64,000 bases of DNA, taken from the NCBI GenBank assembly GCA_921293015.1, contig OV121081.1, positions 29,825,158-29,889,157 of the forward strand, in the 5' to 3' direction. Shown here one piece after another: positions 1 to 64,000 of the stretch. Within the stretch, counting starts at the first letter, position 1. The number at the start of each line of letters is the position of its first letter. Both the position numbers and the translations under genes were made by a program. Source of the stretch: Phorcus lineatus. Its lineage: Eukaryota; Mollusca; Gastropoda; Trochida; Trochidae. The notes beneath the pieces were generated by a model. That model saw nothing but the letters and a program-made list of their open reading frames with translations, was not told where the DNA came from and ran no database searches.

Positions 1-1470
1 CAACAAAGAATTTGGCTTCCAGAAATAGTGTCTTCTCTTATGCATTCAACTTTTAAATGTATTTAAAAGACATGTTTCTAATCTCCTAATGCATTATTTT
101 TTCAAACAACCGTAAAAGCATTTTCACGTGTTTAATAACTGAAATATTAGTGCGAAGGCACTTTAAACTCCATTACCAACACATTCACAGTCAATAGTGT
201 CCATTTAATAGAGTGTAAACAACTGAGCCGATCTTGTCGCAAATATCAACATCAAATATGAAAAGAAAAGAAAAATGTAAGTCAATGATATAGAAAATAG
301 TTTGTCAAAAATGTTAAATGATAAATTCCCATCCTGCAATGTTTTACTATTGTATTGGTGACATGGGAAGAACAAGAGATTTTATGGAACTTCGTCGACT
401 ATTTTAGAATCATTCTGAATTCTACTTGTTAGATAAGTCAATACATTGATAGATAAAACTTTTAATAGCATAATGTTTCGTAGTTATTACCTTATCGACC
501 ATTGATTTTCAAAAATGTATATCCAATAGGTTTTTAAATAATGACCACATTTTACCTATATTAAAGAGTTAATCAATTTAATTTATATAACCACCTCTTA
601 CAAATCCTTAAAAGCTCTAAATATCATTGATAGCATGCGCAGATTCTTCTACCCAAAAAAAAAAACGCTTAACCCAAAAACTCTAACACTAGACCTCACT
701 TCCCAAATTCATATATCCGAGCAAGACTTGAAAGACGTTTCGATCGTTACTTCATGTCCTAAATTTACGGGGTTATTCATAAAAATATCGATCATTTATT
801 GAGACTAACCGCCATTCTCCTGTCGTCAATGGTAAGTGCATTGTTGAGTACTCATACGAAGGACAAACACGATAGTTACTAAGTTACTTCGACACAGACC
901 AGCATTCGTGTGACATTTGTAGAACTGTGATTCCATAGCATTGTGTGTCATTACTTAATGAAATAAAAGCATTTTGATATCATGAAGTTGACGATGAAAA
1001 CTGTGTACTGTCAAAACGATATCGCTTGATCTCACGCATTCGACATATCACGTAGAACAAGTTTTTAGATGATTAATAGAGAATCTCATTCAACTTTTTT
1101 CAACTAGTATTGAACTGTTGAGGCATGTATAGATAACCCCAAACAGGAAGGAGAGAATCATTCTTGAGGACTGTATAACATGTAAATCACTGTATACTGC
1201 ACTGTCATTAGACGTCAAGTTCAGTGACGTCATTTAATTATGGCGTCATCAAGTCTTAGTGTTATGTTTTAGCAAAGTATTGACTTCAGAAATAGGTTAA
1301 GGCACTGTGCAAAATTTTTATCTTTATGAGATATCGCTTGATCGTATATCTGCCTTATTAAAGTTTTTATTGATGAAAAAACTGACATAAAAATGCTAAT
1401 GCATTGTACGAAGAGTGTTATCTTTATTAGTAATCTTGTTTAAATTAAATCTTAAATACTCGACTACGTT
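1..1470. other. Intergenic or intronic, no feature seen
   Basis: AT-rich sequence with many stops in all frames. I see no repeat array, RNA gene or splice-bounded exon here. Confidence 0.5.
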
Positions 1471-1477
1471 ATCCGTG

Positions 1478-1720
1478 TAGATCTCACCAGGCCCGTTAAG
1501 CTAACCGTCAGGTGTGGCTGTGATATAAATCAAATCCACCAATCAGCGAGTTCACCCAAAATTCTTGGGTTGCAGGGGAATTCAACGTCGCTTGTACGTC
1601 AATGTTCTTCAGCACTCGGAAAGCGTTATTTCCCAGCTGTTTTCTGAATGTCGAGATGCCAACATATCCAAAAGGTTCATTGTAAAATGGGAAGATTATG
1701 AGAGTTTCAACTTCTATTAG
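1478..1720 (-). repeat. Dispersed repeat or gene relic, paired with 18.3 kb
   Basis: This segment is homologous, in inverted orientation, to about 18270-18445. Shared blocks include ATCAGCGAGTTCACCCAA, GTCGCTTGTAC and TCAGCACTC, plus a weaker continuation. On the minus strand it holds an 85-codon open frame at 1508-1765 that is broken in the partner copy. It may be an old coding fragment or a mobile element; I do not recognise the protein. Confidence 0.5.
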
Positions 1721-2574
1721 TGAAAATATTTGTAGTTTTATGTATGGCCGTCGAGAGACGCGCATTGTGATAACTTAAAGTTTTCTGCAAGAACCAAATA
1801 TCTCGATATTAACGGACCTGTCATTCGGGTGGTGCCGTTCTTGCTAGTTGCATGTCAATTCATTTGCTGGTTATTAAGGGATACGCATCTTCACAATGTC
1901 AAGGCCAAAACGAAAAGATTTCAAACTCTTCCCAGATAGAGTCTATATCGATACATTTTCATATTGCCGTGGGAAGTTGTGGGATACGAGGCATTTGGCG
2001 TGAACGATATCAGGGCATTGCTGGAGCTTTGCGGATACTAATACGCTGATGTCGCGGATGCTCGTCCCTAACATCTATGAAATAATAATTGCCAGCCACA
2101 AATAAACATATAGTCATAGCTGTAATCTGGTAGCAGTTTTTTCTCCTTTCCAGAGTCAATTGACATTTCAATGTAAGCTTGCAGTAACAGTCATATATAC
2201 TTATATCAACAAAATCTTCATTTATATATAAATATACATATATGTACATCCTGTATGATGATACTTTATAAAGTGATGAATCGCGATTCTTGATATTAAT
2301 CACTTTTGACGCAAATAGAATATATTGAAAATGCCACCGGTATAAGTTTCAACATCAAAAGATAAGTATCGTAACTGTAACACGCAAATTGAACTTTTCT
2401 TATAATTTAATCTGTCTCTCCTACAATGATAGTTACTTAAAGTGACATCTAGTATTTTGATTGATTCGTTTTTGTAAAACATCCCCGACGATGGTGTTTA
2501 TTCGAGAAAATTTTACAAATTCATTGCTTATCAGTTCATATTAGTTAAAATTAAGATATGAAGTCTTGAATTGT

Positions 2575-2645
2575 TATTAAAAACCGGACAATGCACTGCG
2601 GTTGGCGCGTGACAATTAGCCAAACGTATATACTTTCGATAACGT
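2575..2645 (+). repeat. Very divergent relative of the TTAA element
   Basis: The run AAAACCGGACAATG followed by GGCGCGTGACAATTAGCCAAACGTA-like sequence resembles the core of the TTAA elements at 8.5, 11.2 and 39.7 kb. The termini are not recognisable, so this is only a probable fossil. Confidence 0.3.
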
Positions 2646-2799
2646 TCGTCATGAGAAGACAAACCAACGGTTTAGGGTTAGCATTCGAAGTGTAGAAATG
2701 GTATGAAATGCACGAAAAAAGGCAAACGCGCACGTGCATAAGGCCGATGCTATATTTTTTCTTTGATAGCAAATAATTGTTTCCTTTTAGGGAATGAAT

Positions 2800-5750
2800 A
2801 TTAAAGAGAAGTGTTATTATTTGTATTCATATCTGCCCATATTCTATGTAAGCATGTATTAAAGCCAAGTTGATTCTTTTCAACAAAAACCAGTGTCATT
2901 CTCGATTTGGACATATTCTAGCATTTTTTAAACAAAAAAACCCATTGGAAACTTCACTTCAAATACTATTTATACAAATACTTAACTGAATGATTTAATC
3001 GAAAGGATAGAATGACTCCTACACTCCGTTGTTGTGTACATTTCGTGACTACAAATATCATGCGATATTTATTTTGTAAACCGGATCCTTAGAATATATC
3101 AGAGTGTATACATTGTAATAAACAAAAATCTTTTTGTAAAGATGATAAATTCAGTCAAAGCAACAATACGAAATTCAAAACTTGTAAATATATATTTTAT
3201 GATTAAACTAAATATGGAAAGTATGAAATTCAGTAAACTGACGAAAATGAAATTCAAAATTTGTATTTTCATATCTAACCTTTTAATCATTTATTGTAAA
3301 TAAGAAATTCAGTGAAATAAACAAAATTAAAATTAATACCTGTAAATTCATTTTAATCTTTTAACCAACCATGGTAATAAGAGAATCGGCTATAGAACCA
3401 AATGATATTCGAAACCTATATGCATATTAACCTTTAACCAAATATGTTTACAACAAATCCGGTTATACAAACAAATTGAAATTGAAAACATGAAAATGAA
3501 TACGGGAAATTGACACAAATATGGTAAAATCGTTCTATACAAAAGTGAGAATGTCCTTTTATTCGGTGAACGTATACAAGTTAAGGGATGTCACGTTCTG
3601 TCCGGTATGGATCTTTTAAAATCTCGGGGCAGTGTAGAATACAAAGGTTCACTCAAAGGGGCACGCGATTTTTTACCCATTGATTTCACGTATACTGAGG
3701 TCATATACCATACCTCCTGAAAAAATCCGCCGGCGCTTATAGATTTTGACGTCAAGTGAAAGCTTATTATCATAAGCCTTAGAATAAGGACATATAGTGG
3801 GCATATATTACATTAATAGCATAAAACACACATATAAATGGAGCATACGCGTGTCAAATTTGATATAAAGAGCAATTATTATAAGTATTGGTTTGTGTGT
3901 GATGTGATATCGAATAAACCTGTTTTAAAGATAATCAAGACAGGCGATAATTTTTATCGAAACCGCAATAACTGCATTCATAATTCTAACTGAGTGAAGG
4001 CATATTTTTACGTACATGTAAGTTATTGGAACATATATACGTATTTAAATACTGTTTTACAAACATGACAACCCTAACGACATTGAACAAAGTAAATATT
4101 GTTACAGTAATCTTACCATCTGGTTGAACGAAACAGGAATGATCTACAGCTGCATATCAAAGGTTTCTTCACTTACTATCGTACCTGAGTGCAAATATGT
4201 AATTTGGGTTTGGTTTGAACGTCAATAAAATAACGTCAGCAGAACTGACAATGGATCTCCAATTTTCAATGTGTGAAAAAGCTATTTTAAAATTCATTAT
4301 GGGATTGTCTCGTTTTTCGTTTTAAAAATTTCAATTTTGGGGTGATTCAATTGACAGAAATTCCGATTTCCTCAAATTTCGATTTAGATATTCCATTTTG
4401 ACTCTCTGAGAACAAAAGCAGCAAAATCATATTGACTTAATGCAAACAACAAACATGGTTCGTGTTTGAAGCTCTTGATCACATATTAAGGATTTTGTAG
4501 AGAAAAATAAAAATTACTATTTTCAAAATTTTAACCCCTGGTCACTTCAGTGACCCACCAAAAACAATTACGGCTAACTGTTGGGCATGGCATTCGATTG
4601 CGTAAAGGTGCAATGGATCTTCTCTTCTGTATTGAAAATTCTAAATTATCCGTTTCTTTTTCGCAATGCTACGATGCCTCAAAGACATGCAAAATTATAT
4701 GATATTTGCACTACGATACGCAGGTATGTCAACAAACTTTTGGTATGCAGCTGTATATGCTTAAAGAAGGGGGTTACTAAAATTATGTTAACAATTGCTA
4801 AATATCACCTGGCTATAATTTAAGCCAGACGGTTATTTTGGGGTTTGCGGTACTCTATCTTCCCGTCATGAAGGAGTGTGAGTTTGGTATCAGTAGGACT
4901 GACAGATAGCTTATCGAAATGTTGTTATAAGTATGATCGATTGATGGTTTCATATATCCTTTTAAGCATATAGATAAAACGAAAATCTTTATGACATAAT
5001 GCGAAGAAGTATTACAATATAATGGCAGATATAAAAATACAAACTTATATAACAATGCTGCGACCATGTTTGCATTCATCATTATATTGACAAAAGATTT
5101 TTAAAAGGGTTGGACTCTCAGAAGATTGTGGATGTTTTTCAAGCTTGGAAAACCATTTTGTCTCAATATTACCTGTCTCTTTTGGGAACATATATACACG
5201 GAGTTTGAGAATATATTTTCATATGTTTATTCTTTATTCATATTGATCATCTTCTTCCACCTTTCATATATCATCGACATGGATGACAATTTTTTTTAAA
5301 TGCTAAAATGAATTTGGAATGAATCAAATGGTTAATTAAGAGGTTTTTTTATAATAAATGTTTTTTTTACTTTAGAAGAATTTCCAAATATGAAATAAAT
5401 TATTCAACAACTATGTGTCTGCTGTTTCATAACTCTTATGCATTAATAACATATACCATACTTGATGATATTCATCTCAAAATGATAAATACAACCTTGC
5501 CAACCAAAATATGTTAGGGTTTATATTCAAAGCAACGTTATCATTGTTCATAGAACTTTAAAGTAATATTCATTGAGTTGGAGAAGCAAGATTTTAAACC
5601 TATCGTATTGTAAATACGCAGCTGTAATGACAATAATATTCAATAGCTTCTGTAAGACTACACTTTACAAGATCAAATCGATACTGTGAGGGGTCATTGG
5701 CGAATAAAAGTAGATAAGACCGGTCCTGTACATCAATATTTGAAGGAAGA
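2800..5750. other. No feature seen
   Basis: AT-rich sequence; short open frames here lack splice sites, codon character or recognisable motifs. Confidence 0.4.
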
Positions 5751-5759
5751 TATGCCTTA

Positions 5760-7965
5760 AGCGCTATACAGTGGTAACAAATTAGCAATACACGAACATG
5801 TCTGCAAACACAGTTATGTATTATTATGAACAATTATACATACTCTGTATTTTCTCAAAATACCAAATATTCAATTTTAAAAAACTCAGTCGACATGCAT
5901 TTTCATATCAAAATACAAATGAATAGATTTAAAAGAAAATCGAACAATAGCCTGACCATTGTGAACAAATCGGAATGAAACGTCATAACATAAACCCCAG
6001 TTCCATGATCTATATTACTAATCAACACTTACCAACTCAAATTTGTCATTCCTACTGTTTGAAATACGTCCCCAATTGAACGTTTGACTGGTTGGCTTTT
6101 TAGCAGCGGTGCAGGATTTTTACGTACAGTCCCAACTTGTTACGTTAAACCTGGTTAAGCAGTAACTCTTTTTCACAATCCAATCTTTACTTCTTTTTAA
6201 ACGATTTTGGATAAGTGAAAATGTTGAATAAATGATGATTTTTACATGTTCCCGTGAAATTTTACTAAACGAGTTACGACTGCATATGTGTCATAATGAA
6301 CTGATCAGCATTATTACTTTCAACATAGGTCGATATCACTGAATTCATTCTGTTCCTGTGGTTACCTTCTGAAAGACCCATTACCTTACTTTTTCAATTG
6401 TCCAAAGTGTTCCTTCATAAGAAAAGAAATGTATTTCTATACGAAGGGTTACTATTTCAACTCTATATGGAATTTCCATCAAAAGTAAATTCAAAAATAC
6501 TTTGAGACCTAAATGCGTCAGTTCCTTCATAATAAATTCGCAAAGGTTGAATAATTAAATCACTTTGTACGGTACGCATGTTGCTTCTTTTCCAATTTAT
6601 GTATCATAATTTTCAAAATTTGTGTTCTGTTATGTATAAATGTAATGGGGACAAATTTATGTATAAAGGTTTATGAAAATATGTTTACATAATTTTTATC
6701 AGTTCAGTTGACAAGCGTGACCACAACAAAAAGCTTAGTTTCATTTTAACAGGTGTTGTGAACAAACAAAGAGACGTTCAATAAATACGCCGAACTAAAG
6801 ATGCATTAACGATTTTTCTAGGTAATTCGTGTATGATTATATGTGTTCCTAGATACGTATGGCATGTACATAAACATATTGTATGTATTTCTCTAGCTGG
6901 TGATACACGTGGTGAAATGGAATGCGTTTGTTCATGATCGGTGAAACATATCAATTAAAAATGTTGAAAAAAACTGTCCTACAAATGCTATTATCTTGCT
7001 TCAACTCTATACACCCAATGTACTGCAAGGATAGTATGTAAATTGACTGAATGTGTGAACACATGGGCCCGATGGCCTACATAAGGAATATACTGCGTCT
7101 TAAACAACAACTATTGTTAGTGATATTCCCAACATGTTCTTTGTTACCTGTATATTTGCCACAGCCACACATACCGAATAAAGGATTGGAATTACAATTT
7201 TAAAAGATACGGGTTTTTTATCCATTCAAAACCAGCTCATTAGGTAAGTTTTCTGTGTAAAGATCAATGTTGTTGTTCAGCTTCTTTGTTAAACAAGTCT
7301 TTATAAGCTTCCCGTCTTGTAGTACAAAGTTCATATCTTACAAATAATAGCATAACAAAGAAAAGGAATGTTGTCCTGACTCTGTTCATGTTTGTCTGTA
7401 CATATCTCCATAAATGAATTTATGAATTTATGCACTACACTTAGCCTCAAGTGATGCGAGATATTCTAACTGTCACTGTGTATCGTTCATATATGTCTAA
7501 TCTTATTTGATCTACTTCTTTACTTATCAAGGTACCAACTAGTTTACATGTACCTACCTCAACTGTTACATGATAAGACTGTTCCCTGACTTCAACCTTA
7601 CAAAATCACGTGATTGTCTTGATGTAATTTCAAATCATGCTGTTACAACAATTACACATGCTCGTTCAATGAATGTTTGAAGTGATGCATGAGATGAGGT
7701 GCTGCCAGTATTATTGCAGGGAGAAAGCCCGAACCACCATTCTGGCTATGCATTGCGGTGACACCTGCGAGCATTGGCTGGAACTAGCTAACTATGGGTG
7801 GTACTACGCTGAAATCCAGTGTAACATTGCACCCAAACCTTACTGCGTGTAGAACAGTTCTCTACAGCAGACAAAGTTGCCAAGCCCCTGACGGGATTCG
7901 AACCACAGACCTCTTGATCCGAAGCCAAACGCACTAACCACTGCGCTATTCCGCCCCCAAAGTGT
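5760..7965 (+). repeat. Tandem segmental duplication, unit 1
   Basis: First of three head-to-tail, strongly diverged copies of one segment. Landmarks in order: AAATACCAAAT near 5860; 'CAAATTTGTCATTCCTAC' near 6037; ACTAAAGATGCATTAA near 6795; CATATCAATTAAAAATGTTGAAA near 6947; TGTGTATCGTTCATATATG near 7478; GATGTAATTTCAAATCATG near 7620. The same order recurs in units 2 and 3. A SINE sits at its right end. Confidence 0.7.
7692..7960 (-). mobile_element. tRNA-derived SINE, near full length
   Basis: Read on the minus strand the element opens with a tRNA-like head having an A box (TAGCGCAGTGG) and a perfect B box (GGTTCGAATCC) at about 7890-7955. A body follows that is shared with copies at 9992-10122 and 27056-27270, for example the block ATGCATTGCGGTGA on the plus strand. 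It lies at the end of unit 1 but has no counterpart at the same place in unit 2 or 3, so it inserted after the duplication. Confidence 0.8.
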
Positions 7966-8171
7966 TATATGATTGAGCCCTCAACACTGGTTCAAATCTG
8001 TAAAAACCGTTTTAAATTATTATAAACAGCTAGATAGACACTGGTGATTTCTAAAATACCAAATATTCTTATTTACATTAACAACCGGATTTTCTTGTAT
8101 TTTCATCACAAAATAACAATTAGTATTAGTTTTCATTGATAATCGAGTGGCATTCATGAAGTATCTCGTAT

Positions 8172-8352
8172 GAGGAATACAAGGATACTTTATGGATGTA
8201 CAACTTCTTTATTTTCACAATGTCGAAGTTTTGGTATACAACTGTAAAGCCTTATACCTCATGCTTGAGAAAGGTATGAGGGTCTATACCGAAACGTCGC
8301 CATTGTGAAAAATAAAGACGTTGTACATCCACAAAAAATATCCTAGTCTTCC
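8172..8352. repeat. Foldback with PLE-tail-like arms
   Basis: Imperfect inverted repeat. The left arm (8172-8237) contains GGATGTACAAC-TTCTTTATTTTCACAATG and the right arm (8287-8352) its reverse complement. The right arm carries GGTAT...ATACC-GAAACGTCGC, a stem followed by GAAA, resembling the tail stem-loops of Penelope-like elements. The hammerhead core is not intact here. Confidence 0.6.
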
Positions 8353-8482
8353 TTGCCGAACTTTTGTTTTTTTAAGACGGAGTCGTACATGTAATTGACA
8401 TAATAATCTAATTATATAACGTATGTAACACCAACTCAAATCTGTCATTCTTTATATTTACGATACGTTTCTAAAATGAAGT

Positions 8483-8932
8483 TTAAAGAGCCACTCTGTG
8501 AGTTGTTGGAGTCAAACTTTATCAATGGTGTCATTTGATTGCGAAGTATCGACTGTTACCAAAAAGAAAGTTTTAACGCTAATTTGTTTTGTACAGTGAC
8601 AATATGAAGGTAGAACGTCGTAATTAATATCGAAAATTGGACAGTGGCGCGCGTCAAATAGTCAAACGTAATTTTGGAGACTTATCCTAAACAGCCAGGA
8701 GGGCAGTTAGGAGTTGATAGTGTTTGTTAGGTTATATAACTAGTATCCATGTATATTGGACGTGATATCTACACCTCTGTGCATTTATAAGGCTGTTTTT
8801 AGATTTTCATGGAAAATCTGTATTTTGGACATGAAAAGTTCAGATGTTTTGATTTTATATCACCACATATGACATTTAGGTTCGTATCAAAGTTAAATAA
8901 AATGTTATGAAAATCACGGAGTGGCTCTTTAA
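8483..8932 (+). mobile_element. TTAA-flanked non-autonomous DNA transposon, copy 1
   Basis: Terminal repeats AGAGCCACTCTGTGA and TCACGGAGTGGCTCT are flanked on both sides by TTAA. Paralogous sequence near 9555 is uninterrupted at this point (gtttgacttattg), giving an empty-site control. Piggybac and Kolobok families both use TTAA; I cannot choose between them. The internal short frame has stops in this copy. Confidence 0.85.
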
Positions 8933-9282
8933 CTTATTGTCTCGTTAACAAAGGTACAGGACTTTACATTTTGATATTAGAACACCGACCTTATGTGAGT
9001 AGAAGCCGGAATCATACATGTCACTGACAGATATACTAGTTATGTAACCTATTTTAACCATTCACCTTTATTGTTCTCTTAAGGTCGGTAAATAAGTTGA
9101 ACACAGTATTTTGCACGCGCTCAGGTGGTAAGTTTAATGAATACAGGTGTTCAACTAACTTACTCACCTGTAAACAAGTTCAAAGTTTTAAATGTTTGTT
9201 TCTCATATTGAAGATGATTCTTAAAATAACTTGTAAGTTTGAACAGGAGACATTTACAAATGTTTATTCGTCGAAACAGGGG

Positions 9283-9356
9283 ATCGAACCCGTAACTTGA
9301 CCTCTTATAATTGTCTAGTGAGCTATCCACTAGACCAGCGAAACAAGTTGACATGA
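9283..9356 (-). repeat. tRNA-like sequence (SINE head or tRNA pseudogene)
   Basis: The minus strand reads TGGTCTAGTGGATAG, like an A box, and later GGGTTCGATCCC, like a B box. The acceptor stem does not pair properly, so I do not call a functional tRNA. Confidence 0.55.
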
Positions 9357-9991
9357 GGTAGACATTTTAATGACCAATCGGATTTTCGTGCCTAGGTGTT
9401 CCAATCCATTCACACATCCAACTCGGTTGGTAACTATAACAATACCAACAACTCAAATCCGTCATTCTTTATGTTTACGATACGTTTCTTAAATGAAGTA
9501 TTTTATATGAGAAATACTCAACACCAATTTAAATCTGTCATTTTATATACGTTTCCAAATTATGTTTGACTTATTGTTTCGTTAACAACGGTACAGGACT
9601 TTAACCTTTTGTTTTCTTTATAGTGAACTGATAAGCGTTTAAATGATAACTTACAGCAACAGTCAATACCAGTCGATAAAATAACACCGTTGGTAACGTT
9701 TAGCATATGTGACTCAAACAAAACGCTTAGTGACACTTTAGAAGCACTGTAGCCTATACTTTTTTCATGTCATGTTCATGTCTTGAATACTTTATATTAG
9801 TTTTAGCAAAATATATTTACCTCAGAGGTTAAGCATTCCATTACTCTACTCAATTATCCGTAGACATAATTAAAAAGGTGTCACGTTTGGAGCGATAACT
9901 TTATGTCGCAATTTTAGTGTAAACACCTTTTAATTATTCGAATCAGGGAAAATGGGACTAAATTCGTTTTCGTTTGATATGTTAGTTTTAG

Positions 9992-10122
9992 AGGTAAGGG
10001 GAGGTGATCTGGGGTTTAACGCCACTTTCAAGAGTATTTCACTTATATTGCGGCCGCTAGTATCATTGCAGGGAGAAAGCACCATTGTGGCTATGCATTG
10101 CGGTGAAACCTGCGAGCAGTTA
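9992..10122 (-). mobile_element. SINE fragment, tail half only
   Basis: Shares the GGGTTTAACGCC tail, the GCGGCCGCTAGTAT block and ATGCATTGCGGTGA with the other SINE copies, but lacks the tRNA-like head. This fits a 5'-truncated insertion on the minus strand. Confidence 0.7.
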
Positions 10123-10787
10123 GTTTTAGAACTCCTTTTAATAATAAAATAGTTGTTACCATTTGATTTCCTTATCGTTCGATCATGTTATTTCCTTCAG
10201 AAAATGTGAGAAAGTGCCTTTAACAGGCTTAATTGATCAATAACAAGACGTTCAAGAAATGCAATGAACTAAAGTTGTACAATAACATTATCCTTCGTAA
10301 CTCGTGTATGAATATAAGCGTATATAAACGCGTCACGCGCCAAGCAACATAATGTATTGATTCAACCATCTGGTGAAATGCGTTGTGTAACAGAATGTGT
10401 CTATCCGTGGTAGGTGCAGCATATCAATTAAAAATGTTGAAAAGAATTGTCACACAAATGTCATTGCTGTGCTTTAACTCTATACCCCCAATGTACTGCT
10501 TCTTAGACAACTAATGTTAGTGGTATTCCCAACCTGTTCATTGTTACTTGAATACCGGCCACACATACGAAATAAAAGATTGAAAAAGAAATAAAAGATT
10601 TAAAGATATATTTTCTTTCATCCATTCAAAACAAGTTTCCTGTGTGATGATCAATGTTACTTTTAAGCTTCTTTGAGGAACCTGTAAGATTACCGTCTAA
10701 TAGTTCATAGTTCGTATCTTACGGAAATTGCTACATAGAACACCATTATTGTCCTGACTCTGTTCATGTTTGCGTGTACATAACTCC

Positions 10788-10941
10788 CAATCTGATTAAA
10801 ATCAGATGGAATTCCGCTTGTTTAATTTCGTTTCGTTTTATTTCCGTTTCGTTTCGTTTCAGTTAACAAGCTGTTAGTATCGCATATTGATGATGGACAA
10901 ATGTTAAGCGCGCGATACTTCATCTGATTTTAATCAGATTG
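10788..10941. mobile_element. Foldback MITE with 10-bp target duplication, copy 1
   Basis: The termini are CAATCTGATTAAAATCAG and its complement. It is flanked by a perfect 10-bp direct repeat ACATAACTCC (10778-10787 and 10942-10951). The paralogous site in unit 1 near 7398 has one uninterrupted TACATATCTCC. The long target duplication suggests a Mutator-like transposase; that is inference. Confidence 0.85.
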
Positions 10942-11178
10942 ACATAACTCCATAAAAGAATTTACCCAATACACTTAGCCTTGAGTGGTGCGAGATAGTA
11001 TAACTGTCACTGTGTATTGTTCATATATGTCTAATCTAACCTGATCTACTTCTTTACTTATCCACATATAGTAGGCCTATCATATATGCACCTCTATCTT
11101 ACTATATGTACTACCAAATGTTATGTTCATCCGTTGTCGCTTTTATTTATGAATATACCAGTTCTTTCTCTGAAATGT

Positions 11179-11622
11179 TTAAGTTCTATGGTGTCATTTG
11201 ATCGCGAAGTATCGACTGTTACCAAAAAGACACAATTTAAAGCTTATTCGGGTTTTTTACAGTGACAATATGAAGGTAGAACGTCGCAATTATGATCGAA
11301 AACCGGACAGTGGCGCGCGTCATATAGTCAAACGTAATTTTGGAGACTTATCTAAAACAGCCAGGAGGGCAGTTAGGAGTAGATAGCGTTTGTTAGGTTA
11401 TATAACTTGTATCCATGTATATTGGACGTGATATCTACAACTCTAAGCCGTGATTTATAAGGCTGTTTTTAGATATTCATGGAAAACCAGTCATTGTCAT
11501 ATACGATATGTCTTTTGGACATGAAAAATTAAGATGTTGTGATTTTATATCACCACATATGACACTTAGGTTCGTATCAAAGGTAAATAATATGTTATGA
11601 AAATCACGGAGTGAGTCTTTAA
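11179..11622 (+). mobile_element. TTAA-flanked transposon, copy 2, left end shortened
   Basis: The body is nearly identical to copies 1 and 4 and it ends TCACGGAGTGAGTCTTTAA. The first 35 or so bases, including the left terminal repeat, are missing, although a TTAA still abuts. It retains a 62-codon open frame at 11198-11386. Confidence 0.75.
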
Positions 11623-11635
11623 GTCCTCAACTCCG

Positions 11636-12900
11636 GTTACAAATTATCAATGAACGAACAAGTCAACATAAACCGTTATATGTTATTATGAACAGTTAAA
11701 GGAACAATCAGTTTTCTGAAATACCAAATGTTCTGATTTACACTGAAAACAGCTACACGTCTTGCATTTTCATCTCAAAGTGCAAATGAATAGTTTTCAT
11801 TGATGCCCGAACACTTAACTTATGTTTCTAGAAGACGGAATCATACACGTGATGGACATATATATATGAGATATACTCAAAACCAATTTAAATCCTTCAT
11901 TTTTCTACTTACTGTACGTTCCCAAATGATGATGGCTAGTTGTGACGGTACAGGGCCTCCTTTCACAAAGCACTAAAGGGATCTTAGTCACTAAGTCAAC
12001 CTTAGTCCAATGTTAGAGAATGGGAGTTAAGGTTAACCTTAGTAAAGGTTGCTTTGTGAAAGGAGGCCCTGGACCTTAACCTTTTCTTTTCATTCTACTT
12101 AATTGATAAGCAATGAAATGACAACATTCAGCAACAGTCAATACTTGACGATAAAATAACACCGTTGGTTACGTTTAGCTTTATTATGTGACTGAAACAA
12201 AACGCTTTTTACAGGCTTAGTGAATCAAGGTGGAGACGTTACACTTCAAAGTACTAAAGATGCATAAAGATATTTTCTGCGTATTTCTTACGTAACTCGT
12301 TAATATTCGTATGAAATACGTAGCAACACAATGTATCGATTACGCTATAGCTGTTAACAAACGTTGTCTAACAGGATACGTTACTGTATTCAAAATAGGT
12401 GTAGCATATCAATTAAAAAAGCCTAGATACGATTTAATTCATCGATTCAACTCACAAGGAAAGCTTTCTCTGTAAAGCGCAAATCTTTTGTTGAGCTTCT
12501 TTTCACGTGTTTAACAAATCTCGGTAAGAGTAAAAAGTTCATATCAAACAGATAGCGGTTCAAGGAACAATGCGGTCTTGCCTGTGTTCATGTTTGTGTG
12601 TATGTATCTTCATAAATTGATTCATGGACTACGCTTAGCCTTGAGAAATGCGAGAGAGTATAAAAACCTTTTGTATTGTAAATACATGTCTTATCTATTC
12701 TGATCTACTGCTTTACTTATCAACATAAATTGTATTACATATGTACTTACCCGAACTGTTAAATGCTGTGTCACTTCGTTGCCTGTTTATGGTCTCCAAG
12801 TAAAATCCAAATTTCCTAAATTCACGAGGTTGGAAAATTAGTCACGATGTAATTTCAAATCATGATGTTAAATCGATTACACCTGTTCTATCTCTGATCG
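11636..12900 (+). repeat. Tandem segmental duplication, unit 3
   Basis: Third, shortest copy. It contains the AAATACCAAATGTTCTG, GATAAAATAACACCGTTGG, CATATCAATTAAAAA, TGTTCATGTTTGTGTG and GATGTAATTTCAAATCATGATG landmarks in the same order as units 1 and 2. A small foldback is inserted at 11952-12070. Confidence 0.65.
11952..12070. mobile_element. 119-bp foldback MITE
   Basis: Perfect 20-base-scale terminal inverted repeats begin AGGGCCTCCTTTCACAAAG and end with the complement. The corresponding place in unit 2 (GGTACAGGACTTTAACC near 9590) is uninterrupted, so the insertion post-dates the duplication. Confidence 0.75.
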
Positions 12901-12959
12901 TTTAATTGCATATGCTACCTGTCTGGAGAGCGTTATCACAATATACAGGTGTGCCCTTC

Positions 12960-15100
12960 CTATCAGCCTCACCTTTTCTACCTGACAGGTCCCCCTACCT
13001 GCCAATGTTATCAGTGTACAGGTAGATCATGTTACGCCGACCAGGAAGTTCATAGGTAGGGATAAGTGACTTCTCCGAAAAGGGAACTTACTACGTGTTT
13101 GAGGTCGCGCCTAGAAGACGATAATTGTTACTCGTGAAAGGTAATGCATTGTCATGTTTTCGAATGAAGCCGTACATAAACAATCTACCGTACTCATTTG
13201 ACACTTGACTCATTCTCTCTACATTGAGGTAACTCAAGTCATATCCTGCAATGCTAACCTCTGTTTCAATTCGATCGTCATCTCAGCTGAGATTCGAGTA
13301 CCTGTTTGGATGCAATCAAATTAGAAGTGTAATCAGCGACGTCGTTTCAAAAGTTATCAATCGATTAGAATTCGAGAAAACAAGATTTAATTGACTTTTA
13401 ACTGCACATGTGCACACGTTCACCACGTCATAAAAAAAGTGCATATACTTTAATAAACAAAAATGTTTAATTGATGAGCAATATATTGTTAGGTTTTTAA
13501 CGTTAAAAGCCATGAAATCGCTTTTCAACCCTTCTATTTGTGAAAGGGGGATGGAGGGGTGGTAATGTCCCCAGATTCCCCTAGGTGCCTTGTTCGTACT
13601 CCTGATTGAGTACATTCTTCAAAACTCTAGCTACGCCCCTGCACGAGTCTTCATGGCCGAGCACTGTTACGTAATATGACATACATGAATTTCCTCATGC
13701 AAAATGCGTTTTATACGCTGAAATTCGGTAGTTAGTTTGGTTACTTTTGTTTATTTCCGAAAGGGTTCAGACAGAAATATAGAAATATAGGGTAGTGTGT
13801 ATGGATATGGTTTGAGCTACCACCTAAAAGTTATGCATAAGTTCAATTTACTGAATGGACCTAATTATAAAAGAAACATGTTCTGCGTATTTAAGTTTTT
13901 ATTATAAGATTGAAAGCTGTCATATATATACATCAAATTGTTAGGATGTCGATCATCTGTTCAGCTAGCATATATATGTTGATTGAATTACTAGAAGCTT
14001 TTGTTGACAGACCTGTCAGTAACACGATCTCTTTGCAAACACACCTCTTATCTCTGATTCTAGTTTTTTAATCTTAGTACCTGACTAAATATTACCAATC
14101 AGAATTTTCAAGTATTACTTTCATTTTCCAAAAATAAGAATGATAAGAATGAAACCGGCATCATGTAAAATATTTTCGCATTTAGTGAGTAAATAAATCA
14201 TGCATATTGGGGTGGTTGGTTACTTTTTCTTTTTAGTATAGGTGGAAGAGTCGTTGATTGAAGGTACGAGAAAACGAATGAATAATATTAGAGTTCTTAA
14301 ACATTTATTACGCTTGTTGACATTTTTACCTTAGGTGCATATGCCACTCATTTATAATTAGTCTAAGATCCGGTTCAAGTATCGTTGGATACAAAAACAT
14401 AATTCGCATTTCAAGTGAAAGATTATCGAGCACGAGTAAAGACAGCGATCTGAAACCTATACTTGAGAGTACAGGTTAGAGATGTTTGATAAAACTTTAC
14501 GTAAGAATGTCAAAATTGCCTTTTAGCCCAAACCGTTAGGCATAAGAAACACCCGTGGGGTATGACTGTACACGCAAGATGACATAACTACTCCACTTCA
14601 ATCCACTTTCATAACCGAGACCCATTACCTGTCTGGTGTCATACTGGTGTTCATAAGTGACATAGAATGATTAGTATGGAATGATTCCTTTCTCAGCTAA
14701 ATATAACTAGTGATACCGTCAGAAATGTGATTTAATGGATGAGTTAGTAATGCGATAAAGTATGTCGGCAATTAAAGAGCCTTGATCTAATGTGAGTATA
14801 ATATATTTCGTTGTACGAACGAGAAACACGAGTACCTCTGAACCAAACATACATGCTAAATTATTAGGTCGATATAACTTTGACACACTTTGTAGATATG
14901 TTTACTATGACACAACTTTCACATATCGCTGCATTTTTGTTTGCAAGAGATACACATACCAATAATTGTTTGTGGCGGTCGAAAGGGATACAGATATTAC
15001 TTTTGCAATGTAATAGTGGGTAGGCGATACAGATATCATTCCTTGTAATTAAGTAGAGGTCAGGAAAAACACATATCATTAATTGCAAAAAAAGTGACGT
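12960..15100. other. No feature seen
   Basis: AT-rich sequence. An open frame of 99 codons on the minus strand at 13316-13615 has no recognisable motif or splice context and I do not call it a gene. Confidence 0.4.
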
Positions 15101-15124
15101 TCCGGTGACGTGTTGTCCATTGTA

Positions 15125-15430
15125 ATGTAAGATACACACATCATTCATTGTGTTACGAGTGATGATAGGACGTGAAACACATCATTCATTGTGTTATGAG
15201 TGATGTGTTGAAGCGATACATACATCATTCATTGTGTTATGAGTGATGTGATGAAGTGATACACACATCATTCATTTGGTTATAAGTGATGTGTTGAAGT
15301 GATACACACATCATTCATTGTGTTATAAGTGATGAGTGGATGTGATACACACTTCATCAATTGTGTTTTGAGTGATGAGTGGACTTGATTTACACATCAT
15401 TTATTCTGTTGTGAGTAATGTGTAGAAGTT
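15125..15430. repeat. Minisatellite, unit about 60 bp
   Basis: About five imperfect copies of a unit containing ACACATCATTCATTGTGTTA followed by GAGTGATG. More degenerate copies continue to about 15700. Confidence 0.8.
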
Positions 15431-15699
15431 AAGTTTATCAATGAGTGGCATATACACCTCGAGGTTAAGGTAAAAATGTCAACAATCGTATCTGTACAAA
15501 AGTTTTATGAATTCTAATATTCTTCATTCGCATTCTTAAACCTTCCAAAATGACGCTTCCACCATCAATACTCAACGAAAAAGTGAAGCACCACCTTGAA
15601 TATTCAACATTTGTAATTGACGTTAGGAAGTGATATACATATCATTTTGTTAAGAGTGATGTGTTGAAGTGATTCAAATACATTGCAGTGTCACGCTTA

Positions 15700-18600
15700 G
15701 AAGAAACAAATATTCCTTGCAATGTCTGTGACTTTTGATATCATTCTTTGCAACATAAGTGACGGTTGATAGGAGATCATTCATTGAAATGTTGGGAAAT
15801 ACCCATACCATCATACCATTTATACCCATTTGGAGGGAATAGACATCGATTCATTGTAATGTAAGTTAATCATCCAGAAATTAACTTAAAGAAGTAAAAG
15901 ACTTATAATTATAAGTTAATCTCACTTAGACCTTGTTGTCCATAGCAACCATTCATAAAAGTGTCCTTGTCTGTGGTTATAAGTATTATATTTTTAAAAA
16001 ACCTATTACATCACAAAGGTTCAAAGTCATTAACTTGATATTTCAATGTTATAACATTATAAAAATGGATATACTCACTGTAGTTCAAGGACAAACCTAA
16101 CTCTGGTATAAATGATGTGTCAACATCTAAATTACTGTGAAGGCCTTCACATCTCGCCTTCACATCTCTGGAATACATTTTCATTACAGCAAGGTTTAAA
16201 AATCAATTAATTCTAGGGTTATTTACACAACTGTCCTCAGAAAGTTAATACTATTCCGAACTGAAACTTTATTTACAAAGACAGTCTTTAGAATGAAGAC
16301 ATTGGATTAGCAGTTCTTAACAACAAAAGAATACAAACATTAATAAATAGTTTTTTTATTTTGCATAACACATGAATGACAACAGAAGGTAAAATGTATA
16401 AAATGGAAGACAATAACGGCATAATCTCTAGACACAAATACCCAGATGGGGTTAAGCTTCAATATACCTCTATGCCAGATGCAGGAAGGGGGGAGGGGTT
16501 ACCTATTGAAAAGGGAGGGGGCTTGTCCTGTGGGGTGTTTACCATTTCTTTGGGGATAGGGTGTTTGAACCCCTGAACCAACTCCCACATCCCTCTCCCT
16601 CCCCCTTTCCTGTGTCCCAACATTATCGGATCCAATATGGATTAATCACTTTATTATTCTGTTCTACTTTCAGTTTGACAGACCATTTCATTTGCTTTTG
16701 GCTGGGATTCAGACAAACACACATTCTATAAATATACAAATGTAAACATGGAGAACATTATTGAACAAAGTATAGCCAGCAGGATACGTGTGTCCATGGC
16801 CTGCAATGATACAACTGCTGCTGATGCTGTTAACATTCAGAGATACATGGCGCTTCTCAATCGGACTTACGTCCAAGCCGCACCACAAAGTACAAATGAA
16901 AAAAGCCTAAACCACAATTACAAAGGTTTAATTTGGTTTCAATTCTAAATTGAAGACAAACAGCTTATAGAATATATTCATTATTATCTTAAATATGCCC
17001 AATACAGTCAAGCAATCACGAAGAACCAGACTTTCCTTGGGGCATGACATAAAAACACAGATGATTGTATTGCTTTATGGGTTCATCCAAATCTCATTAA
17101 AATAAGGTCAAACATTCCCTTAAGTTTTTGAATTACCACTCTACACCTTTAGCCTGGAAATGTATTAACAACTTTAAATCACCGTTGATGTCCCAATGTT
17201 CTTTGCTCAAGAAGCAAAAATGTCAGTTTGGTGTTCAGATATCCATATTTCACATTTTCTCTGTACAGCTCCTAATAATGAATATTAGAATGGTATCAGT
17301 TATCCATAGTACTATCACACAGAATGAGTACATGTTGCATAGTTTCACCTGATGGAGAGAGGATTGTAAAGTCATCAATATGTAAATATTTTTCTATATA
17401 CAAATATATATAAATCAGAGTTAAGAAAAGTATATAAATATACTTTTGACAATGGCATATCCAAGTTTTTTATGCATCTGTTATGTAGCCTTTAATATAA
17501 AATAACCCCGTTAGGATAATACATAAGAAATAACCAACAAGATGGAATCAGTGCATAGAATAAACATGCACATTATACAATCTCATTAAAATAAAATCTA
17601 ATATTGCTACACTACGATAAGCAGATTATAGATCTCACAAGCCTCCTTTACTCAAACTGTCAGATTAACCTTTGCCTCCAATTTAACTCTAAATCTCTTT
17701 GATTTGACAGAGATAACTTTAAGAAATAACAATGTGCATCTCTTGACAGCCTCCTACGAGATTAAAAGTATTTCCACTATTTGAAGTTGAAACTCTTATA
17801 CTTTTTCCATTTTATATAGAACAAGTTGAATTAATTTGCATATGTCCTTTAATTGAATAACTCCCGAACAAATTATTTACAACATCGTTATCTTTGATGA
17901 AACAAGGGTCAATTTAATTAGAATATGTACGTCGCATATGACTGATATATAATTACCAACAAAACTTCTTATTGTATTTTGACCTGTTTTGGTGGTTTTC
18001 TTAACTTACAATGCTTATGGTTATTTCTTTTCGCAAAAATACAAATTATTCAATGATTACTACAAACTAAAAGACGAAACGTTTATTCAACGTATCTGTT
18101 TCCATAAAAAGCAGTTTGGATTAGTCTCGTAATGCATTACGTTAAGGTATGCAGAGTTTGCTTTAAGAAAGATAACTCCATAGCTTTTGATTTGACTTTT
18201 TGTCCTACAAACCGAGCTAGGGTAAATTGAATGCACGTAAAATACATTAATTCGGATATTTAGGCTGTTCAACATTCGGAATCACCAAGTAATGGTCGGT
18301 TTCTGAGTGCTGAAAGCATTCATGTACAAGCGACATAGAATACACCTGCGCCCTAGAATATTGGGTGAACTCGCTGATTGATTTAAATTATGTTGGAAGC
18401 AAACCTGACAGCTCGTCCAACGGAGCCTGGTGAGATCTACATGTGTAATGTAGTGGAGCATTTTAGATTTCATTTTTAATGAGATTTGAACAATATACTA
18501 GCTACTACACAAAACAATACACAAGAATCTGGTATCAAAAATACACATATAACACAAAATTTCTATTAAAATCTTAAAATTTACGAATTGGCCATTAATA

Positions 18601-20700
18601 AAATTATGTTGCTGTAGCTATCACTAAAACCTCTAAGATTTCAATTCCAACACATTGGACTGTTTTGTATGTATAAGTCAGCAAAATATTAGAGATTTAT
18701 CAAATCAAAGGTTAGGACCTTTAAGTTGTTCAATTTCAATATAAACGATTCTACAAAAAATATCTATCTTATCTAAGATGTATAAAATGGAAAGAATAGC
18801 ATGACAAGTTACAGTGAAGTGTAGATAAACACTAACACTTGTTTATGATTTCATGATATTCAATGTAAGCTAGAAGATTATCACAAGGATTTAATTTACT
18901 TTAATTTAAATTTAATTTAATTTAAAGACATAACCATAACTCAAAATACTTATTTCAGATAAAAAAAACAACTCCTCATTAGGGTATATAAAGGCAATGA
19001 GAATAAATAAAGCAATATGGGTATGTCATTTGGGCATATATCTACACTAAATTCAAACTCAAAATGCCACATAGAGAAATACCAGGATTACCCAGCAAGC
19101 ACTTTGATGTTGAATCACACTGCAACAACCTTGTTCAAGAGCATTGAAATAACAGCAAATCATGATTTGACAAATGCTGCATATCAGATAAGTGCAATTT
19201 CGAATGTATTATGTCAAACAAATGTTGGAGATGGGAGAGCAACATCATGAATTTAAGAATATCATGGCGGGTCAGAGCAATAATACCATATGTATCTCAT
19301 GCAGAAATGCTATGCATAAAGGGACACTGATTTTGTAGACCTGTGTATTGTGGGTAGAAACCTGTGAGTAGATTATCATCTGGATACCAGCGCTGCGATA
19401 AATTACATATCCTGATTCTCCACAGTTTATAAAAGAAGAATTCATAGTACATAAAAGAGCAACGTTATTCCTTAGATAAAAACCTGTCATAAACTTTACA
19501 TATTAGACTGTGAAGTTGGAGTTAAAATATCAGAAGCATAATATACATGTAGTCTATGTTTGTCTAACCATTGTAATCCCTAAAATAGAATAAAAACTTT
19601 GACAGCTTATATAGTTATTTGTTTGAAACAAATTATATTAGTAGTTTTGGGATATATTGTCTCTAGTGGCAATACATCAATGTATCATGGAACCTCATGA
19701 TATAAATATCCTGCTATATTATCTAAATCTGTTCGGTATCAATGCTCTCGTATCTTGTAGTAGACAATCATTATGCCACTAACACTTTTACATTCAATCC
19801 ATATCTTTTGAAGACAAAATAGCCGCTCACAACTGGTTACCCACATTTTGGAAATAGATATTATCATGTATCATGCATGTCATAAATGTGTCATGTGCCT
19901 GGTGGGAACTCCTGACAAATAAAAAAAACAAATTCCAAGAATGAAATTGGTTACTCTCGGCGTTCCCTTGACAATATGTTATATATCAGCACCTTTCATT
20001 AAATTTACATCAACATGTAATCACTATGAGAGGTCAATTATTTTCATAATGCATATATACCCTGATCATTCCTGCTGCCATGCTAAAATTACGAAACCCT
20101 ACCAATGTTTGCAACTCAATACTCCTACTCAGTGAGGATTTCACTGAACAAAAATTCGTTACTTTAGTATTTCTTACACTCTGAGCATTCAATCTCTGGT
20201 TTCAGCTTTTGACTTTTCATGATTTTTAATACCAAAATATCAACAAAACCATTATTTATAAAGAAACACAGATTAATGATAGAATCATGTGAGAACAATA
20301 GGGTTTCCAGGGTAGCTATGAGAACATTTTATATGCATTTAATCTTGCAAGCCAAGCGACTGCATGAAGATATTTAAAGGAATTCAGTGACTGATCCAAG
20401 GGGCTGGGCATGAGTGAGATGGATTTGGTCAGCTCTTAAACACCAGCTCCCGCCCCCCTTCCCCACTTTTGAAAATCCTAAATTAATCCCTTCACTTGAA
20501 GAATGAATGATAATACTTAGATTAAACTTTTCATATAGCAATCTACTACATTTGTTATAGCCGGCATCAAGATCAAGCAAGATATGGATAAAAATATAAA
20601 TTTCCCTGATTGCTCATATGATTAGGATTTTTCAAGGCACTGATTGAGATAATACCGCATGCCTGCATGCAAGAACATGGCCCTTTTTCTCAGCACAATG
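15700..20700. other. Mostly featureless; may include 3' UTR of the minus-strand sulfotransferase
   Basis: No exon was recognised. Possible ATTAAA poly(A) signals on the minus strand lie near 20340 and 20225, downstream of the sulfotransferase stop, but neither is decisive. A repeat fragment at 18.3 kb is listed separately. Confidence 0.35.
18270..18445 (+). repeat. Inverted partner of the 1.5 kb dispersed repeat
   Basis: The reverse complement matches 1478-1720 over several blocks, including the motif around GGGTGAACTCGCTGATT. Stops break the frame that is open in the partner. Confidence 0.5.
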
Positions 20701-20775
20701 GACTGTAAACACATATATTATGATGCCCTCTTAAACCTGATCTAATGTAATGCAAAAGCCTCCATCTCAATCACA

Positions 20776-20960
20776 TCAACTCCTCCACAAGAACCTGGTG
20801 TCATCCAACATATCTGAGAGTTCCTGGTTACACGGAGCGTAGAACTTGTCGAGAATTCGCTTTGTCTTGGGCAGCATCTGTCCGACCTTCACCTTCAGCT
20901 TGGTGACCCTCACCTTCTCCATCTTCTGCATACGGTTCAGAAGCGTGTGGGAAGCAGGAC
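20776..20960 (-). CDS. Sulfotransferase exon 8 and stop
   Basis: Acceptor CATTCTCAG. It encodes the MLPKTKRILDKFYAPCN motif and ends FLWRS before TGA. The GC content is clearly above the surroundings. Confidence 0.85.
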
Positions 20961-23900
20961 CTGAGAATGAAGGTAGGCAATCATCTTTGTCTCGTTCATA
21001 ATACTACAAAATTCATCTTTAAAGAGACACTGATTTTCATGGTACTTTATTTGGATTTCATGCATGTCAAAACACCAATCATATTTGTTTTCATTGAAAA
21101 CATCTCCCATATCTATTCAGAAATGCCAAAGATCAGTCTGATGAAGAAACCTCTGAAGAAACAGGTTTGTATCCTTGTAGCGTGAATAACAGCAGTGGAA
21201 CGAAACCGTTTAGAGTGAGATTTATCGGACCGCATAACCTGAGTTATCAAGGAAGACTCACTGAGTTTGAGGAATTTGAAGACGTGCTTGAGGTTACTGG
21301 TTATGTTACGAGTGTACTCCTCTGTCTTCAGATAGAGGAAGTTAGATCGCGGGAAGACATTCAACCACTCTTTCAGAAATACGCTGTAACATCCGAAATG
21401 AAGACGAGTCTGAAAACACAACATATCATCTCAATTAGTATAATTTAAATGGCCCACGGACCCAAATCATTAAATCAAAGACTAGGGAATTTGTGTTGAT
21501 TCATACAGAGAGGCAGCATACACAAAAATCAAAGCCTGAGTTACATTAACAACAATAACAATATTCGAAGATTTTCATCATCTCCCCCCGCCCCCATTGC
21601 TTCAAACTGCACCAGTCTCTATCACTGGCTAATATAAACTTTGCTGCCATCTTGCTTCATATTTTTCATCCTTTTGGGCGAAAAGTTGCAATTTTCATAT
21701 GATTTCAGAATGGACTAATACAATCCATGGCAGCAGCCTGAACAATAAGCACAGAAAAGCTGGGGAAATGCTATTGGCCTAAATTAGTAAATCCTTTTGG
21801 CTTGCGCAAGTATAGGACATGCAAAAATGTATTTTCATGGAAATATAGATGTTACATGACAATAAGGGCAACACTTTAAAGATTGATGTTGCTACTGCCG
21901 CACACAGGTGTGGATGATACCTACCGGTAGTTTGTGGTAGACTGAAGAACTGAGGTAGCACTGTTTGCGGGTGTGGTTTTTCTGGCAGTTCCTGAGGATG
22001 TCAAGCGAGGTCTTCACATCCTTGTGAAACTCTACAGAATTTGTTCCCATTTTGTGAAATAAATAACTTGAAAACAATCTGAAAAAAAGGACCAAAGTTT
22101 AAGATACATGAAATATGAAGAAATTAACATTGTAAAACTTTGGATCATAATATCTGCAATTTTACAAATTCTTATATTTTTCTAAATTTTGAGTCTCTTG
22201 AGTCATATCTATACCAATAAGCACTTTGTATAACACAGAAATATTGAGAAATATGACTTAACATGCATCTTATTCTCATTAGCCCCTTTATTGATGAATT
22301 CTGAGAGTAAGCCACTTAAAAATATCTGATACTTTTACATTCATATGGTGAAGAGTTTACAGATCACATTAAATTAATTTCATTTCAGAAGACAACACTC
22401 ATAATTGCAAAATATTTCAGGAACCATATATAAGTGTTTCATAATATATTGTGAGGATTACATAATTTTAGGTAATACTTTTAAGTGGTACATACCCTAT
22501 TACTATATTTTCTCAATTCCCCAGTTAATCAGCAATGATTGTTTATTCCAGGGATAATACAACCGTTACTTTTAAAGGGAAAATTAGCTTTTTTCTAGTG
22601 ATTTTATTTGGCTTTATATCTTGTCAAAATTAATCAATGTGTAACCGTCTTTCAGAACAGTATATATAATCTTCTCCATCAAATTGAACATCTGAATTTC
22701 TGTATCTTAAACAGCATGCATACTGTACTGTGACGAGTTCAGTCAGACTGACTGAGCTTGATATGATACAAACTATCACCAATAAGACTTTGGAAACACA
22801 AGTCCAAACCTTTCTGACAGAGAAGCCTAATTTTGTTGACAGGTTTATTGGTTACATAATTCCAATCTAATTAAAACAAGAGCGAGCTATTCGCTAACAT
22901 TTTGTTTTTTCTTTACAACATTCGATGTGCTTTTTATAGATCAATGGAGGATAAGGAACCCCAACAGAGTTGCATGTCCCATCAGAAGAGATTTAGGACG
23001 AATCAGATAGATTGCTATGGGACATTTCAAAAACTCTGAACATTACAAACACTGTGCTAATGGATGATTTAACACTGTGCAGAGTATTCTGTGGTCATCA
23101 CCAGTCAACAGGCCATTGCAACATCAGCTAAAAGCTGAATGCCTGAGATCTTATAAGAGTGATTTAACAGAATATATTACAGAAATGATCAAACTTTGGA
23201 TCTTATTTTCATGAGATTGACATAATTTAATGAAACTATTCAAAAGTCAAAACCTACCGTTCAGTTGGATTTCTGAAGATCAGGATAAATTTAGGATTTG
23301 CATAGATGTGTTTCATGAGGTGGGGTGTGAGGACACACGGTTCCTTTTGTTGGTGATTCTGAGGCAGTAGCGGCCAGCTTCGGAAGTCCCAAAAGTCTGG
23401 GGGGGAGCCATCCACTGGAGCAGTCAGTCGACAATAGTCAAATACGGATCATTTACAGTCAAACAGTGATCAAACAACAGTTACACAGCGGTCAAACAAC
23501 AGTCAAACAGTTGTCAAACAACAGTCACACAGTGGTCAAATAACAGTCACACAGTAGTCAAACAAGTCAAACGGTTGTCAAACAACAGTCACACAGTGGT
23601 CAAACAACAGTCAAACAGTTGTCAAACAACAGTTACACAGTAGTCAAACAACAGTCAAACAGTTGTCAAACAACAGTCACACAGTAGTCAAGCAACAGTC
23701 AAACAGTAGTCAAGCAACAGTCAAACAGTTGTCAAACAACAGTCACACAGTGGTCAAACAACAGTCAAGCAGTTGTCAAACAACATTAAAACAGTGATAA
23801 AAAGTCAACAGTCATAAACAGTGGTCAAACCAACCGTCAAATAGAGGTCAACAGTCAACAGAGGTTGAAAGTCAAACCAAAGTCAATCAACAGTGTTAAG

Positions 23901-26900
23901 AGAACAATAAAACAGTAATCAAAATGAAACCTAAAACTTTTGTCTAAGAACAATATAACAATAACAAAACATCCTTCAAAGAAATGTCAATCAGAAGATA
24001 AGCAAAATTGTACTTGTAACAAGGCGAGTATTATTGAACCTTCCATCCTCCATTCCATTCTGAAGTGTTTTGGCAATTGGTTCAAAGTATTGGATGTAAC
24101 GACTGAAGTTTGTTATTGGGACAGTCTTGTAACCAAGTTGACCTGAAAAACAGTTGAAAACATGAGTGTCAGGGTAAGCATACGTTATGATGCATAGTAG
24201 GCCCAGAAGAACTTAAACATCAACATTGTGGTTGTTACCAAATCTACAAGTTAAAATGCCCATTGGCCATGACCTGTACATAAAGGTTCTGCCTTTTATC
24301 CTCTTTCGCTCATGAGAAAAAGATGAAAAAAGGTTTCGAGGGTATGGTCTTCATTAGGGTCTACAGAGTCACTTAATCTACAATTAAGAATGCCCATTGG
24401 CCAAGGCACATGTACACAAGATTTCAGCCTTCTAGGCCCTTTTCTTCTGGAGTACCATATTTGAAGCCATTCTATTCAGCACTTCCTCCTTTCATTATTA
24501 TGCACCCAGGTCACGGGTTAAAATGGTTTCCTTAAAGAGCCACTCCGTGATTTTCATAACCTGTTATTCACCTTTGATACGAACCTAAATGACATATGTT
24601 ATAATATAAAATCAAAACATCTTAATTTTGCATGTCCAAAAGACATATATAGTCAGACCTCGATAATCCGAACACTTCCGTTTTTCATCAAAAACGTTCG
24701 GATAGTGAAACGTTCGGACTACTGAAACAAACCAAATCTACAGACAGAGGACAATGTATTACGAATATCTTCGTACCAGCCACTTTCTTGCTTGCCAGGG
24801 TGTGATTTGGACCAAGTTTATAATGAACGCTTTGATGAACAGTCGGATTAATGAAGCAGAGATAGCTGTAATTAACTAATCCGTTACAGCTAATTAGCGT
24901 TCGGATGCGGAGACTGAATCAACGGATTAATGAATCAACATTTAATGAGTTTATATAGAGATTAGTTTGGTTACAGTTTGCTACCGTTCGGATACTGCGA
25001 GATTCGGATTATCGGTGGCCGGATTATCGGGGTCTGACTGTATATGGCAAAAAATGGTTTTCCATGAAAATCTAAAAATAGCCTTATAAATGCACAGAGG
25101 CGGAGATCACACGTTCAGTTTACATGGATACTAGTTATATAACCTAACAAACACTATCAACTCCAAACTGACCTCCTGGCGGTTTTAATTAAGACTCCAA
25201 AATTACGTTTGGCTGTTTGACGCACGCCACTGTCCGGTTTTCGATCATAATTAATTGCGACTGTCTCCCTTCGTTTTGTCACTGTACAAAACCAATTATC
25301 TTTAAAATGATTCTTTTTGGTAACAGGCGATACTTCGCGATCAAATGACACCATTGATTGAGTTTGGCATATTTAACTCCAGCAACTCACGGAATGGCTC
25401 TTTAATATCAGACCGATTGTTAGGATATCCCAGGTTTGATCCCACATTGATCTAAAAGCTACTCACCATATCGCCTCCAGCTCCACCAGAGTGTCTCCTT
25501 ATCGTAGTGTCCGTCAGGTTCAATGATGTCTGGATGAAGACTCAATCTTGCCGCCAAGTCAGTGGTCGCACACTTGGCACATCCCAGGATATGGAAATAT
25601 GGCAGACAGTGCAGTCGACCTTCTTCCATCCAACACGGATTCTTCAGATCTTTAATGTACTTGGGTTTTTTCTGTTGAGGTGATTGGTCACTTTTTAGTG
25701 ATTAGAGATATTTTATAGGCCTATGCTATGACCATCAATAGATATATCTCTGATCAAATTTTGAGGAATTTAAGTTTTATGAGATATTCATTTGCAATTA
25801 CGGTTAGGATTTCATTAAAAAATTGATAAAATAGATTTGATAGATTAACAAAATACTGATTGATAATCAATTGACTGATATATCAAATGTTGATTGATCA
25901 CCAACAGGGAACTCTTGAATCATAGGAACTCAAAGAAATCAAGACAACTCACCATACAGAAGAGATCCTCCACTCCATCAAGAGGCTTAGGACGAAGACA
26001 TTGTGTACATTTGTCGATGCTCTTAACTGAGTGTTTTGCAGGTGTAAGTTTTTCATCATGTGAGACAATGTAGTTGCTTCCTGAAATACACATCACATTC
26101 TATGAAGTACTTGAAGTCATTGTCTCATCTTGGTCAGGCTGACATTAATGAAGGCCTTGCAAATAGTCCTTCATTTACATAAATCTATCTTAGATATATG
26201 AATTTATATTCCACACAGTTCATGCTTCCTAGTCTACAATATCTATTTTCAAATAACAGTACCATTATCCACTTTGTACGAATTGCCTCACATTGCCTCA
26301 TTTTGGAAATGGTCCTAGGTCATCCTCTTATCAATGCCTAATTCCTGGACATCCTTGTTGATGACAGAAAAAACAACACCTTAGAAAGCATCATTCCAAA
26401 AACTCGTGCGACGTCTAAAAAACATGTTTATTATTCCCGATAATTTAAACTACTTATGTAAGACATACAGCTCTTCGGACCCCCTTTAAAGCTTGAACAT
26501 GATACTGGCCAAGAACCAGATACATGTTCAGTTATAGATAATCACAACAAGGCCTCTGGTTTATTGACCACAGATTCATTCTTCATTTATGTTCTCAACC
26601 TCTTTCTAATTCCTTTATTCTTTCATCATTTGTGTTAGATGAAAATGCACTGGATATAACAAATTATTAACATTGATTCTATAAAAGTGATAACATAATT
26701 CCTTTCAATTTCTAAATATGACGTTACCTGTTATCTAGAACATTGTCATATTTAGGAAAGCACAAATTGTCGTAATCAAGACCCTTGTGGTGACTTTGAT
26801 GGTGTAGCTTAAAATATTGCAAGGGATTCAACCATAATAAGAATAACTTACCACACAACAACCAGGCTTCACCCAAACCAAGATCCAACTACAGTGAGTA

Positions 26901-27527
26901 CATTCACAACTCTTCTAGCTGGCTTTCGGTACAGGGTTGAATGCATTGGACTTACTTGATATTTAGAAGGTTCTATTTGAAATCACATAATCTGCAATGT
27001 AACAAATTCTTGCACTTTCTCCTCTACTCAAGTTCCATTAGTTCACTATCTCAAAGGTATTTGAGGTGAGGTGAGGTGAGTTTTCAAGATTATTTCACTT
27101 ATATCGCGGCTGCTAGTATTATTGCAGCAACAACATTGTGGCTTTGCATTGCGGTGAACCATGGGTGGTACTGCACTGAATTTCAGTGTAGCATTGCACC
27201 CAAACCTGACTGCGTGTAGAACAGTTCTCTACTGCAGACGAAGTTGCCGAGCCCCTGGCGGGATTTAAAGGTATGTACTTCTACTGGTATTTCTTCCATT
27301 TCTGTAGGTATGTGTATATGTGGTACATTCAATAGAGCAATAACAGTATTAGACTATATGACCTTAAATATGGCATGAATTACAATACCTTTGGTTCGGA
27401 ATTTCTTTGTCTTTATGACTGGAAAGTCTGTTGAAGTCTGCTTCAAGTTGAAGGTCACTACGACAAGGGAGGTAATTAGGCCAAGCGACAGGACGATTAG
27501 TGTTGCAGTTCTGTTGGGCAGGAACAT
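20776..27527 (-). CDS. Carbohydrate sulfotransferase, CHST15-like, 8 exons, 451 aa
   Basis: Golgi-type PAPS-dependent sulfotransferase that should transfer sulfate to a glycan. Exons on the minus strand: 27527-27389, 26080-25953, 25671-25467, 24142-24014, 23414-23258, 22078-21925, 21409-21151, 20960-20776. They sum to 1356 nt with consistent phases (1,0,1,1,2,0,1). The exon 7 donor is the least certain, chosen by phase. A type II signal anchor lies at residues 8-26, followed by a Cys-rich stem, the 5'-phosphosulfate loop around 117-127 (GCAKCATTDL), and the 3'-phosphate site RNPTER...SSY around 248-258. The tail reads DKFYAPCNQEL...FLW, as in CHST15/GALNAC4S-6ST relatives. Family assignment is from motif recognition; the exact sugar acceptor is unknown. 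One oddity is ATT where GTT is usual in the PAPS loop. Confidence 0.88.
21151..21409 (-). CDS. Sulfotransferase exon 7
   Basis: Acceptor GTTTTCAG. It encodes YSVFLKEWLNVFPRSNFLYL, a conserved sulfotransferase segment. The donor AGAG|GTTTCT is weak but is the only nearby one giving the phase required by exon 8. Confidence 0.72.
21925..22078 (-). CDS. Sulfotransferase exon 6
   Basis: Acceptor TTTTTTTCAG; donor CTACCG|GTAGG. It begins LFSSYLFH, completing the R...S of the 3'-PSB, and carries the Cys pair typical of the CHST15 group. Confidence 0.83.
23258..23414 (-). CDS. Sulfotransferase exon 5: 3'-phosphate site
   Basis: Acceptor GCTCCAG, donor AACG|GTAGG. It ends in KFILIFRNPTE, the start of the 3'-PSB. 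A TGAC-rich minisatellite lies immediately upstream of its acceptor. Confidence 0.85.
23424..23890. repeat. Minisatellite, unit about 22 bp, next to a splice acceptor
   Basis: About 20 copies of AGTCAAACAACAGTCACACAG-type units sit inside intron 4 of the sulfotransferase, ending only about 10 bases from the acceptor of exon 5. On the transcribed strand the unit is rich in TGAC. Confidence 0.9.
24014..24142 (-). CDS. Sulfotransferase exon 4
   Basis: Acceptor TTTTTCAG; donor ACAA|GTACAA, phase 1. It encodes the YFEPIAK-containing linker between the two PAPS sites. Confidence 0.8.
24532..25405 (-). mobile_element. TTAA-flanked transposon, copy 3, split by a nested insertion
   Basis: Outer ends AAAGAGCCACTCCGTGA and TCACGGAATGGCTCTTT lie within TTAA. 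The orientation is opposite to copies 1, 2 and 4. It lies in intron 3 of the sulfotransferase and has a 391-bp nested element at 24650-25040. A minus-strand open frame at 25157-25354 corresponds to the frame in copy 2. Confidence 0.88.
24650..25040. mobile_element. Nested pogo/Tigger-like MITE, TA target
   Basis: Termini TAGTCAGACCTCGATAATCC and the complement of CAGTCAGACCCCGATAATCC face each other, flanked by TA. CTCGATAATCCGAAC-type termini are known from pogo/Tigger relatives. Removing it rejoins the host element at ACATA|TATGG. Confidence 0.8.
25467..25671 (-). CDS. Sulfotransferase exon 3: PAPS 5'-phosphosulfate loop
   Basis: Acceptor CTCAACAG, donor TATG|GTGAGT. It contains NPCW, then LPYFHILGCAKCATTDL, the 5'-PSB signature in which Lys contacts PAPS. 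The usual GTT is ATT here. Confidence 0.88.
25953..26080 (-). CDS. Sulfotransferase exon 2: stem region
   Basis: Acceptor ATTTCAG and donor ATG|GTGAGT are both strong. It encodes a luminal stem with a CTQC motif and FCM at its end, before the catalytic domain. Confidence 0.82.
27056..27270 (-). mobile_element. SINE fragment lacking the tRNA head
   Basis: Homologous to the body of the SINE at 7692-7960 (shared AGAACAGTTCTCTAC and GAGCCCCTG-CGGGATT). It stops within the B-box region. A GGTGA run marks its tail. Confidence 0.75.
27389..27527 (-). CDS. Sulfotransferase exon 1: start and membrane anchor
   Basis: I chose the ATG at 27527 (MFLPNRTATLIVL). Earlier in-frame codons reach back to a TTG but offer no ATG. 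The hydrophobic stretch directly after it is the expected signal anchor. The donor is CCAAAG|GTATTG, phase 1. Confidence 0.8.
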
Positions 27528-28328
27528 CCTTTCATCCTCCGAAAAAATCCTTGACAAGGAGTTTCTATCAGCTTAGCCTGAAATGAAGTAAAATCAGATT
27601 ATTGAGAAAAAAGGTTTTTGACACCTTACACTCTGCATCAAGTTTCCTACGCCCAAATATGAACTAATTACAATCTTGATAAGTTTTAGAAAAAATTACA
27701 GAAAAATATCAAATTCATTATGGCAATTCTGAATCAACTTAGTATTCCTGATAATGGGACCAAACAAGGACGCATTCCGTTCCTGTTTATTTTTACAGTA
27801 ACAAGATGCTTTTGTCAAACTTTATGCAACTCATATGTGTCAAAATTTAAATAATGATGTTTGGATTGAGAATAACAAACATTTTGTTTGATAACAGTGA
27901 AGTTTGAGGAGTGCTTTTAACACTTGCTTCATACAATGCATACATACTTTAGTGTAAGTCACAAGCATAAGATTTTATATGTATGGTTGAAAATGCTAAC
28001 CACATCTATGTCTATTAATTAAGTAATTTTTGGTAGCTAAATCTAACTAGGGGGTCATTCATCTTAGGGCTTCTTAAGCTGTTATTTGCTATCCGATCAA
28101 GTTTTACACTTATGTCATCTTATACTCTAATGTAGTCCATATGTTATGAGGTGTCATTTGTTGGTGACTTTAATTTTCAACAAACAACAATAAAATTTAA
28201 TCAATCTCTCTTATTAGTCATTAAGTTAGCTGATGAACGTTTACCTAGTATTGTTAACTTGTTGGACTACAACAAAATTAACGATTGAAAGGTAAACCAT
28301 TTGGCTATTGTATCCAACCAGTGTTTTA

Positions 28329-28440
28329 TCTTCTTTTTATTCTGTGGCATTGAATTCATTGCTGTCCCCTATCCTGTCTGTCAATGTTGTAAAACAAGAG
28401 GAGGATAGCAATGAATTCAATGTCGCTGTATAAAAGAAGA
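28329..28440. repeat. Imperfect foldback upstream of the sulfotransferase
   Basis: Arms of about 45 bases share CATTGAATTCATTGCT and its complement, with CTTCTTTT at the outer ends. It is probably a small MITE. Confidence 0.6.
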
Positions 28441-28603
28441 AAATTTTTTAAGATATGTGACAGCAGTTGAATAAAATAGCCGAAGGGTTTATCTTTCCAT
28501 CCATGCGTTATTTGAAGTTAGATGTTTTGTTTTATTGACTTAGACAGGAAAAATCCTTCCTGATTAAATTCGTCGGGAAGCCGCTAAAGATGAAATAGGC
28601 TTC

Positions 28604-28613
28604 GGATGACGTC
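28604..28613. promoter_or_regulatory. CRE-like octamer
   Basis: A TGACGTCA palindrome lies about 1.1 kb upstream of the sulfotransferase start codon in its probable 5' region. No promoter was demonstrated. Confidence 0.25.
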
Positions 28614-28949
28614 AAGGATGCTGGACTACTTTACACACTGTTACTGTGACCATTGCAATTCTTCCTCTTTTTTAATCTGCATGACTGATATTCTGGGGTT
28701 TTTTTAAACAAAATTTCTCTTAAAACAGAAACTTGTGTCAAATAATCAAATCTTTGCCCAAAACATAGTAAATCCACACAGCAAATAACGTCTGCAGTCG
28801 ACAAAATAATAAAAGTTCATGTCTTTGGTATTTATTTTTTCGATGAGGCGAATGGGTGACCAGGGTGTGTCATTGATTTTGCGTAGAAAGAACAATAAAC
28901 AAGAAACAAATGAGAATTCAACTCCCGTTTTTTTACTTATTTCAAGCAA

Positions 28950-31060
28950 AAAAATATATGTTTAATGTTCTACAGTTACCCACAACATCGTGTATGCACT
29001 TTTTTCCAGTTTTCTCCAAGAAGGCAAAGACAATAGTTTACTTTTTCAAAGGGAGACAATTCACGCACCTTCACATACCGCTAAAAAAAGGTAAAAGCGC
29101 TTGCCGCTAAATACTTTCCTCTCCACTCACGTAATAATTTCCTTTATATTTTCAGATTTCAATACTGTACAATATGTAACCATCCGTTAAACAAAATCTA
29201 GATTTATTGTGTAAAGTGTTTGTAATAGGTTCCATGGCTGGAACACGTATTTCGGACTAATCTTCCGAACATATTGCAGATATACTTTTTATATGCAAAA
29301 TAGAATATGTTCATACCTACTTGATTTATTAAATAATTTGAAAAACAACAAATGCAAATGTGGTATAATCATTTAATGAAGATTCATATCAAATGATAAC
29401 TACACAAGCCCACTGAAAAGCAGTTTTATGTTATATTTTGTTTGAATTAGCATTAATATGTAACTTCAATGAGTTATAGTTAAATAAATATTGTATATTT
29501 TGATTTAATTATCATGTCTACAACGTCTACGAATCTACCATTTAATTCGTCCACAAATCAACCAGAATGTACGTCTCGTCTACGTGTTCAGCTGGATCCC
29601 TTTATTATCAGTAATCATCGGCACAGAACATATACATATGGAGCGAACTTGGTTACCTACGATAGATACATGTACAAGGAATTCAAATTGTTTCTTATGA
29701 ATAAAATCAAACATGTAATATTAGATTATAACCCAAAAATACACCTTTGAATTAACAGTAGTATTGAATAATTCTTTTACATTTTCTTTTACAATATTTG
29801 ATTTTATAAAGTAACGAAAATCCTGGTTCCGCCCCTGCATATGATGTGATAGCCCCGTTTAAGTCACAGAGCCCGGTAACAAATAGTTATACACTGACCG
29901 TCTCTGCTTTAATCGGGGCTGCAACTGGAAACAGGTTTTCTAATGTTGCAAATATGTGCATTACATTACAAAAACATCGGACTTTTGATTTCCATGTAGT
30001 AGGGGCCTACCCTTGAACGAGTTGACCCGAATACAGAAACCTAATTATATATAGGAAACAGTTTTATTTTCTATCTTATACACATTTCCTCAGAAAAAAC
30101 ACTAGTCATTCTTCTGTTTGCCGGTTTCACATTTGATGTTTGGTAAGAACAAAAACAGTTTAACAATGCAATAGTCATAAGTTACGGATATATTCCTTCT
30201 GGAAGACGCCTATGCAAAATTTAAAGATAGTATTAGGCGCTGGAGGGCGGTTATTATATAAAAACACATGTATGCATTTACAAATCAAAAAAAGCGGAAT
30301 GTGAAAAAAACCCATTTAATCAAACAAGGTTGAAGGAAGATCTTGTTTTCATTCTCCCCAAAAATGGAACTGGTCAGCCTTAGATAATCATAAGCTTTGA
30401 GGATTAATATTACTAAATCGAAAAAAGATTATAACATGAATTCAAAACATAATATCAAAATAATTATCAATAAGTGAACATGCCTGCTGGTAATAAGCAT
30501 AAATCTACACGGACATCCATTAACTTAGGATGGTTGTGTTAGTGAAGTATCTTATTAAGGAGGTTTTTTGGAACGCGAGGCTTTTTTACAGCAATTAATA
30601 TTTAAAATGTTATAAAAAGTTTTTTTCAAATATCAGAAAATGTTTTAATTGTAAGCAGTCTTAATAAATCTGTTGGTTGGTAAGTGTCTGGGAAATAAAA
30701 TTAGCAATGATTTTTTACATTATCATATAAATATCATATCTTTAGAAAACGAACCATCCTTTTGATGTTATTATTTTTATTATTTTCCATATTTTAACTT
30801 TACAGGCATACATATTTATACAATAGTTCAGCACACATTTAAATATGTAATGTTTTATTAGAGGGATGATTACGTTTATAGGAATGATAAACCCTTTGAA
30901 ATCCAAACAACACGTTGTCTCAAGAAAAATAGATCATTACTTTAATTTGAGCTATTTTCCTATCAGACCCCTTTTTCGTATTCGTATTCCCAGAAGAGAT
31001 GTTCTACAATTTCTAGTTCTTTATTATAAAATGAGTTGTCACTTTTTTGGTGTGTCTGAA
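28950..31060. other. No supported gene
   Basis: An open frame of 78 codons at 29514-29750 (plus) has no recognisable motif. The rest is AT-rich with no structure I can identify. Confidence 0.4.
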
Positions 31061-31062
31061 TT

Positions 31063-31128
31063 CGAACCCGGGCCGTTGGCTTGACGGGCCAGCGCGCTGA
31101 CAACTGCACCACTGTGTTCCACTAAATG
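31063..31128 (-). repeat. tRNA-like SINE head
   Basis: The minus strand has GTGGTGCAGTTGTCAGCGC (A box) and GGGTTCGAATTC (B box) in a GC-rich block within AT-rich DNA. I see no functional cloverleaf. Confidence 0.6.
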
Positions 31129-31689
31129 TTGTGGATGATCGTGCATTGTAACCACATCAGTACTTTTTGTACAGTTGCTTGGAATAATATTAAAAACCAT
31201 CAATTCATTTTCAGTAAACCATTTGTCCCATTCATCACTTTCCCATTTGGAATAGCATGGTAGCTTAAAAATGATCAGTTCAAGAGATATTCATATAAAT
31301 CAATATAACACCCAAAACTGTGTTCCACAGGAAATATCGCCTGTGTGAAATGTAGAGATAACTATCCGAGAAAAAAAGGTCGTATACTTTTTTTTATATC
31401 GAGCAAGGTTTTTTGGTATTACCCGCGACAGAGCAAAGGTTGCAACCAATGTGTACTTGCTTCGTAAACGTCAAATTGTATGGTAACTTCTTTGTTGCTA
31501 ATTTTATATAAAGATCATTGAAAGAATCAGTCACGTTATGTAGGATTCACTTATTTGTTTACATATATATTTTCGGTATTCTCTATTCATATACATTCAG
31601 GAGCAAAACAAACGATACCAAGGTAATTAATTAATTAATTAAAAAATATGTAAAATGTTCTCACTCCATAGTGTATGGTCTCACGGGTG

Positions 31690-32005
31690 TCATGACAATA
31701 CAAAGTTGGAGTCGTCATTCTGATCGAAAACCGGACAATGACGAATCCATCAATTAGAGAAGCATACTTTTGGAAGCTAAACTATGTAAGGAGGTAGGAG
31801 TCAAAGTTTGAGTTGGTAGAGTTCGTAAGGTTATATAATTGAATTCATGTTTTCGGCTTGGGTGCACACATAAGACCGATTTTGTTCCACTTTCATTGAA
31901 AATTAATAATTGTCCTGTATTTTGAAACTTTGGACGAATGTGTAATGGATGTGAATGTGAATGACTCAAGGCAAAAAAAATATACAGGTATTATGAACAT
32001 CACGG
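31690..32005 (+). mobile_element. Diverged relative of the TTAA element
   Basis: Shares GATCGAAAACCGGACAATG, GGTTATATAA and an ending near ATGAACATCACGG with the 8.5/11.2/39.7 kb elements, but is highly diverged and has lost clear termini. Confidence 0.5.
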
Positions 32006-33642
32006 AAAATCACTTACTTACCTACTATGGCTTACTTATTGTATTGTTAATTATTTATTATAAAACGTATGAACAGAAAAGAGGAGAAGACAGGGTCGCA
32101 GTCTTCGTCCGCGAGTATCACGGTACCTGCTGTAGGCTAAATGACGATGATTCTCATAAAGAAGTTGTACTCCTGGAAGTATGTCATTTCTCTGAAGCAA
32201 ACATCGATGATCATGATATATTCAAAATGAGTTTTTTCAAGTTTTAACCAAGTAACGAAAATAATTCTTTTCTTATTTGATAAAAATCTGAAAATGCAAG
32301 AATATTGAAAAACAACCACATAAACAGCCTTCAATCGGTCAAATAACATAAATTTAAAAGAAAATATATGACCGATTCCAATTCGCACATGATATAGCTT
32401 CTGTTGTCCTTCACTTTTTCTTTAAACCCTTTTTCTCTTTTCTGCCATATTGCAATTAAGATGTATGTCTAAAAACTGAAAATGTCGTGATGATAAAGCG
32501 CAACATTTCATTAATAATTTGACTTTACTAAGTATATATGGTAAAATTTATTGTACGTCCATGTTGACTACTAAAAAAATCAAGTGAATATACGTAAGCT
32601 TGAGAAAATAGGTTTGAGAGATAATAAGAAGTCAGTGCATTCAAGTACAGGGCGCATATTACGGATAGCATACTCTTTTCTGTGGGTAAACAAAGAGGTT
32701 GTTATCCATAAGACTCTACATATACTTACCAAAACATGATACATAGTATGTGCTTCATAACGATCGATTTCCTGATCATTTTCTATCTTTGAAACACTTA
32801 CATTGTATCCCATTTTTTTCATAAGACACGCATAAGTAAATCGAAACCGACCCAACATCTAATCGGGGCCTCATTCATAAGAGGTCTAGCCCGGAATATG
32901 TATGTATATGCCTGGGGACAAGTTAACCTATCAATTTCGTTCATCGCCAAGACCCGTATATATAACTTCCTGGTAGAACTTGCCGGGTCAATGGTTAAAG
33001 TGGCGTAACGTCGTATATACACAATAGATATACGCTCACTTAGAATGATTTACTAATTTGTGGCATATCCTTCAGCTGAATTACATTTGTGTCACGGATA
33101 TACAACCTATCTGGTCGAGCGGACTTCATATACTTGGTAAGTAACTGATATTGTTGATCCTACACATCTTGTTGACTTGAACGTACCTCACCGCCAAATG
33201 TCAACCTGTATATTATTGGTAATCAAATACATTGCTTATCGATTGGTTGGTTTCTCATGATTGATCTTATCAGATACATACGATTAAAGAAATATGTGGT
33301 GTTTTCGCGTGTGTCAGCACTTTACCGCTTGGATGGGCACACAGCACAAGTTTTCTCGAACACTGTCTCATGCTAGACATTCACATTTTTCTCATTTGGG
33401 TTATCGTTTTACAACGTGATCGGGATATTCTCTTCATATAGGTCGTGTTGAAAAATGTTAAATAATTACCGCGACATACAGATGAATTGTTATCTATTGG
33501 ATATCAATAAGTTTCTAGTATTAAACTATGTTTGGATTGACTTTTAACTGCAGAGTTTTTAAAATCAAATGATATGAAATCAACATCAATAATTTTTCTA
33601 TGCATCAAACTTAACAGGAGATTATCGCAATTGTATTCTACA

Positions 33643-33930
33643 TACACTGCAAAAATGGTGTTTTGAATTTAAACATGTTGCGTACGTGTTTTAAAACATG
33701 TTGCGAAATGTGTTTAAATGATAAACACATAAATTATTATGTGTTGTAATTCAAAACATGTTTCAAATATAAACACATTGCACTATACTTCAAAAATGGC
33801 GTTGTGATTTTAAACATGTTGCGTACATGTTTCACTCATAACATGTTGCGAAATGTGTTTAAATGCTAAACACATCATTAATTAATTGTTGTAAATCAAA
33901 ACATGTTTCAAATATAAACACATTGTACTA
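33643..33930. mobile_element. CACTGCAAAAATGG-ended repeat
   Basis: Starts TACACTGCAAAAATGGTGTT and contains two related units of about 140 bp, each with AAACATGTTGCG and AAACACAT blocks. The inverted form of the same terminus closes the repeat at 40245-40551. Confidence 0.65.
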
Positions 33931-34119
33931 CGCACAGATTATTCTCATATTAGCTAAGTATACGAAAGCATGTAGTCATGATAACATCTTGAATGTGTAC
34001 ATGTTTCTATAATGCATGCTTTGATTTATCGTATATCCATTTTCTGAATGTCACAAAAACACAATGTGAAAATATCAGTCGGAGTAACATTTATATTAAA
34101 GTTGACGACTACGATGATG

Positions 34120-34180
34120 ATTATATTATTATCATAATCATTATTATTATTATTACTTCTATCATTATTATCATCCGAAG
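34120..34180. repeat. ATT/ATC microsatellite
   Basis: Simple repeat of ATT interrupted by ATC. Confidence 0.8.
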
Positions 34181-34354
34181 AATCAACAGAATAAATAACC
34201 CTCGCGTTGCCTGTTATGGGTATAAAGAACTATACACTTATTTTAGTGTTATTACCGATTTTAACATACATCCTGAACAGTATAAAGTGATAAAGTACAT
34301 ATCATATCACTATATATATTTCATGAAGCCGCGATATAATTGAAATAATCTTGA

Positions 34355-34385
34355 AAGGGGCGTTAAACACCAACTCACCTCACTG
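34355..34385 (+). mobile_element. SINE tail remnant
   Basis: GGGGCGTTAAACACCAACTC followed by ACCTCAC matches the 3' tail of the local SINE family only. Confidence 0.5.
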
Positions 34386-34578
34386 TTTCATGATAAATAA
34401 ACAGTTGTTTTATTCTTTTGTTAAATCATGTTCACATTTTAAAAACAGATGGCAATTTTCAATATTATATTTGGTGTCAAACGTTTTCATTGTATTTCTA
34501 TAAAGTAAATCTATGACAATACAACACATGCCACAACTTCAATTTGTTTATGTTTTTTTAAAAACACAGGTCGATAGT

Positions 34579-34750
34579 CAGTCTGATTAAAATCGACCGT
34601 GTTCCGAGGAATAAAATTTTCAAAATATTGAGTCTATCGAGATTCGAACTCTAGCTGTCTAGGCTATCCTCTCCACTTCGAATCTCGATAGAGTCAATAT
34701 TTTGAAACTTTTATTCCTCGCCGGGAACACGGTCGATTTTAATCAGACTG
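34579..34750. mobile_element. Foldback MITE with 10-bp target duplication, copy 2
   Basis: Ends CAGTCTGATTAAAATCGACC and complement, with long, nearly perfect arms. It is flanked by a 10-bp direct repeat GGTCGATAGT (34569-34578, 34751-34760). It shares the CTGATTAAAATC terminus and the target-site length with the 10.8 kb element. Confidence 0.85.
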
Positions 34751-35059
34751 GGTCGATAGTGTACGTTAATTAGCATATAAATTGATGTTGATATATGTGT
34801 TTAAAATATTTCCATGGTCATTGAATTATTTCATTTTCACAAATAATCTGTATTTGTAAGTATGTCTTTAATTATTTCTGGTACAGTAAAGAATTCATTA
34901 GCCTGCTTAGAGTTTATTTTCAGTATCAGAAGAGTTTTTTTGTCACCAAACACCTTGAATTTCATGTACTGAAAGATTTAACATGAGCACGCAAAGCAAA
35001 CTGTACAAATAACTTATTTTCCTTGCACGGAAAGTCATACAAAATAGCAAAAAATAGAG

Positions 35060-36270
35060 CCATGGGCTCTGTAGCTCATCAGACTTTTGATAGAAATAGG
35101 TGTTTGGGTTTAGACCATGGGGTCATGGGCAGTGTAGGAAAGATAGCCTGTCCCAACGTCCGAGTTATTCACAATCAAATAAAAAAGGCCCATTGCCCAT
35201 TTGGGGTCAAGGGGTCACCGAACCTACAATTCAGAATCCCCATTGTCCAACAACTATTAAGCTATCAAGACCTTTTGGAACTGGAGAAGAAGATGAAAGT
35301 AGGATTTTAAGGTTTTGACCCCTGTGACCCCATTTGGGGGTCATGGGGTCACCAAACCTACAATTTAGAATCTCCGTTGGCCAAGGAGTCTACACACACC
35401 TTTTCAGCTCTTTAGACCTTTTGGAACTAGGGAAAAAGATGAAAGTAGGTTTTTTAGGTTTTGACCCCTGTGACCCCATTTGGGGTCATGGGGTCACCAA
35501 ACCTACAATTTAGAATCCCCGTTGGCCAAGGAGTCTACACACACCTTTTCAGCTCTTTAGACCTTTTGGAACTGGAGAAGAAGATGAAAATAGGTTTTTC
35601 AGGTTTTGACCCCTGTGACCCCATTTGGGGTCATGGGGTCACCAAACCTACAATTTAGAATCCCCGTTGGCCAAGGAGTCTACACACACCTTTTCAGCTC
35701 TTTAGACCTTTTGGAACTGGAGCAGAAGATGAAAATAGGTTTTTCAGGTTTTGACCCCTGTGACCCCATTTGGGGTCATGGGGTCACCAAACCTACAATT
35801 TAGAATCTCCAGTGCCCGAGGAGTCTACACACAACTATTCATCTCTCTGGACCTTTTGGAACTGGAGAAGAAGATGAAAATAGGTTTTTCATGTTTTGAC
35901 CCCTCTGACCTCATTTGGGGTCATGGGGTCACAAAATCTACAATTTAGAATCCCCATTGGCCAAGAAGTCTACACACAACTTTTCAGCTCTGTGGACCTT
36001 TTGGAACTGGAGAAGACGATTAAAATAGATTTTTAAGGTTTTGACCCTTGTGACCCCACTTGGGGTCATGGGGTCACGAAATCTACAATTTAGAATCCCC
36101 ATTTGCCAAGGAGTATGCACATAAAATTTCAGCTCTCTAGAGTCATTGGTTCTGGAGAAGAAGTCGAAAAAGTGAAAAGTTTACGGATGGACGGATGGAC
36201 GGACGGATGGACGGACGCCGGACGCCATGCCATGCCATAAGCCCATCGGGTCTTTCAGACCTGATGAGCT
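35060..36270 (+). mobile_element. Repeat element built on a 145-bp tandem array
   Basis: Six to seven copies of a unit starting near GACCCCTGTGACCCCATTTGG repeat at a 145-bp spacing (35315, 35460, 35605, 35750, 35896, 36041). The array runs into a GGACGGATGGAC-type run and is bounded by TAGCTCATCAG (35072) and CTGATGAGCTA (36262), an 11-base inverted terminus. Open frames inside shift phase every unit, so I do not regard them as coding. Confidence 0.85.
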
Positions 36271-36849
36271 AAAAATGAATAAGATTTAACCATTCTATAC
36301 TTTTATATATTTATCAATTGAGCAGGTATTATACTCAATAGTCAGGTGATTCGAACAGGATTAGAATAACAGTAGTTCACTGGAAAACATTTTTGTAAAA
36401 AAGTATAAATGTTTTAGATTAAGAATAAATGTTACACAAACAAGCACGAAATCTCAATGATTTTCAGAACAACTTGTCAATAAAACACGCGTTAACTGGC
36501 GTGGAGCGGTAAAGGGTTTGAGAGAACAGACAGCATTGTAAATACCACGAAAACAGGTTACACCAGTGTACTTTTAAAAAATAAAAGTTTACTACTACTA
36601 GTTGAAATTTTACCAAAATTGTTTTCAAATTCTCCCCATAAATCGATTTTGAATAAATATATAAAAAAAATAAAAAGCTTGTGTGTATGATAGGAAACAA
36701 AAGTAAAGTGTAATTTCTCTTTGTTTTCAAACACGTGGTTCAGAACAAAGGAATTCAGCGTTCAAATAGAGTTACTTGCCCCTTGATCATAATTATTGCG
36801 CGAAGTTGTTCCTTTGTTCGATACGTTTTTGTTATATACACTGAAAACG

Positions 36850-36969
36850 GACAATACCACCAAACACGAGTGTTCAAAGTTTGAATGAAGATGCAACGGT
36901 ACAAGGTGTGCTTGAATTCCTTCGACAAAGGAACTATATATTCAGACCAAGGAATCAACATTTTGCAAG
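36850..36969 (+). CDS. Possible exon of an unrecognised gene
   Basis: An open stretch with protein-like composition (NEDATVQGVLEFLRQRNYIF) ends at a good donor, GCAAG|GTAAG. No acceptor or start is convincing. Its phase 2 end fits the acceptor at 37282. I do not recognise the product. Confidence 0.3.
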
Positions 36970-37281
36970 GTAAGATCAAGGACTTTTATTATAGACAGGT
37001 CCTTCGTAAGATTTGGTTCAATACACGAGACGTCACAAAATTATGATGCTATTACGAACTCAGATAATAATGAAAATAAAGGTTAAATAATAGAGTGTTT
37101 TGTCGACCTGACATACCATGAAGCAAATAACAATACCTGTTCAAAACTGCCGTTCGAATATTACAAGCTTCTCTTACAAAAATATTCATATTGATAATTG
37201 TTGTATGGATTAGATAAATCTTGTAAACATTGTTATTTGGTCACTTAATCAAATAATTAATTATAAGTTGTGTACTTTCAG

Positions 37282-37375
37282 CTATGAGGATTTTATTAAA
37301 TTTAAAAAAATGTTTTATGCTGATCAATCAATAACTTATTTCATGAAAATTATGTATGCTACGCAGACTGGGACA
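37282..37375 (+). CDS. Possible second exon of the same gene
   Basis: Acceptor TACTTTCAG, frame YEDFIKFKKMFYADQ..., and a weaker donor ACA|GTAGCA. Phases match the exons on both sides, which is the main support. Confidence 0.3.
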
Positions 37376-37787
37376 GTAGCACGTTTTTTGAAAGAACTTT
37401 TCCTTCAATATTTCCAAAGAAACATAAGTCTATGCCGAATGTCAAAACTTCTCGTTACACAACCAGAACATATGTAGTCCTAGAAAAATATTCAAGTATC
37501 ATGAAATTATCAGTTGCGGCCATTTTTGTGAAATGAATGCTAATGGATTATCATAGCTTAAACAAACATTGTATGTTGATTTAAAAATGTTTCTTGAGAT
37601 TAGAAAAAAATATTGTCTTGCAATTTGAAACATTTGATTTTGTTTTATTGAGATCACATTTTCCATCTTAAACAAAGGTGTACGTACATTCCTTTTACTC
37701 AGTCTTTGGAAATAATGCTGAGTAATTTATGAAGAAAGCACGAAATGATATGAATTCAAGGAATCTTTTGTTAACTTTGTTTTTTAG

Positions 37788-37923
37788 GATGAAGATCTTG
37801 ATGAACCATGCGACACCACCGAGGCTGTTTTAGTAATGACCATGCTGACTGAGGAAAAAATTAGCCATGACAGTCCCAAGAAACAGCAAAAAAGCCTCAC
37901 CGAACATGATCTCAAAAGTTTAT
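37788..37923 (+). CDS. Exon of an unrecognised gene
   Basis: A strong acceptor (TTTGTTTTTTAG) and strong donor (TTAT|GTAAGT) bound 136 nt that are open in the frame DEDLDEPCDTTEAVL..., acidic at first and then Lys/Gln-rich. It splices in frame to 38267. Function is unknown; it resembles no family I know. Confidence 0.6.
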
Positions 37924-38266
37924 GTAAGTTATCGCTTTATATTATACTAAAACTAATTAATTCTTTAAGGTTGCGTTTGCTGATTGTATTTTAATGGGGT
38001 CATAACCAAAGCATTGGCAACAACTTTATATACACTGATTGAATCGTATGCAGCTTTGGAATTATATTTAAACTTCCATTTTTGTGTGGCAAAGTTATTT
38101 CCAAAATAGCTACCAAAAAACCCTCAGATAATTAATATTTTGATCAAGTGCTGCTGTCATAATTATATTTGATAGCAGAAGACACTCGGATGAGATTCCT
38201 TAGTTGAAGTTCTTCACTTAAATTCAGTAGAACAGTTAATGTAGCATTTCTCACTTTTCTTTTTAG

Positions 38267-38277
38267 TTGAAGAATGA
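38267..38277 (+). CDS. Last coding exon (FEE-stop) and 3' UTR
   Basis: Acceptor TTCTTTTTAG. The split codon plus GAA GAA TGA ends the protein. AATAAA at 38466-38471 is a good poly(A) signal 190 nt downstream, supporting a real transcript end. Confidence 0.6.
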
Positions 38278-38465
38278 TGACCTGACCACAAGGAAGCACC
38301 CCGACTACTGATTATCAACAAGTCCCTCACCTATTTTGATCATCATGCAATCATGCACAACTTGAAGAGCCACAATGCCACTAGCTCTAAAGTTTGTTGC
38401 TGTCGCTTCCCATCTGTAATTTGCTTAATTTTGATCAGGTCAAATTTGGCCGTAAAACAAAATTT

Positions 38466-38471
38466 AATAAA
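38466..38471 (+). terminator. Poly(A) signal AATAAA
   Basis: Hexamer downstream of the TGA at 38275-38277. Confidence 0.5.
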
Positions 38472-38571
38472 TATTGTGAACCTATCATATGTCTTATCTT
38501 TTCATTTTCCTTTGTTTTTTAAGCATATTTTCACATTTGCAAGTTACTTCATTTTGTATTGCATAATTTTT

Positions 38572-39475
38572 GTCCCCCGCCGCAACGCGGAACGGGGGAC
38601 TATGAATTCAGCGGCGTCTGTACGTACGTACGTACGTACGTCCGGATTCTTGTTAACGCGATAACTCATGAAGCTTAGCACCTAGAGTGTTCATATTTGG
38701 TGACAGCTTTTAATGAAGGAAGACTCAGACGCCAGTCGACTTTGGTGACCTTGACGTCATTTTCAAGGTCACCACGGCACCACGTAAGTCCGGATTCTTG
38801 TTAACGCGATAACTCATGAAGCTTAGCACCTACAGTGGTCATATTTGGTGATAGCTTTCAATGGAGGAAGACTCAGACGCCAGTCGACTTTGGTGACCTT
38901 GACGTCATTTTCAAGGTCACCACAACACTTTGACCACTGTGTTATACATTGTTAACGCGGTATCTCGTAAAGCTTAGGACCTAGAGTGTTCATATTTGGT
39001 GACAGCTTTCAATGGAGGAGGACTCAGACGCCAGTCGACTTTGGTGACCTTGACGTCATTTTTAAAGTCACCATGACACAACGTCCGTCCGGATTCTTGT
39101 TAATGCGATAAGTCATGAAGCATAGCACCTAGAGAGGTCATATTTGGTGACAGCTTTCAATGGAGGAAGACTAAGATGCCAATTGACATTGGTGACCTTG
39201 ACCTCATTTTCAAGGTCACCACAACACTTTGACCACTGTGTTATACATTGTTAACGCGGTATCTCGTAAAGCTTAGGACCTAGAGTGTTCATATTTGGTG
39301 ACAGCTTTCAATGGCAGAAGACTCAGACGCCAGTGGACATTAGTGACCCTGACCTCATTTTCATTGTCACCATGACACTTTGACCACTGTAATACATTGT
39401 TAACGCGATAATATTAATTATGCCAAATATCTCATAACGGCGGGGGACATTGCCATGTTAGTGGCAAACACTTGT
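38572..39475 (+). mobile_element. Repeat element built on a 148-bp tandem array
   Basis: Begins GTCCCCCGCCG and closes with CGGCGGGGGAC (39438-39448) plus a short tail. About five units contain TTGTTAACGCGATAACTCAT and GGTGACCTTGACGTCATTTT, with a spacing near 148 bp. A CGTA run lies at its left end. Confidence 0.85.
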
Positions 39476-39710
39476 TTTAACTAACTTTAGATTCATTTTT
39501 ATACAAAATCACATTTTATATTATTCATAAAATTATCGGTTATCAGTTATTGAATTCAAGTATTTAAGGTTTTAAAAGAACTTATTTCATCAAAATGTAT
39601 TAATGTTCTTTCTATCATATGGTGAGGTGCTAGAAGGTTGTTTATAACTAAAGAAAAACTTGCAAAACTAATATTCAATTCATTGCCGTTTGTGATTGTT
39701 TTCTGTTTGC

Positions 39711-40188
39711 TTAAAGAGCCACTCCGTGAGTTGTTGGTGTCATATATGCCAACTTAATCAATGGTATCATTTGATCGCTAAGTATCGACTGTTACCAAAA
39801 AGACACATTTTAAAGCTTGTTGGGTTTTTTTTACAGTGACAATAGGAAGGTAGAACGTCGTAATTATGATCGAAAACCGGACAGTGGCGCGCGTCAAATA
39901 GTTAAACGTAATTTTGGAGACTTATCTAAAACAGCCAGGAGGCCAGTTAGGAGTTGACAGTGTTTGTTAGGTTATATAAATAGTATCCATGTATATTGGA
40001 CGTGATATCTACACCTTTTTGCATTTATAAGGCAGTTTTTAGATTTTCATGGAAAACCAGTATTTGTCATAGATATGTGTTTTGGACATGAAAAGTTAAG
40101 ATGTTTTACTTTATATCACCACATATAACATTTAGATTCGTATCAAAGGTAAATAATATGTTATGAAAATCACGGAGTGGCTCTTTAA
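39711..40188 (+). mobile_element. TTAA-flanked transposon, copy 4, complete
   Basis: The best-preserved copy: TTAA, AGAGCCACTCCGTGA, body, TCACGGAGTGGCTCT, TTAA. The body contains the CGAAAACCGGACAGTGGCGC block. A stretch of about 30 codons reading YDRKPDSGARQIVKRNFGDL is also open in copy 2. Confidence 0.9.
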
Positions 40189-40244
40189 GATAACATCTCT
40201 TTTTTGTTTAAAGTCTTGAATATCTTAGATAATATTTCGTTAAA

Positions 40245-40551
40245 AGTTTACAACATGGTTAATACCAAAACACTTGTCACAACATGTTTTAAATTAAAAC
40301 ACATTTCACAACATGTTTAATACCAAAACACTTTTCACAACATGTTTAAAATCAAAACACTTTTCACAACATGTTTAAAATCGAAACACTTTTTACAACA
40401 TGTTCAAACCCAAAATGTGTTTCGATATTAAACACTTTACGGAAAGTGTTTGGGATTTAAACATGTTTTAAAATTCCATGTGTTTAAAAAACCAGGACAA
40501 GATATGTGTTTGGGTTTGTGTTTAATATCCAAACACCATTTTTGCAGTGTA
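40245..40551. mobile_element. AACATGTTT-rich repeat with CACTGCAAAAA terminus
   Basis: Several 35-bp units of the type CACTTTTCACAACATGTTTA, ending AAACACCATTTTTGCAGTGTA, the inverted form of the start of the repeat at 33643. Confidence 0.65.
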
Positions 40552-40859
40552 GGAATAGCAACTAAGAACAGTTTAAATGTTCCTACGCCTATGTTCTTAT
40601 TGTTAACCTTAAGGTACATTAAATATTTTATGATCTGTCAATTATAAGTACTTAACCTGTAGATACACGCATATTCATGAAAGGGAAACCATGTCATGTA
40701 CTCATTATTAACATTATTATTATATTATTGTTATAAAATGTGTATGCATTTCTCAATTGTATGAAGATATAGTTATAAAATCACAATTTATGTGAACTTT
40801 AGTTGCTTGAAAGTCAGTTGATTTTTTCGCTGTAAAAAGATGTAATCATATTCTTTTGA

Positions 40860-41400
40860 AAAGACAATAAATGGAACCTGAATTATTTGAAAGTCAGTTT
40901 AATTCTTCACTGTAAATGGGTTTAATCAATTTGTGTGAATTTGAATTATTTGAAAGTGAGTTGAATTCCTCACTGTAGAAGGATTTAATAATATTTTTAA
41001 GAGACAATTTGTGTGAAATTTGACTTATTTGAAAACGAGTTGAATTCTTCACTGTGAAAAGATTTGATATTATTTTGATGAGGCTATTTGTATTATGAGC
41101 TTATCATTTGAGATCAAAGAGCTCGAGATTATACCGACATGAAGTTAGACTCGCATAACACTTCCGGCTCTAATATATCAAAGGCATAACACTTTTGAAC
41201 ATACAATTTGTGTGAATTTGAAGTATTTGAAAGTTAGTTGAATTCCTCACTGTAGAAGGATTTGATAATATTTTGATAAGACTATTTGTATGATGAGCTT
41301 ATCATTTGAGATCCAAGAGATTATACCAACATGAAGTGATACTCGCATAACACTTCCGGCTCTAATATATCAAAGGCAAAGCCACTCTCAAACATATGAA
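40860..41400. repeat. Imperfect repeats of 80-270 bp
   Basis: Blocks such as TTTGAAAGTCAGTTGAATTC-TTCACTGTA recur near 40815, 40888, 40945, 41025 and 41230. The segment around GATGAGCTTATCATTTGAGAT recurs at 41095 and 41293. Confidence 0.6.
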
Positions 41401-43047
41401 ATGTTAAACAACATTTACCATGTGAATTTTGATCCACATATTTTGCTAAAAAAGCAAAACTTAAAAATTCATACACGACTGAGGCGATGCATCTGGGTTT
41501 GAGGCTGTATATTTAAGATTGTTGCGTTTATCTTAATCGTCATTTTCAAAGTTAAATAAGGAAAATATTGCAGTGTCGGATGGTAGATAAATATTTATAC
41601 TCTCATTATCATGTGTCATAATCATATTCATCAACACGTTACACAAAACAAAGAAAAAGGTCAACAAGGACTAAGTCCCAGTTTCATAACACTTATCGGG
41701 CAGTTTCCGTAAAAATTTTCATTTAAGTCCCCCACTTTCAAAATCGTTGGTATATGCATTCAGAATTAGTGTGGAAATCTTGACAATGACATGACAGGGC
41801 ATTGCTAAGTAGTCTCATCATCGAGTACTCGTTTAATTTGTGGATATTCTAAGAACACAATAATATTATCTTTTCTATGATGTAGCATTAGGTCAACTTC
41901 AGCCGGGTTCTTGTTCTCAAAATGCTATAAAAACATTGCGTACTATTAGCCCAAAGAACCCCCGAAGGCGGCCATCCAATCATTCTTCTCAGGTGCAATC
42001 AGGAAGTTGATGAAAGACGTGCAGATAAATTGCCATTTTAAGTAACCTCGATGAAGCTGAAACATATGATTAACCAGACTCTTCCCGTACTGTGTCTATT
42101 ATTTCACAACTTCCGTAATTTTAGTTCACCTTTTTAGAACCAACTCTGCAAAGTCATCGAAGCGAGCGGTATCGAGTTTATCAACCACCTGCCTCCGTCT
42201 GGCAATTAGTCATTGGTTTATATTCCCTATCATCTTACTGACGTGTTTTTTAAAAATTTTGCTTCCCCTTCCTGAGTTGCTGCAACAACATCACGGTGCT
42301 TGAATATGTTCCGCTAATGCCTCTGTTGATACATCTTCCCAAGCATGGCCTAAAGGGATCGGCCTAACTTGCGCCAGCACCAACGACTTTCTAAGAAAGG
42401 CTTTAATTGCAGCATTTCCCTATTTATTTTGTGCTTGCCGTCTAGGCTGCTGCGACAGATCTCGATAGGCCAATGAGAAATCTTCAACTTTTCGAAGAAG
42501 AGGACGCTGCACTGAAAACAAATTTGGTGGGATGGCAGCAAGGTTTAAATTAAGCAGTAATGGAACTTGGCGCAACGTAAAGCCACACGGGAAAAGATGC
42601 TTTTAACAAAGCCTGGATATTATGTTTCCCTTTTCAAACAACATTTCTCTTGTAGTCTCCTAAACTTTTGCAACAACTTGCTGCTGTAACCTCCGCTATG
42701 TTTCGACGCAGGAAAATACGAACACATGAAGCCAATATATAGATCGTACAAGGTTCTAATGAACGTGATATCTACATTAAACGTTTCATGTTTCTAGCAC
42801 CCAGGCGATTTTAGCAATTTTCAGTGTGGCCATTGTCGGCTGGACAGTGTGCTATGTGTAGATCAAACGTGGTGCTAATGGACTTGATATACTTTTTACC
42901 TAAGCGTTTTAGCCATCTCACGATCTTAGTGTGCTGTATTTCTATTAGTCCTGCTTCATGACTGTGTATATAAAGGAGCCTTTAATACAGTCTAGGTCCA
43001 CATTCAGCAAGTCTAGATTGACTGAATAGGAGCCCAGGCGGTGTGCT

Positions 43048-43540
43048 ATACATGAATGAATGAATGAAGGAAGGAAGGAATGAATGAATGAATCTCTTTA
43101 GTTCCTCCAGATTTAGTCCGAAGATCATCATAAAATATACACTTACATCAAGTAATTACAATTTATACGGTCACAATGAGAAATATTTACAAAGGAGAGG
43201 CAAAAATATCTAGAATGTAACTCGCGTGAGGAGAGCAGGGTATACATGTATTTACAGAAAAGCACAATCATACATCTCCATGACATTTCATGTATTTGAT
43301 CAGTAATTGGTAATTCACCTCCAGAAAAGAGTGACAGCATTAATAGTTCACCATGTACATATACTTCAAAATCAAATAGGTCAAGTAGTTTGGAGAAAAA
43401 CTTATTTCTGTTGTACTTATATTCTTCACAGTGTGAGATAATGTAGCATTCAAAATCGTTACATTGTCTTTTACAGAGTTCACAATATTTTGAAAATTTT
43501 TCTCTTTGGTTTATTTGCACACAGAATGATAAAATATCCC
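43048..43540 (-). mobile_element. 5'-truncated LINE, 3' end of ORF2
   Basis: The minus-strand frame at 43143-43520 (125 codons) carries a Cys/His cluster, YCELCKRQCNDFECYIISHC followed by EEY and RNKFF. This is like the C-terminal zinc motif of non-LTR reverse transcriptases (C-x2-C...H-x4-C with CPxY-like context). A 3' region and an ATTC/TTCC microsatellite tail (43058-43096) follow. The reverse-transcriptase core is absent. Confidence 0.65.
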
Positions 43541-43655
43541 CGTATTGTGGATAAACATACCTTTTTATTGTTGTTCATTCTTACCATGTAAGCTATGTCA
43601 AACCCTAATTGTACGTTTCCTCTTCCTCTTCTCCATCTTCTTCTTCATGGATCTT

Positions 43656-43657
<2 letters not shown>

Positions 43658-43713
<56 letters not shown>
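43658..43713. repeat. TA microsatellite
   Basis: Pure (TA)n of about 55 bp. Short frames through it are artefacts. Confidence 0.95.
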
Positions 43714-43714
<1 letters not shown>

Positions 43715-44519
43715 CAAAGGGGAAAACTAGACGGAGACAAGGAAATATATTCCATGAAATATGGACAAAGATGGTCCTTGATCGTTTTAAAGTATCATCT
43801 TGACCTTTGAAATCGTTTCTACATAAGTTCATATGTATAATTCATTTACAATTTTTAGCCTGGTCAACAATAGCACTTCTATGGTGTTTTGTTCTTATCA
43901 AGTTGAATTTTATCAACTCTGCAATACCTGGATTCAAGGATTGAACAGCGTATGTGCGGATGTATGACAGGATAGGAGGCATATAGTGTTATGCATTAAG
44001 TTATTTATTAGTTAAAGTGTTTAAAAAATCTGCAAGGAACTTAACTTAATATTACAGGCCAGACACGTCTAATACCTTCGCTTTTGACACTGATTACAAA
44101 CATACAATTATTATAACATTTTGTCATAATTACCTTTTGATGACTGACACGCTTGATGGATGTATGTTCGGGTTATGCAATGAAGCTATACTAAGCTATA
44201 GCAATATATAGCTATATATGGCATGCTAAAAGGAACACTCAACTTATCAAGTCTTCATTCATAGAAATATGATAACACGACGGCAATTTGGGCTGTAATT
44301 TGATCATTACCTCTGGAAAATATAGGATTTAATAGTCTAATCAATGAATTATTTTTCTCTGATCTTACGTAAAACTTGAAAGTCTTTCTGCTTGTTCCTT
44401 TTTATGCTGGTAATACAATTTTATAAAACTTCAAAATTTACTTTGGTATGATTGTATTTATTTTTAAGATAACGTCATTATCCTATTGTCTAAATATCAA
44501 ACTCCAAACTATATGTATT

Positions 44520-44600
44520 ATTTAAAATGATTGTACTCTTGGCCATGAGGCCTCAAATACTGAATAAACTTCTTCTTCTTCTTCTTCTTCTTCTTCAATC
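44520..44600 (+). mobile_element. Probable LINE tail with (CTT)n
   Basis: ACTGAATAAACTTCTTCTTC after a unique stretch looks like a retroposon 3' end with an AATAAA-like hexamer and a simple tail. The body is too short to classify. Confidence 0.4.
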
Positions 44601-45454
44601 AAAAGACATTCGCAGTAATCATTGCAACATTTGTACAACCTATTTCCTTTTCCACCGAAAACTGTCATTCATATTAATTGAGACCAAGAAATGTTTAGTT
44701 AATTGTCTTTACTTTTGAACCTTTTGAAAGAACCAGTTGCGGAACCAAGAATTATGTAGGGGGTTCACTACTCTTTTACCCTTTGTTAAATTGAAATACA
44801 CCAAAATGGTCTATTAGTTTAAAGGCTTCTAACCTATGCAAAGTTACATATCATACACATTCATTTCACATGCCAATCTGCTTGCATGCCATGAGATGTC
44901 GCTGTTACCGAGTCGGTGTATTCGCAGCTCAAATCACTCAGACCTACGCTTTGTACGATATAGGTTACCTTTTATCGTATCTGTATAGAGCAAATCTAAA
45001 CTTGGAAACTTGTTAATACAATGACAGATAAACCCAACCGGCATTTATGATTCTAATAACGAGTGACAAGCCTTATATCATATACGTGTCGTTGAAAAAC
45101 CTGAATATCAGTATAGGTCGCTTTGACACGCCACATAAACTCGCTTTGCTCTTAGCGACCTAAACCTTTTATTTGTATTCAAATAACGTGAGCATTTCCT
45201 TTCTTTTTTTCCGTGGAAATAGTTAAAGTTTGACATATATAATATCATACGTCAGAGTTAACAAGAAAGTCTGATCGTTACTTCCGGGAAGAAGATTTAA
45301 TTTCGCCTGCAGTGTATGTAAGATACCCATTAGTGTATGATTAGATTCTACTTACGTTACGCTAATAATTGTCCTCGGGATTGCCACACCTTATATGTAA
45401 TGAAATTTCCGATTTGAGCCTATAGCACTCGCATATCTGCATGCATACATAACC

Positions 45455-45970
45455 TCTTAGTGTACTGATCCATATCCTCTTGATGTACTAAACCTCATAT
45501 CTCCTTGGTGTACTGATCCATATCCTCTTGATGTACTAAACCTCATATCTCCTTGGTGTACTGATCCATATCCTCTTGATGTACTAAACCTCATATCTCC
45601 TTGGTGTACTGATCCATATCCTCTTGATGTACTAAACCTCATATTCTCTTGGTGTACTGATCCATACCCTTTTGATGTACACCTAACATCCTCTTGGTGT
45701 ACTGATCCATATCCTCTTGATGTACTAAACCTCAAATCATCTTGGTGTACTGATCCATATCCTCTTGATGTACTAAACCTCATATCCTCTTGGTGTACTG
45801 ATCCATATCCTCTTGATGTACTAAACCTCATATCCTCTTGGTGTACTGATCCATATCCTCTTGATGTATTAAACCTCAAATCCTCTTGGCGTACTGATCC
45901 ATATCCTCTTGATGTACTAAACCTCAAACCATCTTGGTGTACTGATCCATATCCTCTTGATGTTTTCATC
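45455..45970 (-). repeat. 48-bp minisatellite with a 170-codon open frame
   Basis: About ten copies of a 48-bp unit, each made of two related 24-bp halves, translate on the minus strand to a 16-residue repeat of the form TSRGYGSVHQEDMRFS. The frame runs from an ATG at 45969 to a stop at 45457. Length changes keep the frame (one unit lacks exactly 3 nt). Degenerate units continue to about 46100. I see no splice context or promoter, so coding is unproven. Confidence 0.75.
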
Positions 45971-47303
45971 TATCTCCTATATATTTGTGTACTATTCAAT
46001 ATCCTCTTGATGTACTCAAACATATCCTCATGGATTACTCACCCATATCCATGTACTCACATATAACCTCTGTATGTATAAACATCCATATCCTCTTGGT
46101 ATATTCATCAAGCGTACATTGTCTTCAAAAAGTTCAATGAAAAGGCGTCTATTTGAGGCAGGCTTCTTTTCAAGGCAGCCGTCTAATTAAGGGTTTACGG
46201 TAACTTGCACTGCGATGCATTTGCATTAATCATTCAAGTTTTACTATATAAGTAACATGATATGATACATAATGTCTGCTATCTGCTGGATAATTTGTGA
46301 TACTGAATACTCTAGATAGAATATGTACAGCTGTATACCGGAAGTTTGATCACTAACTTTCCTATCCTATAGTGCAAATATCATGTATATTTATTGGTAT
46401 TTCTTCAAAACATCTTTGCATAGATAAATTTCAACATGCATGTTGTGTCAGTAGCAACGATTGACTGGTCCATAAAATGACCTTATATCATAGCCTACAA
46501 TTAACTGTAACATTTTTGGCAGCTCGTTGAATTGACAAGCGGTCAACATTTCGAAAACTTCAATTTTCCAAATAAGCGATCAATAGTGTAAAACATTAGT
46601 CCTGTAGTCTATCTTATGTTTAATCATTATATGCATGATTAAATTTGTTTTATCAAGTCAATAAATAAAAATTTTTGAAAATAGCAATTTTGAAAATCTG
46701 ACCGCATATGCTTTTTTCTTATTGTCAAAGTTCGAAAGTAAGCACCATCCACCTGACCCAGCAATGATAAAGTGTAGACTGATTATATTGCACATGGGCA
46801 TGAGAAGGCATATTTTAAATGCATATGAAGTTAGGCAACATGTGTCCAAACAAAATCCAAATTACATGGTATTTGCCCTGGGATACATAGGTAGGTGAAT
46901 ATACTTTCAGTATGCACCTGTAGTCACTGAACCTATATATTCATGCACAACGAAGGCACGTAGTTATCTTTACGTCAGACCCGAGTCTTCTTTCATTTCG
47001 GCGTTTTTGCACAAATGAGGAAACGCGAAGAAAAAAGAAAAACATTGGGTTAAAAGTCAACGGAACAACCTTGATTTCGGGTTTGCAACAGGTCCTCTGT
47101 GAAAGATTTATCGTCATATTATTTTATAGTAGACAATGTATAGTTTATAGGTAGACAATGCTTAATATGATTTTGAGTTTTGTAAAATAATTGAAAATAT
47201 ATATTTCCACCAATGTATTTGATATCTTAATCGTTTCTTGTTTGTTTCAGGAGAAGCATTTATATAGGCATTTGCTGCCTGTTTGCTAATCCTTTTCCCT
47301 TTT

Positions 47304-47306
<3 letters not shown>

Positions 47307-47348
<42 letters not shown>
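47307..47348. repeat. TA microsatellite
   Basis: (TA)n directly abutting the perfect inverted repeat. A shorter (TA)n lies at 47652-47670 on the far side. Confidence 0.95.
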
Positions 47349-47351
<3 letters not shown>

Positions 47352-47617
47352 AAAATAAAATACTTCAGACGACACTTGGTGTAGATATCATTTTAATGAT
47401 GACTGGATGCGTCGCATTTCGACTTGATAACAAGTCTTTTCAACAGTGTGGAGCTTTCACAACATGGCAAATATATAGGTACACATGCTTAACTATGTAA
47501 CAATGTACAATAGACTGTTGAAAAGACTTGTTATCAAGTCGAAATGCGACGCATCCAGTCATCATTAAAATGATATCTACACCAAGTGTCGTCTGAAGTA
47601 TTTTATTTTCAAATATA
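47344..47617. repeat. Perfect 103-bp inverted repeat with 68-bp spacer
   Basis: Arms 47344-47446 and 47515-47617 are exactly complementary by my reading. They contain a stem-loop tail of the kind found in Penelope-like elements, and the repeat is flanked by TA runs. Confidence 0.92.
47513..47560 (+). ncRNA. Hammerhead-ribozyme-like fold (type I), degenerate core
   Basis: Stem I is GACTG (47513-47517) with CAGTC (47556-47560). The 7-nt core is TTGAAAA where CTGANGA is expected. Stem II is GACTTG-TTAT-CAAGTC (47525-47540). GAAA follows at 47541-47544, then stem III TGC-GAC-GCA (47545-47553), and the cleavage triplet would be ATC ending at 47555. All three stems are perfect. Core positions 3 and 8 are U and A instead of C and G, which keeps their pairing. 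Activity is unproven. Confidence 0.5.
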
Positions 47618-48988
47618 CATTTACTTCACGTGCGACCTTTCACCTTTTTACATATATATATATATATATTCTGAATGTTGTGTATTATATGTTTTATGGA
47701 AATAAAATACTGTTTAAATCATATTATTTTATAGAAGAAGAAGTTGATTCCGTGTCATCTAAAATAATAGTTTGCGGATGGACAGGTTAACATATGATTA
47801 TTAGATGAGATAGAAATGAGCTATGTAAACAGCAATAGAATGTATGCTTTAATCTGTTTGTTTATTTCAGACTTTTAAGCTGAATAATAATTGACGGAAG
47901 GAAAGTGATATGGTCATAAGCATCTAGCTCCAAAGGTCAACCAGACTGGTTGCTGCAATCATATAGAAGGTAACTGGATTTGTTTTACAAAGGAGAACAA
48001 TTACCTTAAATTCATTTTCCGTTTTGATATTCTCCATTAATTATGTATGGAAAATATCAAATAATATTATGAAATGTTTTAAAATGAGTACATGATACTA
48101 AATAATTCAAACTTTATGTGAATCGAGTACTCCAACGAACCAATCACATCAGATTTATCTCTATTGATAAGACCTTTACCGTAGTTCTATAAAATTCACA
48201 TAAGAAATAGATTTCATAATTTGTTTGTTCACTGGCTTATAAACGGTTTGAAGAGTGCACTTTATACTGGTATAAATGCAAGAGGTTTTTTTCCGAAACA
48301 CTTCGTTTATACTTTGTAAACTGCAGTTTAAGGTTTATTTAAATATGTACCGGTCACATGACATTGCTAAGTCCAATCAAAAGAAGCATACCGCTGAGAT
48401 ATCTAAGTCTGAATTAATCAAATCAAACACATTCTTTACTGCATAATGAATGGATATGTATATATCTACTTATTTTGTTAATATATGTAAATAAGTCCAG
48501 TCAGAAGGGGGCATATTACATAAATTTCAAAGTCTGACTTAATTAAGTCAAACGCATCTTCCACTGCATAATAAGTGCTTAAGGAGTATCATGAGCATTT
48601 GACCTCATGTTTAAACAAATGCTCATTCATAGAGTTAGAAAAACTCCCGTAAGAACTCTCTACATGGCAGCATACTGTTCTTTAGCATCTGTCAAAATGT
48701 TTCCAAAATGTTGATGAATGATTTTTTTTAAAAACAGCTATGAATGATTGATATTTAATGCATTTTCAGTATCTGATTTGCATCTGACATTTGCTTTACA
48801 CATCTGTAAATATCAGATGAATGCATACGAGTATGCATGCACTCTATATGTAATTTTACATACTTAATTTCGATGTATAAGTGAACACCCATTTTAAAGT
48901 ATATTATAAATTCAGATAAAAGCGATATCTGAATGTTATTTTCATCTGAACTAGGTGACTTGCTTCTCCCCCAAGGTCCGGTGAGCAG

Positions 48989-49075
48989 GTCTGATGCCGA
49001 TGAGTACCTCCGTCCCTCCACCGCTCCCCGCCCGGGAATCTAGACCCCCCTCCAAGTCCCTCCCTGACATCAACG
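48989..49075 (+). CDS. WIP/verprolin family exon, proline-rich
   Basis: The exon starts after GTGAGCAG and ends AACG|GTATGC. The frame reads MPMSTSVPPPLPARESRPPS, proline-rich as in WIP proteins, which bind WASP/N-WASP and actin at the cortex. The phase joins to the next exon. Upstream exons, including the expected WH2 domain, were not found in this window or are too diverged to see. Confidence 0.65.
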
Positions 49076-49214
49076 GTATGCTCAATATGCAGAAGTGATT
49101 TCTTTTATTTTCATTTTTTTTGTGATTGATAAGTAGTGTGCCTCAATAGGAAAGCAATGCAACACAATGTTACAACGCTTTGCAAGTATATTACAATGCG
49201 GGCAATGACACCAA

Positions 49215-49335
49215 TTTAAAAACATTCCTTAACATTACCATCGGTCACTAAGGTAGCCTTAGCTTAATTTTGGAAAATGGTACTAAGGTTACCTTAGTGA
49301 TAATGTGGTTTCAACGTCACCATCAGAGTCCTAGT
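49215..49335. repeat. Small foldback MITE in a WIP intron
   Basis: CACTAAGGTAGCC and GGTTACCTTAGTG face each other across a short spacer. The theme is similar to the 11952 foldback, but copy identity is uncertain. Confidence 0.45.
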
Positions 49336-49520
49336 TCTCTAGGTATCAAAATGACAGCACATAGTTTACTTACAACACCTATTTTTTCAAAATTAATTAC
49401 ATGGTCATCGAATTCGTTTTAAGCATTCATATAAAAGTTGATTTTTTACAAAGTAATTATATCTAGGTAAATTCTTCATAAAAAGTATTAACTATATTTG
49501 CATTACGTCCATGTTAACAG

Positions 49521-49625
49521 ATTTCGAATCCAAGTTCCGGTTCCACGGCATGAGAGACATACCTCCCCCAGAGCCCTACAAAGGCGGTCGGAAAACATAT
49601 CCAAGTTCTCTCACAGCCACACAAC
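49521..49625 (+). CDS. WIP/verprolin family exon, WASP-binding motif
   Basis: Acceptor GTTAACAG, donor CAAC|GTAAGC. It encodes FESKFRFHGMRDIPPPEPYK then KTYPS, matching the known WIPF signature ESRFxFH...DLPPPEPY...KxYPS that wraps around the WASP WH1 domain. This is the diagnostic exon. Confidence 0.85.
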
Positions 49626-52600
49626 GTAAGCATACTTACTACCTACGTCGGCCATTTCATACTGACTTTATCATCTCACCATTAGCGTATTTGAATCCGG
49701 AAACCTCCTTCATATCGTGATATCCATCAGGCCAAATTGTTGTGTTCAACATTTGGCGACGATGGGTGGCAAACTAATGCTTGAAAGTAGATATTTGCGT
49801 ATTTTTAGCACTGCTGATAAATAGAATTTTATATTCTCATCTACGTTACATTATGCTTACTACATTAGAGATTGGATAATAGTATTAAATTTTAGGAAGT
49901 ATAGTATAATGTTTATCACTCGTCAAAATTAATCAAGCATAATTGCGTATAGTGTGCTGAAACTAACATTGGCTGCCATTTAGCGGCGGTGCTACAATTG
50001 TGACGTCATAATTATGCACTATTGCGACGCCATACAAAGAGCGGAATTACACTAGTTTGATGTTATTACACTGCGGTATTTTACACGGGCAGGTGAGAAT
50101 ACTAAACGACGTCCTTTTTAATAACATTTTATCAAGCGAGTGATTGGTTTGGTATCTAAATATTTAATGAGTGACAGCGAGTTAGATACCGATACAATTC
50201 ACGAGTTTCATAATAATGTAATTAAACGGGAATGACTTTATCGTTTTATTTATCAAATTAAACGAATATTTCACGGGAGTTACTTGCCTCGGCTGTTGAC
50301 ACCGAAAGCTTATTTCGGATTGTTTGTGATTGGCTAGTTGAGAGTACATCAGAACATGCAACGAATCGGGGTCCTGCACGACCGTTGAGGAGAGGAACAC
50401 CCTGATAGAACGAGTTTGAATTCCTCTTGACACGGTCGATTTTAAACACTCTGGATAAAAACTAATGACCTTTATCTTAAAATCTGGATATGTGATAGTA
50501 AAAAAACAGTTCACAAAGAGAATGGCGTACTTTTATTTTTCTCATTGTTAATTGTGATTACTGGTTTGTATAAACGAATTCTGTACCATCTTTGATAAGG
50601 ATCTTTTATGAAGGAACTTGTCCCCAATCCACGCCAGCTTTTTCCTATGGTAAAGGGAATGTGATTATCCTTTTTCCATTTCAATTCTATCTGGACTACT
50701 TTGAACATTTTACTAGCGCTTCCATCAATAATTAGGGTTTACGAAATCATGATTCAGCCAAGGAACCTATTTACGCGATGGAAGTTTGGATTTGTCTATG
50801 AAGTCTACAAAACGTATTTTAGTCAGAGAATGTCAGAGTATGTATTCATGCATGCGTGTTGGTTGGTACATACATTAAGGTCATGATACTGTGGAAATTT
50901 TGTAAAATCTACGACAAGAAAGCAAAAGAAACCCTTTTATAAGTATAACGTTTTCTTTTTTCTTTTCTTTCCTTTTTCTGAATAAAGTGATCTTACGAAA
51001 ACGAAAATAGATATTTCAAATTGCAAGACGGAGGGGTTTTTTTTATCAAAAGAATCAGATTTAAGACGAATGTACCATGATCGATTAACACTCGATCATA
51101 AAAATGATTAAACGGAGTTCCCTCAAAAATGGCCGTCGGTAACTTCTGCTTGATACTTGATTATTTCCTCTACGTCAACGGATGATCTGGTTTTGTAATG
51201 AAGTGTTCTGACCATGTTAAAATAGCACATTTGTAATAAACTAATGTTTATCAGGAATTTGAAGAAATAAATCTTTCAAAATTCGTGCTACGCCCCTTTT
51301 TAATGATATTTGTTATTTGCAACTCCTAGGTGAAGCGTGAGTACTACAAGGTCGGGTAGGAAACTGTGTGTGTGTAGTAGAACTGGAAAAAGAGGCATCT
51401 TGTGTTTGAAGTTTTCTATTAAGCTTTTATAAAAATCCTATAAACTCATATTGTGATCTATCTTGTAGTTTTTAGTGAGTAACTAATCTTGCAGTTTGCT
51501 TTTCTATAACGACATGCTTTTCAACCTTTTTGTGTCAATATGTGTCTTAGCGACCACAGTTTCTTTAAAATATTGTTTTATATTAAATGAAATATATATT
51601 TTCGTTTTGCATATTAAGTTTAACTTTGCACTCTTATTTTCATTCTCTGCTTTTCCTTCATAAATTTCACCTTGCCGCTGCTTTTCTTATTTCCTGTTCC
51701 TTTAGAAGTGATTTTCAAAAGAATTTTGCAGAAACACGTTTTCCGCGTAACCATTACTTTTAGCGGATTTCCTCCTGATACTTCTATTGTTGCTTTAGAC
51801 GATCTGAAAAAAAGATTTATATATGTAATATATATGTTAGATAAATAAAAAGTTTATTTTCATGGTTCGTGTATAACACATTCTAAAATAATAACACACA
51901 TAAGAACTGTATATCAGTTCTTTACAAACCAGTTTCCCAAAATTGTTTATCATGACAGTTTACATGTTGTTGCTACTCATTTATAAATCTGAATTCTCAT
52001 TATCAAAGTATTATTTTTCAAAACAAACTAATGCATAAATTAAATGATCACTAACAACTGATTTGTTAATAGTTTAAAGGCAATAGTGCACGCTTTTACG
52101 GTTTAAATTGGCTATTTTAAGGTTCAAGAGGACTTATGCATTCACTTAAGCTTTCTATCGATGCAAAGAAATACTTAAAATTCTTTAAAATTGACCTGCA
52201 ATCAACAATGAAAACGTTTAGACAGCCGCTGTTGGCTTGAACATATAAAAAGTCTATGGTTAGCTGTGCACAAAACGGATAAATTATGGACAGTTGAACG
52301 CGGCTGAACTAGTATTATGTGCAGCTATTGAATTTACCTAAACTCTGAACTGAGAACAAAGAATGAAATATGTTTTATGATAGCAATGTTGTAAGTAAAC
52401 CGATTTAATAACACAGCATTAGCATTGTTATTAGATTGACCAAAGCGGCTGCCGTTTCCGCTTTTCTGTTTATGAGAAAAATTTTAATATTTCCGATATC
52501 GTAGTTCAGGCGAATTTAAAGTTACGTTGCATTACATACTTCTGGCCTTTAAAAATCCACTTTACTACCTGAATACGTAAATATTTGTTAAATAGCTTAC

Positions 52601-52862
52601 GAGGTAGATTACTCGAGTGATGTTCGTGAGTAATATCGAGAGATATGCAGTATATGTGCATTCCTTGTGTTTACGAAATATTGGTGTGCACTAGTGCGTT
52701 TAACTTGTAGAGCCGATAACATTAAAGCACTATCAAACATGTGCAATCATGTAATAAACTCTTTTCCACAATATTCTTTGGTTGAGGGAACGTATTTTGC
52801 AATATTACATTGTCTTGCTTAAGTAGATGCTTCCTAACACCCTCTCTCTCGCTTGATTTCAG

Positions 52863-52927
52863 CAAGAGAGAAGCCCCCACCACCCCCACCACCTAGACGA
52901 CCACGCCAATCCCTGCCAGCCTTGTGA
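52863..52927 (+). CDS. WIP/verprolin family last exon
   Basis: Acceptor CTTGATTTCAG after a CT-rich tract. It encodes EKPPPPPPPRRPRQSLPAL then TGA at 52925-52927, like the proline-rich ending of WIPF proteins. The intron before it is 3.2 kb. The 3' UTR follows, with an AATAAA near 53112. Confidence 0.75.
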
Positions 52928-53912
52928 GAGTGAAGGAACTTAATAGATGAAGAAAAGTGTTAAAATATTCACATCGGTGCCAGACTTGGTGAATCTCATA
53001 TTGGTTGATGGACAAGGAAGAGCTTTAAACAGCAAGGTTCTCGTGGACGCTCAGAGACCATGGTGTTTATTGTCGTGAGACATGATCTGATAGATGATCT
53101 GATCTAGATAGGAATAAATGGATGCGAGAACATAGGTGGAAAACTGCTGAACCTTTGGGACGTAATTTACATTGAACGTACAACGGTTGATTCAACAAAC
53201 AACAGTGGTGTTTAGGCTTGTTTGAGTTGAACTGAAGTAAGGCGAATTGAAGTGAACCATTGAGCCATTTGGACGTCAACGATTAGTGTGCAAAGGCGGA
53301 CATTAGAAATTTGACAGGAATGGAATGAGAAAGGGTGGGATAAACGGATATGCGACGATAGTGATGATGTAACAATAAGCAGTGAGGAAAAAACATATGT
53401 GTCAAATTTACATCAACGATACACTCAAGCATGGGACTACTGCGACCGTTCAGTGGCGCATCCAAAGGTTTGAGACCGGAGTTTGACACCACTCTCAACC
53501 ACCTCGACACTCCCCCCTTCGGACCTCTATGATCGCCCGTTTAAACCTTAAACCTTGCTCTCTTCCTTCGAAACCCCTGGATCCGCTTCTTTTGTTCTTA
53601 GACTCCTTTGTGTCTTAGGAAATGTTTGGACATTGGCGTAGCCTGCTGATGATTCCCTAACTGTGATGTTATATCCATTAAGCTGTTGGCCTTGTGCTTT
53701 AAGGATATGGAAAAATACCTTATACTGCTGCAAAGTATTATAGATTATGATCAAACAATCATTCCGAAATCGAGCAAAAACACTGACAAATAACTTGATA
53801 ACCTATGCAAAATCGTTTTATTTAGTTATGTGTCTTTGAGATAATATTTGGATATATTTTATGTTTATGAACAATGGTGCTTATTTGGATGTGTCCACGG
53901 AAAATTTAATCT

Positions 53913-53992
53913 GAATCTACGTGATGAAAAAGGGGGGTGACATAATTGATGATTGATGGATGATTGATGAGTTTTTAATCCCCTCACGTCAC
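53913..53992 (+). repeat. Left terminal inverted repeat of the Polinton-like unit
   Basis: Begins GAATCTACGTGATGAAAA then a G run and TGACATAATTGATGATTGA. The same order, complemented, is found at 59654-59778. A degenerate second copy of the TATAGTCCTTTTTT subunit follows directly at 53995-54040. Confidence 0.8.
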
Positions 53993-53999
53993 ATATAGT

Positions 54000-54760
54000 C
54001 CTTTTTTTGTCAGCTGACGTCATTAATTATTGTAAACAAAACAAAACCAGTTTAAACCAGTTTGTGTTAAGGTACCTATAAAACCCGATCTCTTACAGTA
54101 CAAATACCACTCACAAAGTTGGACTGTGACCTGCTGCATGAAAACCCTCAGAAAAACATCAGAGTTGAAGATCAATACTTTAAGAACATAAGCAGAAGAC
54201 ACTAGCTATTTTCTTTCAAAGCAAGAACAAAACAAAAAATACTAATGACTTACCAGTTAATCCTTCCAGTATTGATCAAGGTTGTCCAGGAATGAAGGTT
54301 TGACTATCTCACAGTTTTATAAATTGGTATTCTCACATCATATCACAGTTGACAGTTCTGCTTCATTGGTCAGCTTTCAGTTGTTATTAAAGCCCCAGAG
54401 GGTGTCTTCACATAATTGTAGATGTTTATATGGAGACCTTCAGTAAAGTAATAATAAGGGAATTGAGTTTTTTAAAGTAACATCAAATCCTCCCATAATT
54501 ACTTTAAACAATGTCCATGTAATTTTATTAAGGGACAGTTCTTTCTCTCTTTTTTATTTTTTTTTTTTTTATTATTATTATTATTTTTTTTACATATCCT
54601 CTGGGAAGGGAACCAGATGATTTAATCCAAAAATATAAAAAAAACCATATGTATAATATGTTACAACTGTTAGTTTTAAAGTTTTTCAGTATCTTGGATA
54701 GTAATTGGATAAGTTGAATTAAAAAAGTAATATTTATATAGATTGTTGAAAATAACAAAG
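54000..54760. other. Left interior of the Polinton-like unit, no clear gene
   Basis: Contains a possible minus-strand exon ending ACTG|GTAAGT near 54253, an ATT/T-rich simple run at 54545-54592 with an AATAAA-like signal on the minus strand, and otherwise no frame I can name. Confidence 0.35.
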
Positions 54761-54767
54761 GTCCTTC

Positions 54768-55568
54768 TTACAGATCCCAAATGAGAGCTTCCAGGCTTAT
54801 TATTTGGAGTCGTAGTTGTTTAAGGCCTTCTTGTACCGGCGTTACGTTTAACCTGCCATAGAACCTTCTTTTACTAAAACATATAATTGACAAAAAATTA
54901 ATGTTTTAAAAACTATCTATTTTTATATTAATAGTTACTGTAAAAAAAAGAATTCTGAAGAAAATATACTCACAGAAGGTTTTGTTGTTGTATTGCTTGA
55001 GGAGCAATAGGGACAGGAACGACTGACTTTGAGGGGGTATCAGCTGGGATATTTACTTGGTCACCAGCTGGTATAGCAACAGGCATATTAACCTGACCAG
55101 GTTGTTGTGGCATGGCTTCTGGGAGAACCTATCATACAAAATAAAGACTAATTTAGACTAATATATCCTAAACAGCTATAGATAAGTTGGAAATGATATT
55201 ACCATATATATGATTAAAAGTCAGTGATATTTGTCAAACAAAAGAAAAAAACTATACGACAAAATGTTGATAAAAAGTTTTAAGTGAAACATGACAATAG
55301 TTGTAAAATAGAATAGAACTTACTATGGCATTCCTTATTATGTCCACAAGTTCCTGCTCTCTAAAAACAAAAAAATATATAAATCTTTTTTTTAACATAT
55401 TTTTGGGGATTGTGTTTATCTTAAGTGCTCTAAAAATACATTTAAGCACACTTTAATGTGGTGCAAAAAATGGATAAAGAATACATACTTTGAATAATAT
55501 CAGGGATTAATTAAAAAGATGTATGATATAACAAAACATTAGACATACTCATTATTAAAACCGTCCAT
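54768..55568 (-). CDS. Four-exon gene for a 105-aa Pro/Gln-rich protein
   Basis: Exons 55584-55549 (ATG at 55568 in a strong context, GCCATGG), 55360-55324, 55128-54974 and 54873-54768. Junctions are canonical (TTTCAG, GA|GTATGT; TTTTTAG, ATA|GTAAGT; GATAG, CT|GTGAGT; TTTTAG), all phases agree and the frame ends at TAA. The protein starts MDGFNNEEQELVDII, has a middle rich in Pro, Gln and Val (PQQPGQVNMPVAIPAGDQ), and ends with a basic then Leu-rich helix (RRFYGRLNVT; LKQLRLQIISLEALIWDL). Product not recognised. A further donor GATCT|GTAAGA overlaps the stop, so a longer isoform is possible. Confidence 0.7.
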
Positions 55569-55643
55569 GGCGTTATCTCCATTTCTGAAATTTAATAGAA
55601 CAGATTGATAATTTTTGCAATTTTTAATGGTCTATATAGGCTT

Positions 55644-56018
55644 CTATCCTATAGCTCTTGCCCACACCTCTGACATGATCAATGCTTCCTGTCTCACTTC
55701 ATCCATATATTTTAATATAAATGCTATCACTGGTGTATTTTCAATTAAAAGTCGTTTTCGCACATCGTCTGTGGTGACAGGATCGGCAAAACGTGTTAGC
55801 ATAGTTAAATAGTTATTATTAGGATTTGGTTGAAGATATTTTCTTCTTTCACTCATTGTCACCACTATACGAGCATCTAATAAACGTCGAGCTATGGCGA
55901 CCATGGCTAACAACTGTTCACAATTCATATCCGTCACTTCTTGTATGGTATATTCATAGTCATGAAACAGAATTAGACTCGGCAGAAAATCATAATGTCT
56001 CAATATAAAACGTGACAT
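55644..56018 (-). CDS. Unknown 124-aa protein in the Polinton-like unit
   Basis: Intact frame starting MSRFILRHYDFLPSL inside the end of the penton-like gene. It is helical and charged (ERRKYLQPNPNNNYLTML, TDDVRKRLL) with no signal peptide or obvious metal site. I do not recognise it. Position and overlap argue that it is a real gene of the element. Confidence 0.55.
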   Translation of the reverse strand: MSRFILRHYDFLPSLILFHDYEYTIQEVTDMNCEQLLAMVAIARRLLDARIVVTMSERRKYLQPNPNNNYLTMLTRFADPVTTDDVRKRLLIENTPVIAFILKYMDEVRQEALIMSEVWARAIG

Positions 56019-56448
56019 GATAGAACCATAAAGGAAGTGGTTTCAAGTGAAGAGTCACTGTAACTTTACCAGTTAAAAATGTAGCTGGCTGACCTTCTTC
56101 GTCAATGATGATAATATCAATGCTTGTAAGATCACGTACTTTGATGGGTACATATTGATATCTAGTGAAAATAAAGGATTTTCCATTGTTTAAACATAAT
56201 CGTCTGAGTAAAGGCTCTTGATTTTCACCCACATAAGTTGAATCACAGATAGAAGAATGTACATAAATTTCTTTGAACTTTGAACTTCTTCTGACACTGT
56301 TAATACTAATTTCGGTTAGAGCAATCATCAAAAAATGTTCAAAATGTAGTAGTTCATTCAATTGAACTCGAAATGACCAGGACTGATTGTCGGGATACCT
56401 ATCTTTACTGTCACTACTTCTTAAAATTATGTATTTTTCCATTATCAC
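55990..56448 (-). CDS. Penton-like minor capsid protein, 152 aa
   Basis: Intact frame beginning MIMEKYIILRSSDSKDRYPD. The pattern of an N-terminal S..S...YP.N....F.V.L segment, a central IYVHSSICDSTYVGE...PLLRR motif, and a C-terminal F.TGKVTVTLHL strand matches the single-jelly-roll penton proteins of Polintons/adintoviruses. In a complete element it would sit at virion vertices. It overlaps the downstream frame by 29 nt. No major capsid gene is present here. Confidence 0.65.
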   Translation of the reverse strand: MIMEKYIILRSSDSKDRYPDNQSWSFRVQLNELLHFEHFLMIALTEISINSVRRSSKFKEIYVHSSICDSTYVGENQEPLLRRLCLNNGKSFIFTRYQYVPIKVRDLTSIDIIIIDEEGQPATFLTGKVTVTLHLKPLPLWFYHVTFYIETL

Positions 56449-56723
56449 TTTTGAGATTTTATTTTAGGATGGGGAAGTAAATATCCAAGACTACTACTCA
56501 ATAATGCTGTCCATAAATTAGAATTTCCTTTGTCCAAAGACAAGTTCACTATACATGTAATAACCACTAAGTAAATATTGATGATCTGAGAGAAAAATAC
56601 TGTTTCGTTTATGACCACTTTTTTTCCAAGTAAACTCCAGGTTTCATTCGATCTACTACTTCGTGAAAGAGGTTGTGACTCAATGGGTTCTTCCATCCTT
56701 TTGTGTTTGAAATACATTAACAT
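56445..56723 (-). CDS. Small membrane protein of Polinton-like element, 92 aa
   Basis: Intact frame. Residues about 40-60 (VFFSQIINIYLVVITCIVNL) form one membrane helix, and a second hydrophobic stretch, LWTALLSSSLGYLLPHPKIK, follows. I recall a similar small membrane protein beside the integrase in adintovirus/Polinton relatives. Its last codons overlap the next start by 4 nt (ATGA type), as in compact viral operon-like layouts. Role unknown. Confidence 0.6.
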   Translation of the reverse strand: MLMYFKHKRMEEPIESQPLSRSSRSNETWSLLGKKVVINETVFFSQIINIYLVVITCIVNLSLDKGNSNLWTALLSSSLGYLLPHPKIKSQK

Positions 56724-56754
56724 CTTCCTTTTATAGGATCTGATACTGTCTCAT

Positions 56755-57743
56755 GTCGTTCTCAAGAATCCATGAGTTGTATTTCCTTGGTCAATGAAGC
56801 CATTTCACCAACACTTCTTTCCGTTTGTTTCGTGTTCGCCTTTTGATAATGTCTTGTATCCTATATTCTTGGTCTGGATGTTCAGCCACGAATTGCAATT
56901 CAGCAGCATAAAATGAACCTTCAATAGGATCACCTCCTCAATCTTTCAGTTTGTACAAATCATTATCTTGAGACCAATAGCATCGGGCAATGGTAAAGAT
57001 TTCACCACTCCATTTTTCCTGATATTCTCTATCAAATTTACCATTCAAATGACTTATTCGAACTGTATCTCCTACTTTGAATGTGAATTTTCTTTTTGCA
57101 TTTTTCTTGATTGGTTTCTTGGCTTTTCTCTTGATCAAATACTGTGATAACCTCACTTCTCCTTCATTAGTTTTATTCACACTATTAGGAGATTGACCAA
57201 TCATACGATGAAAAGAACCATTATAACTTTTTACAACTTTAGGTAGGATATCTATGTATCTATATGTAAAGTTTTTCAACATGTATCTATACAATCGCAT
57301 TTTAAGAGTTTTAATCACTCTCTCAGCATAAGGAGATTTCGTCTCATTGAGTGTAAACAGCTGTGTTACGTTGTGTTTTTTTCAAAAAGTTTTGTTGACT
57401 GTAGAGGATAGATCCAAAGATAGCGGGAAAATAAATCAATGATAACCAATACATATTTTTACACCATCATTATATTTAGCTAATGAAACCATATTCATCA
57501 AATCGGCTTGCCAGTGACTATCTATACCTTCAATAACATATGTATTTCTTGGAAACTTTCGTCTCACTTGATGAGTCATAGTGTATGTTTCCTGACTTTC
57601 AGCCATTTCTTGATGCGATGAAGACCAATCTTTAATTGACCTTCAGCTTTCACAGCTTCGTATAATTTCTTGGCTCCAGCATAACTTCCTGGATGGGATG
57701 GATCATAATAAATTCTCTTGAGATAGTCTTCCCAAGGAGCCAT
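56755..57743 (-). pseudogene. Polinton-type RVE integrase with chromodomain, broken
   Basis: This is a retroviral-type DDE integrase of the Polinton group, which would insert the element. It starts at ATG 57743 (MAPWEDYLKRIYYDPSHPGS). The first catalytic Asp is seen in SHWQADLMNM, and the Glu in the YAERVIKTLK region. Breaks: a 1-nt loss near 57597, an extra A in the A-run near 57463, a deletion near 57350-57390 removing the segment with the second catalytic Asp, and in-frame TGA codons near 56938 and in the C-terminal chromodomain. The longest intact piece is 56938-57318 (SYNGSFHRMIG, FKVGDTVRISHL). Not functional. Confidence 0.85.
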
Positions 57744-57820
57744 TATGACCAACTAAATAGATTAGTCTGGTAACACACTATTTATATATCAGAAACACAT
57801 ATTGTAAATTTCAACTACAA

Positions 57821-57826
57821 TTTATT
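57821..57826 (-). terminator. Poly(A) signal of the CARD-PC4-BIR gene
   Basis: AATAAA on the minus strand, 68 nt past the final TGA and before the integrase start. Confidence 0.55.
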
Positions 57827-57893
57827 CAAGAAATGTATAGTTATTGACAGTACAATATACATCTGTACAATTATTTTAATATTATCCTTGACT

Positions 57894-58301
57894 TCAAATG
57901 AATAATGTCGGAGCCCAAGATCCAGTAGTTTTAGAAAACCTTTCTGTAGGCACTCCTACCATACGGAGATAGTCACACTCAGGAGACCACTTCTCATGCT
58001 CCACCCAGGGGTCATCCGTAGATATCCATTCTTTGAGTCGCATACCTCACTTAGAACAAATACATGAGTCTCCACGATTCATATAATAGAGTCCTGCATG
58101 AGCCAAGTCTCTAGGATTTTGCTTCATTTGAAGAGGCCAGTCCTTAAACGATTCCAGTCTTTTCTCAAAGGAAGTGTAATCAGACCTAGTTGGTAATGAA
58201 CCACTGCAATCAGCAACAGTCTCATATCCATAGGAATCCATGCTATAAGAGCTATTGTAAAACACGTCTTTACAGTCCAAAGTCTCTGAGCGTAATGCAC
58301 T
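57894..58301 (-). pseudogene. BIR-domain tail, same frame after TGA
   Basis: The frame continues past TGA 58302-58304 without other stops to TGA 58047-58049, then on to TGA 57894-57896. It encodes a BIR-type zinc domain: FEKRLESFKDWP...LAHAGLYYMNRGD, a Cys, W, and [14 protein letters not shown]. The second zinc-ligand Cys position is the TGA at 58047-58049. BIR domains of IAP proteins block caspases or signal in immunity. A poly(A) signal (AATAAA on minus) lies at 57826-57821. The tail is broken, unless the stops are recoded. Confidence 0.65.
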
Positions 58302-59326
58302 TCACCAGTTCATCCAATCTCCAGGGTTACATTTAGAACATTGCAAATGCTCCATTTGACCCTGGTGAAAATGCTCATCATTTGTATAACTATCATTATT
58401 GATATTTACATTATCATCTTCATCATCAGTATCTTCACCATTTTTTCTACTGTTAACCATAGTGCTATACCCCGGTAAGACCATATCCATCAGATGGTCA
58501 AGTCTGTTATAGTCTCGTTCCATCTCCTGACGTATCTCCCGTAGTTGTTGATCTAAAAGATCCTCTCCCTCAGTGTTGGGAACTGTAAAGTCTTCTATGT
58601 CAGGCTTTTCAGTCTCTTTGGACTCACTATCTTGTTTTGTCTTCTTGGTAGGTTGCTGAGCCTCATCCTCTGATAGTTTTCTCTTCAAGACGTCATTAGA
58701 GTTCTTAGATTCATTGGCCCCGTTCTTCTCTGTAAGTTTGTTAGAATCTGTACTCTTAAGAGAGTCAGGCATCATATCCCTCAGTTCGGGTACAAAGTCT
58801 GGCATCACATCACAACAGTCTCTCAATTTTGTCCACTGATCTTGGGATAGTAGAATACCTTTAGATGACGGTACTTCTTTTCCGTCAATGTGTTCCCATT
58901 GCCTTAGATCCACACCTTGGTCTTCCAATGTTGCATACACATTGGCTCCAAAAGAGGTATAAACTTCTGACTTACTGGACTCCTGCAAGAGGCAGAAAAC
59001 TCTGGGAAGTTCAAGCCAGTTATTTAGAGTTAACATTATGCCCCTTTTGGTAGGGTAAGTCTTACCACTCTCATAAACATTATACTTTCGTACGTCAATG
59101 TACATCGTATCGTTCCATGTCTTTGCTCTCACGAAAACATTATCCCCAAGTTCCAGATGACAACGAGGATGCTGAAGGGTAGCCAAGCGCTGATCTTCCT
59201 CAATTAGGAGACTGGCTGCTTTAGATTCTCCAGATGCCTGTAAGGCCTGACAAAATTTATCCAAAGCTTGTGGTCCACATCTTGGTAACGTCAACACTAA
59301 GGCTCTGCTGCGGTTTGTTGGGTTTC
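58302..59326 (-). CDS. CARD (second half), two PC4-like domains, NLS, acidic tail
   Basis: This open frame can be read from an ATG at 59351 or from the acceptor GTTGTAG at 59327. In order it has RALVLTLPRCGPQALDKFC (CARD helices 4-6) and a PC4/p15-like unit (LGDNVFVRA...YIDVRKY...KRGIMLTLNNW). A second PC4-like unit follows (FGANVYATL...VDLRQW...SKGILLSQDQW), then a KRKLSED...PTKKTK nuclear signal, an acidic Asp/Asn-rich stretch and a CSKC pair. PC4 domains bind single-stranded DNA; CARD mediates death-fold pairing. The first in-frame TGA is at 58302. The combined role is inference: a nuclear or apoptosis regulator. Confidence 0.7.
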
Positions 59327-59421
59327 CTACAACATAAACATAATCTTTCATGAAAAGACAGAATTAATTGGTACTAAAGAAGCATATTTGAGTAAAGATT
59401 GATGAAAAGAGAGCTACTTAC

Positions 59422-59556
59422 CATAATATAGGATTTACTGTACTGATTCAGTACACCCCATTGCTCTAGCAAGTTGACCACAGGTTCCACATCTTCAATA
59501 GCTTGCAGAAGAGCACAAGGTGTATGCCGAAGGGTATTCATGTCTGAAATGTTCAT
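59422..59556 (-). CDS. CARD-PC4-BIR gene, first exon (N-terminal half of CARD)
   Basis: The ATG at 59556 has a good context (AAGATGA). The exon encodes the first helices of a CARD-like domain (LLQAIEDVEPVVNLLEQWGV) and ends at a strong donor ATG|GTAAGT. It lies only about 100 bases inside the right terminal repeat. Its phase (0) does not match either acceptor candidate of the next exon, which need phase 1. A second possible donor, TACA|GTAAAT, does match but would drop several residues of the domain. Either a 1-nt indel or a boundary I misplace explains this. Confidence 0.6.
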
Positions 59557-59653
59557 CTTGGTTGTGTTAGTGGACAACTGTTGAAGTGTTGTAAAAGTTA
59601 GGCCTTTTTTATAACATGGTGACATGACCTCAAGTTCAACATGGCATCTACTG

Positions 59654-59778
59654 GTCACGTGATGGATTAAATACCTCATTAATCATCCATCAATCATCAA
59701 TTATGTCACCTGTCAAAAAAGGACTATACACCCCCCCCCCCCCCCCCCCCCCCCATTTTCATCATCTACGTCAGATTC
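59654..59778 (-). repeat. Right terminal inverted repeat with a 24-base C run
   Basis: The complement of the left repeat, with an extra TATAGTCCTTTTTTGACAG block between the homopolymer and the shared core. The C run spans 59731-59754. Length differences may be assembly or slippage. Confidence 0.8.
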
Positions 59779-60291
59779 AAAAACAGACTTCTTGTTCTTG
59801 TCCTTTGGGGTTAAAACATAGAATGGCGATCTAGATTAAAGTAGTATTCCAATATATTATATGAATCAATGAGCCTATTAAGTGGCATCTAAACATAGAA
59901 TAGAAATGAAGGTTAATATTTATTTCAATAAATGATAGAAAATAAAGCTTTTGTGTGTTGTTATAACGCTGACTTCCGATGTAGGTTGAAGACGTTATTC
60001 AATAAATGATATAAACATTTGCAGCCATGTGTGGCATTGAAACATAGACTCGAGATGGAGGTGAAAATCGTATTTCAGTAAATGTTTTCAATCATTCTGT
60101 TGTATTCAAATCTGATTTTCATTAACTGTCTTTTCCTTTAAATGATAAATACGTCGGAGTGTATATTTTTTTACAAAAGATCTGAAACAAGTTCTCTGTT
60201 TCAAAGTGATTAGGCGTGGCTCTTTGGTTCGTTCCCCGACGAAGGATCTAGACGCTGAGAGGAAATCGGCTCTTTTGAAATGCAAAATGTA

Positions 60292-60314
60292 TACATACAT
60301 ACATACATACATAT
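60292..60314. repeat. ACAT microsatellite
   Basis: Five to six ATAC/ACAT units. Confidence 0.8.
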
Positions 60315-60612
60315 ATTTTCTAATATACGTCAAACCTAAACACATCCCTCAGAAATCAAATGTCAACTTTCAACAGTAAATTTTGTATATACACATAATA
60401 TCTGATGTTATATATAAGTATTTGAAATACATTAAGAATTGTATTGCTAAGGGAAAATCGTGAGCCTACATTAACTCACATGATTTTCTGTACAGATCTA
60501 TAAGTACAATAATAAAATTCATAATGTGGAAAATAAGCGTATTATGGTTATCGTACAGAGTTGAGCCGGTATTATTTTCTCTAAATTGAATTTATGAACA
60601 TTAAAGCCTTAT

Positions 60613-61239
60613 TTAAAATAAAATCGGTATACACACTTCGGACATACTTTTAAAAAATTTTCTTAGCCTAAGCATGCAAAAAGTACTTCTAGGATGACAC
60701 AAAATATCAGCATTAAAAGAAGGACACAAAAGATTTAAAGTCATAGGCTCACTTTTACTAGGCAAATTTAATACACGCCAGGCAAATCGTTCATCACTCA
60801 CGTCAATCTTTTCACTGACGTTTGCAATAATTTCCATATCTTTGCGTGATTTCTAGCTGTTAAATTGAAATTCAAAACTCTCTCCCCTTTGTCGTACGCC
60901 ATTTCGAAAGACCCGCAGAACACATGAAACTCTCCAGTTGAAAATGCAATGGAAATTGCTCATGCTTACCTTCTTCGAATACAAAACGGAAATTTTTAAA
61001 AAGCCAATAATCTCAATGAGAAATGCGTCTTTCATTAATATCAGAGATACAATTACTAGATATTCAGTACATACACTCGCGATGCGACTCTTACTGGGTG
61101 CATTTGACTTCGATGGTCGGGATGAATCGTCAGGCGTTGATAAACAGCTTCTGCTTAACTGTAAAAGGGGAATGAAAATGAAAATCATTGCAAACGGGAC
61201 AGCAAAATTGGTGTAAGGGATCATGTTTTTGATCGGCAC
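60613..61239 (-). pseudogene. Possible coding relic, one frame with a single TAG
   Basis: Two consecutive minus-strand frames (61239-60853 and 60837-60613) are in the same phase, separated by one TAG and five codons. The first begins with a hydrophobic stretch (FAVPFAMIFIFIPLLQL) and a Ser-rich region. No domain was recognised; it could be chance. Confidence 0.25.
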
Positions 61240-61654
61240 AGATAATCAGTTCAGTTTAGCTGCTTTGCAAAAGTGATTGTATGACTTTAACGTCAGTGTC
61301 TGACATATTTATTTTCCATTCAACGTAAATAAATTCTACATAATTCAAATTAAATTAATAGTAAATTAAACTTATGGATAGTTTATTCCGTTGTTCGTTG
61401 AAGTAAGTTTATCTTAAAATCCAAATATCTTTTAATCAAAAATTTACAACAACAAAAATTCAAATGTTGCTGCTTCTAAATGAACCATATCAATGTAGCA
61501 CAACAGACCTTAGCACAATACTTTAAAATCTCAGGAGCATCTAGGAATGATTTGCAGATCTTCTTTTACGTTAATTAACAATCATTACCAGCGATGTCAT
61601 ATTGAAAGGTGAACTACCTGTGTGTATCATCCTCGAGTATTTATGGTTTACGTG

Positions 61655-61675
61655 ATGATGATGATGATGATGAGG
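61655..61675. repeat. GAT microsatellite
   Basis: Seven ATG/GAT units. Confidence 0.8.
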
Positions 61676-62108
61676 TTGGAGATTTTACAAGCGCTTCCAA
61701 CACAGATGATTTCTCACTTGGGTATTCGTACCGATGTAACCCAACTTAAACACTTGATCAACACAAGGTTTTATCTGTATATTTCATTAACTACCTTTCA
61801 CCATGTTTAGCCAATCAGGTATCTATGCCGTGAGATACAACCAACCAATGAATACACTTCCGTTGCTTTTTCTGTATACTGAGGCATACAGGGAACCCCT
61901 CACACAAAAGCTTAGTCATTAATACTCGTTTTAACATACTCTCAAGAGCAGAATTAAGACAGGGTTAATAATTGTTCATAAGATTTCTTTCTTTGCAATA
62001 AGCATTGTAATAAAAGCCGTTGGTGGATCCAGGATGTTCGCGGAGGTTTATCGGTACGTATACCCTGTCGTATAGGTGTATGTACTTTATTAAACGTTGA
62101 ATCAGTTG

Positions 62109-62290
62109 CCTTTTATTGTTGCAGAAAGGCATAGCCCATGGAACCAGGCAACGTTCCGTCGACCCTCCGTGCCCGCGATGTCTGTCCCTCGGGGAATGGT
62201 CCGCATGTGAAGTATTGACCACAGGTCTGGTAGGGTGACAGGTTGATAGAAATGACAGAGCCCACACACAGTTGGTTGTAAATTCCATGA
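62109..62290 (-). pseudogene. Orphan exon-like GC-rich segment
   Basis: A GC-rich island in AT-rich DNA reads on the minus strand as NLSPYQTCGQYFTCGPFPEG...GSMGYAF, then stops at TAA. There is a stop just before it and no clear acceptor. It may be a fragment of a secreted or cysteine-rich protein gene; not recognised. Confidence 0.3.
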
Positions 62291-62329
62291 ATTTAAAACA
62301 CACAAGCTCGATTTACATGAACGTTGAAC

Positions 62330-63660
62330 GATGATTCATTCAAAAATGTAAAAAAAAAAAATTTTTTAAAGAATTTTGCCAGAGAGTACTTCTGAGAGTC
62401 TATGACTTTGTTGATTTTAGAAGGTCAACGGGTGTGTATCCAAACCCCCTTATTTTCAACTATTTGGTAGGGACAGGCCTGTAGATTGTATTTAAATTTG
62501 TTGTAAAAAAATGTTGGTTTAACGGATTTGAAAAAAATGTTGAAGCATATGAGCGATATACCACACATGTTCCTGGGCATTTATGCATACAGCAAGAAAC
62601 GGTCATAAATGGCTGAACGATCGTATGTCTTGCACATATAATATGTTAATTAAATGTTCAGTATGTCTCGACTGTGAAATGAAAACTATGAATTGTTTTG
62701 TACAAAAAAACATAATAACGTTTGAGTTTTTCACTCGCTGATCACATGTGAGGATACTGAAAGAATTGTGTAACTTAAGTTGTTGGTGCATGAATGTCAC
62801 ATTTTCCAATATCATCGTATTCGATGCTGTTTGGATGTCAGAATAATCAACTCAATGAATATCTTTGTAAATTTGTATTATTTTTCACATTTTTTAGCGT
62901 AAAGAAGCACTGCATACGTACATTAAAAAATCTAGAATTAAAATGATAAAATGTTTTTTGATGTAAAAAGGTGTATATTTGTATATTGATATCATGTATA
63001 TTTCCAAATATAGAAAATATCTTTTGATGTTTATAATTTTAACGTTATTATATGATTTATTTTATGTGTACCACTTCTAATAAAAAGCGATCCGATTTCT
63101 GAAACAGATCGAGTTGATGAATTTGTATGTACTTGGTACATCCTGCAGTTTGGAGCTGAAGTAAAGATAATAAAAGCATGTGCATTGTTGCCGCATTTAC
63201 GATTTGGTATACCTTATAGGGGCAGAAGCACGTTTTTTTAATTTTAACCAATAAACATTAGTTTACGCCAAATGAATTATCCTCACACATGCAAAAGTGT
63301 TTAAATTCATACACGCCGACATCGAGGTTGGTAACTGACTATTCAAACAAGAACAATTATTTCAAACGGAAACGAATAGAAGCACTTTCTTATTTATCTT
63401 GAAATTATATTAATGACATATCCAGGGAAACAAACAGCGTCTAAATTTGGTAGGTGGCAGAAACCCAAGTAATCCGCGCCGCACGTGTAGCACGCTGAAA
63501 TGTACACGTAAAGATGACAGAACGTGTCACCAGACTAAGCGTTTACAAGTATCGCCAGAGTAAACACAAAATGTAACTCAGGTTCAAAATATAAGGAATT
63601 GATAAGCACATATTTTTAACATGACTACCACGTTACAAGTCTACATGTCTTCATGTTTTG
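62330..63660. other. No feature seen
   Basis: AT-rich sequence without recognisable exons or repeats. Confidence 0.4.
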
Positions 63661-63669
63661 TACATGAAC

Positions 63670-63806
63670 GTGTATCGCTTAGAAATAGCTTTAGAAAGAC
63701 TTATATGCCTATATAGACCCTATAATACCCTACTCCTTTTATATGGAAGTAGGGTAGGTCTATAGGCATATAAAATTCTTCCAAAGCTATGTTTAAGTGA
63801 TACACA
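63670..63806. repeat. Imperfect 60-bp hairpin
   Basis: The arm TGTATCGCTTAGAAATAGCT... pairs with ...AGCTATGTTTAAGTGATACA, and the inner TATATGCCTATA-GACC-TACCCTACT segments also pair around a TTTTATAT loop. It is a MITE or a hairpin RNA candidate. Confidence 0.6.
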
Positions 63807-64000
63807 TCCCTTACGTTTTTGGCACACATCCACTTCCGTACAAACACATGTAAAACGTTACCACTGTTTTAATTACTCAAAAAAACAACTTTGGTGGTAC
63901 AAGAGCACACATACAAATAATTTGCACGCGTCTAGTGACAGACAGTTGAATACATACATAATTAGTATAATATATATTTGATATCAGTGGCGTTATTTCC

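Follow-up and report, generated by a model that had tools for sequence, protein, structure and literature searches.

A decayed Polinton-type provirus of Phorcus lineatus with a CARD-PC4-PC4 gene and a neighbouring BIR gene

Within the 64,000-nucleotide stretch of Phorcus lineatus DNA analyzed here (the window), the region from 53.9 to 59.8 kb holds an element of about 5.8 kb, a provirus of the Polinton/adintovirus type that has decayed and lost part of its interior. Its double-PC4 and BIR genes belong to a pair that recurs by integrase in this genome. Our reading as a whole, to which we give a probability of roughly 0.77, is that of such a provirus, in which the BIR protein and the CARD fused to the PC4 pair would have a role in the control of cell death.

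Repeats and viral genes of the unit

The unit is enclosed by inverted terminal repeats with a core of 57 bp, delimited by alignment of the left arm (53936-53992, plus strand) with the right arm (59654-59710, minus strand). The two arms are complementary at 86%, and their local alignment score was 82, against a median of 22 and a maximum of 67 for 300 random pairs of 450-bp stretches drawn from the window. Since the repeat contains short TGATG-type runs, better support than the alignment score comes from finding it again together with pieces of an integrase and a capsid-like ORF. By eye, the similarity seems to extend outward to about 53913 and 59778. The target-site duplication of Polintons/Mavericks is about 6 bp; inspection by eye found neither a duplication nor the exact ends of the element, which are uncertain beside a G run. 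Elsewhere in the genome, the left repeat had four matches in addition to those of its own two arms. Two of these bound a unit of about 1.2 kb, whose inverted arms align over 141 bases at 88.7%. It contained pieces of the integrase, the 92-aa ORF and the capsid-like ORF, all of the lineage seen in the window, and neither BIR nor PC4. The repeat thus accompanies Polinton genes in at least one further unit, and the refuting condition set in the preliminary description, that the terminal repeats recur without these genes, had a mixed outcome. The third match lies 5.8 kb away from a capsid-ORF match, and no queried gene was found in the 1.4 kb around it, nor around the fourth (C11:24144212).

The integrase remnant (56734-57752, minus strand, as are the ORFs that follow) was recognized by Pfam and from sister loci. 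Its N-terminal, catalytic and chromodomain parts no longer share a frame, and some of the catalytic core is missing. The rve (E 0.0021) and Chromo (E 0.003) matches stand in the correct order, both under Pfam's cut-off, and the remaining pieces gave no integrase match in the Pfam search. Integrase frames of 352 aa, cut by the piece ends, were read in L002, L003, and L005, and are 66-82% identical to the window pieces. The retrovirus-like integrase with chromodomain expected of a Polinton/Maverick is therefore present, in broken form. The ORF listing also gave a 92-aa ORF with a hydrophobic segment (56445-56723), with an 83% identical piece in L025, and a 124-aa ORF (55644-56018), with 67-75% identical pieces in L009. 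Between them lies a 150-aa capsid-type ORF (55990-56442) of single-jelly-roll size, here called penton-like after Polinton anatomy. It was identified through 66 genome matches and through four relatives, 145-146 aa long and 47-53% identical, that are encoded on short contigs of ENA and JGI. Its structure model had a Drosophila-associated adintovirus 2 protein as the first match (E 3.8e-5); with a pLDDT of 43.7 and other folds close behind, this model was too poor to rely on. PC4-type, capsid-like and integrase queries found no confirmed relative in the viral contig collection, where near records may be missing, and PHROGs gave no match under E 0.02.

Alignments of the window copy with L009 and L031 both end at 55627, which is likely a deletion junction, and nothing in the sister loci compared matched the remaining DNA between there and the left repeat (53993-55626). 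None of at least 57 PF03175 (PolB) matches, obtained with 91 of 152 candidates scored, falls within the window coordinates, so this copy is a deletion derivative and not a complete Polinton. Collectively, the inverted repeats, the broken integrase, the hydrophobic ORF and the capsid-like ORF bear out the shortened Polinton/adintovirus-type unit, with its integrase and capsid-type genes, that had been proposed from the sequence at first sight.

Two broken genes, CARD-PC4-PC4 and BIR

The CARD-PC4-PC4 gene lies on the minus strand. Exon 1 (59422-59556, with a GT donor at 59421) encodes the first part of the CARD, and exon 2 (58302-59326), delimited with Pfam, the genome scan, the CARD profile and homologs, encodes the CARD remainder, two PC4 domains (59153-59007 and 58913-58818), a linker and a C-terminal Cys motif. 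In Pfam, the PC4 pair had an E of 5.4e-20, and the CARD was detected in its exon-2 part only, under the cut-off (E 0.043). With a profile built from nine CARDs of the CARD-PC4-PC4 family, both parts were matched: the exon-1 part over columns 5-48 (E 9.8e-6, whole ORF) and the exon-2 part over columns 53-92 (E 2e-7); the assignment as CARD agrees in sequence and in a six-helix fold. An intron splits this CARD and, judging the splice signals by eye, the exons fail to join in frame at an evident GT-AG pair. The linker contains an NLS-like basic run, also seen by eye, and in this way the CARD, the two PC4 units and the NLS of the preliminary description were all recovered.

That description had placed these domains and the BIR in one protein, and this was ruled out. 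The stop codon of the CARD-PC4-PC4 gene (58304-58302) is the gene end common to the sister copies L009 and L011, so that two genes are present, and a further in-frame stop inside the BIR domain breaks the second. This separate single-BIR gene (57906-58241, minus strand) was defined by Pfam, the genome scan and intact relatives. Pfam found the expected BIR in two pieces (E 2e-7 and 1.9e-6), and the genome scan matched it at 58160-57966 with 68.2 bits and one stop. Intact sister genes had a complete domain over the curated cut-off (E 5.1e-23 and 3.4e-22), and encode a protein of about 119 aa with one BIR and no other domain over its cut-off. The poly(A) signal ascribed to a fused gene does exist, as an AATAAA seen by eye on the minus strand (57826-57821), but downstream of the separate BIR gene.

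The CARD was found in one of the 15 stretches searched (the window and L001-L014), and is thus not part of the common module. A 209-aa ORF upstream of the sister-lineage BIR looked plausible by eye as a CARD, and was discarded upon profile comparison (probability 0.6%). Intact CARD-PC4-PC4 proteins are present in abalones, with several gene models in Haliotis rubra and H. asinina, and relatives that lack the CARD were found on short contigs, among them ENA and JGI ones. When the model of the abalone orthologue P0001, and not the window ORF, was used as the Foldseek query, the first viral match was the MOSUB (a label from the structure library) of a Branchiostoma lancelet adintovirus, with E 8.9e-6, TM of 0.54 by target and 0.41 by query, and 19% identity. 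This was the only match under 0.001 for P0001. The PDB alignment of the structure model mostly tests the CARD.

Recurrence of the gene pair in the genome

In this genome of 958 Mb, copies of the CARD-PC4-PC4 gene were found through PF02229 alone. A BIR adjoins the double PC4 at 16 of the 17 PC4 places read. Pieces of the lineage integrase directly adjoin the pair in L002, L003, L005, L011, L012, L028, and L029, and the pair stands by integrase in two Polinton lineages, in many copies. Mainly because of this recurrence, the double-PC4 and BIR genes look like element cargo rather than bystanders, in agreement with the first proposal. A PolB frame of more than 1,700 aa lies 8-9 kb from three of the BIR/double-PC4 places, and PolB is found 8.1-9.3 kb from four sister modules. 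The terminal repeat together with the BIR and PC4 genes was seen in the window only. PolB was within 15 kb at only 5 of 26 PC4 places, two of the five sharing one PolB (45 of 57 PolB rows used; one row per double-PC4 place, L001 included).

When those of the 150 BIR rows that lay within 3 kb of each other were merged, 98 BIR loci resulted, of which 36 were within 10 kb of a Polinton marker; these were 36 of the 58 single-BIR loci, versus 0 of the 40 multi-BIR loci. The other 62 loci, 22 of them single-BIR, were away from markers. The labels 'host' and 'polinton', used in a separate comparison, were assigned by marker distance. The markers of the count comprised 46 of 57 PolB rows, 25 double-PC4 places (L001 omitted) and 62 of 66 capsid rows, with second pieces of one place dropped; the accompanying random draws assume uniform placement, whereas mobile elements cluster.

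These data bear on the idea that host CARD-PC4 and IAP genes were caught by chance between unrelated inverted repeats, the provirus being a bystander. The decay of the window copy and its lack of PolB would fit, as would the second repeat-bounded unit without BIR and PC4, the commonness of CARD and BIR as host domains and the 62 loci away from markers. However, the pair recurs at dispersed places, with integrase adjoining in seven loci, which already largely refutes such a capture; moreover, the abalone orthologue model resembles a named adintovirus protein, and CARD-less relatives occur on short contigs of several sources. We consider chance capture highly improbable.

Among the dispersed copies compared, which are close relatives with small dS, dN was lower than dS (one pair with dN 0.021 and dS 0.029), and this comparison of sequences suggests purifying selection on them. 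It could equally reflect selection on a spreading element or on a host that retained CARD-PC4-PC4 and BIR of a domesticated provirus as immune or death regulators. The several abalone gene models are in line with domestication, but both genes are broken in the window, and we regard it as improbable.

Predicted role, implications and known systems

Under the provirus reading, the BIR protein would act as other small IAPs of viruses do, by attaching to caspases or to proteins with an IAP-binding motif; by this analogy we infer that it may block caspases and keep the infected cell from dying before virions are made. In the nucleus, the targets of the PC4 pair would be single-stranded DNA or the transcription complexes of the virus, and the fused CARD could compete in CARD-CARD assembly, in the apoptosome or innate signalling, turning a viral DNA-binding protein into a death-signal decoy as well. 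Copies in the germline would then bring in further BIR genes, and annotation may list these among the IAPs of the host. A different possibility is a role of BIR and CARD in replication or in the assembly of virions; for example, the BIR could be a survivin-like scaffold and the CARD could let the DNA-binding PC4 pair oligomerise. The fusion of the CARD to a predicted nucleic-acid-binding protein is compatible with this, and survivin is a one-BIR protein with a mitotic role. In our comparison, however, survivin (BIRC5) scored below the BIRs of NAIP, XIAP, BIRC7, and Drosophila IAP1 (47.7 bits, where the highest-scoring single domain of NAIP in the first match reached 61.9), and we hold this option to be unlikely, the least so of the three alternatives.

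More tentatively, at somewhat under even odds, Polintons could act as vectors that bring IAP genes into mollusc genomes. The IAP expansion would then be in large part viral and not a product of host duplication or retroposition, with the endogenous BIR genes maintained because the element is under selection; at least two acquisitions by different Polinton lineages would have occurred; and in one lineage a caspase-type CARD on a DNA-binding MOSUB would let a viral replication protein jam CARD-driven death signalling in the nucleus. More than one third of the BIR loci found in the present genome adjoin Polinton markers, which suggests that viral cargo may make up a considerable fraction of the "apoptosis inhibitor" genes of this animal. 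Passages in PMC7831173 and PMC8917759 describe strongly expanded IAP families in bivalves and other molluscs, credit them to tandem duplication and retroposition, and link them to stress and immunity. If our pattern holds elsewhere, host IAP gene counts and this adaptive interpretation would have to be revised, and a concrete set of counter-defence genes could be ascribed to Polintons, supporting their life as real animal viruses.

Our literature search found no published CARD-PC4-PC4 fusion and no BIR gene in Polintons. The element shares with Polintons/Mavericks and Adintoviridae the inverted terminal repeats, the rve-type integrase with chromodomain, the capsid-type ORF and PolB near related copies; given the MOSUB match of the abalone model, the PC4-type protein may be a further common feature. 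Unlike those elements, the window copy lacks PolB and is only 5.8 kb long, and this lineage has a BIR gene and, in the window copy, a CARD that is joined to the MOSUB-like protein. Virus-encoded CARDs are known from cod iridovirus, lymphocystis disease virus 3 and 4, and equine herpesvirus 2 (E10), where the matches cover 85-103 columns and are thus as long as a CARD, whereas here the CARD is joined to two PC4 domains. Baculoviruses are likewise DNA viruses carrying BIR proteins, but their IAPs usually have two BIRs and a RING, in contrast to one BIR in about 119 aa.

Among mollusc genes, the portion of PMC7831173 on IAP type G3 of hard clam and mussels reports BIR and PC4 together in gene models, and presents them as a host innovation by domain co-option within one gene. 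Of the domain combination first noted as unfamiliar, an adintovirus protein with the fold of the PC4 part (MOSUB) is in the structure library and BIR plus PC4 has been reported; compared by description with these clam genes, ours are two adjacent Polinton genes and not one host gene. Intronless single-BIR IAPs have been attributed to retroposition in passages on hard clam (PMC7831173) and oysters (PMC8917759), the former also describing DNA transposons enriched near single-BIR IAPs, and the repeat table of another clam genome lists Mavericks at 1.69 and 1.93% (PMC8905726). As described there, those genes have, like ours, a single BIR in one exon and are scattered across chromosomes; the cause would differ, as such loci of the present genome adjoin Polinton markers, and a proviral origin may be an alternative for "retroposed" mollusc IAPs.

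Layout of the unit and its terminal repeats

The assembly searched comprised 958 Mb in 74 contigs, with the window at G000:C1:29825158-29889157. Alignment placed the left inverted repeat of the unit at 53936-53992 and the right one at 59654-59710, and all the ORFs of at least 100 aa between them were on the minus strand. The CARD-PC4-PC4 gene came first, followed by the BIR gene, the remains of an integrase gene, and ORFs of 92 aa (hydrophobic), 150 aa (capsid-type) and 124 aa; no recognised genes were found in the last 1.6 kb of the unit, beyond the 124-aa ORF. The inverted-repeat alignment scored 82, against a maximum of 67 among 300 random pairs, and since this random maximum proves that low-complexity matches occur, the inverted repeat by itself is modest evidence. 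Six genome matches to the left repeat were detected, two of them being the window's own arms. Two more, on contig C19, faced each other and enclosed a unit of about 1.2 kb, with 141 aligned bases in its arms, in which pieces of the integrase-chromodomain, the 92-aa ORF and the capsid-like ORF, all of the window's lineage, were present and BIR and PC4 absent. The match on C32 had a capsid-ORF match 5.8 kb away, and the 1.4 kb read at each of the C32 and C11 matches contained none of the queried genes. The C19 unit, a good case, and the C32 match, a weaker one, thus indicated that the terminal repeat belongs to a Polinton. The preliminary description had joined these repeats to both the element and the CARD and BIR genes; the first part stood, with Polinton genes accompanying the repeat on C19, and the second was confined to the window, the only place where the repeat occurred together with BIR and PC4. 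Elsewhere in the window, 12.6 copies of a 48-bp tandem repeat, with open frames on both strands, were observed at 45448-46050.

The window copy has decayed. Its BIR frame contained one internal stop, the CARD exons showed no in-frame join, and the integrase was split across frames with part of the core gone (all partly by eye). The DNA identity of the aligned parts was 91-92% with L031, 88% with L009, and 79% with L011, all of them sister copies elsewhere in the genome, and the alignments to L009 and L031 both ended at 55627, which is likely a deletion junction.

Two neighbouring genes that recur across the genome

A single CARD-PC4-PC4-BIR protein, as first described, was rejected, and the four domains proved to be two neighbouring genes read as one. 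In the window, the CARD-PC4-PC4 frame reached a Cys motif and then a stop, after which the BIR gene came; the same C-terminal motif also closes the double-PC4 homologs. A stop at the equivalent position was found in both L009 and L011, with two extra stops immediately ahead of it in L009, and the L011 BIR was a separate intact frame of 119 aa. Moreover, in the other lineage the BIR gene lay upstream of the double-PC4 gene. The closest named proteins to the window CARD-PC4-PC4 gene were from abalone. Two abalone models named caspase-2-like (P0032 and P0033) had the CARD of this family and no other listed Pfam domain, and are probably misnamed element genes.

Of 26 places with PC4 matches, 17 were read, and in 16 of these (the window, L002-L014, L028 and L029) a BIR match was located within about 1.5 kb of the double PC4. 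The exception, L001, consists of a single PC4 piece and had no BIR match. Integrase pieces came directly after the pair in L002, L003 and L005 (66-82% identity) and in L028 and L029 (67-80%), and L011 and L012 likewise carried integrase pieces of the lineage. L004, L006, L007, L008, L010 and L013 are rearranged copies: past the double-PC4 gene, their main neighbour is a second and more distant integrase piece, which runs on the other strand. An Asp/Ser-coding microsatellite adjoined this distant piece in L004, L006, L007, L008 and L013. Nine of the 26 PC4 places had a capsid-ORF match no more than 5 kb away (in 2000 random draws, mean 0.02 and maximum 1), and five had PolB at up to 15 kb, two of these with one PolB in common; PolB frames of 1,753-1,766 aa were present at three places. 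In agreement with the preliminary description, the BIR/double-PC4 pair looks like element cargo and not a bystander, recurring beside integrase with capsid-ORF and PolB matches nearby. At G000:C11:1027877-1033441 the pair seemingly occurred twice, in opposite orientation and about 4 kb apart (left half read, L014).

BIR loci, selection and recombination

The PF00653 profile search gave at least 150 BIR matches (150 of 204 candidates scored). Among the matches listed, merging those at most 3 kb apart left 98 loci, 36 of which were within 10 kb of a double-PC4, capsid-ORF or PolB match (random placement, mean 0.24, maximum 3 in 1000 draws); these were 36/58 single-BIR and 0/40 multi-BIR loci, and 22 of the 62 loci away from markers were single-BIR. 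A capsid-ORF or PolB match was near 22 of the 36 marker-linked loci, and double PC4 was missing at 13 of the 22, some belonging to the window's own lineage. Four of the 13, L033-L036, lie beside PolB. Their BIRs grouped apart with support, so BIR seems to be present in one or more additional lineages. In a tree of 31 BIR rows, the element BIRs made up two supported groups, one including a row without markers (L049), plus one long-branched row. The starred branches required at least two changes of the host/polinton label, which was set by marker distance. Independent capture of BIR by elements is likely on this tree, and an old split is a possible alternative. The BIR frame of L049 (C9:47714800-47715500) was near-identical to the element type, with no double-PC4, capsid-ORF or PolB match within 10 kb.

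In the common lineage, the nine BIR frames of full length gave dN of 0-0.025 and dS of 0-0.075, including identical pairs and one pair with dN 0.021 and dS 0.029; the double-PC4 gene of L013, compared with those of the others, gave 0.087-0.096 and 0.37-0.56, respectively. That dN was below dS in both genes fits purifying selection, although the copies are close relatives. L002 and L003, on different contigs, were identical in both genes, reflecting either recent spread or a duplicated assembly stretch. In L013 (C17:41522800-41525800), the BIR gene was 99% and the adjoining double-PC4 gene just 85% identical to L002, a mosaic that points to recombination among the element copies. Upstream of BIR, L005, L007, L013 and L014 share a conserved ORF of about 209 aa; dN was about 1/4 to 1/3 of dS against L014, the three scanned had no Pfam match above cut-off, and a comparison gave no support for kinship with CARD.

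Relation to known IAPs and adintoviruses

In the literature searched, adintovirus with inhibitor of apoptosis gave no paper; as the paper proposing Adintoviridae may describe IAP-like genes or MOSUB, the adintovirus protein that the abalone CARD-PC4-PC4 model resembles, novelty is limited to this literature. For Polinton with inhibitor of apoptosis, the relevant match was a clam genome paper (PMC8905726, seen in part). The parts consulted of three adintovirus papers (PMC11071296, PMC11071308 and PMC8363768) did not mention BIR, CARD or PC4 in such elements. In the hard clam study PMC7831173, 51/159 IAPs are intronless, 42/49 in one clade with the BIR encoded by one exon, and DNA transposons are enriched near IAPs; the intronless IAPs are interpreted as retroposition, and the terms polinton and Maverick are missing from its text. 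Retroposition was likewise invoked for intronless single-BIR genes in the portion consulted of an oyster study (PMC8917759).

Alongside the gene content, recurrence and dN below dS shown here, the domains point to a putative mode of action, in which the PC4 pair would bind nucleic acid, the CARD may compete within CARD-CARD assembly, and the BIR protein would block caspases or IBM proteins. The best solved-structure relatives of the BIR were those of NAIP, cIAP, XIAP, Drosophila IAP1 and BIRC7.
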